From Acidobacteriota bacterium (lineage in GTDB: Bacteria; Acidobacteriota; Holophagae; Thermotomaculales; Thermotomaculaceae), in NCBI GenBank assembly GCA_013152385.1, contig JAADGL010000010.1, positions 92,336-140,990 on the forward strand: a DNA stretch of 48,655 bases, given 5' to 3'. This document shows, piece after piece, positions 1 through 48,655 of this stretch. Both the position numbers and the translations under genes were made by a program. The notes under the pieces were generated by a model, which had not been told where the DNA came from, made no database searches, and worked only from the letters and a program-made list of their open reading frames with translations. The number at the start of each line of letters is the position of its first letter. Positions within the stretch are counted from its first letter, which is position 1.

Positions 1-449
1 GCCAGAAAATCCGGTAAGAATTCGGGTTTCAGTACAACATACGGTGTCCGGGGGCGGTCATTTTCAAAAAATGCGGCATATACCTGCTTTTTCCTGGCGT
101 CAATGAGGGACAAAATACGGTGGTGCCCCGCTTTTCTTCCGGCCCGGTTCAGCAGGTAGAGCGAAGTGAAACCGCTGAGTTTCACACGGGGCTTTGCCGC
201 CTGAAGCCCGTAGGCAGCCGCAATGCCGATACGAAGCCCGGTGAACGAGCCGGGGCCCCGGACAAAGAGAACCCGGTTCACCTCATTCGGTGAAATTCCG
301 GCCTGTTCCAGTAAAACGGAAACAGAAGGGAGTAGTGTTTCGTTATGGCCGTATACCCGGGACAATTCGATGCTGGCAACAATCTTTTTCCCCCGGGTTA
401 CTGTGACACAACCTTTTTTGCCGCTGGTATCAAAACATAGCGTATTCAT
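1..449 (-). CDS. tsaB: TsaB, t6A tRNA modification protein (partial, 3' end outside window)
   Basis: The minus strand reads open from an ATG at 449 to the window edge, giving 149 residues. The N-terminus has the ASKHA-fold opening of TsaB (FDTSGKKGCVTV), followed by GHNETLLPSV and the family signature GPGSFTGLRIGIA near residues 67-79. TsaB is the non-catalytic partner of TsaD in making N6-threonylcarbamoyladenosine on ANN-decoding tRNAs in the cytoplasm. The usual length is about 220-230 residues, so roughly a third is missing beyond the edge. The gene diverges from cstA. There is no Shine-Dalgarno sequence; an extended -10 lies about 10 nt before the ATG, so the mRNA may be leaderless. The identification is firm from the signature. 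Confidence 0.9.
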   Translation of the reverse strand, partial: MNTLCFDTSGKKGCVTVTRGKKIVASIELSRVYGHNETLLPSVSVLLEQAGISPNEVNRVLFVRGPGSFTGLRIGIAAAYGLQAAKPRVKLSGFTSLYLLNRAGRKAGHHRILSLIDARKKQVYAAFFENDRPRTPYVVLKPEFLPDFL

Positions 450-458
450 CACGGCGCA

Positions 459-467
459 AGTATACCA
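459..467 (-). promoter_or_regulatory. Extended -10 promoter of tsaB, probably giving a leaderless mRNA
   Basis: The minus strand reads TGGTATACT, a TGn extended -10 element. Its last base is 9 nt before the tsaB ATG, so transcription should start between 0 and 3 nt upstream of the start codon. No convincing -35 is present, which is usual for extended -10 promoters. Confidence 0.45.
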
Positions 468-605
468 CGAAGGAGAGGAAATTTAAGCAGAATACGGCCG
501 GGGCGCCGCCGGTCGCTGTTTTGCCCATGTCTCCGGACACGGATTGCCGGGGCGGAACTTTGTACGGATTTATGGGGTACGGTCTTCCTTACCGCCGGTA
601 AAAAA

Positions 606-614
606 TGATAAAAT
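606..614 (+). promoter_or_regulatory. Extended -10 promoter of cstA-valS
   Basis: TGATAAAAT matches an extended -10 (TGn plus a near-consensus hexamer) 36 nt before the cstA start. The only -35 candidate, TTCCTT at 585-590, is weak. The remainder of the 450-650 divergent gap holds GC-rich sequence in which I see no further signal. Confidence 0.4.
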
Positions 615-650
615 AACAACGGAAAGCAAATTTTTTCGGGGGGAAAAAAC

Positions 651-2369
651 ATGAACTCTGTTTTTTTAATTGTCGGGACAGTACTTGCCTACCTGCTTGC
701 CTACCGGCTTTACGGACGCTATCTTGGCCGGAAAATTTTTAAACTGGATGACACAAAGCCTACACCGGCTCATACCATGCGGGATGATGTGGATTATCTT
801 CCGACAAAAAAACAGGTTCTTTTCGGGCACCACTTTACATCCATTGCCGGGTTGGGGCCCATTGTCGGCCCCACCATCGCGGTAATCTGGGGCTGGCTTC
901 CGGCCATGCTGTGGGTGGTTTTCGGTTCCATCTTAATGGGCGGTGTCCATGATATGGGTTCCATCGTGGTTTCCATGCGCAACCGGGGCCTTTCCATCGG
1001 CGAAATTGCGTCGAAACTGATTAACCATCGGAGCCGGATGCTTTTTCTCCTGATTATTTTCTTTGAACTCTGGATGGTCATTGCGGTATTCGCGTTGATT
1101 ATTGCCATTTTGTTTACCATGTATCCCGCTTCCGTACTTCCGGTCTGGTTACAGATTCCCATTGCCATGGCGGTGGGGTGGTATGTGTATCGAAAAAACG
1201 GTAATATTTATGTTGCTTCAGTAATCGCCATTATTCTGATGTATCTGACCATTGTGTGGGGGACATATGTTCCCTTGGCTATTCCTTCTTTTATGGGGCT
1301 GTCTTCCACCGAAATCTGGATGATTATTCTGTTTATCTATTCTTTTGTGGCATCCATTCTTCCGGTCTGGCTTCTATTGCAGGCCCGTGATTTTATCAAC
1401 GCGCTGCAGCTGGTAATTATTTTAGTTTTACTGGCGCTTGGGGTACTGGTGGCGCATCCGGTGGTGGTGGCTCCGGTTATTCAGGCACATCCGGCGGGAG
1501 CACCCTCCATGATTCCCTTTCTGTTCATCATCATTGCCTGCGGCGCCAATTCCGGGTTCCACTCCCTGGTGGGTTCCGGCACCACATCAAAGCAAATCAA
1601 TCTGGAATCGGATTCACGGTTTATCGGATACGGCGGAATGCTGATGGAAGGTGTTCTGGCCGCATTGGTGATTGTGGCGGTGGCTGCCGGTGTCGGCATG
1701 GGGACCGGATCCGGTGCCGGTATACTCACCGGAAAAGCCGCCTGGCTTCATCACTATTCATCATGGAGTGCGATTCAGGGCCTCAGTGCCAAGCTGGCGG
1801 CCTTTGTCACCGGTGCGGTGAACATGATTGAAGCAATCGGGGTGCCCAAAAACATCGCCGCCACCATTTTCGGTGTGTTTCTTGTTTCGTTTGCCAACAC
1901 CACTCTGGACACGGCGGCCCGGATTCAGCGCTATGTGATTTCTGAAATTTCACTGGATTACCATGTCCCGATACTGAACAATAAATATGTGGCTACTTTC
2001 CTGGCCGTGTTTACTGCAGCCCTGCTGGCTTTTTCCAATAAAGGGGGAAAAGGGGCGCTGACTCTCTGGCCCATGTTCGGCGCGGTAAACCAGTTGCTGG
2101 CCGGGTTGGCGCTGCTGATTATTACGGTTTACCTGAAACGAAAGGGCAGGAAGGCTCTTGTGGCGGGGATTCCCATGATTTTCATGATTTCCATGACCGG
2201 TTATGCCATGGTCCTGAACATTCTTGATTTCATGAGAAAAGGGAATATACTATTGCTTCTGGTCGGCCTTGTTGTGCTGGTTCTGGAATTGTGGATGATT
2301 GGCGAGGCGGTGGCGGTTTTGACAAAAAAAGGAAAACACGGAGAATTGAATGGCGAGAATATTGATTGA
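651..2369 (+). CDS. cstA: CstA-family carbon starvation / peptide-pyruvate transporter
   Basis: This 572-residue, very hydrophobic protein has many membrane segments. It carries CstA family landmarks: an early RDDVDYLPTKKQVLFGHHF loop (near residues 44-62), the IAGLGPIVGPTIA segment, GGVHDMG, and an internal GSGTTSKQI stretch. CstA proteins are inner-membrane carriers induced on carbon starvation; characterised members move peptides or pyruvate with protons. This is the shorter form found in many phyla, lacking the C-terminal extension of the roughly 700-residue E. coli protein. The ATG follows a purine-rich GGGGGGAAAAAAC. The 3' end overlaps valS by 20 nt, so the two are co-transcribed. The substrate cannot be told from sequence. 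Confidence 0.9.
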   Translation: MNSVFLIVGTVLAYLLAYRLYGRYLGRKIFKLDDTKPTPAHTMRDDVDYLPTKKQVLFGHHFTSIAGLGPIVGPTIAVIWGWLPAMLWVVFGSILMGGVHDMGSIVVSMRNRGLSIGEIASKLINHRSRMLFLLIIFFELWMVIAVFALIIAILFTMYPASVLPVWLQIPIAMAVGWYVYRKNGNIYVASVIAIILMYLTIVWGTYVPLAIPSFMGLSSTEIWMIILFIYSFVASILPVWLLLQARDFINALQLVIILVLLALGVLVAHPVVVAPVIQAHPAGAPSMIPFLFIIIACGANSGFHSLVGSGTTSKQINLESDSRFIGYGGMLMEGVLAALVIVAVAAGVGMGTGSGAGILTGKAAWLHHYSSWSAIQGLSAKLAAFVTGAVNMIEAIGVPKNIAATIFGVFLVSFANTTLDTAARIQRYVISEISLDYHVPILNNKYVATFLAVFTAALLAFSNKGGKGALTLWPMFGAVNQLLAGLALLIITVYLKRKGRKALVAGIPMIFMISMTGYAMVLNILDFMRKGNILLLLVGLVVLVLELWMIGEAVAVLTKKGKHGELNGENID

Positions 2370-4983
2370 TAAAGGATATGACCACGGAAAGGCGGAAACC
2401 GAGTGGTATCGGATGTGGGAAGAGCGGGAATATTTCAAAGGGGAAGCCGTATCGGACAAACCCCCGTTTTCCGTTGTCATTCCGCCGCCGAATATTACGG
2501 GGAATCTGCACATGGGGCATGCCCTTGTATACACATTACACGATGTTTATGTCCGCTATCAACGGATGAAAGGCAAAAACACCCTCTGGCTCCCGGGGGT
2601 GGATCATGCCGGAATTGCCACCCAGAATGTGGTGGAAAAGCAACTGGCAAAGGAAGGGAAGACCCGGAAAGACATCGGAAGGGAAGCTTTTGAGGAACGG
2701 GTCTGGAAATGGAAAGACGAAAACGAAAGCGCCATTATGAACCAGCTTCGGAAACTGGGGTGTTCGGTGGACTGGTCCCGGCATCGGTTTACCCTGGACC
2801 CGGGCTTGTCCAGAGCGGTTCGGAAAGTCTTTGTTACCCTGTATAAGGAGGGCCTGATTTATCGGGACACTATGCTGGTGAACTGGTGCCCCAGATGTGA
2901 AACTGCCATTTCAGATCTGGAAGTCAAACACAAAGAGAGAAACGGCAAGCTCTGGTATTTCAAATATCCGGTGAAAAACAGTGACGACTTTCTGGTCATT
3001 GCCACCACAAGGCCGGAAACCATGCTGGGAGATAGCGCAATTGCGGTGCATCCTGAAGACGAACGCTATTTGTCCCTTGTTGGGAAAACAGTCATATTGC
3101 CCATTGTAAACCGTGAAATTCCCATTATTGCCGATGATTTTGTGGACAAAGAATTCGGTACCGGCGCGGTGAAAGTAACCCCGGCGCATGACCCCAACGA
3201 TTATGAATGCGGAAAACGCCATAAACTTGCATTTATTTCGGTTATTGACAAGCACGGGAAGATGACAGAAACCGCAGGCGAGTTTGCCGGAATGGACCGG
3301 TTCAAAGCCAGAAAAGCCGTGGTGGCACGGATGGAATCCCTGGACCTGATTGAGAAAATCGAAAACCATGCCCACGCGGTTGGGGAGTGCGACCGCTGTT
3401 CCACCATTATTGAGCCGGCAATTTCCACCCAGTGGTTTGTTAAAATCGACCCTCTCGCAAAACCGGCACTGAAAGCGGTGCAGGATGGTGATATCCGTTT
3501 TGTCCCGGAAAAGTGGGTAAAAACTTACTATGAATGGATGAAAAATATTCATGACTGGTGCATTTCCCGTCAGCTCTGGTGGGGGCACCGGATTCCGGCC
3601 TGGCACTGTCCGGACTGCGGCCATATTACCGTATCGGAAACCGACCCCGATGCCTGCGAAAAATGTGGTTCCGCCCGGATTCAACAGGATTCCGATGTAC
3701 TGGACACCTGGTTTTCTTCCGGCCTCTGGCCCTTTTCCACCCTGGGCTGGCCGGATGAAACGGATGAACTCAAAACCTTTTACCCCACCTCCGTACTGCT
3801 GACCGGATTTGACATTCTCTTTTTCTGGGTGGCCCGGATGATTATGATGGGATTAAAGTTCATGGGGGATATCCCCTTCAAAACCGTTTATTTCAATGCC
3901 CTGGTCCGGGATGAACACGGCAGCAAAATGTCCAAATCCAAAGGGAATGTCATTAACCCGCTGACAGTGATGGAGCAGTTCGGTACAGATGCACTGCGCT
4001 TTACCCTGTCTATTATGGCAGTACCGGGAACCGACATTTCCCTGTCGGAGAAAAGGCTGGAAGGGTACCGCGCTTTCTGCAATAAAATCTGGAATGCCAC
4101 CCGCTTTGTTCTGATGAACATAGACGAAGAACAGGAAACCGGAAATATTGATTACAGCAAACTGGTGTTGGCAGATAAATGGATTCTTTCCCGTTTGTCC
4201 CGGCTCACCGAGTCAGTGGATAAAAACATTGAAGAATTCCGTTTTCACGAGGCAGCCAATCAGCTCTATCATTTTCTCTGGGATGAATTCTGTGACTGGT
4301 ACATTGAAGCGTCCAAACCCCGGCTTACAGACGGGGATGAACAGGTAAAAATGCTGCTGGTTCAAATTCTGACCCGGATTCTGAAACTCCTGCATCCGTT
4401 TATGCCCTACATTACCGAAGAGCTTTACCAGAAACTTCCCGGCCATGGGGAGAGCATTGCGATTGAATCTTTTCCGGTTGCCCGTCAGGACTGGCTGGAT
4501 GAGGCTGCGGAGGCGGAATTTTCTCTGCTCATGGAACTGGTTTCCCGGATTCGGAACATCCGTGCCGAAAAGAATATTGCGCCTTCCAGAAAAATTGAGG
4601 TGGAAATCCTTGCGGTTTCCAATGAGGCGAAGGCAATGGTGACAGAACAGGCTCCGCTGATTTCCTTTCTTGCCGGAACGTCCAGGCTGGAGCTGGTTTC
4701 GGCTTTTGATGAAAATGGAATTTACAGCAAAGCGGCGGCAGCCGGCATGGAAATCGGTGTTTCTCTTGAAAATCTACTGGATAAGGGCGAGGAAAAAGCC
4801 CGGATTCAGCGGGAGCTGGACAAACTGGAGAAAGAAGCGGAAAAACTTTCCCGGAAGCTGAATAACGAAAACTTCCTCTCCAAAGCTCCCCGGGAAGTGG
4901 TGGAAGCGAACCGGCTGAAATTCAAGGAATTAAAAGAAAAACAGAGTATTCTGCGGGAGAATATAAAAAAACTGGGAAATTAA
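2350..4983 (+). CDS. valS: Valyl-tRNA synthetase
   Basis: This 877-residue class I synthetase charges tRNA-Val in the cytoplasm. The HIGH-type motif is HMGH at residues 54-57 within PPPNITGNLHMGHAL, and the KMSKS loop is at residues 526-530. Between them lies the CP1 editing domain (TTRPETMLGD, VKVTPAHDPND) that removes mischarged threonine. Cysteine pairs (CPRC; CPDCG with CEKCG) look like zinc-binding knuckles. The WCISRQLWWGHRIPAW stretch is characteristic of ValS and IleS, and the C-terminal 70 residues are a charged coiled coil, which is typical of ValS. The length matches the family. The start overlaps the end of cstA by 20 nt, so it depends on that promoter. Confidence 0.97.
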   Translation: MARILIDKGYDHGKAETEWYRMWEEREYFKGEAVSDKPPFSVVIPPPNITGNLHMGHALVYTLHDVYVRYQRMKGKNTLWLPGVDHAGIATQNVVEKQLAKEGKTRKDIGREAFEERVWKWKDENESAIMNQLRKLGCSVDWSRHRFTLDPGLSRAVRKVFVTLYKEGLIYRDTMLVNWCPRCETAISDLEVKHKERNGKLWYFKYPVKNSDDFLVIATTRPETMLGDSAIAVHPEDERYLSLVGKTVILPIVNREIPIIADDFVDKEFGTGAVKVTPAHDPNDYECGKRHKLAFISVIDKHGKMTETAGEFAGMDRFKARKAVVARMESLDLIEKIENHAHAVGECDRCSTIIEPAISTQWFVKIDPLAKPALKAVQDGDIRFVPEKWVKTYYEWMKNIHDWCISRQLWWGHRIPAWHCPDCGHITVSETDPDACEKCGSARIQQDSDVLDTWFSSGLWPFSTLGWPDETDELKTFYPTSVLLTGFDILFFWVARMIMMGLKFMGDIPFKTVYFNALVRDEHGSKMSKSKGNVINPLTVMEQFGTDALRFTLSIMAVPGTDISLSEKRLEGYRAFCNKIWNATRFVLMNIDEEQETGNIDYSKLVLADKWILSRLSRLTESVDKNIEEFRFHEAANQLYHFLWDEFCDWYIEASKPRLTDGDEQVKMLLVQILTRILKLLHPFMPYITEELYQKLPGHGESIAIESFPVARQDWLDEAAEAEFSLLMELVSRIRNIRAEKNIAPSRKIEVEILAVSNEAKAMVTEQAPLISFLAGTSRLELVSAFDENGIYSKAAAAGMEIGVSLENLLDKGEEKARIQRELDKLEKEAEKLSRKLNNENFLSKAPREVVEANRLKFKELKEKQSILRENIKKLGN

Positions 4984-5004
4984 TGCGGATTTTGCCCTTT
5001 TACG

Positions 5005-5020
5005 TGTGATTTGCATCACA
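5005..5020. promoter_or_regulatory. CRP/FNR-type operator candidate
   Basis: TGTGA-N6-TCACA occurs exactly, as TGTGATTTGCATCACA, a 6-bp perfect inverted repeat around a 4-nt centre. It lies in the valS-ispD gap, centred about 67 nt before the predicted ispD transcription start. It equals the E. coli CRP half-site pair. It could instead be part of a weak hairpin behind valS, but no strong T-run follows. Confidence 0.35.
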
Positions 5021-5044
5021 TTTCTGCATTTTCGGTACCGGAGT

Positions 5045-5073
5045 TTGTTGTCCCATCCCGGATTCGCTATAAT
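5045..5073 (+). promoter_or_regulatory. Sigma-70 promoter of ispD-ispF
   Basis: TTGTTG at 5045-5050, a 17-nt spacer, and a perfect TATAAT at 5068-5073. The expected start, near 5080, leaves about 35 nt of leader with a strong AAGGGGAGGG ribosome site before the ispD ATG. Confidence 0.65.
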
Positions 5074-5114
5074 TGTAAAAGAATTCATTTTCTTAAAAGG
5101 GGAGGGCGAATGCA

Positions 5115-5795
5115 ATGGAAACACCAATCCTGCTGATTATTACTGCCGGGGGGCTGGGCAAGCGGTTTGGTAAACCCTACCCGAAACAGCTGGAAAAAAT
5201 TGAAAGCCAGTCGATACTCAACCGGACGGCACGCTTTTTCCAGGCAATCCATCCCGACCAGACTATTGTGACCTGTCCGGAGGGGTTTGAGAAACAGTTT
5301 CAGATGGATTTGAAAGATGTGAGTTACCCGCTGAAAGTTATTCCGGGAGGTGCCACAAGGTTTGATTCTGTAAAAAAGGCAGTGAACCGGCTGGTGGACG
5401 ACATGTACGCATCCGGCAGCATTGTACTGGTTCATGACGGGGTTCGTCCGTTTCTGCGCAGGGCAACGGTGGAACGGATAATCCGGGGTGTGGAAGAATG
5501 CGGAGCGGCTGCGCCTTTTGTTCCCATCAGCGGAACTATCCGCCGCCTGAAAGAAGAGGAGTTCCGGGAAACTGTGGATCGGAAAGAAGTTGTGGAAGTT
5601 ACCACTCCTCAGGGGGCGACACTGGGTATTTTTGCCCACTGTTTTAACCGTCAGAAACTTTCTTTTCCGGATGAGACAACGCTGCTTCATGCAGAGGGGG
5701 TTCCCGTTCTTCCGGTTCTGGACTGGCATTTGAATATCAAAATTACCACCCAGGCGGACATGGAAACTGCCCGTGTTCTGTGGGGGATGAGATGA
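5115..5795 (+). CDS. ispD: 2-C-methyl-D-erythritol 4-phosphate cytidylyltransferase
   Basis: This 226-residue enzyme couples CTP to methylerythritol phosphate, the third step of the non-mevalonate isoprenoid pathway. The nucleotide-binding loop TAGGLGKRFG is at residues 10-19, with the conserved lysine-glutamine (PKQL) at 23-26. The VHDGVRPFL segment corresponds to the catalytic HDxxRP region, and TTPQGA follows as in the family. The length is normal. An out-of-frame ATG lies 5 nt upstream; 5115 is the start that keeps the motifs and a good ribosome site. It is translationally coupled to ispF through an ATGA overlap, and its own promoter separates it from valS. Confidence 0.95.
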   Translation: METPILLIITAGGLGKRFGKPYPKQLEKIESQSILNRTARFFQAIHPDQTIVTCPEGFEKQFQMDLKDVSYPLKVIPGGATRFDSVKKAVNRLVDDMYASGSIVLVHDGVRPFLRRATVERIIRGVEECGAAAPFVPISGTIRRLKEEEFRETVDRKEVVEVTTPQGATLGIFAHCFNRQKLSFPDETTLLHAEGVPVLPVLDWHLNIKITTQADMETARVLWGMR

Positions 5796-6274
5796 ATGAC
5801 ATTCGAATCGGCCAGGGAATTGACTTTCACCGTTTTGAACCGGGTCGGCGTCTGGTGCTGGGGGGAGTTGAATTCCATGAACCTTACGGCCTTTCCGGCC
5901 ACTCGGATGCCGATGTGGTGCTTCACGCAGTGGCGGATGCGGTGTTGGGTGCTGCGGGGCTGGGAGATATCGGACAGCATTTTCCGGATACGGACTCCCG
6001 CTGGAAAGATGCGGATTCCCGGAAACTGCTGGCAGAGGCGGTGGCACTGGCCGAAGAGGCCGGCTGGAAGGTGGGAAATGCGGATATCACCGTTATCGGC
6101 CAGCAGCCGAAAATCGCGGTACGCCGCGGTGAAATGCAGCATTCCATCGCGGAAATTCTGAAAGTGACTCCAAACCGTATCAATGTTAAAGCGACCACCA
6201 CCGAAGCAATGGGTGCCCTGGGCCGGGAAGAAGGCCTTGCAGCATTTGCCATTGTGCTAATGCGGCATTTTTGA
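5792..6274 (+). CDS. ispF: 2-C-methyl-D-erythritol 2,4-cyclodiphosphate synthase
   Basis: This 160-residue enzyme forms the cyclic diphosphate two steps after IspD. The metal ligands are recognisable as Asp11 and His13 (GIDFHRF) and His45 (DADVVLHAVADA). The KATTTEAMGALGR signature lies near the C-terminus. I chose ATG 5792, which overlaps the ispD stop as ATGA and has GGGGGATGAG just upstream. A GTG at 5780 would add four residues with no family support. IspE and IspG/H are not in the window. IspD and IspF are separate proteins here rather than the IspDF fusion seen in some proteobacteria. Confidence 0.96.
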   Translation: MNDIRIGQGIDFHRFEPGRRLVLGGVEFHEPYGLSGHSDADVVLHAVADAVLGAAGLGDIGQHFPDTDSRWKDADSRKLLAEAVALAEEAGWKVGNADITVIGQQPKIAVRRGEMQHSIAEILKVTPNRINVKATTTEAMGALGREEGLAAFAIVLMRHF

Positions 6275-6341
6275 CTTGATTTCAAATTCCGGGTTTTTTG
6301 CTTATTTGAAACGGATAAACATAATATTACAGATGGTATTG

Positions 6342-6350
6342 TGGTACATT
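6342..6350 (+). promoter_or_regulatory. Possible extended -10 promoter before the FAH/polysaccharide genes
   Basis: TGGTACATT has the TGn plus hexamer form and lies 29 nt before the GTG start at 6379. No good -35 is found. No hairpin terminator is visible between ispF and this site. Confidence 0.3.
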
Positions 6351-6378
6351 ATGGGAAAAGAAGGGCAAGGAGGCACTT

Positions 6379-7038
6379 GTGGCGGAATTTGACATTGTTC
6401 CCTGTCCCGCGGTTCGGAACTTATATTTTATCGGTAGAAATTATGTGAAACACGCAAAAGAGCTGGGAAATGAGCAGCCTGCCGAACCCCTCGTATTTAC
6501 AAAACCATTATCCTGTCTGGCAAAAAGCGGGGAAACCGTTCCGTACCCTGCCCATTCACATTCCCTTCATTATGAAGGGGAGATGGTATTTGTACTGCCG
6601 CAGGGCGGCCGATTTTCAGGGGACAATCCGAAAATTCTGGCCGGGTGCGGAATTGATTTTACCGCCCGGGACATTCAATCCGAGTTGAAAAAGAAAGGAT
6701 GGCCGTGGTTCACCGCAAAATGTTTCCGGGGTTCCGCCGTGCTTTGTAACAGTTTTATTTCCATTCCCGTGGCCCGGCTGCCCCGTCTTTCGGTGGAGAC
6801 ATGGATTAACGGGGAGATGCGTCAGCAGGGCCGCTACACCGAAAAGCTTTTTCCGGTTCCGATTTTGACAGAGCATCTTGCCGGCCTGGTGGATATTGGT
6901 GCCGGAGATGTTCTTTTTACCGGGACGCCGGCCGGTGTCGGGGAGGTTGGGCCGGGAGACCGCATTGAGGTAAGATTGCTGTTTGAAGGGAGGGTACAAA
7001 TCCAATCGGAATGTGAGGTGAGCAATGGACATTCTTGA
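6379..7038 (+). CDS. Fumarylacetoacetate hydrolase-family (acylpyruvase-like) enzyme
   Basis: This 219-residue, single-domain FAH-fold protein matches the size of FAHD1/YcgM acylpyruvate hydrolases and oxaloacetate decarboxylases. NLYFIGRNYVKHAKELGN opens the domain. Glu66 and Glu68 (HYEGEM) are the expected metal ligands, with GIDFTARDIQ following and GTPAGVGEVGPGD near the C-terminus as in the family. One oddity is that the usual AKxFD reads AKCFRG, with arginine in place of the aspartate. The start is GTG, supported by AAGGAGG 5 nt before it. It overlaps the next, chain-length gene by 14 nt, so it is in the polysaccharide operon although no functional link is obvious. The substrate is unknown. 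Confidence 0.82.
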   Translation: MAEFDIVPCPAVRNLYFIGRNYVKHAKELGNEQPAEPLVFTKPLSCLAKSGETVPYPAHSHSLHYEGEMVFVLPQGGRFSGDNPKILAGCGIDFTARDIQSELKKKGWPWFTAKCFRGSAVLCNSFISIPVARLPRLSVETWINGEMRQQGRYTEKLFPVPILTEHLAGLVDIGAGDVLFTGTPAGVGEVGPGDRIEVRLLFEGRVQIQSECEVSNGHS

Positions 7039-8179
7039 ATTTTTAACCGTTCTGAAGGAAAAAAGGGGACCGGTTCTTGTGATGCTGGTTCTGGGTGTTC
7101 TGGTGGGAATTCTGGCCTACTTTGTATTGACCCCTGTCTTTGAGACCCGGACAACGTTTATGGTCCTGGAATCCAAATTGATTCGGCGTTCACTGGAGGG
7201 AAAAAAACTGGATATTGATACCTATCTGGACTTTGTGGACAATGAATCACTCTATCACAACATTTATGACAAACTGAATATCTACAAAAAATATAATATG
7301 GATTTTGAAACATTTAAACGTTCTTTTGAGGTGACGACGGTGGAAGATACCGCCATTATCAAGCTTCTGGTAACCTTCCGGGATCCGGAAATTTCTTATA
7401 AAATTGCGAAAATGCTGGGGGATCAGGCATTGGCGTTGAATCGGCAGGTAATTGACAAAGAAGTTCATTCCGGATACCGGTTCAGTGAGGCACAGGTTCG
7501 GGCCGCGTCTGCTCAGCTTAAAACCGCCGGTGAAACTCTGGACCGTTTTCTTGCATTGCATCCTGTCCCCCGGATGGCAATGGAGCTGGATACACTGCGA
7601 AACCGGATTGCGATAGAAGAAAACGGAGAACTGGCGGCTTTTCCGCCACTGGAAAGTACAGCTTTAAATAGTGGAATGAATCCGCAGCTTTCCCTGTCAT
7701 CCGGAATGACGCCGGAAGCATTTCTCTCTCTGGCCCGGATTCAATCAGAGATTTCGGAAATAAAGGCGAAACTGGCCGGTGTCAGAACCGATAACGGGAA
7801 AATTGATGCGAATCGCCGGTATAATGAACTCAAAGAACTGTTAAAACAGAAACGCCTGACACTCTCACATCTGAAATCCCGTCTGTATGACGCGGAAACA
7901 GCATATTATCCCCTTAAATCTCAATACGAAGTGCTTCGGAGTGAATTTCTTGCAGCACAGAAAGGTTATGAAAAAATTTATCAGACCGGATTGGAATCCA
8001 AGATTGAAATCGTCGGGAAGACCAAAGAGATGACGATTATCGATCAGCCTGTAAAACCGCAGAAACAGGCTTTTCCCAAGTTGGCAATTACGTTGATTGC
8101 CGGAATTTTTCTGGGAATTCTTGCCGCTTTTGCCTTTGTCGCAATGGTGGTGTTCAACCGCAAACTTCAGGATGATTAG
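7025..8179 (+). CDS. Wzz/GumC-type polysaccharide chain-length determinant
   Basis: 384 residues. A short cytoplasmic N-terminus leads into a membrane helix (about residues 17-37). A long, mostly helical periplasmic region with heptad character follows, roughly to residue 345. A proline-containing segment (VKPQKQAFPK) then precedes a second membrane helix ending in a short positively charged tail. This is the Wzz/PCP architecture that sets the length of O-antigen or exopolysaccharide chains. There is no C-terminal tyrosine-kinase domain, so it is a PCP-1/2a-like form. It overlaps the preceding gene by 14 nt and the next by 8 nt, and works with the polymerase at 10360-11670. Confidence 0.82.
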   Translation: MDILEFLTVLKEKRGPVLVMLVLGVLVGILAYFVLTPVFETRTTFMVLESKLIRRSLEGKKLDIDTYLDFVDNESLYHNIYDKLNIYKKYNMDFETFKRSFEVTTVEDTAIIKLLVTFRDPEISYKIAKMLGDQALALNRQVIDKEVHSGYRFSEAQVRAASAQLKTAGETLDRFLALHPVPRMAMELDTLRNRIAIEENGELAAFPPLESTALNSGMNPQLSLSSGMTPEAFLSLARIQSEISEIKAKLAGVRTDNGKIDANRRYNELKELLKQKRLTLSHLKSRLYDAETAYYPLKSQYEVLRSEFLAAQKGYEKIYQTGLESKIEIVGKTKEMTIIDQPVKPQKQAFPKLAITLIAGIFLGILAAFAFVAMVVFNRKLQDD

Positions 8180-10394
8180 CGGAATTATCAGCCTTTTCGG
8201 CGCGTTTTTCATTGGGCAGGCGCTGTTTCTCGAAGCTGATGACGGCACGGCTGTCATTTTGTCTCTTGGAGCCGCTCCCATGCTGCTTGCCATGGTACTT
8301 TACCTGATTTTTTTAATTTTTCCCGGGCTTTCTCCCGCTACGGTTGGAATGTCAATGGCAGTTTTGTTCGGTGGCAGTGGTGCGGTTTTTCTGGTGCGGA
8401 ATCGAAAAAAAATATTTCATTTCTCTGCCCCTTTTCTTTTTGTGCCCCTGCTGATTTCCCTCCCTGCATTCTTTTTTGTCTCACACCATGTTTCGTCATT
8501 TGATCCGATTAACTATGCTTTTATCGGAAAAACTTTTTTGAGCCGGATGTCTGTGCGGGGGTATCCCTTTATTTCACCCGGCCATATCGGCGGTGTGTTC
8601 TCCTGGTTTGCCCATCCTCCCATGTTTTCCCTTATGCAGACATGGCTCCGGCTGGCAGGGCTGGATGCATTTGTCCGTTTTATCGGTGTTTTTTACTACA
8701 TGCTTACAAATTTACTCATTTTCCGGGTAATCCGAAAACAAAAAGGGCTTGGCATTGCGGTTTCATTTACCCTGGTCCTGGCAATGACGCCATTCTTTAT
8801 CAGAACCTCGGTGGAGGGGTTTACCACTCCGATTCGGATGTTTTTCTTTACGGGAACAGCAGTGCTGCTTGCTTTTTCGAAGGAAAGGAAGATCTGGCCC
8901 GCCGGAATTTTTGCCGGTATGGCCATGCTCAGTCACACCATCGGTCTGCTGGCAGTTCCGGGTGGAATCCTCGCTCTTATTATAGTTGACCGTGGGGTGA
9001 AATGGAAAAGGCTCATCCTGTTCGGCGTAATTGCGGGACTTATCGGAGGGCTTCCATATCTGTTGATTTTCCGGAAGTTTCACAGTCTGGCGACAACCGG
9101 TGTTTTTGTCGGGGCATTCGGGAAAAAACTGGTTGATGATGTTTTTCGCTACCAGTTTATTCAAAAAGGGATGCCGACTTTTGCCAGCCGGTTGATGTAC
9201 GGTTATTTTTCTCCGGTTTTCCGTTTCTCCAGTTACGGACCGGCTTTTATTCTCGGTTTTGCCGCTTTGGCATTTTCCGGTCTGCGCCGCATTCCCCGAA
9301 ACCGGATAAGGGATGCCGCACTGGGATTCCTCCTTGTTTATTTTACGTTGCACTTTTTGCCGCTTCATCATAATATTTTTATCCTCAGCCCCCGTTATCC
9401 TTTGACAGTGCTTCCGCTTTTGATACTGGCCGGCGCGGTTTCACTGCCGGAAAAACCGGCCTGGAAATATGCTGCCGGAGCCGCAGCGGTAATTTCCGGA
9501 GGTATGATCCTCTGCTTTGCCCCGCCTTTTTACCGTCAGCCCTGCCTGCAATGTGAAATGAGCCGCTATATCAATACACATCTGACAAAACAGGACCGTG
9601 TTCTGGTGTGCCGGAGCCCGTTTTTCTTTCTGGATATCCGGAATATTCCGGGGGTGGATGCAATGGAACCGGCATTGGCACCTCTTTATCGGGAACCGGA
9701 TTTGAACACAATTCTTCATAAACTGAAAAAAACAGGGATTACATACGTTTTGTTGCCCTACGCACCGACCCCATTTGAATCCGAGGGGTTTGTACGGCGG
9801 CTGATTGAAACTCCTGGGATTCTGGAGGGGGTAAAACACACACCGGCATTTCACCTGTTTCGAATCCATTATCCCGAAACCCGTCTCAAAAATCCGGAAC
9901 CGGTCAAACTGCTTTTCTGGTCCCCGGAAAAACCCGCATTGACCTTAACAGCGTATGACCACAGCCGGAAACATCATCCCCTGCGTTTCTGGTACAACGG
10001 GGCCGGGCTCAATATATTTGCTTCCTTTACAGATACGAAACTGGCCCTTGCACGGGATATTCCCTGGCGGAAACATGCCCCTTACATTGAAACAAAGGGA
10101 TGCGGTTTTATGAAAATTTCTGTCCGTTTTCACAGCGCAACCTTTCCGTTCAGGCTCTGCTGGGACATCTTCCAGTTTAACTCGGGTGGAAAGCTGCTCC
10201 GTGTGACACATCCCCGCCCTGTCGTTGTGTCTCCGGGCTGGAAAACCCTTGTGATGCCAACCGATTATCCCAGGATGCTGTCTTCCCGTCTGCCGCTGGA
10301 CAGCCGAACGGCAAAGATCGTCCTGTCATTCAGCTTTTATTCGGAATCAGGAGGTGCCTGTGTCAATGCAATCGACATCACCGGTTATCGATGA
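8172..10394 (+). CDS. Multispanning GT39/ArnT-like glycosyltransferase (membrane)
   Basis: 740 residues from ATG 8172, which overlaps the stop of the Wzz gene. About ten or more membrane segments fill residues 1-470, and a soluble C-terminal domain of about 250 residues follows. A first large loop contains the acidic SSFDPINYAFIGK stretch and a GYPFISPGHIGG/FAHPP region, reminiscent of the catalytic first periplasmic loop of polyprenyl-phosphate-sugar transferases (PMT_2/GT39). The likely role is transfer of a lipid-linked sugar on the periplasmic face. The family call rests on architecture and this loop only. An in-frame GTG-type start 75 nt further upstream is possible but lies deep inside the previous gene. 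Confidence 0.55.
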   Translation: MISGIISLFGAFFIGQALFLEADDGTAVILSLGAAPMLLAMVLYLIFLIFPGLSPATVGMSMAVLFGGSGAVFLVRNRKKIFHFSAPFLFVPLLISLPAFFFVSHHVSSFDPINYAFIGKTFLSRMSVRGYPFISPGHIGGVFSWFAHPPMFSLMQTWLRLAGLDAFVRFIGVFYYMLTNLLIFRVIRKQKGLGIAVSFTLVLAMTPFFIRTSVEGFTTPIRMFFFTGTAVLLAFSKERKIWPAGIFAGMAMLSHTIGLLAVPGGILALIIVDRGVKWKRLILFGVIAGLIGGLPYLLIFRKFHSLATTGVFVGAFGKKLVDDVFRYQFIQKGMPTFASRLMYGYFSPVFRFSSYGPAFILGFAALAFSGLRRIPRNRIRDAALGFLLVYFTLHFLPLHHNIFILSPRYPLTVLPLLILAGAVSLPEKPAWKYAAGAAAVISGGMILCFAPPFYRQPCLQCEMSRYINTHLTKQDRVLVCRSPFFFLDIRNIPGVDAMEPALAPLYREPDLNTILHKLKKTGITYVLLPYAPTPFESEGFVRRLIETPGILEGVKHTPAFHLFRIHYPETRLKNPEPVKLLFWSPEKPALTLTAYDHSRKHHPLRFWYNGAGLNIFASFTDTKLALARDIPWRKHAPYIETKGCGFMKISVRFHSATFPFRLCWDIFQFNSGGKLLRVTHPRPVVVSPGWKTLVMPTDYPRMLSSRLPLDSRTAKIVLSFSFYSESGGACVNAIDITGYR

Positions 10395-11670
10395 GCGGAT
10401 ATTGCTGGGGCTTCTGGTTCCCCTCTTTGTTCTGCCGTTGCTTCACCCTCTGGGCTTTGTTATTGCCATTGCCCTGATTCCCGCCGGTTATCTTGCAATT
10501 TACGGGCTTCAGCACAATGAAATTTTTCTAATGCTGACCCTTTTTGCACCGGTACTGAAAACCAGTCCCTTGAATCCCATTCCTCCGGAGCTGGATTTAA
10601 CGGTAATTTTTTATGCCATGTTTCTTGCGGTTACCGCCCTTCTTTTTATCTTTAACAAACGGAAATTCCCTAAACCCGAACTCCTTGACATTCTCCTTGG
10701 TATTTTTGTGCTGATTGTCATTGTGGAATTTTTCAATGCACCGGGGAAAGTCCGGGATTATTCCCTGTTCAAGCTGATTCGTTTTCTTTTTCTGTCCCTG
10801 CCGTTTTTCTTTTTCCCGCGAATTTTTGCCGAGTTGGAGTTTCGCCGTCTCAGCAGCCTCATTGCGACAATCGGCAGCGGAATTTGTCTGGCTCTGTTTC
10901 TGGTTTATCCGGATTCACAGGTCATGAAAGCATCCGGAAACAGTTATCTGACTGTTGCTGCCATTGCCGGCATTGCTCTTTTTTTTGCGGCTGCCCGGTT
11001 TGTACAGGAAAAAGGGTTTTTCCGGAAGCTGGTTTACATAACGGCAATGACGGTTGATCTGGTTCTGGTTTTCAAGACCAATTCCAGAGGCGGTATGCTG
11101 TTCGGCGGGCTGGTATTGCTTTTCTATTTTTTGGTTGTTTTCCGTCAAAAACGGCTGCTGGTGCTCTTTGGCCTGATGTTGCTGATAATGACCACATTCT
11201 TTACCTATACGCTGTATCCTGACTTTTTTACCCGCTTTTTTTATATGTTCCGGCAGCACAAAGGCGCTTCCATTTCAGGCCGTTTTGTTGTGTACAAACT
11301 GGCATTGAAGCTTATTTCCCAACGGTGGATGACCGGTATCGGGCTGGGCGGGTTCAGCGATTATCATTTTCTGAAATATCCTCACAATTTATTTCTGGAG
11401 ATTTTTGTCGAGCATGGAATTGCAGGGATACTGGTGTTTCTTGCTTTCCTGTCAGGGGTCTTTTCCCGGGGAATGGCGGTTTTTCGCAGGCAGGCGCTTT
11501 ATTCCTGGCGTGCCCCCTATCTTTTGGGAGCCATATTCATGTTCCTGTTTCAAATGACCTCTTTCGGCCTGGAGTCCACCCGGCTGTTTTTTTTCTTCAC
11601 CGGCTGCCTTATCGTGTTTTATCAGAAACCGTTGAAAAATACTGGAAAATCACTTTCCGGAAACCCATAA
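10360..11670 (+). CDS. O-antigen ligase / polymerase family protein (Wzy or WaaL type)
   Basis: About 436 residues with ten or more membrane segments. The Wzy_C landmarks are present: TNSRGGMLFGGLVLLFYF around the middle, and YPHNLFLEIFVEHGIAG in the large periplasmic loop, where the PHN...HG pattern is characteristic of the ligase/polymerase superfamily. It would polymerise repeat units or attach a chain to its acceptor. GTG 10360 is placed 5 nt after AGGAGG; GTG 10354 and ATG 10366 are alternatives. It overlaps the GT39-like gene by 35 nt. Polymerase and ligase cannot be separated on sequence; with Wzz and Wzx nearby, polymerase seems likelier. Confidence 0.8.
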   Translation: MSMQSTSPVIDERILLGLLVPLFVLPLLHPLGFVIAIALIPAGYLAIYGLQHNEIFLMLTLFAPVLKTSPLNPIPPELDLTVIFYAMFLAVTALLFIFNKRKFPKPELLDILLGIFVLIVIVEFFNAPGKVRDYSLFKLIRFLFLSLPFFFFPRIFAELEFRRLSSLIATIGSGICLALFLVYPDSQVMKASGNSYLTVAAIAGIALFFAAARFVQEKGFFRKLVYITAMTVDLVLVFKTNSRGGMLFGGLVLLFYFLVVFRQKRLLVLFGLMLLIMTTFFTYTLYPDFFTRFFYMFRQHKGASISGRFVVYKLALKLISQRWMTGIGLGGFSDYHFLKYPHNLFLEIFVEHGIAGILVFLAFLSGVFSRGMAVFRRQALYSWRAPYLLGAIFMFLFQMTSFGLESTRLFFFFTGCLIVFYQKPLKNTGKSLSGNP

Positions 11671-11772
11671 TGATTTAGGTTTCGGTCTCTTTGGGGTTGG
11701 AGATTCTGTTGTGAAAGGGTAAGATATTGCCGCAGACGGCATAAAATAATTTTTTACAGGGAAATCAGTTGA

Positions 11773-12933
11773 ATGGAAAATGAAAATATAATTCTCTTTT
11801 CTTCCGATGATTGGGGATGGAAAACCAGCAAATATCAATTGGCAATTCGATTTTCCCGTAAAAACAGAGTTCTTTTTGTTTCTTCCATCGGATTTCGGGC
11901 ACCCACGGTTTCCCGACAGGACATGGGCCGGATTCTGCGTAAATTAAAATCCTTTTTAAAAGGAATTGAAAAGGTGGATGAAAACCTCTATGTTCTTACT
12001 CCCCTCGTGATTCCTTTTCAAAAAAATCGTTTTATTAAACGGGTGAATTTGTTTCTTCTTCGTACTCAACTGCGCTGGGCCCGTGTCCGGCTGAAAATGC
12101 AGAATCCTTTTGTTTTTGTTTTTTCCCAGAATTGGTATGAACTGATAAAAAAAATGCCGAGAAAGAAACTGATTAATTACTGTGTGGATGAACATTCGGG
12201 TTTTAATATTGCGAATCCGGAATCGTTTCGCAAACTGAATCAATTAATGTGTCAGGTATCGGATATTGTATTCTGTTCATCAAACCTGCTGACTGAAGCA
12301 TACCGGAAGTTCAATCCAAATACCTGCCACATCAGCCACGGTGTGGATTACGCACTGTTTTCCAGAGCCGTGTTTGATACCTCGTTGGAGACGGCTCCGG
12401 AAGCTGCCGGATTGAATGCGCCGGTTCTTGGATTCTGGGGCCACATTTCATATGAGTGGGTGGATGCCGGTTTATTGAAATATCTGGCGGAGAAGCAGCC
12501 GTCCTGGACTATTCTTCTGATCGGCCGGAATTCCATGCTGCCGGATGAATTCTCAAATTACGGAAATATTGTTCTGGCAGGGGAGAAGGATTTTGAGGCT
12601 TTGCCGTCATTCTGCAAAAAAATTGATGTGGCACTGATTCCCTTTGTCCGTTCCACCCTGACAGACAATTGCAACCCTTTGAAACTGTATGAGTATCTTG
12701 CCGCCGGCCTCCCGGTGGTGTCAACCGATATTCCCGAAGTCCGGTTCCACGGAAAGCATGTTCTCATTGCAGAAGGCAGAGAGGAATTTCTGAAACGCTG
12801 CGAAGAAGCGCTGGATCTGAATTGTGAAGAGAGGAAAAGGGAAGTTTCGCTCAGTATGAAGGAAAACACCTGGGATCACAAGGTGGAATTGATTTACCGG
12901 ATAATTGAGGGAGATTGTGCCGATCAAAATTGA
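11773..12933 (+). CDS. Glycosyltransferase, TuaH/GT4-like
   Basis: This 386-residue soluble GT-B fold enzyme probably adds a sugar to the growing lipid-linked repeat in the cytoplasm. The N-terminal domain begins IILFSSDDWGWKTSKYQLA. The C-terminal donor-binding domain contains GFWGHISYEWVD, the VDVALIPF segment and NPLKLYEYLAAGLPVVSTDIPE, the classic E-x7-E-like donor site of GT1/GT4 enzymes. The overall pattern recalls TuaH-type transferases. The ribosome site is weak. The upstream 102-nt gap contains a small inverted repeat (TGCCG-CAGA-CGGCA, 11728-11741) followed by an AT-rich run, but no clear promoter. Its 3' end overlaps the convergent flippase gene by 10 nt. Confidence 0.78.
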   Translation: MENENIILFSSDDWGWKTSKYQLAIRFSRKNRVLFVSSIGFRAPTVSRQDMGRILRKLKSFLKGIEKVDENLYVLTPLVIPFQKNRFIKRVNLFLLRTQLRWARVRLKMQNPFVFVFSQNWYELIKKMPRKKLINYCVDEHSGFNIANPESFRKLNQLMCQVSDIVFCSSNLLTEAYRKFNPNTCHISHGVDYALFSRAVFDTSLETAPEAAGLNAPVLGFWGHISYEWVDAGLLKYLAEKQPSWTILLIGRNSMLPDEFSNYGNIVLAGEKDFEALPSFCKKIDVALIPFVRSTLTDNCNPLKLYEYLAAGLPVVSTDIPEVRFHGKHVLIAEGREEFLKRCEEALDLNCEERKREVSLSMKENTWDHKVELIYRIIEGDCADQN

Positions 12934-14333
12934 AATTCACTTTTCCGGTTTCCAAATAAATACCATACGGCGAATGTTTCGATTAAAGCAAAGGCGGTAA
13001 TTGCCGGCACCGGATAAAAAGTTGCCGCATAGACCAGGCCCAGAATAATGAGCAGATGTACTCCCCACATTCCGGGCTTTCCCCGGAACCCGATCCGTTT
13101 TGTGATATAGCCGTAGCTTGAAATACCGGCAGTCAGATGGGACAGTGCCAGTGAAATTGAAATCACAACTGCGGGGGAATTCGGAAAAATGCGGCTCAGG
13201 ACGGCAAAAGAAACGATGAGGACACTTCCCCGTGCCAGATCCACGAAGACCTGTATCGGCCGGGTGTCCACTCCGTGGATAATGCTGCGGAACATCAGAT
13301 AAAACAGGTAGGGAAGTGCGGCGAAGGCTAAAATTTGCAGGATGGGGATTCCGGATTTATACTGAGCCGGCAGAAACCAGTGAATTGCCAGCGGTCCCAG
13401 TGCATAGAAAATGAAAATAGCAGCGGTTCCGGCCATGACCACGAGATTTGCGTATGAAGACAGAGATCGGGCCAGTTCTTTTTTTTCTCCTTTTCCCCAG
13501 AGCTCGGATACTCCCGGGAGCAGTACCATGTTGAATGCATAGGCCAGTGTGCCGGCCAACTGGAAAAAACGGGTGGCAATACCGAAATCTCCGGCAAGGG
13601 CACTGGAATAAAAATATTTTGCCAGCATGACTGCTGATGACATCATCAGGCCGGTCATAAAGAGGGAAGGAACGCGGGGAAAGGCATAAATCAGAATTTT
13701 TTTGAAATCAAAATTGCGGGTCCATTGGGTGGTCAGGATGTAGCAAAAAGGCAGCAATGAAACACCGGGCATCAATGCGACAAACCAGACAATTTCCCGG
13801 ATTCCGTTGATTGCCCCGGTCGCAATCAGCATGGCTGCCAGAAGGTTTCCCAGAATAAAGATGGCGGATTGCAGAATATTTGCCCAATACATTTTTTTGT
13901 GCCCCTGGAAGAAGGTGTAGGAAATCCGGTAGGTTCCGGTGAAAATCAATGCGGTTACCAGTGCGTAAAACAGGCTGATACGGCCATCGAAAAAGTGTTG
14001 CAGAATAAAGGGTTTTGCCAGCCAGACAATTGAAGTGGAAAAAATACCGATAATAAAAAAGACGGCCAGCACAGTGGTGGTTATCTTTTTTTGTTCGGAA
14101 GAATTTCCGGTATGGTAGCCGAGGTAGCGGGCCTGAGCAATATCCAATGCCACCGTGTAAAGGGGAAACAGGGATGCCACCAGTGCCCGGAAGGTAACGT
14201 AAAGCCCGAGATCCGCTTTGGAAATGTACCGGGGAAGAACGAAAACCAGCAGAATGACGAAAGAAATCAGGCTCAGGATCTGAACCAGCCCCGTTTGCAG
14301 AATATTAGCCCGGAATTTTTTGTCAAACAACAA
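12924..14333 (-). CDS. MOP-superfamily polysaccharide flippase (Wzx-like)
   Basis: 469 residues with about 12-14 membrane helices. The N-terminus (NILQTGLVQILSLISFVILLVFVLPRYISKADLGLYVTF) is the standard opening of Wzx/RfbX flippases, with the YI-s-x-x-D-L-G-x-Y pattern. It would flip undecaprenyl-linked repeat units across the inner membrane. The start is TTG 14333, 4 nt after GGGGGAG; a second TTG at 14330 is equally possible. It lies just downstream of the sugar-phosphate transferase on the same strand and converges on the glycosyltransferase with overlapping stops, leaving no room for a normal terminator. Confidence 0.85.
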   Translation of the reverse strand: MLFDKKFRANILQTGLVQILSLISFVILLVFVLPRYISKADLGLYVTFRALVASLFPLYTVALDIAQARYLGYHTGNSSEQKKITTTVLAVFFIIGIFSTSIVWLAKPFILQHFFDGRISLFYALVTALIFTGTYRISYTFFQGHKKMYWANILQSAIFILGNLLAAMLIATGAINGIREIVWFVALMPGVSLLPFCYILTTQWTRNFDFKKILIYAFPRVPSLFMTGLMMSSAVMLAKYFYSSALAGDFGIATRFFQLAGTLAYAFNMVLLPGVSELWGKGEKKELARSLSSYANLVVMAGTAAIFIFYALGPLAIHWFLPAQYKSGIPILQILAFAALPYLFYLMFRSIIHGVDTRPIQVFVDLARGSVLIVSFAVLSRIFPNSPAVVISISLALSHLTAGISSYGYITKRIGFRGKPGMWGVHLLIILGLVYAATFYPVPAITAFALIETFAVWYLFGNRKSEFQF

Positions 14334-14389
14334 AATCTCCCCCTTTTCCCCCCTGGAGATGGGTTATTCTGCCGTTTCGGCCTGTCATT

Positions 14390-15652
14390 TTATCGGCCCT
14401 TTGCCAGAAAAACGGTGGCGGCAGTTTTCAAGAGAATTTCAGCATCCAGCAGAAAAGAGATGTTTTTAACGTAATACAAATCATATTTCAATTTTTCCAG
14501 TGCGTCTTCCACCGAAGCACCGTAACCGTAATTTACCTGCGCCCATCCGGTAATCCCCGGTTTTACGAGGTATCGGAACATGTAGAAAGGCAATTGCTCT
14601 TTCAACTGGCTGTCAAATTCCGGCCGCTCGGGCCTCGGACCGACAAAACTCATATCGCCGCGGATTACATTGAAAAGCTGCGGCAGTTCATCAATTCGAA
14701 GTTTTCGAATCAAACGGCCGATTTTGGTGATCCTCGGATCATCTTCTGTTGCCCACTGGGCCTGCCCCGATGCTTCCGCGTCGTTTCTCATGGAGCGGAA
14801 TTTGTAAATTACAAAAAATTCTCCGTGAAGGCCGGTTCGCTTCTGGCAAAACAGGGCGGCACCGGGAGATTCCAGCCGAATTAAAATGGCGGTTATCAGC
14901 ATGACAGGGGCGGTAACGCAAAGGAGGGCCACTGCCAGAAAAAAATCCGTTATCCGTTTTACTGTAGTGGGAAACCGCCGCATGGCCCGGCTAAAGCCGG
15001 TGGGCTCAAAAAAGAATCGGCTGTCCACCATGTCTGCTGCCACCTGGCGGAAAAACAGCTCGTAAAAACCCGCAAGTGTCATTACCGGTTTTCCCCGGAG
15101 TTTTTCCAGCAGGAATCGGTGCATCGCACCATCGTCAATTTTCTCAAATTGGTCCACGATTACATAATCATTTACCGGCCCTTTCGCCTCGGGGATTGTT
15201 CCATCCGGAGGCAAATGAAAAATCGTACCGTTTTCGGAAAGTTTTTTTCTGACAGAAAGAGGCAGGGCCTGTTTCGTAATTCCGGACAGAAGAATCCGGG
15301 TCGGAACACGTTGTTTGGCTCCGGCAACGAACTTTCCCCGGAAAAACAGATAGAAAATTGCAATTGCGGTGTGCAGCAACAGAATTTTTCGCCCGATGGA
15401 GCGGAAGAATAATGCATAGTCAACAAGGACGGACAGGATTACGGCAAAAAGGACGACAAGAAAAACAGCATAGAGTATTCGGGACGCATCAAACTGCCGG
15501 GGCGAATAAAAGTCAAAGGCATAAAGAAAAATCAGATATGATACGGCTAATATGGCAATTCGCGGGAGCGGTTCCATTGGCGCGTTGAGGAGCCGCACCG
15601 AGAGGATCAGAAATGCGGGTATAAAAATGATGTCCATTATCCCGAGAACCAC
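14390..15652 (-). CDS. Undecaprenyl-phosphate sugar-1-phosphate transferase (initiating PGT)
   Basis: At least 420 residues. Four or so N-terminal membrane segments and a central Rossmann-like region precede the bacterial sugar transferase domain in the last 190 residues: QKRTGLHGEFFVIYKFRSM, the DELPQLFNVIRGDMSFVGPRP active-site region, and KPGITGWAQVNYGYG. This enzyme starts repeat-unit assembly by loading a sugar phosphate onto undecaprenyl phosphate. GTG 15652 is the first standard start, but the frame stays open to a stop at 15716-15718. The extra residues (VNRIFRLATWKRG) look like a genuine positively charged N-terminus, and an AAGGGGGG ribosome site precedes a CTG at 15694. The true start may therefore be non-standard. 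Confidence 0.88.
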   Translation of the reverse strand: MVLGIMDIIFIPAFLILSVRLLNAPMEPLPRIAILAVSYLIFLYAFDFYSPRQFDASRILYAVFLVVLFAVILSVLVDYALFFRSIGRKILLLHTAIAIFYLFFRGKFVAGAKQRVPTRILLSGITKQALPLSVRKKLSENGTIFHLPPDGTIPEAKGPVNDYVIVDQFEKIDDGAMHRFLLEKLRGKPVMTLAGFYELFFRQVAADMVDSRFFFEPTGFSRAMRRFPTTVKRITDFFLAVALLCVTAPVMLITAILIRLESPGAALFCQKRTGLHGEFFVIYKFRSMRNDAEASGQAQWATEDDPRITKIGRLIRKLRIDELPQLFNVIRGDMSFVGPRPERPEFDSQLKEQLPFYMFRYLVKPGITGWAQVNYGYGASVEDALEKLKYDLYYVKNISFLLDAEILLKTAATVFLAKGR

Positions 15653-15744
15653 ACCCCGTTTCCATGTGGCCAGCCTGAAAATTCGATTGACCAGAACCGC
15701 CCCCCTTATTGCCCGTTATTCGGGCCCCGGATTTCACTTTGATG

Positions 15745-15750
15745 ATTATA
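15745..15750 (-). promoter_or_regulatory. Possible -10 box for the sugar-transferase/flippase operon
   Basis: The minus strand reads TAGTATAATC, with a perfect TATAAT about 50 nt before the AAGGGGGG ribosome site. No recognisable -35 is found at 16-18 nt. No hairpin terminator is seen between this point and the end of the kinase gene at 15863. Confidence 0.35.
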
Positions 15751-15862
15751 CTATGAGTTGAAAAGTTTTCGGGGAGGATCAGGAATTTTTCTCGTATTTT
15801 ATCCCGGTTTCGCTGGATTGGTATTTTTGCCGTTTCCGAATAAAATTAGTTGTCCGTATGGA

Positions 15863-18727
15863 TCAGCCCAGAATCTTTGCGATTGCCTGTGCCAGTTCAT
15901 TCAGGGAAAAGGGCTTCTGGATAAAAGCGACCTCTTTATCCAGTACTCCGTGATGGGCGATGGCATTGGCAGTATATCCGGACATGAAGAGTACCTTTAC
16001 TTGTTCACACATTTTTGTTATTTTTTCCGCCAGCTCTTTTCCGTTCATTTCCGGCATAACCACATCGGTCAGTAATAAATCCGGCACACAACCTTTTCCC
16101 CGAAGAAATGACAGTGCTTCCATGGGCCGAGCTGCGGCGTAAACGCTGTATTCCAGCTCTTCAAGCATGGTTTTTGTCATTTCCAGAAGTCCGGCTTCGT
16201 CTTCAACCAGCAGAATCTGCCGGCCTTTGCCACGGGGAATCGGTATGTTCACATCCTCAGCTTTTTCAGTTAATTTTTCCCCGTGTTTGGGAATGTAAAT
16301 TCGAAAAGTGCTTCCCTCGTCCGGTTCACTGTAGACATTGATAAAGCCTTTATTTTGTTTCACAATGCCGTGGACAGTGGACAGGCCCAGCCCGGTACCT
16401 TTCCCCACTGCTTTTGTCGTGAAAAAAGGTTCGAAGATTTGACGGCGGGTTTTTTCATTCATTCCACAGCCGTCATCGCTGACCGCCAGCATGACATAGC
16501 TGCCGGGAATGGCTTCCGTGTGGGTTTCACAGTAGATGTGGTCGATTTCCCTGTTTTCCGTTTCAATGGTGATGGTTCCTGTTTTTGGAATGGCGTCTCT
16601 CGCATTGATACAGAGGTTGGCCAGAATCTGATCCACCTGTACCGGGTCCATCCTCACTGTCCAGAGTATGGCGGCAGGCTGCCAGATCAGGTCGATATTT
16701 TCCCCGATGAGGCGCCGGAGCATTTTCAGCATACCTTCAATTGCATCATTCAGATTCATTATTTTGGGTTGTATTGTCTGTTTCCTTGCGAATGTCAGTA
16801 GCTGGCGGGTCAGGTCTGCAGACCGGTCTCCGGCACGCATAATCGCTTCCACATTGGAGCGATTGGGGTCATCCGGTGACATTTTTGTCAGCAGCATTTC
16901 CGCCCGGCCCAGAATTACACCCAGCATATTGTTGAAATCATGGGCGACTCCCCCGGCCAAGCGTCCCACCGATTCGATTTTCTGGGCCTGGAAGAGTTGT
17001 TCTCTCAGTTTTTCCCGTTCCGCTTCCGCCTGCTTTCGTTCCGTAATGTCTTCGCAGATTCCAACACCGCCTTTTACCTCGCCGTTTTCGGAGATAACCG
17101 GCTCGAAAAACACGCGAATGGGGGTGATTTTATCCGCGGTAACGGAATGGTAGTCTCCTTCGTAAAAGCCGGCTTCTTTATTGAGAGATTTTCTGACAGC
17201 CTGTGCAACCCGCTTGTCCGGTAGATTCATCATATGTAATCCGATGAGCTGTTTTCTGGATGAGCCGATAATTTCTACGAATTTATCATTGCAGGAACTG
17301 ATGATCCCGTCGGCATCGTAATGGAAAATCCCCAGCGGGGCGTTATTGAATATCAGGCGGTATTTTTTTTCGCTTTCCCGCAGCCGTTCTTCCGCCAGTT
17401 TCCGTTCGGTGATATCTTCCACTGTCCCTTCGTAATAGATAATTTCTCCGGCATCGTCCCGGACGACTCTGCTGTTTTCGCACACCCACAATGAGGTTCC
17501 GTCTTTTCTTTTCCATGCCGATATGCAGCCTTTGACCTTGCCATACTGTTCCAGCAATTCCCTGAACTCTTTCCTCGGCGTGCCGGGTTCATAAACAGGG
17601 TCGGTTTCGAGGTTCCGTTTTTCCAGCTCATCAAAAGAAGAAAATCCAAGCATTTGAATCAGGGCGGGATTGGCCATGAGAATTCGGCCGTCCGGAGTCG
17701 TTCGATACAATCCAATACTGATGTTGTTGTAAATACTCCGGAAACTGTTGATGCTTTCCCGGAGCATGCTTTCCGCCAGTTTTTCTTCGGTAATATCCCG
17801 AACAAGTCCCTGAAAGCCCGCCGGAATGCCGGAAGGGTCTTTTATTAATGAAACAGATGCCTTGATGGTGTGTTTGATCCCGTCTTTTCCGGTAATTTCC
17901 CAATCCACACCCAGTACCGGGATGCCGGTTTGATATACTTTGTTGAAAGCCCGATACAGTTTTTCCGCATTTTCTTTGTCAGTGTAATTCCGGTAATTCA
18001 TTTTCATCAGCTCATCCTCTGAATAGCCCAGTAAACGGCACAGAGAACGGTTAAAGAAAACCAGATTTCCGGCAAGGTCTGTTTCGTAGTATCCTTCCTG
18101 CATATTTTCAAGGATATTCCGGTATCTTGCTTCACTTGAAGCAAGTTTGTGCTCGGTTATAATGTGGCGTTTTTCCATACCCAGGAGATATCCGATCAGC
18201 ACGGTTGCAGCCGGGAAAATTAACATGACCGGCAGCCAGATCTGGCGGAGAACAATAAGGCCTGCAGGCCAGGGTTGGATCAGCAGTTGACAGGCCAGCA
18301 TGATAAAGTGGACAGTAAAGCCCAAAACAAAAAGCGGGAGGATGGTGAGTTTTTCAGGATGATTTCCATAAGCCCGGCGAAAAGCCAGTCCTGTCAACGC
18401 GGAAGCGGTGATGGTTGCGATTCCTGCCCACATCCCCACGCCGCCGAGATGCGCCCGGTAAAGCCCGGCCATGGCCACGGAGATAACTGTGGCTGTTCCG
18501 CCGCCGAATAATCCCGCCAGTGCGAGGATAATGGATCTTCCGTCGTAAATAATTCCCGGAGTATAATGTATCGGAATCATCATTGCGGCAATGGCGATAC
18601 CGCCGAAAAGAAACCCGGACAGAATTTTGCCCCGGGGTGTTTCATTCATGCTGACCCGGGTCAACATGCCGTAGAGCATGCTCAGGCCCAATACCAGTGC
18701 GATGTTCTGGATGAAACTAATCAGCAT
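15863..18727 (-). CDS. Membrane hybrid histidine kinase, 5TMR-PAS-PAS-PAS-HisKA-HATPase-REC
   Basis: 954 residues. Residues 1-190 form a membrane sensor of 5TMR-LYT type (GIIYDGRSIILALAGLFGGG, then R and GG landmarks). Three PAS domains follow (about 200-320, 325-450, 455-575), each ending in a PAC-like DITERK segment. The phosphoacceptor is His596 in GGVAHDFNNML, the HisKA_4 style. The ATPase N, G1 and G2 boxes read NLCINARDAI, DDGCGM and GKGTGLGLSTVHG. A C-terminal receiver has its phosphoacceptor Asp in LLLTDVVMPEMNG (residue 888) and the KPF lysine. I chose ATG 18727 because AAGGAG sits 8 nt before it but only 2 nt before ATG 18733. It overlaps the DUF6599-type gene upstream by 11 nt. The signal is unknown. 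Confidence 0.93.
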   Translation of the reverse strand: MLISFIQNIALVLGLSMLYGMLTRVSMNETPRGKILSGFLFGGIAIAAMMIPIHYTPGIIYDGRSIILALAGLFGGGTATVISVAMAGLYRAHLGGVGMWAGIATITASALTGLAFRRAYGNHPEKLTILPLFVLGFTVHFIMLACQLLIQPWPAGLIVLRQIWLPVMLIFPAATVLIGYLLGMEKRHIITEHKLASSEARYRNILENMQEGYYETDLAGNLVFFNRSLCRLLGYSEDELMKMNYRNYTDKENAEKLYRAFNKVYQTGIPVLGVDWEITGKDGIKHTIKASVSLIKDPSGIPAGFQGLVRDITEEKLAESMLRESINSFRSIYNNISIGLYRTTPDGRILMANPALIQMLGFSSFDELEKRNLETDPVYEPGTPRKEFRELLEQYGKVKGCISAWKRKDGTSLWVCENSRVVRDDAGEIIYYEGTVEDITERKLAEERLRESEKKYRLIFNNAPLGIFHYDADGIISSCNDKFVEIIGSSRKQLIGLHMMNLPDKRVAQAVRKSLNKEAGFYEGDYHSVTADKITPIRVFFEPVISENGEVKGGVGICEDITERKQAEAEREKLREQLFQAQKIESVGRLAGGVAHDFNNMLGVILGRAEMLLTKMSPDDPNRSNVEAIMRAGDRSADLTRQLLTFARKQTIQPKIMNLNDAIEGMLKMLRRLIGENIDLIWQPAAILWTVRMDPVQVDQILANLCINARDAIPKTGTITIETENREIDHIYCETHTEAIPGSYVMLAVSDDGCGMNEKTRRQIFEPFFTTKAVGKGTGLGLSTVHGIVKQNKGFINVYSEPDEGSTFRIYIPKHGEKLTEKAEDVNIPIPRGKGRQILLVEDEAGLLEMTKTMLEELEYSVYAAARPMEALSFLRGKGCVPDLLLTDVVMPEMNGKELAEKITKMCEQVKVLFMSGYTANAIAHHGVLDKEVAFIQKPFSLNELAQAIAKILG

Positions 18728-19619
18728 GTTCATTTCTCCTTTTGTTTGGCCGGGTTGCGCGTCTTCTTGATTCAGATGGCGGAATGCTGTAAATTTTCCT
18801 TATGTCCAGTATATTGCCATGACGCTGGACAATTGCTTTTTCATTGTCATTGTTTCGGAACACGAAGCTTGTATCATTTTTTCGGCTTATTTTCATACGG
18901 GAGTTCGGGTTTTCAAGCAGTGAAATGAATACGGCCCGGCTTTTTTTCTCATCCTGGTAATTTATCCGGATCAATGTTTCTTTCCCCTTCCGAACCCTGT
19001 AGTCGGCAATAACAGCCCAGGTCTTTCCGTGCAGCCGGAGGACATCATCTTCGCCGAAAGAGAGAACCGGGCGCAGTGCCAGCGGGCCGCGTGCCAGGCG
19101 GACGGAACCTTTTATTTTTCCTTTTTCAGGGAGTGTACAGGGCCATTTCACTTTTATGTTCGGGATCTCCGCAGCCAGCTTATTTGCCAATTTCTCCATC
19201 AGAGGCAGAGATTTTCTGTTTTTGTCAAAACGATTGATAACAATAAAGCAGGCGCTTTTAACGAGTTCCAATTGAAAGGAATCACCGGAATTCCGTGGGA
19301 TAACCCCGGCAATCGGTGTTTCCGGCGCACATCTGTTAAGATAAATTCCCAGTGCGGACAGTGGACCCGCCATTTGATAGATTTCCACTGAGAACTGACT
19401 ACCTTTTCGTGATAACCGGGCAGCAGTCATTTTTTTGAAGCCGAATTCAAGAAGCAGCTCGGCTGCTCCGTCAATGTGACGGCAGAGGGTTTCGGGGGAA
19501 AAGGTTTCCCGGCTTTCAATCTGCCATCCCACAGGGGGTAAAATCAATGGAGCGGCAGTATTCCGTGCTGTCGGAATGAGCAGCAGAAAGAAATACAGCA
19601 GGAAATGGTATTTATTCAT
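18717..19619 (-). CDS. Secreted DUF6599-type protein of unknown function
   Basis: 300 residues from ATG 19619. Residues 1-22 (YHFLLYFFLLLIPTA core) form a signal peptide. The mature part contains GWQIESRETFSPETLCRHIDGAAELLLEFGF, which resembles the DUF6599 pattern (W, then a Y/HIDGxAELYLEYGF motif) known from Acidobacteriota and Planctomycetes. A second half rich in beta structure ends in a basic tail (SRRRATRPNKRRNEHAD). A GTG at 19652 would add 11 hydrophilic residues before the signal peptide and is less likely. It is the first gene of the kinase transcript, so it may help the sensor or be a periplasmic redox-linked protein; this is a guess from position only. Confidence 0.62.
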   Translation of the reverse strand: MNKYHFLLYFFLLLIPTARNTAAPLILPPVGWQIESRETFSPETLCRHIDGAAELLLEFGFKKMTAARLSRKGSQFSVEIYQMAGPLSALGIYLNRCAPETPIAGVIPRNSGDSFQLELVKSACFIVINRFDKNRKSLPLMEKLANKLAAEIPNIKVKWPCTLPEKGKIKGSVRLARGPLALRPVLSFGEDDVLRLHGKTWAVIADYRVRKGKETLIRINYQDEKKSRAVFISLLENPNSRMKISRKNDTSFVFRNNDNEKAIVQRHGNILDIRKIYSIPPSESRRRATRPNKRRNEHAD

Positions 19620-19696
19620 GTGAAATTGCCTTTTGCTGTCAATTGCCCTCACATACGCAAGTTACTTTTCCTAACTATTCTATCATATTCAACGAA

Positions 19697-19725
19697 TTTA
19701 TAATGAGAGGCGGACGTTCCGGCAA
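19697..19725 (-). promoter_or_regulatory. Sigma-70 promoter of the DUF6599-kinase pair
   Basis: On the minus strand TTGCCG (19720-19725), a 17-nt spacer and TATAAA (19697-19702) form a good promoter facing the signal-peptide gene, leaving about 70 nt of leader. Confidence 0.5.
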
Positions 19726-19761
19726 AACAGAAGAATGAGGGGGGTATGCGGCTTTCCCGTA

Positions 19762-19790
19762 TTGCGGGCAGGTGGTACTTCTGGTATTCT
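19762..19790 (+). promoter_or_regulatory. Promoter of the carboxyltransferase-purB operon
   Basis: TTGCGG (19762-19767), a 17-nt spacer ending in TGG, and TATTCT (19785-19790) make an extended -10 promoter. It is back to back with the minus-strand promoter at 19697-19725, so the 220-nt gap is a divergent control region. Confidence 0.45.
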
Positions 19791-19839
19791 TTGACTACGG
19801 TTTGAGATGAAGAAAGGGTTTTTGAATAAGGAGAGTGTG

Positions 19840-21390
19840 ATGACACTTGAAGAACGATTGAAAGAATTGGAAAAACGGAATCGGGAAGCGGAACTTGGCG
19901 GCGGTGAGGCCCGGATTGAACGTCAGCATAAAGCGGGAAAGCTGACCGCAAGAGAGCGGATTGATCTATTGATGGACAAAGGCTCTTTTGAGGAAGTGGA
20001 TCGTTTCGTGGTTCACAGATGCAATAATTTCGGTATGGAAAAGAATAAGATTGTCGGAGATGGAATCATCACCGGGTTTGGCCGGATTAACGGCAGGCTG
20101 GTGTATATTTTTGCCCAGGATTTCACTGTTTTCGGCGGGTCCCTTTCGGAGATGTACGCCAAAAAGGTCTGTAAAATCATGGATATGGCCATGAAGGTTG
20201 GTGCGCCCATCATCGGGCTGAATGACTCCGGCGGAGCCCGGATTCAGGAGGGGGTGGTATCACTGGGCGGTTACGCGGACATTTTTCTCCGGAACACATT
20301 GGCTTCAGGGGTAATTCCCCAGATTTCTGCCATTATGGGCCCCTGTGCCGGAGGGGCAGTGTATTCTCCGGCAATTACGGATTTCACGCTGATGGTGAAA
20401 GATACCTCATACATGTTTGTGACCGGCCCCGATGTCATTAAAACCGTTACCCATGAAGAAGTGACAAAAGAAGAGCTGGGGGGCGCCATGACCCATAACA
20501 GTAAGTCCGGTGTCGCTCATTTTGCGTTGGACAATGACCGGGCCTGTCTCGCGGCAATCCGGGAACTTCTGTCATTCATGCCTTCCAACAATATGGAAGA
20601 TCCACCGGTAAAAGAAACTTCAGATTCTCCGGATCGTGAAATTCCGGATTTAAACACTGTAGTGCCTGAAAATCCCAACACTCCGTACGACATCCGGAAT
20701 ATTATCCGTCCTGTATTGGACGATCAATATTTTTTTGAGGTTCACGAGCATTTTGCAAAAAATATTGTGGTGGGCTTCGGACGGCTCGGTGGAAAGCCGG
20801 TGGGAATTGTGGCCAATCAGCCTGCTTTCCTTGCCGGGGTGCTGGATATTCAGGCTTCCCGGAAAGGTGCCCGTTTTGTCCGTTTCTGCGATGCGTTCAA
20901 TATTCCGTTGATTACTTTTGAGGATGTGCCGGGTTTCCTGCCGGGGGTTAACCAGGAGCATGGCGGTATTATTATCCACGGTGCCAAGCTGCTGTTCGCA
21001 TTTTCGGAGGCGACGGTTCCGAAAATCACAATCATTACCCGGAAAGCGTATGGCGGCGCATATTGCGTGATGGCATCCAAACATATCCGTACCGATTTCA
21101 ATTTTGCTTATCCCACCGCGGAAATCGCGGTTATGGGGCCGGAGGGCGCGGTTAATATTGTGTACCGCAAAGAATTGACGGAAGCGGCGGATCCGGAAGC
21201 AAAACGGAAAGAGCTTGTGGAAAATTACAAGGAACTGTTTGCCAATCCGTATATTGCGGCGGAAATGGGATTTGTTGATGAAATTATTGCACCGTCAACC
21301 ACCCGCAGAAAACTGATTTCGACGCTGGCGTCACTTGAAAATAAGAGGGAAGGGCTGCCGCCGAAAAAACACAGTTCCATTCCGCTTTAA
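19840..21390 (+). CDS. Acyl-CoA carboxylase carboxyltransferase subunit (PccB/MmdA type)
   Basis: This 516-residue, two-crotonase-domain carboxyltransferase moves CO2 between carboxybiotin and an acyl-CoA such as propionyl-CoA or methylmalonyl-CoA. Landmarks are [21 protein letters not shown], the first oxyanion-hole loop [35 protein letters not shown], and the second-domain [37 protein letters not shown] 19840 has AAGGAG 6 nt upstream and gives the family length; ATG 19807 would add 11 residues with no ribosome site. No biotin carrier or biotin carboxylase gene is near, so the partner subunits must lie elsewhere and the choice between carboxylase and sodium-pump decarboxylase stays open. Confidence 0.92.
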
Positions 21391-21426
21391 TGGAAACATC
21401 CAATCGGATTTTTGCCGGATAAGACA

Positions 21427-22272
21427 ATGGACCTTCATTTTTCGGTTATACCGGGGCAAACCCGGAACGCTTCCTTTATTCATCTGGATGAAGGTATCCG
21501 AAATTACACCGCACAAAACACCTTCTCTTCCCCCCTTGTGCTGTCGGCGGGTCTGCGCAAGGCGGTGAAACTCTTTTCCCGGCGGGTGGCGATTTTGAGA
21601 AGATCCGGTACAGCCGGCAGGCTGGAATTGCTGATTCTGGACGGCAGCGTTGTTATCCGGGCAAAACGGCCGGGGCCCGGAGCCGCGTACAAGTTTTTTG
21701 AACCGGATGTTTCGGTCAAAAAAATAGAAAATTTCTTAAACCGGCGGTCTTTTTTTCATTCTGCCGCCGTAAGCCTGAAAAGCGGGACATTCAATCTTAT
21801 AACCGGCCGGAACGGAGAAAAGTTCCTCCACGAGTGGTTGTCTCATCCGGCGGAAGAAGGAGAACCGTTGCCGGACGGGGTTTCATTGCGTTCTGTCAGT
21901 CCGCATTTTTATTCTTTTGGAAGCCCCCGTCTTGTCCGCGGCCGGATTCAATGTAGACACACTGTGGATTTGCCGGAATCATGGCTGTTGATTCGGACAG
22001 TGGGAGAGGGGCGGTATGAACATGAAAGGCGCAGGGTATTCTTTTCCGTCACAGACGCTTTCCTGAAAAAAGACAGTCTGATACAATCCCTGTATCCGGC
22101 CCGTGTCAGTGTGAGCGTAGATGATCTGAACCGGGGGTTTTCCGGTTGTGTTTCGGAAAAGACGGTGACGGGATCCGGCTTTATCTGCAGTAAATTCGGG
22201 GAAGAGGTGTTCGGGCGTATTGTGTCACCGGCCGTTTTGTTCACGGAAATCCCCCTGGAAGTGGAGGCATAG
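21427..22272 (+). CDS. Very small TldD/PmbA-like putative metallopeptidase
   Basis: 281 residues, not identified at first sight. Residues 121-144 (SLKSGTFNLITGRNG, then LHEWLSHPAEE) follow the TldD pattern of a glycine-bearing strand before HExxxH, here H135-E136-x3-H140. The C-terminus (TGSGFICSKFGEEVFGRIVSP) matches the GxGxCGKxGQxVPVGxGxP end of TldD, with Cys254 in the place of the third metal ligand. TldD/TldE proteins are about 450-480 residues and mature modified peptides or degrade small ones; this one is far shorter and divergent. ATG 21427 is preferred to TTG 21412. Its stop abuts the purB ATG directly, so it sits inside the carboxyltransferase-purB transcript. Confidence 0.5.
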   Translation: MDLHFSVIPGQTRNASFIHLDEGIRNYTAQNTFSSPLVLSAGLRKAVKLFSRRVAILRRSGTAGRLELLILDGSVVIRAKRPGPGAAYKFFEPDVSVKKIENFLNRRSFFHSAAVSLKSGTFNLITGRNGEKFLHEWLSHPAEEGEPLPDGVSLRSVSPHFYSFGSPRLVRGRIQCRHTVDLPESWLLIRTVGEGRYEHERRRVFFSVTDAFLKKDSLIQSLYPARVSVSVDDLNRGFSGCVSEKTVTGSGFICSKFGEEVFGRIVSPAVLFTEIPLEVEA

Positions 22273-23709
22273 ATGAATCGTGATGTTTATCAGAATCCCC
22301 TGATTACGCGCTACGCGTCCGGGGAAATGTCCCGGGTTTTTTCCGATAATTTTAAATTCCGGACATGGCGGAAGCTCTGGCTGTTGCTGGCTGAAGCCGA
22401 ACAGGAGCTTGGACTTTCCATTACCGATGAACAACTGGAAGAAATGCGGGAACATATCGAAGATATTGATTTTGAATATGCGGCAAAAAAGGAAGAGGAA
22501 CTTCGCCATGATGTTATGGCGCATATCCACGCCTTCGGCAAGGATGCCCCCGCAGCTATGTCCATTATCCACCTCGGCGCCACTTCTGCTTTCGTGGGGG
22601 ACAATACCGACCTGATTCAGGTGAAAGAGGCGCTGCATTTGATCAAAAAGCGCCTGCTGACGGTGATGAAAAATCTCCGGGAGTTTGCCTGTGAGTATAG
22701 AGAGATTCCGACTCTGGGATTCACTCACTTTCAACCGGCACAGTTGACCACGGTGGGAAAACGGGCCGCGCTCTGGCTTCAGGATTTATTGATGGACTTC
22801 AAACTGGTGGCACTGCTGGATTCCCGGATTCCGGGCCGGGGGGTGAAAGGGACAACCGGTACCCAGGCCAGTTTTCTGAAACTTTTTGACGGAGATGAAG
22901 AGAAGGTGAAGGAGCTGGATGAGCTGGTGACGGAGCGAATGGGTTTTCCCCGCGCCGTCAGCATTACGGGTCAGACCTATTCCAGAAAGATTGATGATGA
23001 CGTACTTCACGTGTTGCGGCAGATTGGGATTTCCTGTTCCAAGTTTGGAAATGATTTGCGCCTCCTTGCCCATGACAGGGAGATGGAAGAACCTTTTGAA
23101 AAGAAACAGGTGGGCTCTTCCGCCATGGCATACAAACGCAATCCCATGCGGTCGGAACGGATGACTGCCCTGTCCCGTTTTCTGATTTCACTTTCCGACA
23201 ACACGGCGTATACGGCGGCGACCCAGTGGTTTGAACGGACCCTGGACGATTCTGCCAACCGGAGGGTGGTCCTGCCCCAGGCTTTTCTCAGTACAGACGC
23301 AATTCTGCTCATCTATGCCAATATTACCGACAGCCTTGTGGTTAACCGGGAGGTTATTTCAGCCCATGTGCACGAGCAGCTTCCTTTCATGGCAACGGAA
23401 AATATTCTGATGGAAGCAGTGAAGCGGGGTGCCGACCGGCAGGAAGTTCACGAAATTATCCGGGAGTATTCCCACATGGCCACTGCGAAGTTGAAATCCG
23501 GCAGCCGGGAAAATCCCCTGATTCATTTGCTGGCGGAAGACAGCCGGGTGCCGCTGAATCTGGAAGATATTGAAAAAATTCTGAATCCGTCCGACTTTGT
23601 GGGCCGGGCGCCGAATCAGGTCAAGGAATTTCTGAACAAGGAAATTGATCCGATTCTGGATTCCTACGAGGAGCTGCTGGACGGCAGCCGGACTCATCTG
23701 TTTGTTTGA
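22273..23709 (+). CDS. purB: Adenylosuccinate lyase
   Basis: This 478-residue fumarase/aspartase-superfamily enzyme acts in purine synthesis on SAICAR and on adenylosuccinate. The superfamily signature SSAMAYKRNPMRSE carries the mobile catalytic serine loop. HDVMAHIHAF and LGATSAFVGDNTDL are the other two conserved regions, and the GFTHFQPAQLTTVGKRAALW histidine is present. The sequence is of the longer type resembling animal ADSL rather than the 430-residue Bacillus form. The ATG begins directly after the TAG of the TldD-like gene, so translation is probably coupled. Confidence 0.94.
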   Translation: MNRDVYQNPLITRYASGEMSRVFSDNFKFRTWRKLWLLLAEAEQELGLSITDEQLEEMREHIEDIDFEYAAKKEEELRHDVMAHIHAFGKDAPAAMSIIHLGATSAFVGDNTDLIQVKEALHLIKKRLLTVMKNLREFACEYREIPTLGFTHFQPAQLTTVGKRAALWLQDLLMDFKLVALLDSRIPGRGVKGTTGTQASFLKLFDGDEEKVKELDELVTERMGFPRAVSITGQTYSRKIDDDVLHVLRQIGISCSKFGNDLRLLAHDREMEEPFEKKQVGSSAMAYKRNPMRSERMTALSRFLISLSDNTAYTAATQWFERTLDDSANRRVVLPQAFLSTDAILLIYANITDSLVVNREVISAHVHEQLPFMATENILMEAVKRGADRQEVHEIIREYSHMATAKLKSGSRENPLIHLLAEDSRVPLNLEDIEKILNPSDFVGRAPNQVKEFLNKEIDPILDSYEELLDGSRTHLFV

Positions 23710-23748
23710 GACCGGCTGTTTTTATCTTTCTTTAAAAGGGGCGTGTCC

Positions 23749-24957
23749 GTGTTCTGGATATTGACCGTCTATCTGGCGGTTCTGACACTCTATTCCATCA
23801 GCTTTATCTCCCGTTCCCGGACGGCGGCCGGTTTTTTCGTGTCCGGGCGGCAGCTCGGCCCTGTCACGCTGTCGCTGACCATTGCCGCCACCACAATCGG
23901 CGGTTCCGCCATTGTGGTCACCTGGACGCTGATTCGCCGCTATGGCGCATGGGGGATCATGCCGGACATTGCCGGTGGGGCGGGGTTGTGCCTTCTGGGC
24001 CTATGGCTGGCAGCCAGGGTCCGCCGGTCGAAAAAGCTTACCCTTCCCGGGCTTTTGGATTCCCGTTTTCCGCCGTACCTTGTGAGACTGCTGGCCATTG
24101 CCATTGTGTCGGCCCAGATTGCATGGCTGGCACTTTCTTTTGGTTCTCTGCGGATTGTTGCCGGCCTCACCGCCCGGGAGCTCATTGTAATCTGTTTTTT
24201 CACCTGGGTGTATTCCTTCATCGGCGGGCAGTGGAGTGTTTCCCGTACCGATGTTCTGCAGTTTGCCATTCTCGGCGGCGGGTTTCTCTTTGCGGTTTTC
24301 ACCGGTGGAAAGTTTTGTGTTCTTCCTGCGGGGGAGCTGGGATTGCCCCTTTTCTATCTTGCGGCGCTGATGTTTTTTTCTCACCTCATCGGGCCGGACG
24401 TGTTTTCAAAAATTTTCAGTGCGAAAAATGAAGTGGTGGCAAAGCGGGGCGCAGTGGCAGCAGGAATTCTGAAAATACTGTTTTCCCTGCTGCTGCTGGC
24501 GGCGTTTTCCGCCGGCCTTTCCATAAAAAAACTGAATCTCATCCTCTTTCTTGCGGTGGCTTCCGCAATTCTTTCTTCTGTGGACAGCGTTTTTATCTCT
24601 GCCACAGCTATACTGGAACGGGATATTTTAAAATTGAAGCATCACCGTTTTACCCCCCGTCTGGTGGGAATCCTGCTTCTGGCAGTGTCCCTTGCCTTTG
24701 CCCTTTCCGGCACGGGAATTGTAAAAATTCTGGCTTCCGGCTATACAATTTTCCTGATTTTCCTGTTTTTCCCCACACTGTCGGTTATTCTGAGGGGCCA
24801 GGCGGGGAAAATGACAGTCTGGTTCCCCGTATTGACTTTTTTTGCCGTCTGGGCTCCGCTGGGCCGGCCGGCGGCTTTTTTCGCGGCATTTGCCGCAGGA
24901 GGTGTTGCACTTGCCGCTGAAAACAATTGCAGCCAAAAAACAGATACCTCTCGGTAA
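23749..24957 (+). CDS. Short sodium:solute symporter (SSS) family transporter
   Basis: 402 residues with about 11 membrane helices. The N-terminal SRTAAGFFVSGRQLGPVTLSLTIAATTIGGSAIV matches SSS transporters (GR-x-LG...TIGGS), and QWSVSRTDVLQFAILGGG is their usual loop before helix six. HLIGPDVFSKIFSAK corresponds to the conserved P-D-x-x-x-R/K-x-x-A region. It is shorter than the 480-550 residues usual for the family, ending soon after the eleventh helix. GTG 23749 lies 7 nt after AAAAGGGG; GTG 23743 is too close to it. Its end overlaps the pseudouridine synthase gene by 47 nt. The substrate is unknown. Confidence 0.8.
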   Translation: MFWILTVYLAVLTLYSISFISRSRTAAGFFVSGRQLGPVTLSLTIAATTIGGSAIVVTWTLIRRYGAWGIMPDIAGGAGLCLLGLWLAARVRRSKKLTLPGLLDSRFPPYLVRLLAIAIVSAQIAWLALSFGSLRIVAGLTARELIVICFFTWVYSFIGGQWSVSRTDVLQFAILGGGFLFAVFTGGKFCVLPAGELGLPLFYLAALMFFSHLIGPDVFSKIFSAKNEVVAKRGAVAAGILKILFSLLLLAAFSAGLSIKKLNLILFLAVASAILSSVDSVFISATAILERDILKLKHHRFTPRLVGILLLAVSLAFALSGTGIVKILASGYTIFLIFLFFPTLSVILRGQAGKMTVWFPVLTFFAVWAPLGRPAAFFAAFAAGGVALAAENNCSQKTDTSR

Positions 24958-25783
24958 ACTGGCCCGTGTTCTGGGCGTTCCCGGAGAAGAACTGGTCCGT
25001 GCCCTTTCCCTCGGCGGAGTTCAGGTTAACGGCCGGCGGGTAAAGGACTCCGGCACCGTTGTCCCGGCAGGAGCGGTTTTGTCTGTCTGCTGGGGGGAAG
25101 ACCCGCCTCCTTTTTGTTTTGACCCCAACTGGATTGTTTTTGAAGACGATTGTCTTATCTGTATGAATAAACCGGCGGGGATGACGACCCAGGGAACCCG
25201 CTGCTTCGACGTTAACCACCTGTATTTTTTTGTTAAAGCGTATCTGGACGGTTATGCCGGGCTTCACCACCGCCTCGACAGGGACACCACCGGGCTGGTG
25301 CTGTTTACGAAAAAGCGTTCGGTGAACCGGGCGGTGGGAGGGCTGTTTCAGAAAAAGATGATTCAAAAAAGTTACCTTGCGCCGGTTCATGGTGAGCTGA
25401 ATGAGCCGATAACCGTAAAACTGCCCATCGGCCGGGTACCGGGGCTGAAACCGGCCCGGTTCTGGGTCAACGGGGACAACGCAAAAGCGGCTGAAACAAA
25501 AATAAGGCCGCTGGCTGTGAAAAACGGATACACCCTTGTGGAGGCGCTTCCCCTGACCGGGCGGACTCATCAGGTACGGGTTCATCTGGCGGCTTCGGGA
25601 CACCCCATCGCGGGAGACAGTTTTTACAATCACAATGAAGTTCTGCGGCATCTCCGGCCCCTTCTCCACTGCCGGCGCCTTTCTTTTCCCCATCCGGTTT
25701 CGGGGACGGCAATGGAGCTGAATGCCCCCCTGCCGGAAGACTTCAAATCCTTCCTTGAAGAAAACGGCTTTGAAGCTGTATAA
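24911..25783 (+). CDS. RluA-family pseudouridine synthase
   Basis: 290 residues. An N-terminal S4 RNA-binding domain (residues about 10-70, IPLGKLARVLGVPGEELVRA then GGVQVNGRRV) is followed by the catalytic domain with HHRLDRDTTGLVLF, whose second aspartate is the nucleophile of all RluA enzymes, and LTGRTHQVRVHLAASGHPIAGD. It isomerises uridines in rRNA or tRNA; RluC or RluD type cannot be told. I chose TTG 24911 because AGGAGG lies 8 nt before it and the protein then begins at the S4 domain. A longer frame reaches back into the transporter gene without family resemblance. Confidence 0.88.
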   Translation: MPLKTIAAKKQIPLGKLARVLGVPGEELVRALSLGGVQVNGRRVKDSGTVVPAGAVLSVCWGEDPPPFCFDPNWIVFEDDCLICMNKPAGMTTQGTRCFDVNHLYFFVKAYLDGYAGLHHRLDRDTTGLVLFTKKRSVNRAVGGLFQKKMIQKSYLAPVHGELNEPITVKLPIGRVPGLKPARFWVNGDNAKAAETKIRPLAVKNGYTLVEALPLTGRTHQVRVHLAASGHPIAGDSFYNHNEVLRHLRPLLHCRRLSFPHPVSGTAMELNAPLPEDFKSFLEENGFEAV

Positions 25784-25784
25784 T
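25755..25784 (+). promoter_or_regulatory. Promoter of the CBS-GMC gene pair inside the end of the rluA-type gene
   Basis: TTGAAG (25755-25760), an 18-nt spacer and a perfect TATAAT (25779-25784) precede the CBS gene by about 31 nt. The -10 overlaps the stop codon region of the pseudouridine synthase gene. Confidence 0.5.
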
Positions 25785-25815
25785 GGATTCAGAATCCAAC
25801 TGAAAGGAGTGCGAC

Positions 25816-26256
25816 ATGAAAACCGTTCGCAATATTCTGGAACGCAAGAACTCCGAAGTTGCCACCGTTCCCGTCGGTACGACAATCCGGCAGGCCGCGA
25901 AAGTGATGGCGGAAATCGGCATCGGCTCTGTCCTGATTACGGACGACAGGGGGCTCAAAGGCATTTTTACCGAACGGGATGTAATGAAACGTGTGGTGGC
26001 GGAGGGCCTGGACCCGGACACTACCCTTGTGGATGATGTGATGTCCACAGACATCATGACCTGTTCACCGGATGACACCATTGAAGAAGTCAGCCGTTTC
26101 ATTACCACCGCACGGAAGCGCCATATTCCGGTTACCGAAAAAGGAAAACTGGTGGGAATCTGTACCTCCGGTGACATTATGGCTTCGGTTCTGGAAGACC
26201 GTACCATTCAGGTGGAACATTTGAAAAGCTATATTCAGGGAGACATCTCCACTTGA
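25816..26256 (+). CDS. Twin CBS-domain protein
   Basis: 146 residues consisting almost only of two CBS motifs. The first runs from about residue 15 (TVPVGTTIRQAAKVMAEIGIGSVLI, then GIFTERDVMKRV). The second starts near residue 76 (TCSPDDTIEEVSRFITTARKRHIPV, then GICTSGDIM). Such stand-alone CBS pairs bind adenine nucleotides and act as energy-sensing regulators. The ribosome site AAAGGAG is well placed. The stop overlaps the GMC oxidoreductase TTG start by 4 nt, so the two are translated together, and the CBS protein may tune that enzyme; this link is inference. Confidence 0.9.
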   Translation: MKTVRNILERKNSEVATVPVGTTIRQAAKVMAEIGIGSVLITDDRGLKGIFTERDVMKRVVAEGLDPDTTLVDDVMSTDIMTCSPDDTIEEVSRFITTARKRHIPVTEKGKLVGICTSGDIMASVLEDRTIQVEHLKSYIQGDIST

Positions 26257-27863
26257 AAAACGCAGTTCCGGCTGAGAACACGTATGATTATATCGTAGTC
26301 GGTTCCGGATTCGGCGGTTCCGTGTCCGCCATGCGCCTTTCCGAAAAGGGATACAGGGTTCTGGTTCTGGAAGAGGGAAACCGGTGGGAAGACAAAGATT
26401 TTCCAAAAACAAATAACAATGTTTTCCGTTTTTTCTGGTTCCCGAAATTGTTCTGCCGGGGGATTCAGCGGATAGATTTTTTCCGGCATACCGCTGTATT
26501 GAGCGGTTCCGGTGTGGGAGGCGGCTCGCTGGTGTACGCCAATACGTTGCTGGAACCACCGGATGTTTTTTTCCGTTCGCCGGAATTTCCACCGGAAGTG
26601 GATTGGCAGCAGGAACTCGCCCCTCATTTTGAAACAGCTTCGGCAATGCTGGGAAAAACCACCAACGAAGTTCATACCCGGATGGATGAAATGATTTTGC
26701 AAACGGCGAAAGAATTCGGTGTGGCAGACACATTTTACCGGGAAAAAGTGGGGGTGTTTTTCGGTGAACCTGACGAAACGGTTCCGGACCCTTATTTCAA
26801 CGGAAACGGCCCGGACCGTACCGGCTGTACCCTCTGCGGCGGCTGTATGACCGGCTGTAAAGTAGGGGCAAAAAATGTTCTGCTGAAAAATTATCTCTAC
26901 TTTGCCATAAAGAACGGTGCTGAAATCCGTGCCAATCAGAAAGTTATTGATATTTTTCCGGAAAAAGACGGCGGATATACCGTTGTTGCCCGGCATCCCG
27001 GGGCTTTCCCGCTGCGCCGTACCCGGTACCGTGCCCGGGGAATTGTTATTGCCGCGGGGGTACTGGGAACGTTGCGGTTGTTGTCCGGCCTGAAAGCAAA
27101 GGGGCGGATTCCTGTTTCCGACCGGCTCGGAGACAGTGTGAGGACCAACAGCGAATCCCTTCTCGGTGTCCGGTGTTTCGGGAAAGATGTGAATCTTGCG
27201 GAAGGGGTTGCCATTACCTCGGGAATTTACCTTGACCCGGAAACCCATGTGGAACCGGTGCGTTACCCTGCCGGTTCCAACATCATGGGCCTGATTACCA
27301 CCCTGCTCACCGACAAGAAAAGCGGAAAGAACCGCCTTTTTCTTCTTCTGAAAGAAATTCTCCGCCATCCCCTCCGGGCAGTCAGAACCCTGTGGCCGGG
27401 AAAATGGGCAAAACAATCCATTATTCTGTTGGTGATGCAGTCCAAAGATAATCGGATTCGTTTGAAACCGAAGAAAAAACTCTTTGGGGGAATAAAACTG
27501 AAAAGCAGCCTGGAGCCCGGTGTGGAGCGGGTGCCGGTGTTTATTCCGAAGGCAAATGAATACGCGAAAAAAATGGCGGAACGTTTTCATGGTGTTGCCA
27601 TGAGCAATATTTACGAAGTACTGTTTGACACACCGCTTACCGCCCATATTCTCGGCGGCTGTCCCATTGGAACTTCTCCGGAAACCGGTGTTGTGGACAC
27701 AAACCAGCGCCTTTTCGACATGGACAATTTCTTTGTAGTGGACGGCAGTGTCATTCCCGCGAACCTGGGCGTGAATCCTTCCCTGACCATCACCGCCATG
27801 TCTGAGCGGGCCATGAGCCTGATCCCCGGTGCCGGTACGGGAAAAGACGGCCGGGAAAAATAA
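26253..27863 (+). CDS. GMC-family FAD oxidoreductase with a CxxCxxCxxxC motif
   Basis: 536 residues starting from TTG 26253, which overlaps the CBS stop as TTGA. The dinucleotide-binding motif VVGSGFGGSVSAMRL is at residues 15-29. The second GMC region, SGSGVGGGSLVYANTL, follows, and the C-terminal domain ends with HILGGCPIGTSPETGVVD and FFVVDGSVIPANLGVNPSLTI. The pattern is that of cholesterol-oxidase-like members of the GMC family. Cys192, Cys195, Cys198 and Cys202 form CxxCxxCxxxC, the spacing of a [4Fe-4S] site, followed by GAKNVLLKNYL. The substrate is unknown; an alcohol or sterol-like compound would be usual. It converges on the symporter gene at 27926 with no obvious terminator in the 62-nt gap. 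Confidence 0.87.
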   Translation: MKNAVPAENTYDYIVVGSGFGGSVSAMRLSEKGYRVLVLEEGNRWEDKDFPKTNNNVFRFFWFPKLFCRGIQRIDFFRHTAVLSGSGVGGGSLVYANTLLEPPDVFFRSPEFPPEVDWQQELAPHFETASAMLGKTTNEVHTRMDEMILQTAKEFGVADTFYREKVGVFFGEPDETVPDPYFNGNGPDRTGCTLCGGCMTGCKVGAKNVLLKNYLYFAIKNGAEIRANQKVIDIFPEKDGGYTVVARHPGAFPLRRTRYRARGIVIAAGVLGTLRLLSGLKAKGRIPVSDRLGDSVRTNSESLLGVRCFGKDVNLAEGVAITSGIYLDPETHVEPVRYPAGSNIMGLITTLLTDKKSGKNRLFLLLKEILRHPLRAVRTLWPGKWAKQSIILLVMQSKDNRIRLKPKKKLFGGIKLKSSLEPGVERVPVFIPKANEYAKKMAERFHGVAMSNIYEVLFDTPLTAHILGGCPIGTSPETGVVDTNQRLFDMDNFFVVDGSVIPANLGVNPSLTITAMSERAMSLIPGAGTGKDGREK

Positions 27864-27925
27864 GCCGGACCTGAAATTTCCCCCTTTCCTGCAAAAAACG
27901 ATTGTTTGGATGTTGCCGGTATGCC

Positions 27926-29350
27926 CTATTGGCGGGGGGTTCCGGAATCCCTGCCGTTTCCATTTGATGACGGCCGCAGCAGGATGCCGGCGCCAAAGAG
28001 TAAAACGGAGACGGCAAGCCCCGGAAACATGGGCTGAATTCCCATAAAATTGTTCAGTCCGGCAAGGGACGGGGACTGAAAGGCGGAGATAATCAACCAG
28101 AAAAACGGAAAAAGAAAGCCGAAAATAAGGTTGGCAACAATCCAGCCGCGGCCCGGAGCGATGGCGGGAAAATAAACGGAAAGTACCGGCAGGAGCATGG
28201 GCGGGATGAACAGGGAGCCGATAACGTACCAGATACGGATTACGGAGGGAAGCAGTATGGCGATAAGGATGGAGAGGGCTGCGGTGACAATCAGCCCCAG
28301 CCGTACGGCTTTTACCCGGCCGATTGCCGCTTTTGTCCGGCTGAGGATGTCATGGCCGATGGTGATGGCGGAGAGAAGGGATAAACTGTCGATGGTGGAC
28401 ATGATGGTGGCGAACAGCCCGGTGAGAAAGAGCCCGGACAAAAGCGGCGGCAGAATGTGGTGGCTCAGCAGAGGATAGCTCAATGCCGGTGTTTTCAGTC
28501 CGGTGAGCAGAGCCCGGGCATAGAGTCCGGTGGCGGTGGTGAGAAAGTCGAAAATAAACCAGAATCCGATGGAAATCAGAATGCCCCGTCTCGCGGTTTC
28601 CGGGGTTTTGGCTGCGTCGCAGCGCTGATGGAAGCCGGGGTCAATGAAAGTCCACAGCGCAATAAAATACCAGACCAGCAGGTAAGAAGGGGGATTCCCC
28701 CCGGTGAGGGTCAGGTGGTTTACCGGAAGGTGGGTGCGTAAAAACGGCAGCCCGCCGTAGCGGGACACAAGAACGGCAAAGAGAAGGATGAAGCCGCCGA
28801 ACATCAGAATAAATTGGAGTTTATCGGTACGGACAACAGAACGAAAACCGCCGGACAATACATAAATCATGGAAAAAACAGTTCCGATTGTAATGCAGAA
28901 CCAGAGGGGCCAGCCCGTGACTGCCATCATCAGGATACCGATCATGAGGACGTAGGGGGCGGGTAGAACCATGAACAGCGTCCAGAGGGCACCGATTCTT
29001 CCCGCCGCCGGCCCGTAGTCCCGGTACAGGCGGTCCGGAATGGACAGGCCGCCGTCCCGGCGGATCCGGGGTGCAAGGAAAATGGCGAAAATAAAAGCAA
29101 ACAGGTAGTAGGGAAGTCCAAATACCACCCAGTTGGAAAGGCCGTAGCGGTAACTGAATTCTCCGACACCGAGGATGCCGCCGTACCATGTGGTGACCAG
29201 GGTGGCGACAAAGGCGGGGAGGGTGAGGGATCGGCTGCCGATGATAAAATTTTCCTCGCTGTCATCCCCTTTTTTTCCGGTGAAACCGAGGAACAGCAGG
29301 AGCAGCAGGTAAATGACAACCGGAAGAATCTCCAGCGGGTGCAGGGCCAC
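27926..29350 (-). CDS. SSS-family symporter, probable thiamine (or precursor) transporter
   Basis: 474 residues with about 13 membrane helices. The opening EENFIIGSRSLTLPAFVATLVTTWYGG and VRTDKLQFILMFGGF are SSS landmarks, and FIDPGFHQRCDAAK is the P-x-x-x-Q-R-x-x-x-A-K sodium-symporter segment. The GTG start lies 2 nt after the stop of the thiamine pyrophosphokinase gene, so both proteins come from one mRNA whose first gene has a TPP riboswitch. I infer sodium-driven uptake of thiamine or a moiety across the inner membrane. Predicted thiamine transporters of this superfamily have been proposed before from riboswitch context. The alternative is an unrelated solute that merely shares the transcript. 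Confidence 0.78.
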   Translation of the reverse strand: MALHPLEILPVVIYLLLLLFLGFTGKKGDDSEENFIIGSRSLTLPAFVATLVTTWYGGILGVGEFSYRYGLSNWVVFGLPYYLFAFIFAIFLAPRIRRDGGLSIPDRLYRDYGPAAGRIGALWTLFMVLPAPYVLMIGILMMAVTGWPLWFCITIGTVFSMIYVLSGGFRSVVRTDKLQFILMFGGFILLFAVLVSRYGGLPFLRTHLPVNHLTLTGGNPPSYLLVWYFIALWTFIDPGFHQRCDAAKTPETARRGILISIGFWFIFDFLTTATGLYARALLTGLKTPALSYPLLSHHILPPLLSGLFLTGLFATIMSTIDSLSLLSAITIGHDILSRTKAAIGRVKAVRLGLIVTAALSILIAILLPSVIRIWYVIGSLFIPPMLLPVLSVYFPAIAPGRGWIVANLIFGFLFPFFWLIISAFQSPSLAGLNNFMGIQPMFPGLAVSVLLFGAGILLRPSSNGNGRDSGTPRQ

Positions 29351-29352
29351 GG

Positions 29353-29985
29353 TTAATACTCCGGGTAAAGGCGGAAAACGAACAGAACGCCTCCGCTAAG
29401 GGAGATGCTGCACCGGGAGCTGCTGAATTCATTGCTGGTGCCTTCCCGTTCTCCGAATCTCAGGGTTTCGCTGTTTAAGGGATATTTGAGCCCGGTGGTG
29501 CTTACCTGAATCGCTTCTCCCATGGGGACGAGGGACACCGCCTGCCCGGGTATTCCTTTCAGCTCCAGTGTTTTCCTGACAATGAAAATTTCCGATTCCG
29601 GTGTCAGAATCCGAAGGGAAAGCTTCCGGTCATGGCGGAGAAGAACAGACAGGTTTCCAAGTGTGTGGTCCGGGCGCTTCCCTGTCGCTCCCAGCAGAAT
29701 GACAGTGGAGATGCCTTCTTCTTCACAGAAAATCAGGGCTTTTTCCAGATCGCACTGTTCCTGGGACGGACGGCGGATAAAGCGGGTTCGGGGAAAAAGC
29801 CTGTGAATCCCTTCCGGCAGTGAGTCGAAATCTCCCACCACCGCGTCCGGGGTATAGCCGAAACGCTTTGCATGGGCAATTCCTCCGTCCGCTGCCACCA
29901 CAATGTCAAACCCGCTTTGCCCGGCAATGGCGGTTTCCCGTTTTGTTACTTCTCCGTTGGCGAATAGAACAGCCTGTTTCTTCAT
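29353..29985 (-). CDS. thiN: Thiamine pyrophosphokinase
   Basis: This 210-residue enzyme makes thiamine diphosphate from thiamine and ATP in the cytoplasm. Family motifs appear in order: VVAADGGIAHA, DAVVGDFDSLP, QEQCDLEKAL, LGATGKRPDHTLGNL, the STTGLKYPLNSETL turn of the C-terminal binding domain, and the late SNEF segment. The length is normal. It lies 132 nt after the TonB receptor gene; that gap contains a short inverted repeat (ACAAC-ACT-GTTGT) and no second riboswitch. It is followed after 2 nt by the symporter. With both transporters it forms a salvage pathway that needs no de novo thiamine synthesis. Confidence 0.94.
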   Translation of the reverse strand: MKKQAVLFANGEVTKRETAIAGQSGFDIVVAADGGIAHAKRFGYTPDAVVGDFDSLPEGIHRLFPRTRFIRRPSQEQCDLEKALIFCEEEGISTVILLGATGKRPDHTLGNLSVLLRHDRKLSLRILTPESEIFIVRKTLELKGIPGQAVSLVPMGEAIQVSTTGLKYPLNSETLRFGEREGTSNEFSSSRCSISLSGGVLFVFRLYPEY

Positions 29986-30117
29986 AATGCTATGCTACCA
30001 TACCCCCGGCCCCCGGAACAGCAGGGTCCGGGCAGGGAAAGCGTTTGAGCTTTTTCCCCGTTTCTCTTTTTTTATTTTTGCAGCGCCGCACAACAGTGTT
30101 GTTAACTCACTTTTATT

Positions 30118-32556
30118 TCAGTAGGTTGCACGGATTCCGAAACTGAAATGAAAACCGGCGGACGGCCAGTAGTAATTTTCTCCGGCCCACGTGTCATAGT
30201 ATCCGGCCGTATATGTCAGTTTATTGAAAATATTGTAGAACTTCAGATTCAGTACCAGCTTTTTTAATCGGCCGGGGCAAGGGAGCCGGGTGCTGATCCA
30301 TGCGTTGACCATGTTGTAGGAGGGAATAATCCGGTTCCGGTTTTCGGTATTGTCCAGATACTGTTTTCCGAAGGCCTGCCAGCGGACAGCTGCGGTGACA
30401 GCGTCTGTCCGCCAGGAAATTGTGGTGTTGGCAATGAAATCCGGAAATCCTGCAATGGTATTCCCGGACAGGTCCACATCGGTGGATTGGCCGGTGTTCC
30501 AGTCGTAGTCATGAAAAATAAATTTTTTGAAATAGTTGTCGTTGAAAGAGCAGTTGACGTCCAGTTGAAAATGCCCCGGCAGTTTAAGTGTCCCGGATAA
30601 TTCAATCCCCCTGTGAATAGTTTTATCCGCGTTGCCCCGGATGGGAAAACCGTCGTCATTTACCTGACCGTATGAAACGATTTCATCGTGGAAGTCCATC
30701 CAGAAAAGGTTTGCCCGAAGTGTCATCCGGTTTGTGGTACGCATGATGCCTGCCTCATAATCCAGGAGTTTTTCCGGTTTTACTTCAGGGTCAACCCACC
30801 GTACACGGATAATTTGCCTGTTTTCCATTATCGGCTGACTCCGGGAGAACAGCGGGGTTACGCCCAAATCGTCCGGGCCGTACCAGGTGTCGTAAAGCTC
30901 GGAATCCGCCGGTTCGCGATGGGCGCCGGAGATGTTCGCATACAGATTCACAGTATCGCTCAGGTTGAAATTGATTCCGGCCCGGGGGTTCCAGAACCGG
31001 TAGCGGACCCGGAAACTGTTCAGCAGGCTCCCTGTGAAGTTTCCCACCGCCTGCTGGGCCAGCCCGTAACTCATGTACTGGTAATGGAGGTTGCCCATCA
31101 GTGTAATCCGGCCGGTGGGGTGATAGAGTTCATTTATGTAGGCGGTGGCATATTTTTTCCCGCTGAAATAGCGGTGATAAACAAAATTCGGCTGAAATCC
31201 CGGAATTTCAAGCCCGATTACATCATCCACTTCTCCCCAGTGGTGGGAGTTATAAGAGCTGAAATACGTGCCGACGGTCAAATCACTGTTTTCATGGTGG
31301 ATGCCCAGTTCACTGACCCAGCCGTACTGATTCTTTTTTACCCACTTCTGCCGGATAATATCGGCATGGGGGGCGTTTTCCTCCGTGGGCCAGAGGCCGT
31401 AGTCGTACATGTTCCGGTGATGTTTGTACTGTTCATAGTAGCCCCGTCCATGGATGTAAAACAGGGTATTTTTCCAGTAAGTATTGTCATTCAGGATGAT
31501 TGTGTGATGAAGTTCGTAGTGGGGCTGACTGAAATTGTCAATGGTATGGGGATAGGTGATGGGATTATCATGGTGATTGATTCGCAGAACACTTTCCGGG
31601 GACGCTTCCCAGGCTGCGTGGGCAATTTCATTTCCGGTATATGCCACAAACCGGGTGATTGACCGATCGCCGTTGCGGGCAACAGAAAGGTATCCGGCCC
31701 ACTGCCGGACACCGGAGTTGTCCCGGTACCCGTCGGAAACCAGCCGGGAAGCCCGGAAAGAAATATGGTAACGTTTACTTTCCAGCGGAATTTCCGCCGT
31801 TACTCCGGTTTTCCAGGTGTTGTAACTGCCGCCGCTGGCATAGAATTCACATGATTTTCCGCTTCCTGTTTTGGTCAGCAGGTTCAGGGAACCTCCGAAA
31901 GTATCCACGCCGTAGAGAGAAGAACCGACACCCCGCTGAAACTGGATGCTGTTCAGGGATTCGGCGAAATCCGGCATATCCACCCAGTAAACCTGATGGT
32001 CTTCCGGGTCATTCAGGGGAATGCCGTTGATCATAACGCCGATTCGGCTCTGATCGAATCCCCGGACTTTCAGGTAGGAATACCCGGTTCCGCTGCCGTC
32101 GTCGGAATAGGAATAGACATTGGGCAGTCCGGAAAGAAGCATTGGAATATCTTCGGCGCCGTGTTCCTCCCGGATTTGTTTCGCGTCAATATTGGTAAAA
32201 ACCACCGGTGTTTCCCGGTTTACCGCCCGGGTCGCGTCTACCGTGATGGATTCGGACACAAAAACCGGGGAAAGCCGGACAAGCCACAGTTCCGCCGGAG
32301 CGGGACAGGGCACAAAAAGAGTTCGGGTGCGGTAACCCGGTGCCTGCACCCGAATCCGGGCCTGCCCCGGGACATTTGAAAAGTAAAATCGGCCGTCCTT
32401 TTTCGTAACCACTGTTTTCCCGGCGGGAAAGAGTGTGACAGTTGCGCCTGCAACAGGTTTTTTGTTTCCTTTTCCGATGATTCGCCCGTTAACGGAAGCG
32501 GCGTTTGCCGCCAGTGCAAGAAAAGAAAAAAGTATCAGTACCACCAGCCGTTTCAT
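30118..32556 (-). CDS. TonB-dependent outer-membrane receptor under TPP-riboswitch control (probable thiamine importer)
   Basis: 812 residues from ATG 32556, which has GGGAGG 5 nt upstream; an upstream start would place nine extra residues before the signal peptide (MKRLVVLILFSFLALAANA). A carboxypeptidase-regulatory-like beta domain fills residues 22-95. Then come a TonB-box-like ESITVDA, the plug (about 105-215, with GIPLNDPEDHQVYW and GVDTFGGSLNLLTK), and a 22-strand barrel ending in FSFGIRATY with the terminal aromatic residue required for assembly. The riboswitch in its leader and the adjacent kinase indicate that it imports thiamine or its phosphates, as Omr1-type receptors do in Bacteroidota. 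The substrate is inferred from regulation. Confidence 0.9.
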   Translation of the reverse strand: MKRLVVLILFSFLALAANAASVNGRIIGKGNKKPVAGATVTLFPAGKTVVTKKDGRFYFSNVPGQARIRVQAPGYRTRTLFVPCPAPAELWLVRLSPVFVSESITVDATRAVNRETPVVFTNIDAKQIREEHGAEDIPMLLSGLPNVYSYSDDGSGTGYSYLKVRGFDQSRIGVMINGIPLNDPEDHQVYWVDMPDFAESLNSIQFQRGVGSSLYGVDTFGGSLNLLTKTGSGKSCEFYASGGSYNTWKTGVTAEIPLESKRYHISFRASRLVSDGYRDNSGVRQWAGYLSVARNGDRSITRFVAYTGNEIAHAAWEASPESVLRINHHDNPITYPHTIDNFSQPHYELHHTIILNDNTYWKNTLFYIHGRGYYEQYKHHRNMYDYGLWPTEENAPHADIIRQKWVKKNQYGWVSELGIHHENSDLTVGTYFSSYNSHHWGEVDDVIGLEIPGFQPNFVYHRYFSGKKYATAYINELYHPTGRITLMGNLHYQYMSYGLAQQAVGNFTGSLLNSFRVRYRFWNPRAGINFNLSDTVNLYANISGAHREPADSELYDTWYGPDDLGVTPLFSRSQPIMENRQIIRVRWVDPEVKPEKLLDYEAGIMRTTNRMTLRANLFWMDFHDEIVSYGQVNDDGFPIRGNADKTIHRGIELSGTLKLPGHFQLDVNCSFNDNYFKKFIFHDYDWNTGQSTDVDLSGNTIAGFPDFIANTTISWRTDAVTAAVRWQAFGKQYLDNTENRNRIIPSYNMVNAWISTRLPCPGRLKKLVLNLKFYNIFNKLTYTAGYYDTWAGENYYWPSAGFHFSFGIRATY

Positions 32557-32620
32557 TGAAACCTCCCTGTTCTTTCGGAACAAACGATAAATTTTCGACT
32601 GTGGATGCGTGCGGGGAATG

Positions 32621-32652
32621 AAAAAAGCCGTTCCCGTGGGGGGAACGGCTTT
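32621..32652 (-). terminator. Riboswitch-controlled intrinsic terminator
   Basis: On the minus strand GCCGTTCCC and GGGAACGGC form a perfect 9-bp stem around a 5-nt loop (CCCAC), followed by six T. It lies between the TPP aptamer and the TonB receptor gene. The same GGGAACGGC also ends the aptamer at 32670-32678, so the two compete for one partner strand. Confidence 0.88.
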
Positions 32653-32670
32653 GCAAATCGGTTCATTCCG

Positions 32671-32770
32671 CCGTTCCCTGCGCCGGCATTACCCGGTTCA
32701 GGTTCCAGGGGTGTGTTCTCAGCCCGTTGCCACCGGCTTTCTCTCCGGTAGCTGCGAGCACCCCCACGGT
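32671..32770 (-). ncRNA. TPP (THI-element) riboswitch aptamer
   Basis: The minus strand shows the THI-box core in order: GGGGGTGCTC, an extended P3 hairpin (ACCGG/CCGGT), the invariant GGGCTGAGA, CACCCC, GAACCTGA, CCGGGTAATGCCGGCG and AGGGA. CCGT and ACGG close P1. Thiamine diphosphate binding should hold P1 shut and let the downstream terminator form, switching off the TonB receptor and probably the kinase and symporter behind it. Confidence 0.95.
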
Positions 32771-32779
32771 CCGGAAGAG

Positions 32780-32788
32780 ATTGTATCA
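32780..32788 (-). promoter_or_regulatory. Extended -10 promoter of the thiamine locus
   Basis: The minus strand reads TGATACAAT, ending about 10 nt before the aptamer P1 stem, so the RNA would begin right at the riboswitch. TAGACA, 19 nt upstream of the hexamer, is a possible weak -35. The same GTGATACAAT string occurs before the PA14 gene at 38245-38254. Confidence 0.55.
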
Positions 32789-32848
32789 CGATAGCGGATG
32801 ATTTTGTCTATTGAGGAATGAAAAAAGGGGAAACTGCGTTTTGGGGTG

Positions 32849-35650
32849 TTATTTTAATTTCTTTGCGACATCCCGGAACTTCGGGGAAATATCATATACC
32901 TGTTGAAAATACGGTTTTGCGCGGTCTTTTTGTCCGGCAGCTTCCAGAACCCGGCCCGCCTCGTAAAGAAGCGGTTTTACGTCCCGTCCGTCTGATTCCG
33001 CCCGGCTGATGCCGCTTTCCAGCCATTCCAGCGCCTGGTCAATGTCCCCGATTTCTTCGTACACGTTGGCAATCATGAAACAGCAGTCCAGAAAACGGTG
33101 ATCATCATGGGAGGCTTTTGCAAATTCTTCAATGGATTCATTGGTGAGTCCCATTTCTTTATATGCAATGCCAAGGTTATAGTGGGTTTCATAATCTTCC
33201 TGGTCAATCTGCTGTTCCACCCCTTTCTTGAACTCTGAAAACAATTCGTCCAGAGATTTGACCTGCTCGGTGGCCTGCTTGTCGGTAAGCTCCGTATTAT
33301 CGGAAAACATGTCCAGGTCTTCTCCGAATTCCGCCTGAAGGTCAATAAATTCGTCCTGGAGCATTTCTTCAAGGGGAGCCTGCGTGTCTTTGTTCTTGTC
33401 AAGCTCCATGGTGGCTGCCGTTTCCACTTCCCGCTTTACCTTTTCCAAATCCGGATGCCCGGCATGGTCCAGTTCCAGGGTCCGAATAATGTCCCGTGCC
33501 TCTTCCACCATATTCTGGGAGAGGTAGAAATCCACCTCCTGGAGTTCATCGGTGAGGTCAACGGCTGTTCCGCTTACCCGGGTGGCATCGGTTTTTTCTT
33601 CTTCCACTTTTTCGAGATCGAGGCCCAGGTCATTGAAATCGGGCAATGGCTGTTCCTCACTTCCACGGCTGTCCAGGATGACACTGTCTTCTTCGATAAT
33701 TTCCATTTCTTCGGGTTCTTCCAGGTTCAGAGAACCCTCTTCTTCTTTCAGATCAGCGAGTTCCAGGGTATCGAATGGTGCCCTGTCAGAGAGGTCCATT
33801 GTTGTTCCGGGCAGCTCCAATTCAATTTCAGGCCCGGATTTATCTTCTGATCCGGCAACAGAAACCTCGTCTACACTCTCGGCAAACAGGATGTCTTCAG
33901 ACACAGAGTCATGTTCTTCTTCCGCGCGGCTGAAATCATCCATATCATGAACGTCAATTTCGACTGACTCTGCAATGGATTCAAGCTGTTCCGCTTCAAG
34001 AACGGAGGGTTCTTCCAGATCGGAAAGCTCGAGGAACGGCATCCCTTCCTCTTCTTCCATGCTGTCATCCAGTTGCTGTGTAGCCAGCATCTTTCTCAAA
34101 TACGAAGACGAGCCGGGCAGCAGCCGGTCGGATTTATCCAGAAACTTTTCCGCTTTTTCCGCTTTCCCTTTTTTTAAATAGGATTCTGCCATGTTCAGGT
34201 AGCATTTAGAGGCTTTGGCAATTTCTCCCCGTTCGATACACAGGTCGGAGAATATCCGGTTTGCTTTGATATCAAAAGGATTCTGCTGCAAAAGTTTGTT
34301 CAAAAGCTTGTATGCTTTTTTCTTCAGGCCGTATTCCACATACATTTCCGCTTCCGCAACAGAACCCCGGACCTGCTGGCGGGTTTCCTCCATGTCCATT
34401 GCCCCGGGGGTTCCGGCTTTTGCAGGTGCCCGGGTTGCCGTATCGGATTTGCCGTCGCTTTCAATGGCAAAGCTGCTCCCAAGGTCTTTCAATGCCGATT
34501 TATAATCATAATTCATGGGGTCCAGCTGGACCAGTTGCTTCAGCGCCTTTTCCGCGCCGGTGACATTTCCGTCCATTTTGTATGCGTTGACCAATTTTTC
34601 AAGGGCTGAAATTTGAAATACTTTTTCCCCGTTTTTTTCGTAAAGAACGGCCAGTTTTTGAATGGCGGGAGCAAAGTGTTCTGCTTTAGCGGTGATACTC
34701 TTCAGAAGAGAAATGGCATCGTCATACTCTTCATTCCGGGTCATTCGATCCAACAGCGGCTGTGCGGCTTTCCATGCTTTTGAATATTGCTTTTCCTCAA
34801 GAAAGCGGTTTACAAGTTCCCGGAGCGCCTTATCTCTCGTATTGTCAATCTGGAAAACCTGACACAGGATTTTCAATGCCTCGTCAAAGTTTCCCTGCTC
34901 CATTTTAATGTCACCCAGCAATTCCAGAATCATCGGGTTCCGGGTAAAGCGAGCGGATGCGGCTTCCAGTACCTTCTCGGCTTTTCCGAGTTCTCCTTTT
35001 AACACCAGTACCTTTGCCAGAGTAATATCCACCACCGGATCCGGGATGTCCAGTTTGCGGGTTTTCAGCAGAATCTTTTCCGCTTCATCGAGTTTTCCCT
35101 TGTCCCGGAGCGTCTTTGCCAGTGTAATCAACTGTTCGATTGCTTCCTGCTGCATTCCTTCGGAATTGAACAGTTCCGCCAGCTTCATTCGGGAAGCAAC
35201 ATTATCCGGATCCATATCCACAATTTTCCGGTAAGATTCCAGTGCCCGTTTTGTCAACCCTTCCCTGTGGTATTTTTCCGCGATTTCAAGATACTGGCGT
35301 TTGGCATCCTGAACCATCCCTTCCTGTGTGTACAGTTCCGCAAGCTGTTCCAGTGCGCGGATGTTTTCCTTGTCCATTCTGAGGATTTTTTTTAAAATCG
35401 CGATGGCTTTGGTAAAAAACCCTTCCCGGATATAGTGATTTACGCTTTTCTGGAAGTATTCAATGGCACTTTCCCGATTCCCCATCTGGGCAAAAAGATC
35501 CCCGATTTTGTTGATAATATTCACCAGCTCCATATCGTCAGGGGCGGCCTGAACGTAGCGCAAAAGTTCATCAATCGCCGGTTTCAGCTTTTTCTGACGA
35601 ATGTACTTGTCTGCTTTTTCGAGGATCTTACTTTTCTTTACTGATGCCAT
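32849..35650 (-). CDS. Large tetratricopeptide-repeat protein
   Basis: 933 residues with no signal peptide, so cytoplasmic. Residues 1-400 and 435-530 are made of TPR units, for example IEYFQKSVNHYIREGFFTKAIAILKK. A very acidic, low-complexity linker covers about 545-790 (EEEEGMPFLELSDLEEP and similar). Two or three more TPRs close the protein (ETHYNLGIAYKEMGLTNESI). The design suggests a scaffold for protein complexes. Similar long TPR proteins with an acidic middle are common in Acidobacteriota-like genomes; the partner is unknown. The ATG has AAGGGA 5 nt upstream and a strong own promoter. No hairpin terminator is seen after its stop, where the 60-nt gap leads into the riboswitch promoter. 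Confidence 0.82.
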   Translation of the reverse strand: MASVKKSKILEKADKYIRQKKLKPAIDELLRYVQAAPDDMELVNIINKIGDLFAQMGNRESAIEYFQKSVNHYIREGFFTKAIAILKKILRMDKENIRALEQLAELYTQEGMVQDAKRQYLEIAEKYHREGLTKRALESYRKIVDMDPDNVASRMKLAELFNSEGMQQEAIEQLITLAKTLRDKGKLDEAEKILLKTRKLDIPDPVVDITLAKVLVLKGELGKAEKVLEAASARFTRNPMILELLGDIKMEQGNFDEALKILCQVFQIDNTRDKALRELVNRFLEEKQYSKAWKAAQPLLDRMTRNEEYDDAISLLKSITAKAEHFAPAIQKLAVLYEKNGEKVFQISALEKLVNAYKMDGNVTGAEKALKQLVQLDPMNYDYKSALKDLGSSFAIESDGKSDTATRAPAKAGTPGAMDMEETRQQVRGSVAEAEMYVEYGLKKKAYKLLNKLLQQNPFDIKANRIFSDLCIERGEIAKASKCYLNMAESYLKKGKAEKAEKFLDKSDRLLPGSSSYLRKMLATQQLDDSMEEEEGMPFLELSDLEEPSVLEAEQLESIAESVEIDVHDMDDFSRAEEEHDSVSEDILFAESVDEVSVAGSEDKSGPEIELELPGTTMDLSDRAPFDTLELADLKEEEGSLNLEEPEEMEIIEEDSVILDSRGSEEQPLPDFNDLGLDLEKVEEEKTDATRVSGTAVDLTDELQEVDFYLSQNMVEEARDIIRTLELDHAGHPDLEKVKREVETAATMELDKNKDTQAPLEEMLQDEFIDLQAEFGEDLDMFSDNTELTDKQATEQVKSLDELFSEFKKGVEQQIDQEDYETHYNLGIAYKEMGLTNESIEEFAKASHDDHRFLDCCFMIANVYEEIGDIDQALEWLESGISRAESDGRDVKPLLYEAGRVLEAAGQKDRAKPYFQQVYDISPKFRDVAKKLK

Positions 35651-35677
35651 ACCTTTCCCTTGTATAGAACAGATGAA

Positions 35678-35706
35678 AATATAACATACCCGATGACTCG
35701 GGTCAA
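35678..35706 (-). promoter_or_regulatory. Sigma-70 promoter of the TPR protein gene
   Basis: On the minus strand TTGACC (35701-35706), a 17-nt spacer and TATATT (35678-35683), with a TGT extended -10. It starts about 20 nt after the stop of the upstream hydrolase gene, so the TPR gene is a separate unit. Confidence 0.65.
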
Positions 35707-35726
35707 TGGAGGTTCACAAAAAGAAA

Positions 35727-36533
35727 TCAGGAATTTTTGTCAATTGTCCGTTTGCGGCGGGCTTTCCGGACCTCCGGTCCGATTTCCGTAAAAGGCTTCA
35801 ACCGCCTGAATATCGCATTGGCAGGATTTCCGATTTCTCCGATGAGGCACTGAACCAGTTTTGGATAATCTATGCCGGAAAGGCGGCCACCGTGGGCAAG
35901 AAGCAGCGTATCGGCATTCAGTTCTGCAAACCGGGCCAGTGATTTTTTCATCCTGTCGGGGAAGGGGACGGGAAACGGCAGCATAAACTTGCCGTTGATA
36001 TGCAACACGAGGTCCCCCGCATAAAAAACAGAAGCGCTATTGTTGAACAGGCCGATATCGAAAGCGGTGTGGCCCGGAAACATCATCACCGCCCAATCCG
36101 GAAACCCCGGGAGGTGGTCTCCTTCATGGAGGGGATAGTCGGGATTCAGTCTTCTCGGATATGCTACCCTTTCCCGTTTTTTGCCGTTTCTCCGGGCGGA
36201 AAAGCGTGCAAGCTGTCTGTCCACACGATTTTGCAGCCAGCCCCGCCAGCCCTTATACCAGTTGTCAATTTTGTGGTGGGCTGCAATTGGAATTCCGAAT
36301 TTTTTTCTTAAAATCGGTGCGCCGCCTGCATGGTCCGGGTGCATATGGCTTACAACCATCAGGCCGATATCCGTGACCGGCCGATGAAGTTCTCCGGTAA
36401 TAAACGCTTCAATCCGTTTCGCGTCCCCCCGGCATCCGCCATCCAGAAGTAATAAGCTTTTGTCTGATTCCACGAGGTAAATGGATTCGATGTAGCCCTC
36501 TATTTCATAAATAGTGAATGAATGCTCACTCAT
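35727..36533 (-). CDS. Metallo-beta-lactamase-fold hydrolase
   Basis: 268 residues with the canonical metal-binding motif HMHPDH at residues 63-68. The later ligands are in PGHTAFDIGLF, FYAGDLVLHINGK and LLLAHGG, so a two-metal site is complete. A basic insertion (about 90-125, RQLARFSARRNGKKRERV) sits beside the active site. The family includes glyoxalase II, RNases, lactonases and others; nothing here picks one. The protein has no signal peptide. The ATG lies only 6 nt behind a TATACT box, so the mRNA may start at the ATG itself. An independent promoter then drives the TPR gene downstream. Confidence 0.82.
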   Translation of the reverse strand: MSEHSFTIYEIEGYIESIYLVESDKSLLLLDGGCRGDAKRIEAFITGELHRPVTDIGLMVVSHMHPDHAGGAPILRKKFGIPIAAHHKIDNWYKGWRGWLQNRVDRQLARFSARRNGKKRERVAYPRRLNPDYPLHEGDHLPGFPDWAVMMFPGHTAFDIGLFNNSASVFYAGDLVLHINGKFMLPFPVPFPDRMKKSLARFAELNADTLLLAHGGRLSGIDYPKLVQCLIGEIGNPANAIFRRLKPFTEIGPEVRKARRKRTIDKNS

Positions 36534-36539
36534 GCCGGA

Positions 36540-36568
36540 AGTATACCGGATTCTTCGGGAAAGTGCCA
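36540..36568 (-). promoter_or_regulatory. Promoter of the MBL-fold gene, predicted leaderless transcript
   Basis: On the minus strand TGGCAC (36563-36568), a 17-nt spacer and TATACT (36540-36545) are followed after 6 nt by the ATG. Initiation at the usual distance falls on the A of the start codon. No ribosome site exists. Confidence 0.45.
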
Positions 36569-36630
36569 GGTTTTTCGGGCAATTCTCCTGTTTTTCCCCG
36601 GCTGTTTTTCTTCTGCTTTGCGGGGGGGGG

Positions 36631-38190
36631 CTATTGCTTCACCGGAAAAGTCAGAACCGTTCCGTCTCCCAGCCCCACCTGTACATTGTAATGGGTCAGC
36701 CCGGCAGAGATAGAGCCGTTATCCTGCATGTAAAGTTCCAGGAAAGTGTGGGGTTGTGTAGTGCTGAAATTAACACTGCCGTCGGGATGGTTCTGCCGCA
36801 ACCCGTCCATTATCACCGCAAGCGCCCAGCCGTTGTTTCCGGGAATCGTATCCCAGCGGGAAGGCATACCGTCTGTATTTTCCATTGAAATCCAGCGGAT
36901 TGTTGCGGGAAACGGAATTTCCACTTCAATATGACTGTCCGGAAACCCGTCGCCCCGGAAAACTTCACCCTGGGAAACAAAATCCACCAGTCCCTGTTTT
37001 TCTTTTAAGACTGCGGTACCGGCACTTGCCTGCTCTTGTCCCGATCCGGTATGCTGCTGCGCAGCATTTGACTGTCCGGTTTCGGCCGGCGCTTCCGGCA
37101 GTACGGGCAGAACCAGTGTTCCCGGCACGAATGTCATGCTGTTTCGTTTCGGCGGAGTGATGGAAAGCTGAAGCGCCACCCGGCCGGTGGCCTGAAAATA
37201 GTCCACCCGGATATCGTGCCGGCCCGAATACAGATGAACCCGCCCGGAGCGTGTGCGGGGCGCGTGCATTCCGCCGTTGTCCACCACCATCTGTCCGTCC
37301 ACGTAGACAATGGCGCCGTCGTCCGCCCGGACGCTGAATCGGTATTCTCCTGTTTCCGGAACGGAAAAGCTTCCGGTATAGCGAATCATAAACCACTCGT
37401 AGCGGTCGGTGATAAACGGAAATCCCTTGTCAAAGAAACCCGGCCGGATATCCAGCTTGTCGGTGTACAGTGTGCCGAGAACCGTATTTCCCCGGGCGCG
37501 GCCCGGACGCAGAACAAAACTGTGCGGAACTCCGTAAAGAGTGCCGGTGAATGCGTCATGCCTGCTTTCCCAGACGTTTCCGAAGGGGCAGTTTCCCCGG
37601 CCCACCGGTTTGTCTACCCGGAAAATCAGTGCCTGTCCGCCGGGGGGAAGAATCCAGAGCTGGAGAGCCACGGAATACCTCGGCCCCTGAAAATACTCCA
37701 CCCGAATTCTGTGATTTCCCTCTGACAGGCGGATTCGGCCGCTTTTGGTCCGGGCAGGGTGGGCGCCGTCATTGTCTACCACCAGCCGGTTGTCAATGTA
37801 GAGGCGGGAGCCATCATCGGATCGAAGTTGAAAACGATATTTCCCCTCCTCCATGACACGGAAGGAGCCGGTATAGCGGATTGCGAACCATTCAAAACGG
37901 TCGGTAATTCCCGGAAATCCTTCCCGGAAATCCCGTTTCGGGATATCCAGTTCTTCGGTATAAATTGTGCCCACCGGATTCTGCCATTTGACATCCCGCA
38001 GCCGCCGGGTTCCTGCCGGGAGCAGAAAAATTTTCCCTTTCAGCGCGCGGGGCAGCATCCGTTTGACTCCGAATATCCGTTTCCCACCCGCCCATGCCGG
38101 TGAAACCGTTAAACTGAAAATCAGAAGCCCGGCCACTATGCCCCATACCGGCCGGAACGTTTTTTCTGCTTTGAATATTGTTTTCTTCAT
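36631..38190 (-). CDS. Secreted protein with two PA14 domains
   Basis: 519 residues. ATG 38190 follows AGGAG by 7 nt. Residues 1-34 form a signal peptide ending SPAWA. Two homologous PA14 modules follow (about residues 50-185 and 215-360). Each has ITDR-[FY]-EWF-x-IRYTGSF, FxLR/VRxDDG and a DxNGxH-like VVDNDGAH/VVDNGGMH turn, the calcium/sugar-binding type of PA14. A short serine/glutamine linker precedes a C-terminal beta domain of about 110 residues (IEVEIPFPATIRWISMEN and later). It probably binds carbohydrate at the cell surface. A run of nine C lies immediately after the stop codon. It is transcribed alone from the promoter at 38245. Confidence 0.8.
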   Translation of the reverse strand: MKKTIFKAEKTFRPVWGIVAGLLIFSLTVSPAWAGGKRIFGVKRMLPRALKGKIFLLPAGTRRLRDVKWQNPVGTIYTEELDIPKRDFREGFPGITDRFEWFAIRYTGSFRVMEEGKYRFQLRSDDGSRLYIDNRLVVDNDGAHPARTKSGRIRLSEGNHRIRVEYFQGPRYSVALQLWILPPGGQALIFRVDKPVGRGNCPFGNVWESRHDAFTGTLYGVPHSFVLRPGRARGNTVLGTLYTDKLDIRPGFFDKGFPFITDRYEWFMIRYTGSFSVPETGEYRFSVRADDGAIVYVDGQMVVDNGGMHAPRTRSGRVHLYSGRHDIRVDYFQATGRVALQLSITPPKRNSMTFVPGTLVLPVLPEAPAETGQSNAAQQHTGSGQEQASAGTAVLKEKQGLVDFVSQGEVFRGDGFPDSHIEVEIPFPATIRWISMENTDGMPSRWDTIPGNNGWALAVIMDGLRQNHPDGSVNFSTTQPHTFLELYMQDNGSISAGLTHYNVQVGLGDGTVLTFPVKQ

Positions 38191-38244
38191 CAACAGTCTC
38201 CTTTTTGAAGTTACTCTGTAATAAAAAATTCATTGTTGGCATGC

Positions 38245-38253
38245 ATTGTATCA
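38245..38253 (-). promoter_or_regulatory. Extended -10 promoter of the PA14 gene
   Basis: TGATACAAT on the minus strand, about 55 nt before the start codon and identical to the riboswitch promoter core. The gap to the next gene (38254-38412) holds only a nested inverted repeat, described among the findings. Confidence 0.45.
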
Positions 38254-38412
38254 CTGAACGGGACGCCGGAACAGGGGATATTGTACGAAGCCGGTTGAAA
38301 AACTGCTGAAGAATATTTTTCATCCGGCATCTAAGTCCCGGCGTCGGGCATGCATGGGTCGGGTTTTCTTTTTCCCCGTCTGAAGCCGGTGACTCAGTTT
38401 TGTCCATTCTTA

Positions 38413-38421
38413 TGATAAGAT
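38413..38421 (+). promoter_or_regulatory. Extended -10 promoter of the thioesterase-to-sigma gene run
   Basis: TGATAAGAT lies 18 nt before the ATG at 38439. No strong -35 is present at 17 nt. The gene order suggests that it serves genes up to the membrane protein ending at 41611. Confidence 0.4.
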
Positions 38422-38438
38422 TCAGGGGATAAAGAGAC

Positions 38439-38864
38439 ATGGGGGAGAGGATGTTCAAGTGCGATACCCGAATCCGGGTCCGGTATGGAGAGACGGATCA
38501 GATGGGGGTGGCCCACCACGGGGCGATGGTGAACTGGCTGGAAGCGGCGCGGGTGGACTGGTGCCGAAAAGCAGGGGTGCCGTACCGGGATGTGGAAGCG
38601 GCGGGATTCAATATGGCGGTGGTAGAGCTGCAAGTACGCTATCTGTGCCCGCTTTTTTTCGATGAGGAGATTCGCATTGAAACGATGACGGAAAAATTTA
38701 CCCGGAAGCTGATTCATTTTCATTATCGGGTTTTAAACCGGGACGGAGAGCTGGCAGCCGAGGGAGATACCCGTCATCTTGTGGTGAATACGGATTTGAA
38801 GCGGGTATCCCTTTCCGCTGAGCTGATGACAAGGTTTCTTGCGGGGATGCGCCCTGATGCTTAG
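38439..38864 (+). CDS. YbgC/4-hydroxybenzoyl-CoA thioesterase-family acyl-CoA thioesterase
   Basis: 141 residues of hot-dog fold. RVRYGETDQMGVAHHGAMVNWLEAAR carries the catalytic aspartate region of the YbgC/FadM class (Y-x-D/E-TD-x-x-G-x-x-x-H). It hydrolyses short acyl-CoA thioesters in the cytoplasm; the natural substrate is unknown. ATG 38451 would remove four residues, has GGGGGAG just upstream, and starts the protein where relatives start; 38439 is the longer choice. The 3' end overlaps the following gene by 8 nt. Confidence 0.85.
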   Translation: MGERMFKCDTRIRVRYGETDQMGVAHHGAMVNWLEAARVDWCRKAGVPYRDVEAAGFNMAVVELQVRYLCPLFFDEEIRIETMTEKFTRKLIHFHYRVLNRDGELAAEGDTRHLVVNTDLKRVSLSAELMTRFLAGMRPDA

Positions 38865-39672
38865 GTTCGGCACAGCCGGTATTCCAAACGGCGTAAAGTC
38901 TTATGAGAAAGGATTTGAGCTGTTGAGGGAACGGGGGCTGGATTCCCTTGAGGTTGAGTTTGTGTACGGGGTCCGCATGCCGGACAGCCGGGCGGAAGAA
39001 GTCGGGCAACTGGCACGGAAACAGGGAATTGTGTTAACTTGTCATGGCCCGTACTATATCAATCTCAATGCGGCGGAGCCGGAAAAGCTGGAAGCAAGCA
39101 TCCGGCGGGTGAAACGGACGATTCATGCCGGCCGGGTACTGGGTGCGGTTTCGGTGACTTTCCATGCGGGATTTTATCTGAAACAGGATCCGGAGGCGGT
39201 TCTTGCGGTTATCCGGCAGCGGATTTCCGAAATTATGGCGGATGAAAAGATTCCGGGAACACCGCAGGTGGCACCGGAAACTACCGGGAAGCCTTCGCAG
39301 TTCGGCTCACTGGAAGAACTGCTTCAGGTGGTGAATGGGCAGGAAAATATGTCGGTATGCATTGATTTTGCCCACCTTCATGCCCGGTCCATCGGCCGTT
39401 ACAACACGGGAAAGGAAACGGAATCCGTACTGCGTGATGTTGTCCGGACACTGGGGGAGGCCGCTCTTTCCCGGATGCATTTTCATATGGCGGGGATTGT
39501 GTACGGCCCCAAGGGGGAGAAGCACCACGTAAACCTGGCAGAATCGGATTTTAATTTTCCGGAAATTCTCCGGGTGCTGAAAAGCTGGGATGTAGGCGGT
39601 GTGGTAACCTGTGAGAGTCCGAATCTGCAGGATGATGCATGCCTGCTGAAAGAAACATACAGCCGGTATTGA
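38857..39672 (+). CDS. Endonuclease IV-like (AP endonuclease family 2) TIM-barrel protein
   Basis: 271 residues. LRFGTAGIPNGVKSYEKGFELLRERGLDSLEVEFVYG opens the barrel, followed by TCHGPYYINLNA, VTFHAGFYL, VAPETTGKPSQFGS (the E-x-x-x-G-K of Nfo), CIDFAHLHAR, and HFHMAGIVYG with KHHV. The three-zinc ligand set (His, Glu, Asp, His) is therefore largely recognisable. Family members cut DNA at abasic sites. Archaeal and bacterial proteins of this divergent type are annotated as deoxyribonuclease IV without proof. ATG 38857 overlaps the thioesterase stop; the longer frame would start at a TTG inside that gene. Confidence 0.8.
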   Translation: MLRFGTAGIPNGVKSYEKGFELLRERGLDSLEVEFVYGVRMPDSRAEEVGQLARKQGIVLTCHGPYYINLNAAEPEKLEASIRRVKRTIHAGRVLGAVSVTFHAGFYLKQDPEAVLAVIRQRISEIMADEKIPGTPQVAPETTGKPSQFGSLEELLQVVNGQENMSVCIDFAHLHARSIGRYNTGKETESVLRDVVRTLGEAALSRMHFHMAGIVYGPKGEKHHVNLAESDFNFPEILRVLKSWDVGGVVTCESPNLQDDACLLKETYSRY

Positions 39673-39699
39673 AACATAAGGAAACGGGGAAACGTATTT

Positions 39700-40257
39700 A
39701 TGGATGTGACTGAGGAACTTCAGGTCATAGACGCGGTGTTAAAAGGGGATGCGGATCGGTATGAGGCACTGGTGAACCGGTACCAGAAACCGATTATCAA
39801 TTTCATTTTCCGCATGGTGGGGAATTATGAGGATGCCGCAGAACTGGCGCAGGATGTGTTCATCAAGAGTTACGTGTCCCTTGCGGGGTTTAACCGTCAA
39901 TACCGGTTTTCCACCTGGCTGTTCCGAATTGCCACCAACAGGACCATTGATTTTTTGCGGAAGCGGAAGGTGGCAGTGGTTTCGATGGAGGGCGATTATG
40001 AGGATTACACGCCCCAGTACAAATCCGACGGCAGTTCGCCTCTGGATACACTGGAAGACAACCGTGTCAAAGCATTGCTGGGGGACGCGATTCAACAGCT
40101 GCCGGCGGAGTATCGGGAGGTGATTGTGCTCTACCATGTGAATGAAGCCAGTTATGAAGAAATCGCGGAGATTACGGGTTTACCCCTTGGAACTGTCAAG
40201 AACCGAATCTTCCGCGCCAGAAAAATGTTGAAAAAAATCCTGGAAGGTGAAATATGA
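39700..40257 (+). CDS. ECF-type sigma-70 family RNA polymerase sigma factor
   Basis: 185 residues with sigma region 2 (FIFRMVGNYEDAAELAQDVFIKSYVSL, then FSTWLFRIATNRTIDFLRKRK) and region 4 (QLPAEYREVIVLYHVNEASYEEIAEITGLPLGTVKNRIFRAR). No sigma region 3 is present. It is RpoE-like. The stop overlaps the anti-sigma gene as ATGA, the usual arrangement for a sigma/anti-sigma pair. The third gene, a bactofilin-like membrane protein, is probably a target or cofactor of the response. The ribosome site is weak. Confidence 0.93.
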   Translation: MDVTEELQVIDAVLKGDADRYEALVNRYQKPIINFIFRMVGNYEDAAELAQDVFIKSYVSLAGFNRQYRFSTWLFRIATNRTIDFLRKRKVAVVSMEGDYEDYTPQYKSDGSSPLDTLEDNRVKALLGDAIQQLPAEYREVIVLYHVNEASYEEIAEITGLPLGTVKNRIFRARKMLKKILEGEI

Positions 40258-40760
40258 AAGAATGTATGGGATTGCAGGCGTATCTGACGGATGCCATGGA
40301 TGTTTCTGAAAAAGGGCGCTTTGAGGCGCATCTGGCGGATTGTTCGGACTGCCGGGCTGCGGTGGAGGAAGACCGGGCCATGTCCGCAGCCCTGAGCGGG
40401 ATTCCAAAGGTCAATGCCCCGGCCGGTTTTACTGCGGCGGTGATGCGGGAGGTGTCGGCCAGACGGCGGTCCCGGCTGGCGTGGAGTGCTTATGGCGTGG
40501 CGGTGGTGCTTGTGGCCGCATTGGCAGGTATGATTCTGGGGGGCAATGTCGGTGCCGTTGCCGGGGATGCGGCGGTTCTTATTCAGTCGTTGTCTGATTT
40601 CGGAGCATCCCTCTACACGGCGGTTCACAATATTTCGGCGGTTTTGTTCGGAGCGCTGCCGCTGGGTCCCGGAACACCCCTTGCAGCCGGTGCGGTATTT
40701 TTTATTCTCTGTTTTGTGTTTTACAAAACCGTATTTGAATTTTCGGCGGGACGGAGATAG
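40254..40760 (+). CDS. Zinc-containing anti-sigma factor (ZAS type)
   Basis: 168 residues. The N-terminal domain contains His26-x3-Cys30-x2-Cys33 (HLADCSDC), the zinc site of RsrA/ChrR-type anti-sigma factors, with Cys4 as a possible fourth ligand. A membrane helix at about residues 76-100 and another at 138-160 anchor it, so a signal at the envelope could release the sigma factor encoded just upstream (4-nt overlap). The periplasmic part between the helices is short. The pairing is inferred from overlap and domain type. Confidence 0.88.
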   Translation: MKECMGLQAYLTDAMDVSEKGRFEAHLADCSDCRAAVEEDRAMSAALSGIPKVNAPAGFTAAVMREVSARRRSRLAWSAYGVAVVLVAALAGMILGGNVGAVAGDAAVLIQSLSDFGASLYTAVHNISAVLFGALPLGPGTPLAAGAVFFILCFVFYKTVFEFSAGRR

Positions 40761-40762
40761 CG

Positions 40763-41611
40763 ATGTTTTCATCTTTTTTAAGGCGTTTTCCCCGGGTTTT
40801 GATAATTGCGGCATTGATTGCGGCAATTGCTGTTCCGGCCCGTGCCGCCCGGGTGAAACGGTTTTATTTTTACCCGGCGCATCCGGTCGTCATTGACAAC
40901 AGCGCTGCCGGCGATATGCTGGTAATTGGCGGGGATGTTGAAATCAGTGGCAAACTGGCCGGAAACGTATCTGTGGTCGGTGGTGATGTCCATCTGAACA
41001 AAGGCACTGTCACCGGGGATGTGGTGGTGGTTGGCGGGGAACTGATTTCAGACAGAAGCTCCCGGGTGGCGGGCACATCGGTCGTTTTTGCCAGTGTTCT
41101 GAAGCGGAACCATACCGCACTTCTGTTAATTTCCACTCTGTTCTGGCTTCTGGCTATCGGTTTTGGTTTTTATTTCTTTCCCGGACATATCCGGGAGAAC
41201 GCGTTTGAATTTGCCGATGATTTTGTCAGGGCGATTCTTCTCGGGATTTATGCCGCTGCGGTTCTTGTGATTTTGTCTGTTCTTTCATTTGTGCTGATTC
41301 AGGTGGTTGTGGGAATTTTTCTGCTGCTTGCGGTGGCGGTGTTCGGTATCGCCCTCTATCTCTTTTCAGTTCTGACCGTGTTTCAGCTCCTTGGTGAACT
41401 GATCTGGAAACATGTGCTCAAAACCCCCATGCCCGGATTACTTCAAATGGTTACCGGGCTGATTATTTATGAAGCGCTGGCATGGCTCGGTTTTATCGGC
41501 CTGCTGGGCACCCTGGTCCTTGTTCTCGGGGCGATGGGCGCAAGCCTGCTGTCCCGTTTCGGTACATTCAAACCCTGGTTCGGCACCCGCCGCTATTGGG
41601 GGCAGGGATAG
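40763..41611 (+). CDS. Membrane protein with an exported bactofilin-like repeat domain
   Basis: 282 residues. The signal peptide ends near VPARA at residue 28. Residues 45-105 are a right-handed beta-helix type repeat (DMLVIGGDVEISGKLAGNVSVVGGDVHLNKGTVTGDVVVVGG), as in polymer-forming cytoskeletal (bactofilin) proteins but here outside the membrane. Five or so membrane helices fill the rest. Proteins of this design often follow ECF sigma/anti-sigma pairs in related genomes. The gene starts 2 nt after the anti-sigma stop, so it is the third member of the operon. Its function is unknown. Confidence 0.75.
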   Translation: MFSSFLRRFPRVLIIAALIAAIAVPARAARVKRFYFYPAHPVVIDNSAAGDMLVIGGDVEISGKLAGNVSVVGGDVHLNKGTVTGDVVVVGGELISDRSSRVAGTSVVFASVLKRNHTALLLISTLFWLLAIGFGFYFFPGHIRENAFEFADDFVRAILLGIYAAAVLVILSVLSFVLIQVVVGIFLLLAVAVFGIALYLFSVLTVFQLLGELIWKHVLKTPMPGLLQMVTGLIIYEALAWLGFIGLLGTLVLVLGAMGASLLSRFGTFKPWFGTRRYWGQG

Positions 41612-41734
41612 GGTTGTGGAAAGCTGACCTTGTAAGCTGTCTGCCGGAATTCTTTTTTTATGTTTGCCTGTGGTAAATTTTCCGCAGGGACGATTTAAAT
41701 TAAATCATTATATTTCAATAAAATACAAACAAAA

Positions 41735-41780
41735 CTCCCTTTTTACTTTCAGAAAGGCTTCCGTGCAGGGAGATTTTTTA
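41735..41780 (+). terminator. Possible intrinsic terminator after the sigma operon
   Basis: CTCCC (41735-41739) pairs with GGGAG (41768-41772), an inner CTTT/AAAG stem lies between, and ATTTTTTAT follows. The loop is long, so the call is uncertain. The rest of the 225-nt gap is very AT-rich and may act as an UP element for the next promoter. Confidence 0.35.
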
Positions 41781-41790
41781 TAAAAAAACC

Positions 41791-41819
41791 TTGCGTTATG
41801 AACATATGTTCATTATATT
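41791..41819 (+). promoter_or_regulatory. Promoter of the DUF134-NifX-MinD operon with operator in its spacer
   Basis: TTGCGT (41791-41796), a 17-nt spacer and TATATT (41814-41819). The spacer is almost wholly occupied by the 16-bp perfect palindrome ATGAACATATGTTCAT (41798-41813), so a bound dimer would block RNA polymerase directly. Transcription should begin just before the GGAGGTG ribosome site of the first gene, leaving a leader of about 10 nt. Confidence 0.75.
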
Positions 41820-41836
41820 GAGGGTGGAGGTGAAAG

Positions 41837-42214
41837 ATGGTGCGACCGAGAAAGCTCCGGTTCGTGGGAATGGAACCGGAATTCAGAATGTTCAAACCGG
41901 TGGGAATTCCGGTGGTGGAAATGGATCGGATTGTTCTGACTCTTGATGAGTTCGAAGCGATCCGCCTGGTGGATTTCGAGGGAATGGATCATGAGGGTGC
42001 GGCGGCTCTGATTGAGATTTCCCGGCCCACTCTTTCACGTCTTGTGGAACAGGCCCGCCGGAAGGTGGCGGATGCGATTGTCAGTGGAAAGGCACTGGTG
42101 ATTGAGGGCGGCAATGTGGAGATGGTCAGCCGGGGCCGTTGCGGTAACTGCGGTTGGGAAATTCCCCGGGGCCGTGGCGGCGGACGCCACCGTTGCGGCG
42201 GTGGAAGAAGGTAA
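41837..42214 (+). CDS. DUF134 helix-turn-helix protein, putative autoregulator of the cluster
   Basis: 125 residues. VRPRKLRFVGMEPEFRMFKP is the DUF134 N-terminus. A sigma-like HTH follows (LTLDEFEAIRLVDFEGMDHEGAAALIEISRPTLSRLVEQARRKVADAI). The tail has cysteines (CGNCGW and a late Cys in a Gly/Arg/His-rich end) that could bind metal or a cluster. DUF134 proteins almost always precede NifX-like and MinD genes, so this is the likely repressor or sensor acting at the palindrome in its own promoter. Binding has not been shown by anything in the sequence itself. Confidence 0.87.
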   Translation: MVRPRKLRFVGMEPEFRMFKPVGIPVVEMDRIVLTLDEFEAIRLVDFEGMDHEGAAALIEISRPTLSRLVEQARRKVADAIVSGKALVIEGGNVEMVSRGRCGNCGWEIPRGRGGGRHRCGGGRR

Positions 42215-42230
42215 ACAAGGAGATGAAATT

Positions 42231-42551
42231 ATGAAAGTTGCAGTCAGTACACTTGGAAAGACGATGGAAGATAAGATTGATCCCCGTTTCGGACGGGCAC
42301 AGGGTTTTGTGTTTTATGACACTGAATCCGGAGATTCCGAGTATGCCGGAAACGGTGAAAATATTGCCCTGGCCCAGGGAGCGGGTACACAGACGGCCCA
42401 GTTTATTGCGGACAAAGGGGTGGAGGTGGTGATTTCCGGCCATTTCGGGCCCAAGGCCGCGCAGGTATTAGAGACTGCGGGAATTCAGATGAAGGAAGCG
42501 GATCCCGCATGGACAGTGAAGGAAGCGATTGAACAGCTTGTCAGAAGCTGA
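42231..42551 (+). CDS. NifX/NafY-like (dinitrogenase iron-molybdenum cofactor family) protein
   Basis: 106 residues from ATG 42231, which has AAGGAG 8 nt upstream. A longer frame runs back into the DUF134 gene without family similarity. MKVAVSTLGKTMEDKIDPRFGRAQGFVFYD is the standard opening; the VVISGHFGPKAAQVLETAGIQ turn completes the ribonuclease-H-like fold. Relatives bind metal-sulfur clusters: NifX and NafY bind nitrogenase cofactor, and the orange protein ORP binds a Mo-Cu-S cluster. There are no nitrogenase genes in the window, so a role in holding or delivering such a cluster, ORP-like, is the better guess. Confidence 0.9.
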   Translation: MKVAVSTLGKTMEDKIDPRFGRAQGFVFYDTESGDSEYAGNGENIALAQGAGTQTAQFIADKGVEVVISGHFGPKAAQVLETAGIQMKEADPAWTVKEAIEQLVRS

Positions 42552-42608
42552 ATAAATATATGAGGCCGGCTGTTGGCAGTTGGCCCCGATTGCAGCAGGA
42601 GGTGCTTT

Positions 42609-42824
42609 ATGCCACAGGGTGATCGGACAGGACCGGAGGGGAAAGGCCCCCGTACCGGTAGAGGTTTGGGAAGAAGTGCGGGAAACAACGGCCCGGGTTC
42701 TGAACAGCCGGGCCCCGGAAGGCTGGGCGGTAGCCGCGGCCAGGGCCGGGGTACCGGAATCGGACGTGGCCAGGGCCGGGGAATGGGCTCGGGCCGGGGC
42801 CGTGGCGGCGGGCGCGACAGATAA
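42609..42824 (+). CDS. Small Gly/Arg-rich DUF5320-type protein, truncated form
   Basis: 71 residues. It begins MPQGDRTGPEGKGPRTGRGLGRSAG, close to the DUF5320 opening (MPxGDxTGPxGxGPxTGRGxGxC). The rest is repeats of G-R-G-Q-G and G-x-G-R-G, and the usual C-terminal coiled coil is absent. The ribosome site AGGAGGTGCTTT is nearly identical to that of the next gene, so the two are recent-looking duplicates. The function is unknown; the consistent company of NifX/MinD genes suggests a cluster or partner-binding accessory. Confidence 0.7.
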   Translation: MPQGDRTGPEGKGPRTGRGLGRSAGNNGPGSEQPGPGRLGGSRGQGRGTGIGRGQGRGMGSGRGRGGGRDR

Positions 42825-42860
42825 GGTTTTTGATTTATTTTAATATAACAGGAGGTGCTT

Positions 42861-43193
42861 ATGCCATATGGTGATCATTCCGGGCCGATGGGTTATGGCC
42901 CGAGGACTGGAAGAGGAATGGGATTTTGTAATGGATATGATGCTCCGGGCGCGGTAAACGGCGGCCGGATGGGCGGTGGTTTCGGCCGTGGCTTTGCCCG
43001 GGGAATGGGCAGAGGGATGGGCCGCGGTTTCGGCTTTCACCGGGGATTTGCCCCGGTCTGGGGCGCCCCGGTTTCGGTTCCTGCTGTGGACGAAAAGCAG
43101 TTTCTCGAAAACGAGGTGGACGCCCTTTCCCGTCAGCTGGAAGCTGTGAAAAGTCGGCTGGCTCAGTTGCAAAATGATAACGGGGAAGAGTAA
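42861..43193 (+). CDS. DUF5320-type protein
   Basis: 110 residues from ATG 42861 (AGGAGGTGCTT before it). The N-terminus MPYGDHSGPMGYGPRTGRGMGFCNGY has the family pattern with a single cysteine. A glycine/arginine/phenylalanine-rich middle follows. The last 35 residues (VDEKQFLENEVDALSRQLEAVKSRLAQL) form a coiled coil that probably makes it a dimer. The first gene of the pair lacks this coiled coil. The function is unknown. Confidence 0.8.
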   Translation: MPYGDHSGPMGYGPRTGRGMGFCNGYDAPGAVNGGRMGGGFGRGFARGMGRGMGRGFGFHRGFAPVWGAPVSVPAVDEKQFLENEVDALSRQLEAVKSRLAQLQNDNGEE

Positions 43194-43302
43194 TCGGAAG
43201 CGCAAAATGATATGAGTATAGCGGGTGCGGCAAATGCCCCGTTCTTGTGCCTGAAGAAGCTGATTTCCTGTGATAATGTTAAATCCGGGAGGGGAGTCGA
43301 AA

Positions 43303-44151
43303 ATGAGAATTGCGGTTGCATCGGGGAAAGGGGGAACCGGCAAGACCTTTGTCGCCACCAATCTGGCGGCGCTGCTGGCAGATATGGGTGAAACGGTGAC
43401 CCTTGCGGATTGTGATGTGGAAGAGCCCAACAGCCGGTTGTTTATCAAACCGGAAATGATTGAAAGCCATCCCATTACTATTGAGGTTCCGGTGATTGAT
43501 AATGACAAATGTACCGGCTGCCGGCTTTGTTCATCCCATTGCGAGTTTCACGCGTTGATTACGGTGAAGGACAAGACCTATGTGTTTGAGGATATGTGCC
43601 ATGCCTGCGGCTTCTGTATGCGGATTTGCCCCGAAGGCGCAATCGGCAAACGGGATAAAGTAATCGGCACTTTTTTTAAGGGGCAGTTCGGCCGGGGGCT
43701 GTTTATGGAAGCGGAAATGAAGGTAGGGACGGAACTGGCAACTCCGGTAATCCGACACCTGAAAGACCGTTTTCCGGAGTCCGGCACCTTAATTCTGGAT
43801 TCTCCTCCCGGGACATCCTGTCCGGTGGTGGAAACAATTCAGGGTTGTGATTATGTGGTTCTTGTAACCGAACCGACTCCCTTCGGAATTAATGATTTGA
43901 AGCTGGCGGTGGAGATGTGCCGGACACTGGGCTTGAAGTTCGGGGTGGTGGAGAACCGGGCGATGGAAGGGAATGCGACGGTTCGGAATTTTTGCCGGCA
44001 GGAGAATGTTCGCCTGTTGGCAAGTATTCCACTGGAACGGGAGATCGCGGAGTGCTATTCCCGGGGTAATCTGCTGATTCGGGAGCTTCCGGCGTATCGT
44101 TACCGTTTTGTAACCCTGCTGGACGCGGTGAAAGAGGAGTCGGGGCAATGA
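43303..44151 (+). CDS. MinD/Mrp-type ATPase with two [4Fe-4S] ferredoxin inserts (first copy)
   Basis: 282 residues from ATG 43303, preceded by GGGAGGGGAG. The deviant Walker A is GKGGTGKTFVATN (residues 8-20). The switch aspartate region is LADCDVEEPN, and LILDSPPGTSCPV forms the Walker B-like strand. Between residues about 67 and 110 lies a 2[4Fe-4S] ferredoxin insert, CTGCRLCSSHC and CHACGFCMRICPEGAI. Such proteins occur in pairs in ORP-type clusters (Orp3/Orp4) and are thought to load metal-sulfur clusters onto NifX-like proteins. It overlaps the second copy as ATGA. Confidence 0.92.
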   Translation: MRIAVASGKGGTGKTFVATNLAALLADMGETVTLADCDVEEPNSRLFIKPEMIESHPITIEVPVIDNDKCTGCRLCSSHCEFHALITVKDKTYVFEDMCHACGFCMRICPEGAIGKRDKVIGTFFKGQFGRGLFMEAEMKVGTELATPVIRHLKDRFPESGTLILDSPPGTSCPVVETIQGCDYVVLVTEPTPFGINDLKLAVEMCRTLGLKFGVVENRAMEGNATVRNFCRQENVRLLASIPLEREIAECYSRGNLLIRELPAYRYRFVTLLDAVKEESGQ

Positions 44152-45020
44152 AGGAAATTGTGATTATCAGCGGAAAAGGCGGAACCGGAAAGACAACGGT
44201 TGTGCTGGGTTTTGCCTCGCTTGCGGAGAATGCGGTGCTGGCAGACTGTGATGTGGATGCCGCGGATATGTTTCTGGTATTGGATCCGGAAACCTATCAT
44301 ACTGAAAGCTTTACCGGGGGAAAGGTGGCGGAGATTCTCCCGGAACCCTGTACATCCTGCGGAAAATGCCGGGAAGTGTGTGAGTTCGATGCCATCAGCG
44401 AGGCTTATGTGGTGGATGCGCTGGCATGTGAAGGCTGTGGCGCCTGCTATTATTTTTGTCCCCATAATGCGATTTTATTTGAACCTCAGTATACCGGGAC
44501 GGTATTTCATTCCAGGTCCAGGCTGGGGCCGTTTTTCCACGCCAGGCTGAATCCCGGACAGGAAAATTCCGGCAAACTGGTAACACGGGTTCGAAACGAT
44601 GCCAGGGCGGCGGCGGTGGAACAGGAAAGAGATTTGATTCTGGTGGACGGTTCCCCCGGCGTGGGGTGTCCGGTGGTGGCTTCGGTGACCGGGGCGGATT
44701 ATGTGGTGGTGGTAACGGAGCCCACTTTGTCCGGTTATCACGATCTGGAAAGGGTCTTTGAATTGATGTCTCATTTCAAGCTTTCCGGCGGTGTGGTGAT
44801 AAACAAGTTTGACATTCACCGGGAAATGTCCGATAACATAGATGCTCTGGCGGCGAAGGGCGGATTTGACCGCCTCGGCCGGATTCCCTATCACGCGGAA
44901 GAAGTGATTTCAGCCATGAACAATGGCCGGACTGTGATTGAGGCGGCACCGGATTCTCCCGTAGCGAAGGCGGTTAAGGCTGTATGGCGGGAGTTGACTG
45001 CAAAGCTGCCTCAAAGCTGA
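44148..45020 (+). CDS. MinD/Mrp-type ATPase with ferredoxin inserts (second copy)
   Basis: 290 residues, a paralogue of the gene just upstream. The Walker A is GKGGTGKTTVVLGF, the next motif is LADCDVDAADM, and DLILVDGSPGVGCPV comes later. The ferredoxin insert has CTSCGKCREVC and CEGCGACYYFCPHNAI, complete for two [4Fe-4S] clusters. It begins at an ATGA overlap with the first copy, so equal amounts would be made, fitting a heterodimer. It ends 27 nt before the Mrp fusion gene. Confidence 0.92.
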   Translation: MKEIVIISGKGGTGKTTVVLGFASLAENAVLADCDVDAADMFLVLDPETYHTESFTGGKVAEILPEPCTSCGKCREVCEFDAISEAYVVDALACEGCGACYYFCPHNAILFEPQYTGTVFHSRSRLGPFFHARLNPGQENSGKLVTRVRNDARAAAVEQERDLILVDGSPGVGCPVVASVTGADYVVVVTEPTLSGYHDLERVFELMSHFKLSGGVVINKFDIHREMSDNIDALAAKGGFDRLGRIPYHAEEVISAMNNGRTVIEAAPDSPVAKAVKAVWRELTAKLPQS

Positions 45021-45047
45021 ATCGAATAATTTGGAGGACATAGCAAC

Positions 45048-46307
45048 ATGAGTGGAAATTCCTGTTCAACAGGCTCGTGCGGAATGAATCAGAACCCGGA
45101 ACAAATTGCCCGGCAGCGCCAGGTGGAAAGTACTCTGGGCGGAATCAAACATAAAATTGTAGTTCTTTCCGGTAAAGGGGGCGTGGGGAAAAGTACCGTT
45201 GCAGCCTCCATCGCCACGAAACTGGCTGTGGAAGGGTACCGGGTGGGGATTCTGGATGTGGATATCCACGGCCCCAGTGTGCCGCGCATTTTCGGCGTGA
45301 AGGACCGGCGTCCGGGAATGACGGATGAAGAAAAAATGATTCCGGTGCCGATGACGGACAACCTGAAACTGATGTCGGTGGGATTTCTGTTGCCCCATGA
45401 CAAGGAAGCGTTAATCTGGCGAGGCCCATTGAAAATCGGCCTTATCGAACAGTTCTTTTCAGATGTGGACTGGGGTGAGTTGGATTATCTTGTGGTGGAT
45501 TGCCCGCCGGGAACCGGAGATGAACCGCTGTCTATTCTCCAGATGGTTCCGGATGCCAGGGGCATTATTGTGACCACTCCCCAGGGAATGGCGGTGGAAG
45601 ATGTGCAGAAATCTATCACCTTCTGTAAGAAAATGAATCTCGAACTTCTGGGAATTGTAGAAAATATGAGTACGTTCCAATGTCCGCACTGCGGCAGACC
45701 CATTGAGATTTTTCCCGGTAAAGGGGGGGAAGAAATGGCAAAGGATGCCGGGATTCCCCTGTTGGCAAAGCTGCCTTTAAATCATAAACTGATGGAAGCT
45801 TCCGATAATGGAAAGCTGATGCAGGCGTTTAAGGAAATGTCGGCTTTTGACCCCATTGTGAATGTTTTAAGTGAGTTAAAAGATAAACAGCCGGTGAAAA
45901 AAGAAGTCGGGACAACCGCCGCCGGGGCGAAAGCAGCGTCAGGCCGTAAAAAAGATGACCGGATTCAAACCATTGCCATGCCGGTGGATGAGAGCGGTAT
46001 GCTGGACGCCCACTTTGGCCATGCCTCCGGTTTCGCGTTTTTCACTGTGGACACCCGGAAAAAAGTGATTGTTGAAGCCAGAACTCTGACCCCGCCGGCC
46101 CATGAACCCGGTGTGATTCCCAAATGGATTGCGGACCAGGGCGCCCACGTCCTTCTGACCGGAGGAATGGGAGAAAGCGCCCGGAAAATCCTGGTAAACA
46201 AAGGGGTGGACGTGGTAATCGGTGTGGCGCCGGATAACGCGGCCAGGGTGGCACAGGATTATCTGAACAATTCTCTGAATATTGCAGGAAATCAATGCAA
46301 TCATTGA
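45048..46307 (+). CDS. Mrp/NBP35-type iron-sulfur carrier ATPase fused to a NifX-like domain
   Basis: 419 residues. A cysteine-bearing N-terminus (SCSTGSCG) precedes the Walker A SGKGGVGKST (41-50). LDVDIHGPSVPRIFG and VVDCPPGTGDEP follow. Cys212 and Cys215 (CPHCG) form the cluster-bridging CxxC of Mrp/ApbC dimers. After a lysine/alanine linker (about 280-305) comes a second, NifX-type domain (IAMPVDESGMLDAHFGHASGFAFF) ending GNQCNH, with a terminal Cys and His typical of this fusion. It would carry and pass on [4Fe-4S] clusters. AGGAC lies upstream. Confidence 0.93.
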   Translation: MSGNSCSTGSCGMNQNPEQIARQRQVESTLGGIKHKIVVLSGKGGVGKSTVAASIATKLAVEGYRVGILDVDIHGPSVPRIFGVKDRRPGMTDEEKMIPVPMTDNLKLMSVGFLLPHDKEALIWRGPLKIGLIEQFFSDVDWGELDYLVVDCPPGTGDEPLSILQMVPDARGIIVTTPQGMAVEDVQKSITFCKKMNLELLGIVENMSTFQCPHCGRPIEIFPGKGGEEMAKDAGIPLLAKLPLNHKLMEASDNGKLMQAFKEMSAFDPIVNVLSELKDKQPVKKEVGTTAAGAKAASGRKKDDRIQTIAMPVDESGMLDAHFGHASGFAFFTVDTRKKVIVEARTLTPPAHEPGVIPKWIADQGAHVLLTGGMGESARKILVNKGVDVVIGVAPDNAARVAQDYLNNSLNIAGNQCNH

Positions 46308-46337
46308 AAAACAGATAAATTGAACAAAGGAGAAAGA

Positions 46338-47504
46338 ATGAAACACAAAATGGACACGCTGTGTATTCACGCGGGAATGACGGAAAATGAACATCTTGCG
46401 GTGGCGCCCCCTATCTACCAGACCTCCACATTCAAATTTCGGGATGCGGACCACGGTGCCGCTCTGTTTGCCGGGAAAGAAGAGGGATATATCTACACCC
46501 GGATGCTGAATCCCACCGTAAAAGCACTGGAAGACGCGGTGGCGGAACTGGAAAACGGGCACAAAGGCCTGGGCACGGCCAGCGGCATGGCTGCCATTAA
46601 CACGGTTTTCATGGCATTTGTGAAAGCCGGGGACCATGTGGTATGCAGTGAATCGGTGTACGGCCCCACATCCACCTCCCTTGAAAAAGTGTTGGTGGAA
46701 TTCGGTGTGGAACACAGTTTTGTGGATACTTCGGACCTTGAAGCGGTAAAGAATGCCATTCGCCCCAATACAAAAATGGTCTATGTGGAGACTCCCGGCA
46801 ATCCGACTCTTGTGGTATCCGATATTGCCGAAATCGCGAAAATTGCCCATAAGGCCGGCGCGGTACTGGTGGTGGACAATACTTTTTCTTCTCCTGTTGT
46901 CCAGCAGCCGCTGGAGCACGGTGCGGACATTGTGGTGCACAGTATGACCAAGTTTCTGAACGGCCACGCCGATGTTGTGGCGGGAATGATTGTAGTGAAA
47001 ACCGAAGAACAGTACAAACCCTGCCGCTACATCCTCAACCATCTCGGCGGCATTATTCCGCCTTTTGAAGCGTTTCTTGTTCTCCGGGGAATCAAAACTC
47101 TGTCAATTCGGATGAAAAAACACAATGAAAACGCGCAGAAAATTGCGGAGTTTCTTGAAGCTCATCCGGCTGTGTCCTGGGTAAAGTATCCGGGGCTTAA
47201 ATCTCATCCCCAGCATGAAATCGCGAAAAAGCAGATGAATGGGTACAGCGGTATCATCAGCTTTGAGCTGAAAGGGGGGCTTGACGCCGGGAAACACATG
47301 ATGAACAGTGTGAAAATCGCCCAACTGGCGGTTTCCCTCGGCGGTGTGGAGTCCCTGATTCAGCATCCGGCTTCCATGACCCATGCCGGTATGCCGAAAG
47401 AGCTTCGGGAACAGGCCGGTATTACCGACGGCCTGGTCCGTCTCTCCGTCGGCATTGAAGATGCCGATGAGCTGATCGCCGATTTGAATCAGAGCATGAA
47501 ATAG
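46338..47504 (+). CDS. Cys/Met-metabolism PLP enzyme (cystathionine gamma-lyase or methionine gamma-lyase class)
   Basis: 388 residues from ATG 46338, which has AAAGGAG upstream; TTG 46320 would add six residues. TLCIHAGMTENEHLAVAPPIYQTSTF, YTRMLNPTVKALEDAVAELE and LGTASGMAAI are family landmarks. The PLP lysine is Lys205 in HSMTKFLNGHADVVAG, and LVRLSVGIEDADELI ends the fold. The active-site cysteine of Pseudomonas-type methionine gamma-lyase is replaced (SVYGPTST), so lyase or synthase cannot be decided. It is the last gene of the cluster, 30 nt after the Mrp fusion, and may supply sulfur. Confidence 0.9.
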   Translation: MKHKMDTLCIHAGMTENEHLAVAPPIYQTSTFKFRDADHGAALFAGKEEGYIYTRMLNPTVKALEDAVAELENGHKGLGTASGMAAINTVFMAFVKAGDHVVCSESVYGPTSTSLEKVLVEFGVEHSFVDTSDLEAVKNAIRPNTKMVYVETPGNPTLVVSDIAEIAKIAHKAGAVLVVDNTFSSPVVQQPLEHGADIVVHSMTKFLNGHADVVAGMIVVKTEEQYKPCRYILNHLGGIIPPFEAFLVLRGIKTLSIRMKKHNENAQKIAEFLEAHPAVSWVKYPGLKSHPQHEIAKKQMNGYSGIISFELKGGLDAGKHMMNSVKIAQLAVSLGGVESLIQHPASMTHAGMPKELREQAGITDGLVRLSVGIEDADELIADLNQSMK

Positions 47505-47530
47505 ACAGTTGCAGACAATTTCGATATGGA

Positions 47531-47557
47531 AACGGGGTGGAAGCCCCGTTTTTTTTG
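47531..47557 (+). terminator. Strong intrinsic terminator of the DUF134-PLP enzyme operon
   Basis: ACGGGG and CCCCGT form a 6-bp GC-rich stem (extended by A-T pairs) with a 6-nt loop and are followed by eight T. It closes the operon 27 nt after the PLP enzyme stop. Confidence 0.9.
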
Positions 47558-47627
47558 TCGGGGGATTTTCCGGTGGCCCGGTTTGAAGACGGGGAGATTT
47601 TTCTCTTGTTTCCGGCCTGCCGGTTTT

Positions 47628-47656
47628 TTGCCGTTGATACTGTGATTTGATATGAT
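47628..47656 (+). promoter_or_regulatory. Promoter of the arginine deiminase gene
   Basis: TTGCCG (47628-47633), a 17-nt spacer and TATGAT (47651-47656), with the extended form TGATATGAT. About 60 nt of leader follow. It contains a small GCCGG/CCGGC hairpin before the GGAGG ribosome site. A 4-bp CCGG hairpin with six T lies just upstream at 47612-47629. Confidence 0.55.
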
Positions 47657-47720
47657 AAAGCAGGCCGGGAACTGTGGCCGGCTAATTTTCATTTTAACAT
47701 CAGGCACCCGGAGGATTTTC

Positions 47721-48655
47721 ATGCCCAATGTACGTATCTGTTCTGAAATCGGCCGTCTGGAGAAGGTAATTGTTCACAGCCCCGGCCGTGAGATTGAAGT
47801 GATGACCCCGAAGACAGCGGGGGAAGTGCTTTACAACGACATTTTAACACTTCCTGTGGTGGCGCAGGATCATCACGGCCTGACCGAAACCCTGAAACGG
47901 GTGACAAAGGTTTATGAAGTGACGGATTTGTTGACCGATGTTCTTCAAAACGAAGAAGTGCGGCACATTTTTATTCATACGATTCTTACATTTGATAACG
48001 CGCTGGAACTGGAGCCGATGCTGCGGGAGATGAGCCCCGATGAATTGACCCGGGCGGTGGTGGAAGGGGTGCGGGAGCCGAAGGATACGCTGGAACGCTA
48101 TTTGTCCGGCCGCACCTATGCAATTCCGCCGCTGCCGAACCTCTATTTCATGCGGGACAGTGCCATTGTGTTCCGGGGTAAGGTGATTACCGGGTCTATG
48201 GCCAATAAAGTCCGGGCCGGGGAAGCTATTATTTCCAATACGATTTTCAGTCATCATCCGGAGTTCAAAAGCGAGGGTTTCATCTTTGACGGAACAGTGG
48301 AGGGAAATAAGTCGGTGACCATTGAAGGCGGTGATTTTCTTGCCATCGGCCGGAACGTAGTGGCGGCGGGAATCAGTGAACGGACCACCCCCCGGAGCCT
48401 GGATATCTTTTTATCCAGAATCCGGCAGTCCATTACAGAACCTTTTCACCTTTTTGCAGTGGTACTGCCGAGGGAGCGGGCAACCATTCATCTGGATATG
48501 GTGTTTACCATGGTGGATACAAACCAGTGTGTGGTGTATGAGCCTTATATTCTGGGAAAAGAACGCCTGCAGGTGATTCATCTGACTGTTACACCGGACA
48601 GGGATACTCAAATGAAAGAAGTTCCCGGCCTGATAAAAGGGCTTTCCGATATTGG
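47721..48655 (+). CDS. arcA: Arginine deiminase (partial, 3' end outside window)
   Basis: 311 codons are visible, with GGAGG 6 nt before the ATG. It opens ICSEIGRLEKVIVHSPGREIEVMTP, as ADI proteins do. It then shows LPNLYFMRDSAIV (the catalytic/binding aspartate region), TIEGGDFLAIGRNVVAAGISERTTP, and ATIHLDMVFTMVD with the catalytic histidine. The nucleophilic cysteine near the C-terminus lies beyond the edge. ADI converts arginine to citrulline and ammonia, the first step of the ATP-yielding arginine deiminase pathway. The usual length is about 405-420 residues. Partner genes (arcB, arcC, arcD) are not visible here. Confidence 0.92.
   Translation, partial: MPNVRICSEIGRLEKVIVHSPGREIEVMTPKTAGEVLYNDILTLPVVAQDHHGLTETLKRVTKVYEVTDLLTDVLQNEEVRHIFIHTILTFDNALELEPMLREMSPDELTRAVVEGVREPKDTLERYLSGRTYAIPPLPNLYFMRDSAIVFRGKVITGSMANKVRAGEAIISNTIFSHHPEFKSEGFIFDGTVEGNKSVTIEGGDFLAIGRNVVAAGISERTTPRSLDIFLSRIRQSITEPFHLFAVVLPRERATIHLDMVFTMVDTNQCVVYEPYILGKERLQVIHLTVTPDRDTQMKEVPGLIKGLSDI

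Follow-up and report, generated by a model that had tools for sequence, protein, structure and literature searches.

A thiamine salvage locus with a sodium:solute symporter that probably replaces lost thiamine synthesis in an Acidobacteriota bacterium

A TPP riboswitch, a TonB-dependent receptor gene, thiN, and a gene for a sodium:solute symporter (SSS) are consecutive in a 48,655-nucleotide stretch of DNA (the window) from a bacterium of the Acidobacteriota (2.57 Mb in 69 contigs, 99.3% complete), and very probably constitute an operon for thiamine salvage in place of a lost synthesis route. This supports the initial annotation of the window, which had read the region as a thiamine salvage locus using an SSS symporter. 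The sequence shows which parts are present, the order in which they lie, how they are conserved and which synthesis genes are lacking; from this we infer the substrate, the direction of transport, coupling to Na+, cotranscription and switching as follows. Thiamine would enter through the TonB receptor in the outer membrane and be moved across the inner membrane by the symporter, driven by the Na+ gradient; ThiN would convert it to TPP. When TPP is plentiful, the leader RNA would be bound, closing aptamer P1 and allowing the downstream terminator to form; when TPP is scarce, the aptamer 3' strand would pair with the 5' arm of the terminator and the operon would be read.

Locus organization

Profile and covariance-model searches matched all four parts on the minus strand, uninterrupted and in the order described in the initial annotation (TPP riboswitch, TonB receptor, ThiN, SSS symporter). 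The riboswitch aptamer (THI element; 32775-32658, minus strand) covers the full length of RF00059 (model positions 1-105 of 105), and scores 66.7 bits (gathering score, 54.3; E = 4.9e-11). The window has no further Rfam match and the whole genome no further TPP riboswitch; the aptamer is conserved in three congeners and in G016, a genome from another family of the class. The first gene (32556-30118, minus strand) encodes a putative OMR1/OMthi-like outer-membrane receptor with CarboxypepD_reg, Plug, and barrel domains; PF00593, PF07715, and PF13620 all score over their cut-offs, and the combination of plug and barrel places the product among the TonB-dependent receptors. Its mechanically called reading frame starts at a TTG (32583), and the ATG at 32556 is preceded by GGGAGG; in relatives the receptor gene occupies the corresponding place in the locus. 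The second gene is thiN (29985-29353, minus strand), encoding a thiamine pyrophosphokinase (TPK) that matches the equivalog TIGR01378 with 149.6 bits (cut-off 76.4) as well as PF04263 and PF04265. The third (29350-27926, minus strand; GTG start) encodes the 474-aa symporter, a proposed Na+:thiamine importer. Elsewhere in the window, a 520-aa open reading frame (36631-38193, minus strand) matches the PA14 domain family in two stretches.

The kinase and symporter genes are separated by 2 nt (29351-29352), exactly the spacing that had been taken to strengthen their link. Between receptor and kinase lie 132 nt, and this gap could in principle hold a promoter of their own for kinase and symporter, leaving the riboswitch in control of the receptor only, a separation that the initial annotation had named as contrary to its reading. 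However, a consensus scan detected no sigma-70-like promoter in the region scanned, and in G016 the receptor match is separated from the kinase match by 13 nt. Independent control of the two downstream genes is thus unlikely.

Leader RNA

Directly 3' of the aptamer is a 12-bp intrinsic terminator (AAAGCCGTTCCC-CCCAC-GGGAACGGCTTT followed by T's; 32652-32624, minus strand), which ranks first among the terminator-like sites in the region; weak matches of this type within the receptor gene were disregarded. The aptamer 3' strand, GGGAACGGC (32670-32678, minus strand), has the same sequence as a portion of the terminator 3' arm and can therefore pair with the 5' arm instead, which makes it a candidate anti-terminator half; the alternative duplex would have 9 bp and -17.3 kcal/mol. 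In its anatomy, the terminator is thus replaceable by an anti-terminator built on the aptamer strand. The minimum-free-energy fold of the whole leader (-84.2 kcal/mol) has the terminator formed, compared with -71.3 kcal/mol when the anti-terminator is forced (12.9 worse), and the switch would therefore have to be kinetic, acting during transcription. L032, L033, and L035 have a counterpart of the terminator downstream of the aptamer, and L034 has an imperfect one. A strict search of the other loci, including those of other phyla, placed a terminator behind 16 of 47 aptamers; the arms are often GCCGTTTTCC/GGAAAACGGC, matching the sequence GGGAAACGG with which the aptamers usually end. The leader is therefore probably a transcriptional off-switch, as judged from its sequence anatomy. 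One locus of the set, L111, has two TPP riboswitches (465-555 and 4681-4770) approximately 4.2 kb apart.

Thiamine synthesis genes

The initial annotation had proposed that the symporter takes the place of PnuT, which it gave as usual in Bacteroidota, a phylum other than that of the present bacterium, and that thiC, thiE, and thiG would show whether salvage is the only route. In family-by-family profile searches of the draft assembly, neither thiC nor thiE was matched, and PnuC/PnuT (PF04973) likewise had no match, so that no protein of the genome qualifies as PnuT-type. ThiG gave only weak, fragmentary matches (22-28 bits), which fall in the C-terminal portion of the model, and the best ThiL match (85 bits, cut-off 184) probably reflects PurM-like superfamily paralogues; neither was counted. 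With ThiE and ThiL both missing, HMP and TMP could not be converted to TPP, which leaves thiamine as the only vitamer usable by ThiN. The bacterium thus seems to lack vitamin B1 synthesis and to depend on import.

These absences bear on whether the symporter could instead carry the pyrimidine precursor HMP, or another vitamer, in the manner of ThiV. The SAR11 ThiV is an SSS protein under a TPP riboswitch and is likely an HMP carrier (PMC11452348); yet SAR11 lacks HMP synthesis only (PMC4260697), whereas here thiE and thiL are missing too and HMP would be unusable, and the substrate of the neighbouring kinase is thiamine itself. A ThiV-type role is therefore highly improbable. A plasmid search for a ThiV-like relative returned three weak matches, and the one inspected sits in an unrelated context.

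The symporter and thiamine synthesis are also close to mutually exclusive among relatives. Among 21 genomes of the class, a symporter orthologue is present in exactly the five without thiC, the other 16 having thiC (Fisher p = 5e-5). In the class of L102 (Ignavibacteria-type, n = 119 genomes), thiC is present in 21 genomes (in one of these as two fragments below cut-off), the symporter in 88, and both in a single genome (Fisher p = 6e-14, uncorrected for kinship). Across 50 symporter-bearing genomes, thiC is absent in 48, absences being read from draft assemblies. The remaining two, G070 and G073, have both thiC and a symporter locus (L050 and L054, respectively).

Conservation across phyla

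A scan of GTDB genomes with the symporter alignment yielded 377 relatives, of which the best 80 were kept; these are from Calditrichota, Ignavibacteriota, Bacteroidota, Kryptoniota, KSB1, Neomarinimicrobiota, and others. TPP riboswitches were sought with a covariance model built from 22 locus aptamers, which replaced a fuzzy pattern that had missed many, and were found in 48 of these 80 best-matching loci. Within the same best 80 of 377, thiN precedes the symporter gene in the same orientation in 60 of the 74 loci with at least 0.9 kb of upstream sequence (median match-to-match gap, 38 nt), and the complete TPP-TonB-ThiN-SSS order is present in 39 of the 55 loci with at least 4.3 kb upstream; the others of the 55 have TPP-TonB-SSS (2), ThiN only (6), or none of these (8). 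The association with thiN and TPP riboswitches expected in relatives is thus found, and the unrelated contexts that would have counted against it are confined to a minority (in 14 of the 74 loci no thiN is adjacent; riboswitch and receptor are retained in 2 of these). Among nearer relatives, all four parts of the locus are retained in the three congeners and in G016 (54% identity). The symporter was found in 23 of 396 Acidobacteriota genomes drawn, and of 7 loci inspected in Acidobacteriota outside this family, 4 have TPP-TonB-SSS and lack a ThiN match within the stretch.

Eight symporter loci (L049, L062, L078, L080, L089, L098, L107, and L110) are away from thiN and TPP riboswitches. All of these except L080 and L089 form a well-supported sister group on the symporter tree (support 100), with neither thiN nor a TPP riboswitch in the fetched flanks; their neighbours are UspA-type-looking genes (by eye) and, in L062, a fumarase (Pfam). 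In L080 (7047-10989) and L089 (3043-9371), the symporter adjoins a xanthine-dehydrogenase-type enzyme (Pfam), with a nucleoside-hydrolase-like gene near (by eye), which hints that substrates may differ towards the base of the clade.

Such neighbours, together with a choline transporter being the best solved relative of the symporter, are what could be expected if the protein carried an unrelated solute (choline, pantothenate, or a nucleoside) and merely shared a transcript with the thiamine genes. In contrast, the symporter is linked to TPP riboswitch, receptor, and thiN across several phyla, also where thiN itself is missing, it is near-exclusive with thiC, and the PanF and PutP models score far below cut-off for the window protein. 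Transport of an unrelated solute is thus quite improbable, and thiamine remains the likelier candidate.

Symporter family and predicted pocket

The symporter matches PF00474 with 98.2 bits (cut-off 22.8) and, with its SSS fold and Na2 residues, belongs to the SSS family (TC 2.A.21). It scores below the cut-off of the NCBIfam 'sss' superfamily model (108.9 versus 184 bits) and is assigned to neither the PanF (90.5 versus 328 bits) nor the PutP equivalog (50 versus 515 bits); the clade as a whole has only generic sss, PanF-like, and PutP-like matches among NCBIfam models. An AlphaFold2 model of the symporter (pLDDT 93.8) had human CHT1 as its best Foldseek match (8j74, E = 1.4e-14, approximately 19% identity), and the nearest solved structure by profile is a bacterial CHT chain.

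Residues were paired with CHT1 by visual inspection of the profile alignment with the bacterial CHT, and part of the pairing was carried over via the human CHT1 sequence. Aligned residues (symporter = CHT1) are W55 = W62, E64 = E73, and W374 = W406, with S318/T319 = S346/S347 at the Na2 site and D176/D321/S322 = D188/D349/S350 at the Na3 site. The CHT1 substrate-site and Na+ residues used for comparison are published (PMC11589582), as are the correspondences between the two CHTs (W62 = W99 and W406 = W445; PMC13220886). Like CHT1 (SLC5A7), the symporter thus has Trp at TM1 and TM10, both at substrate-site positions, Glu in TM1, and the Na+ sites; unlike in CHT1, which is a choline carrier, the positions aligned with two of the four choline-caging residues (W141 and W254) are not Trp. 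Y56, G57, G58, E64, and W374 are present in 81 of 81 clade members (the window protein and the best 80 of 377) and W55 in 79 of 81, and PanF and PutP deviate at W55 and E64. Thiamine, like choline, has a quaternary nitrogen, and a cation-pi pocket is therefore plausible.

On the symporter tree, the 81 clade members form one branch (support 100) apart from E. coli PanF, PutP, and the other SSS of the organism, the outgroup branches being long. The window group falls within a mainly Calditrichota set (support 99); the receptor tree also places it inside Calditrichota (support 100), and the kinase tree agrees in part. Transfer of the operon from the Calditrichota side is thus likely, as judged from the trees. 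We lean slightly towards a wider reading, in which the clade would be a separate bacterial lineage of Na+:thiamine symporters that holds the cationic thiazolium ring in an aromatic pocket like that of CHT1, has moved between phyla as an operon, and gives thiC-less members of Ignavibacteria, Calditrichota, KSB1, Kryptoniota, and scattered Acidobacteriota their main carrier for thiamine at the inner membrane.

Relation to known systems

Loci of this kind are already known. The same locus is in print for Caldithrix abyssi (Cabys_3975-3977), a member of another phylum than the window, with incomplete thiamine synthesis; in the portions of that paper drawn on here, the receptor is given a thiamine-transport role and the symporter none, and there is no comparison across phyla or with thiC (PMC5317091). 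The Bacteroides OMthi-PnuT-Tnr3 system similarly combines a TPP riboswitch, a TonB receptor, an inner-membrane carrier, and a thiamine-activating enzyme, but its carrier is PnuT, which is absent from the window genome, and B. thetaiotaomicron keeps biosynthesis too (PMC5613172).

SSS carriers of thiamine or HMP under TPP riboswitches are also known. ThiV/SSSP of SAR11, Methylobacillus, and algae, the algal carriers being SSSP/SSSF (PMC4260697), are likewise SSS genes under TPP riboswitches (PMC11452348, PMC4260697); SAR11 ThiV differs from the thiamine carrier proposed here in its likely substrate, HMP, and in having a host deficient in HMP synthesis only. Candida Dur31 is an SSS protein with a TPP riboswitch in many species, and its deletion confers pyrithiamine resistance, which is genetic support for a thiamin transporter; unlike the present system, it is fungal, has a splicing-type riboswitch, and lacks a receptor (PMC5997356). 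In open-access text, no paper was found that names thiamine as the substrate of this clade of bacterial symporters or describes its spread. What is added here is the breadth over phyla, the mutual exclusion with synthesis, and a testable pocket, with W55, E64, and W374 of the symporter as concrete residues. The thiamine carriers of many uncultured auxotrophs are poorly annotated, and a carrier assignment over several phyla would improve predictions of vitamin exchange from metagenomes.
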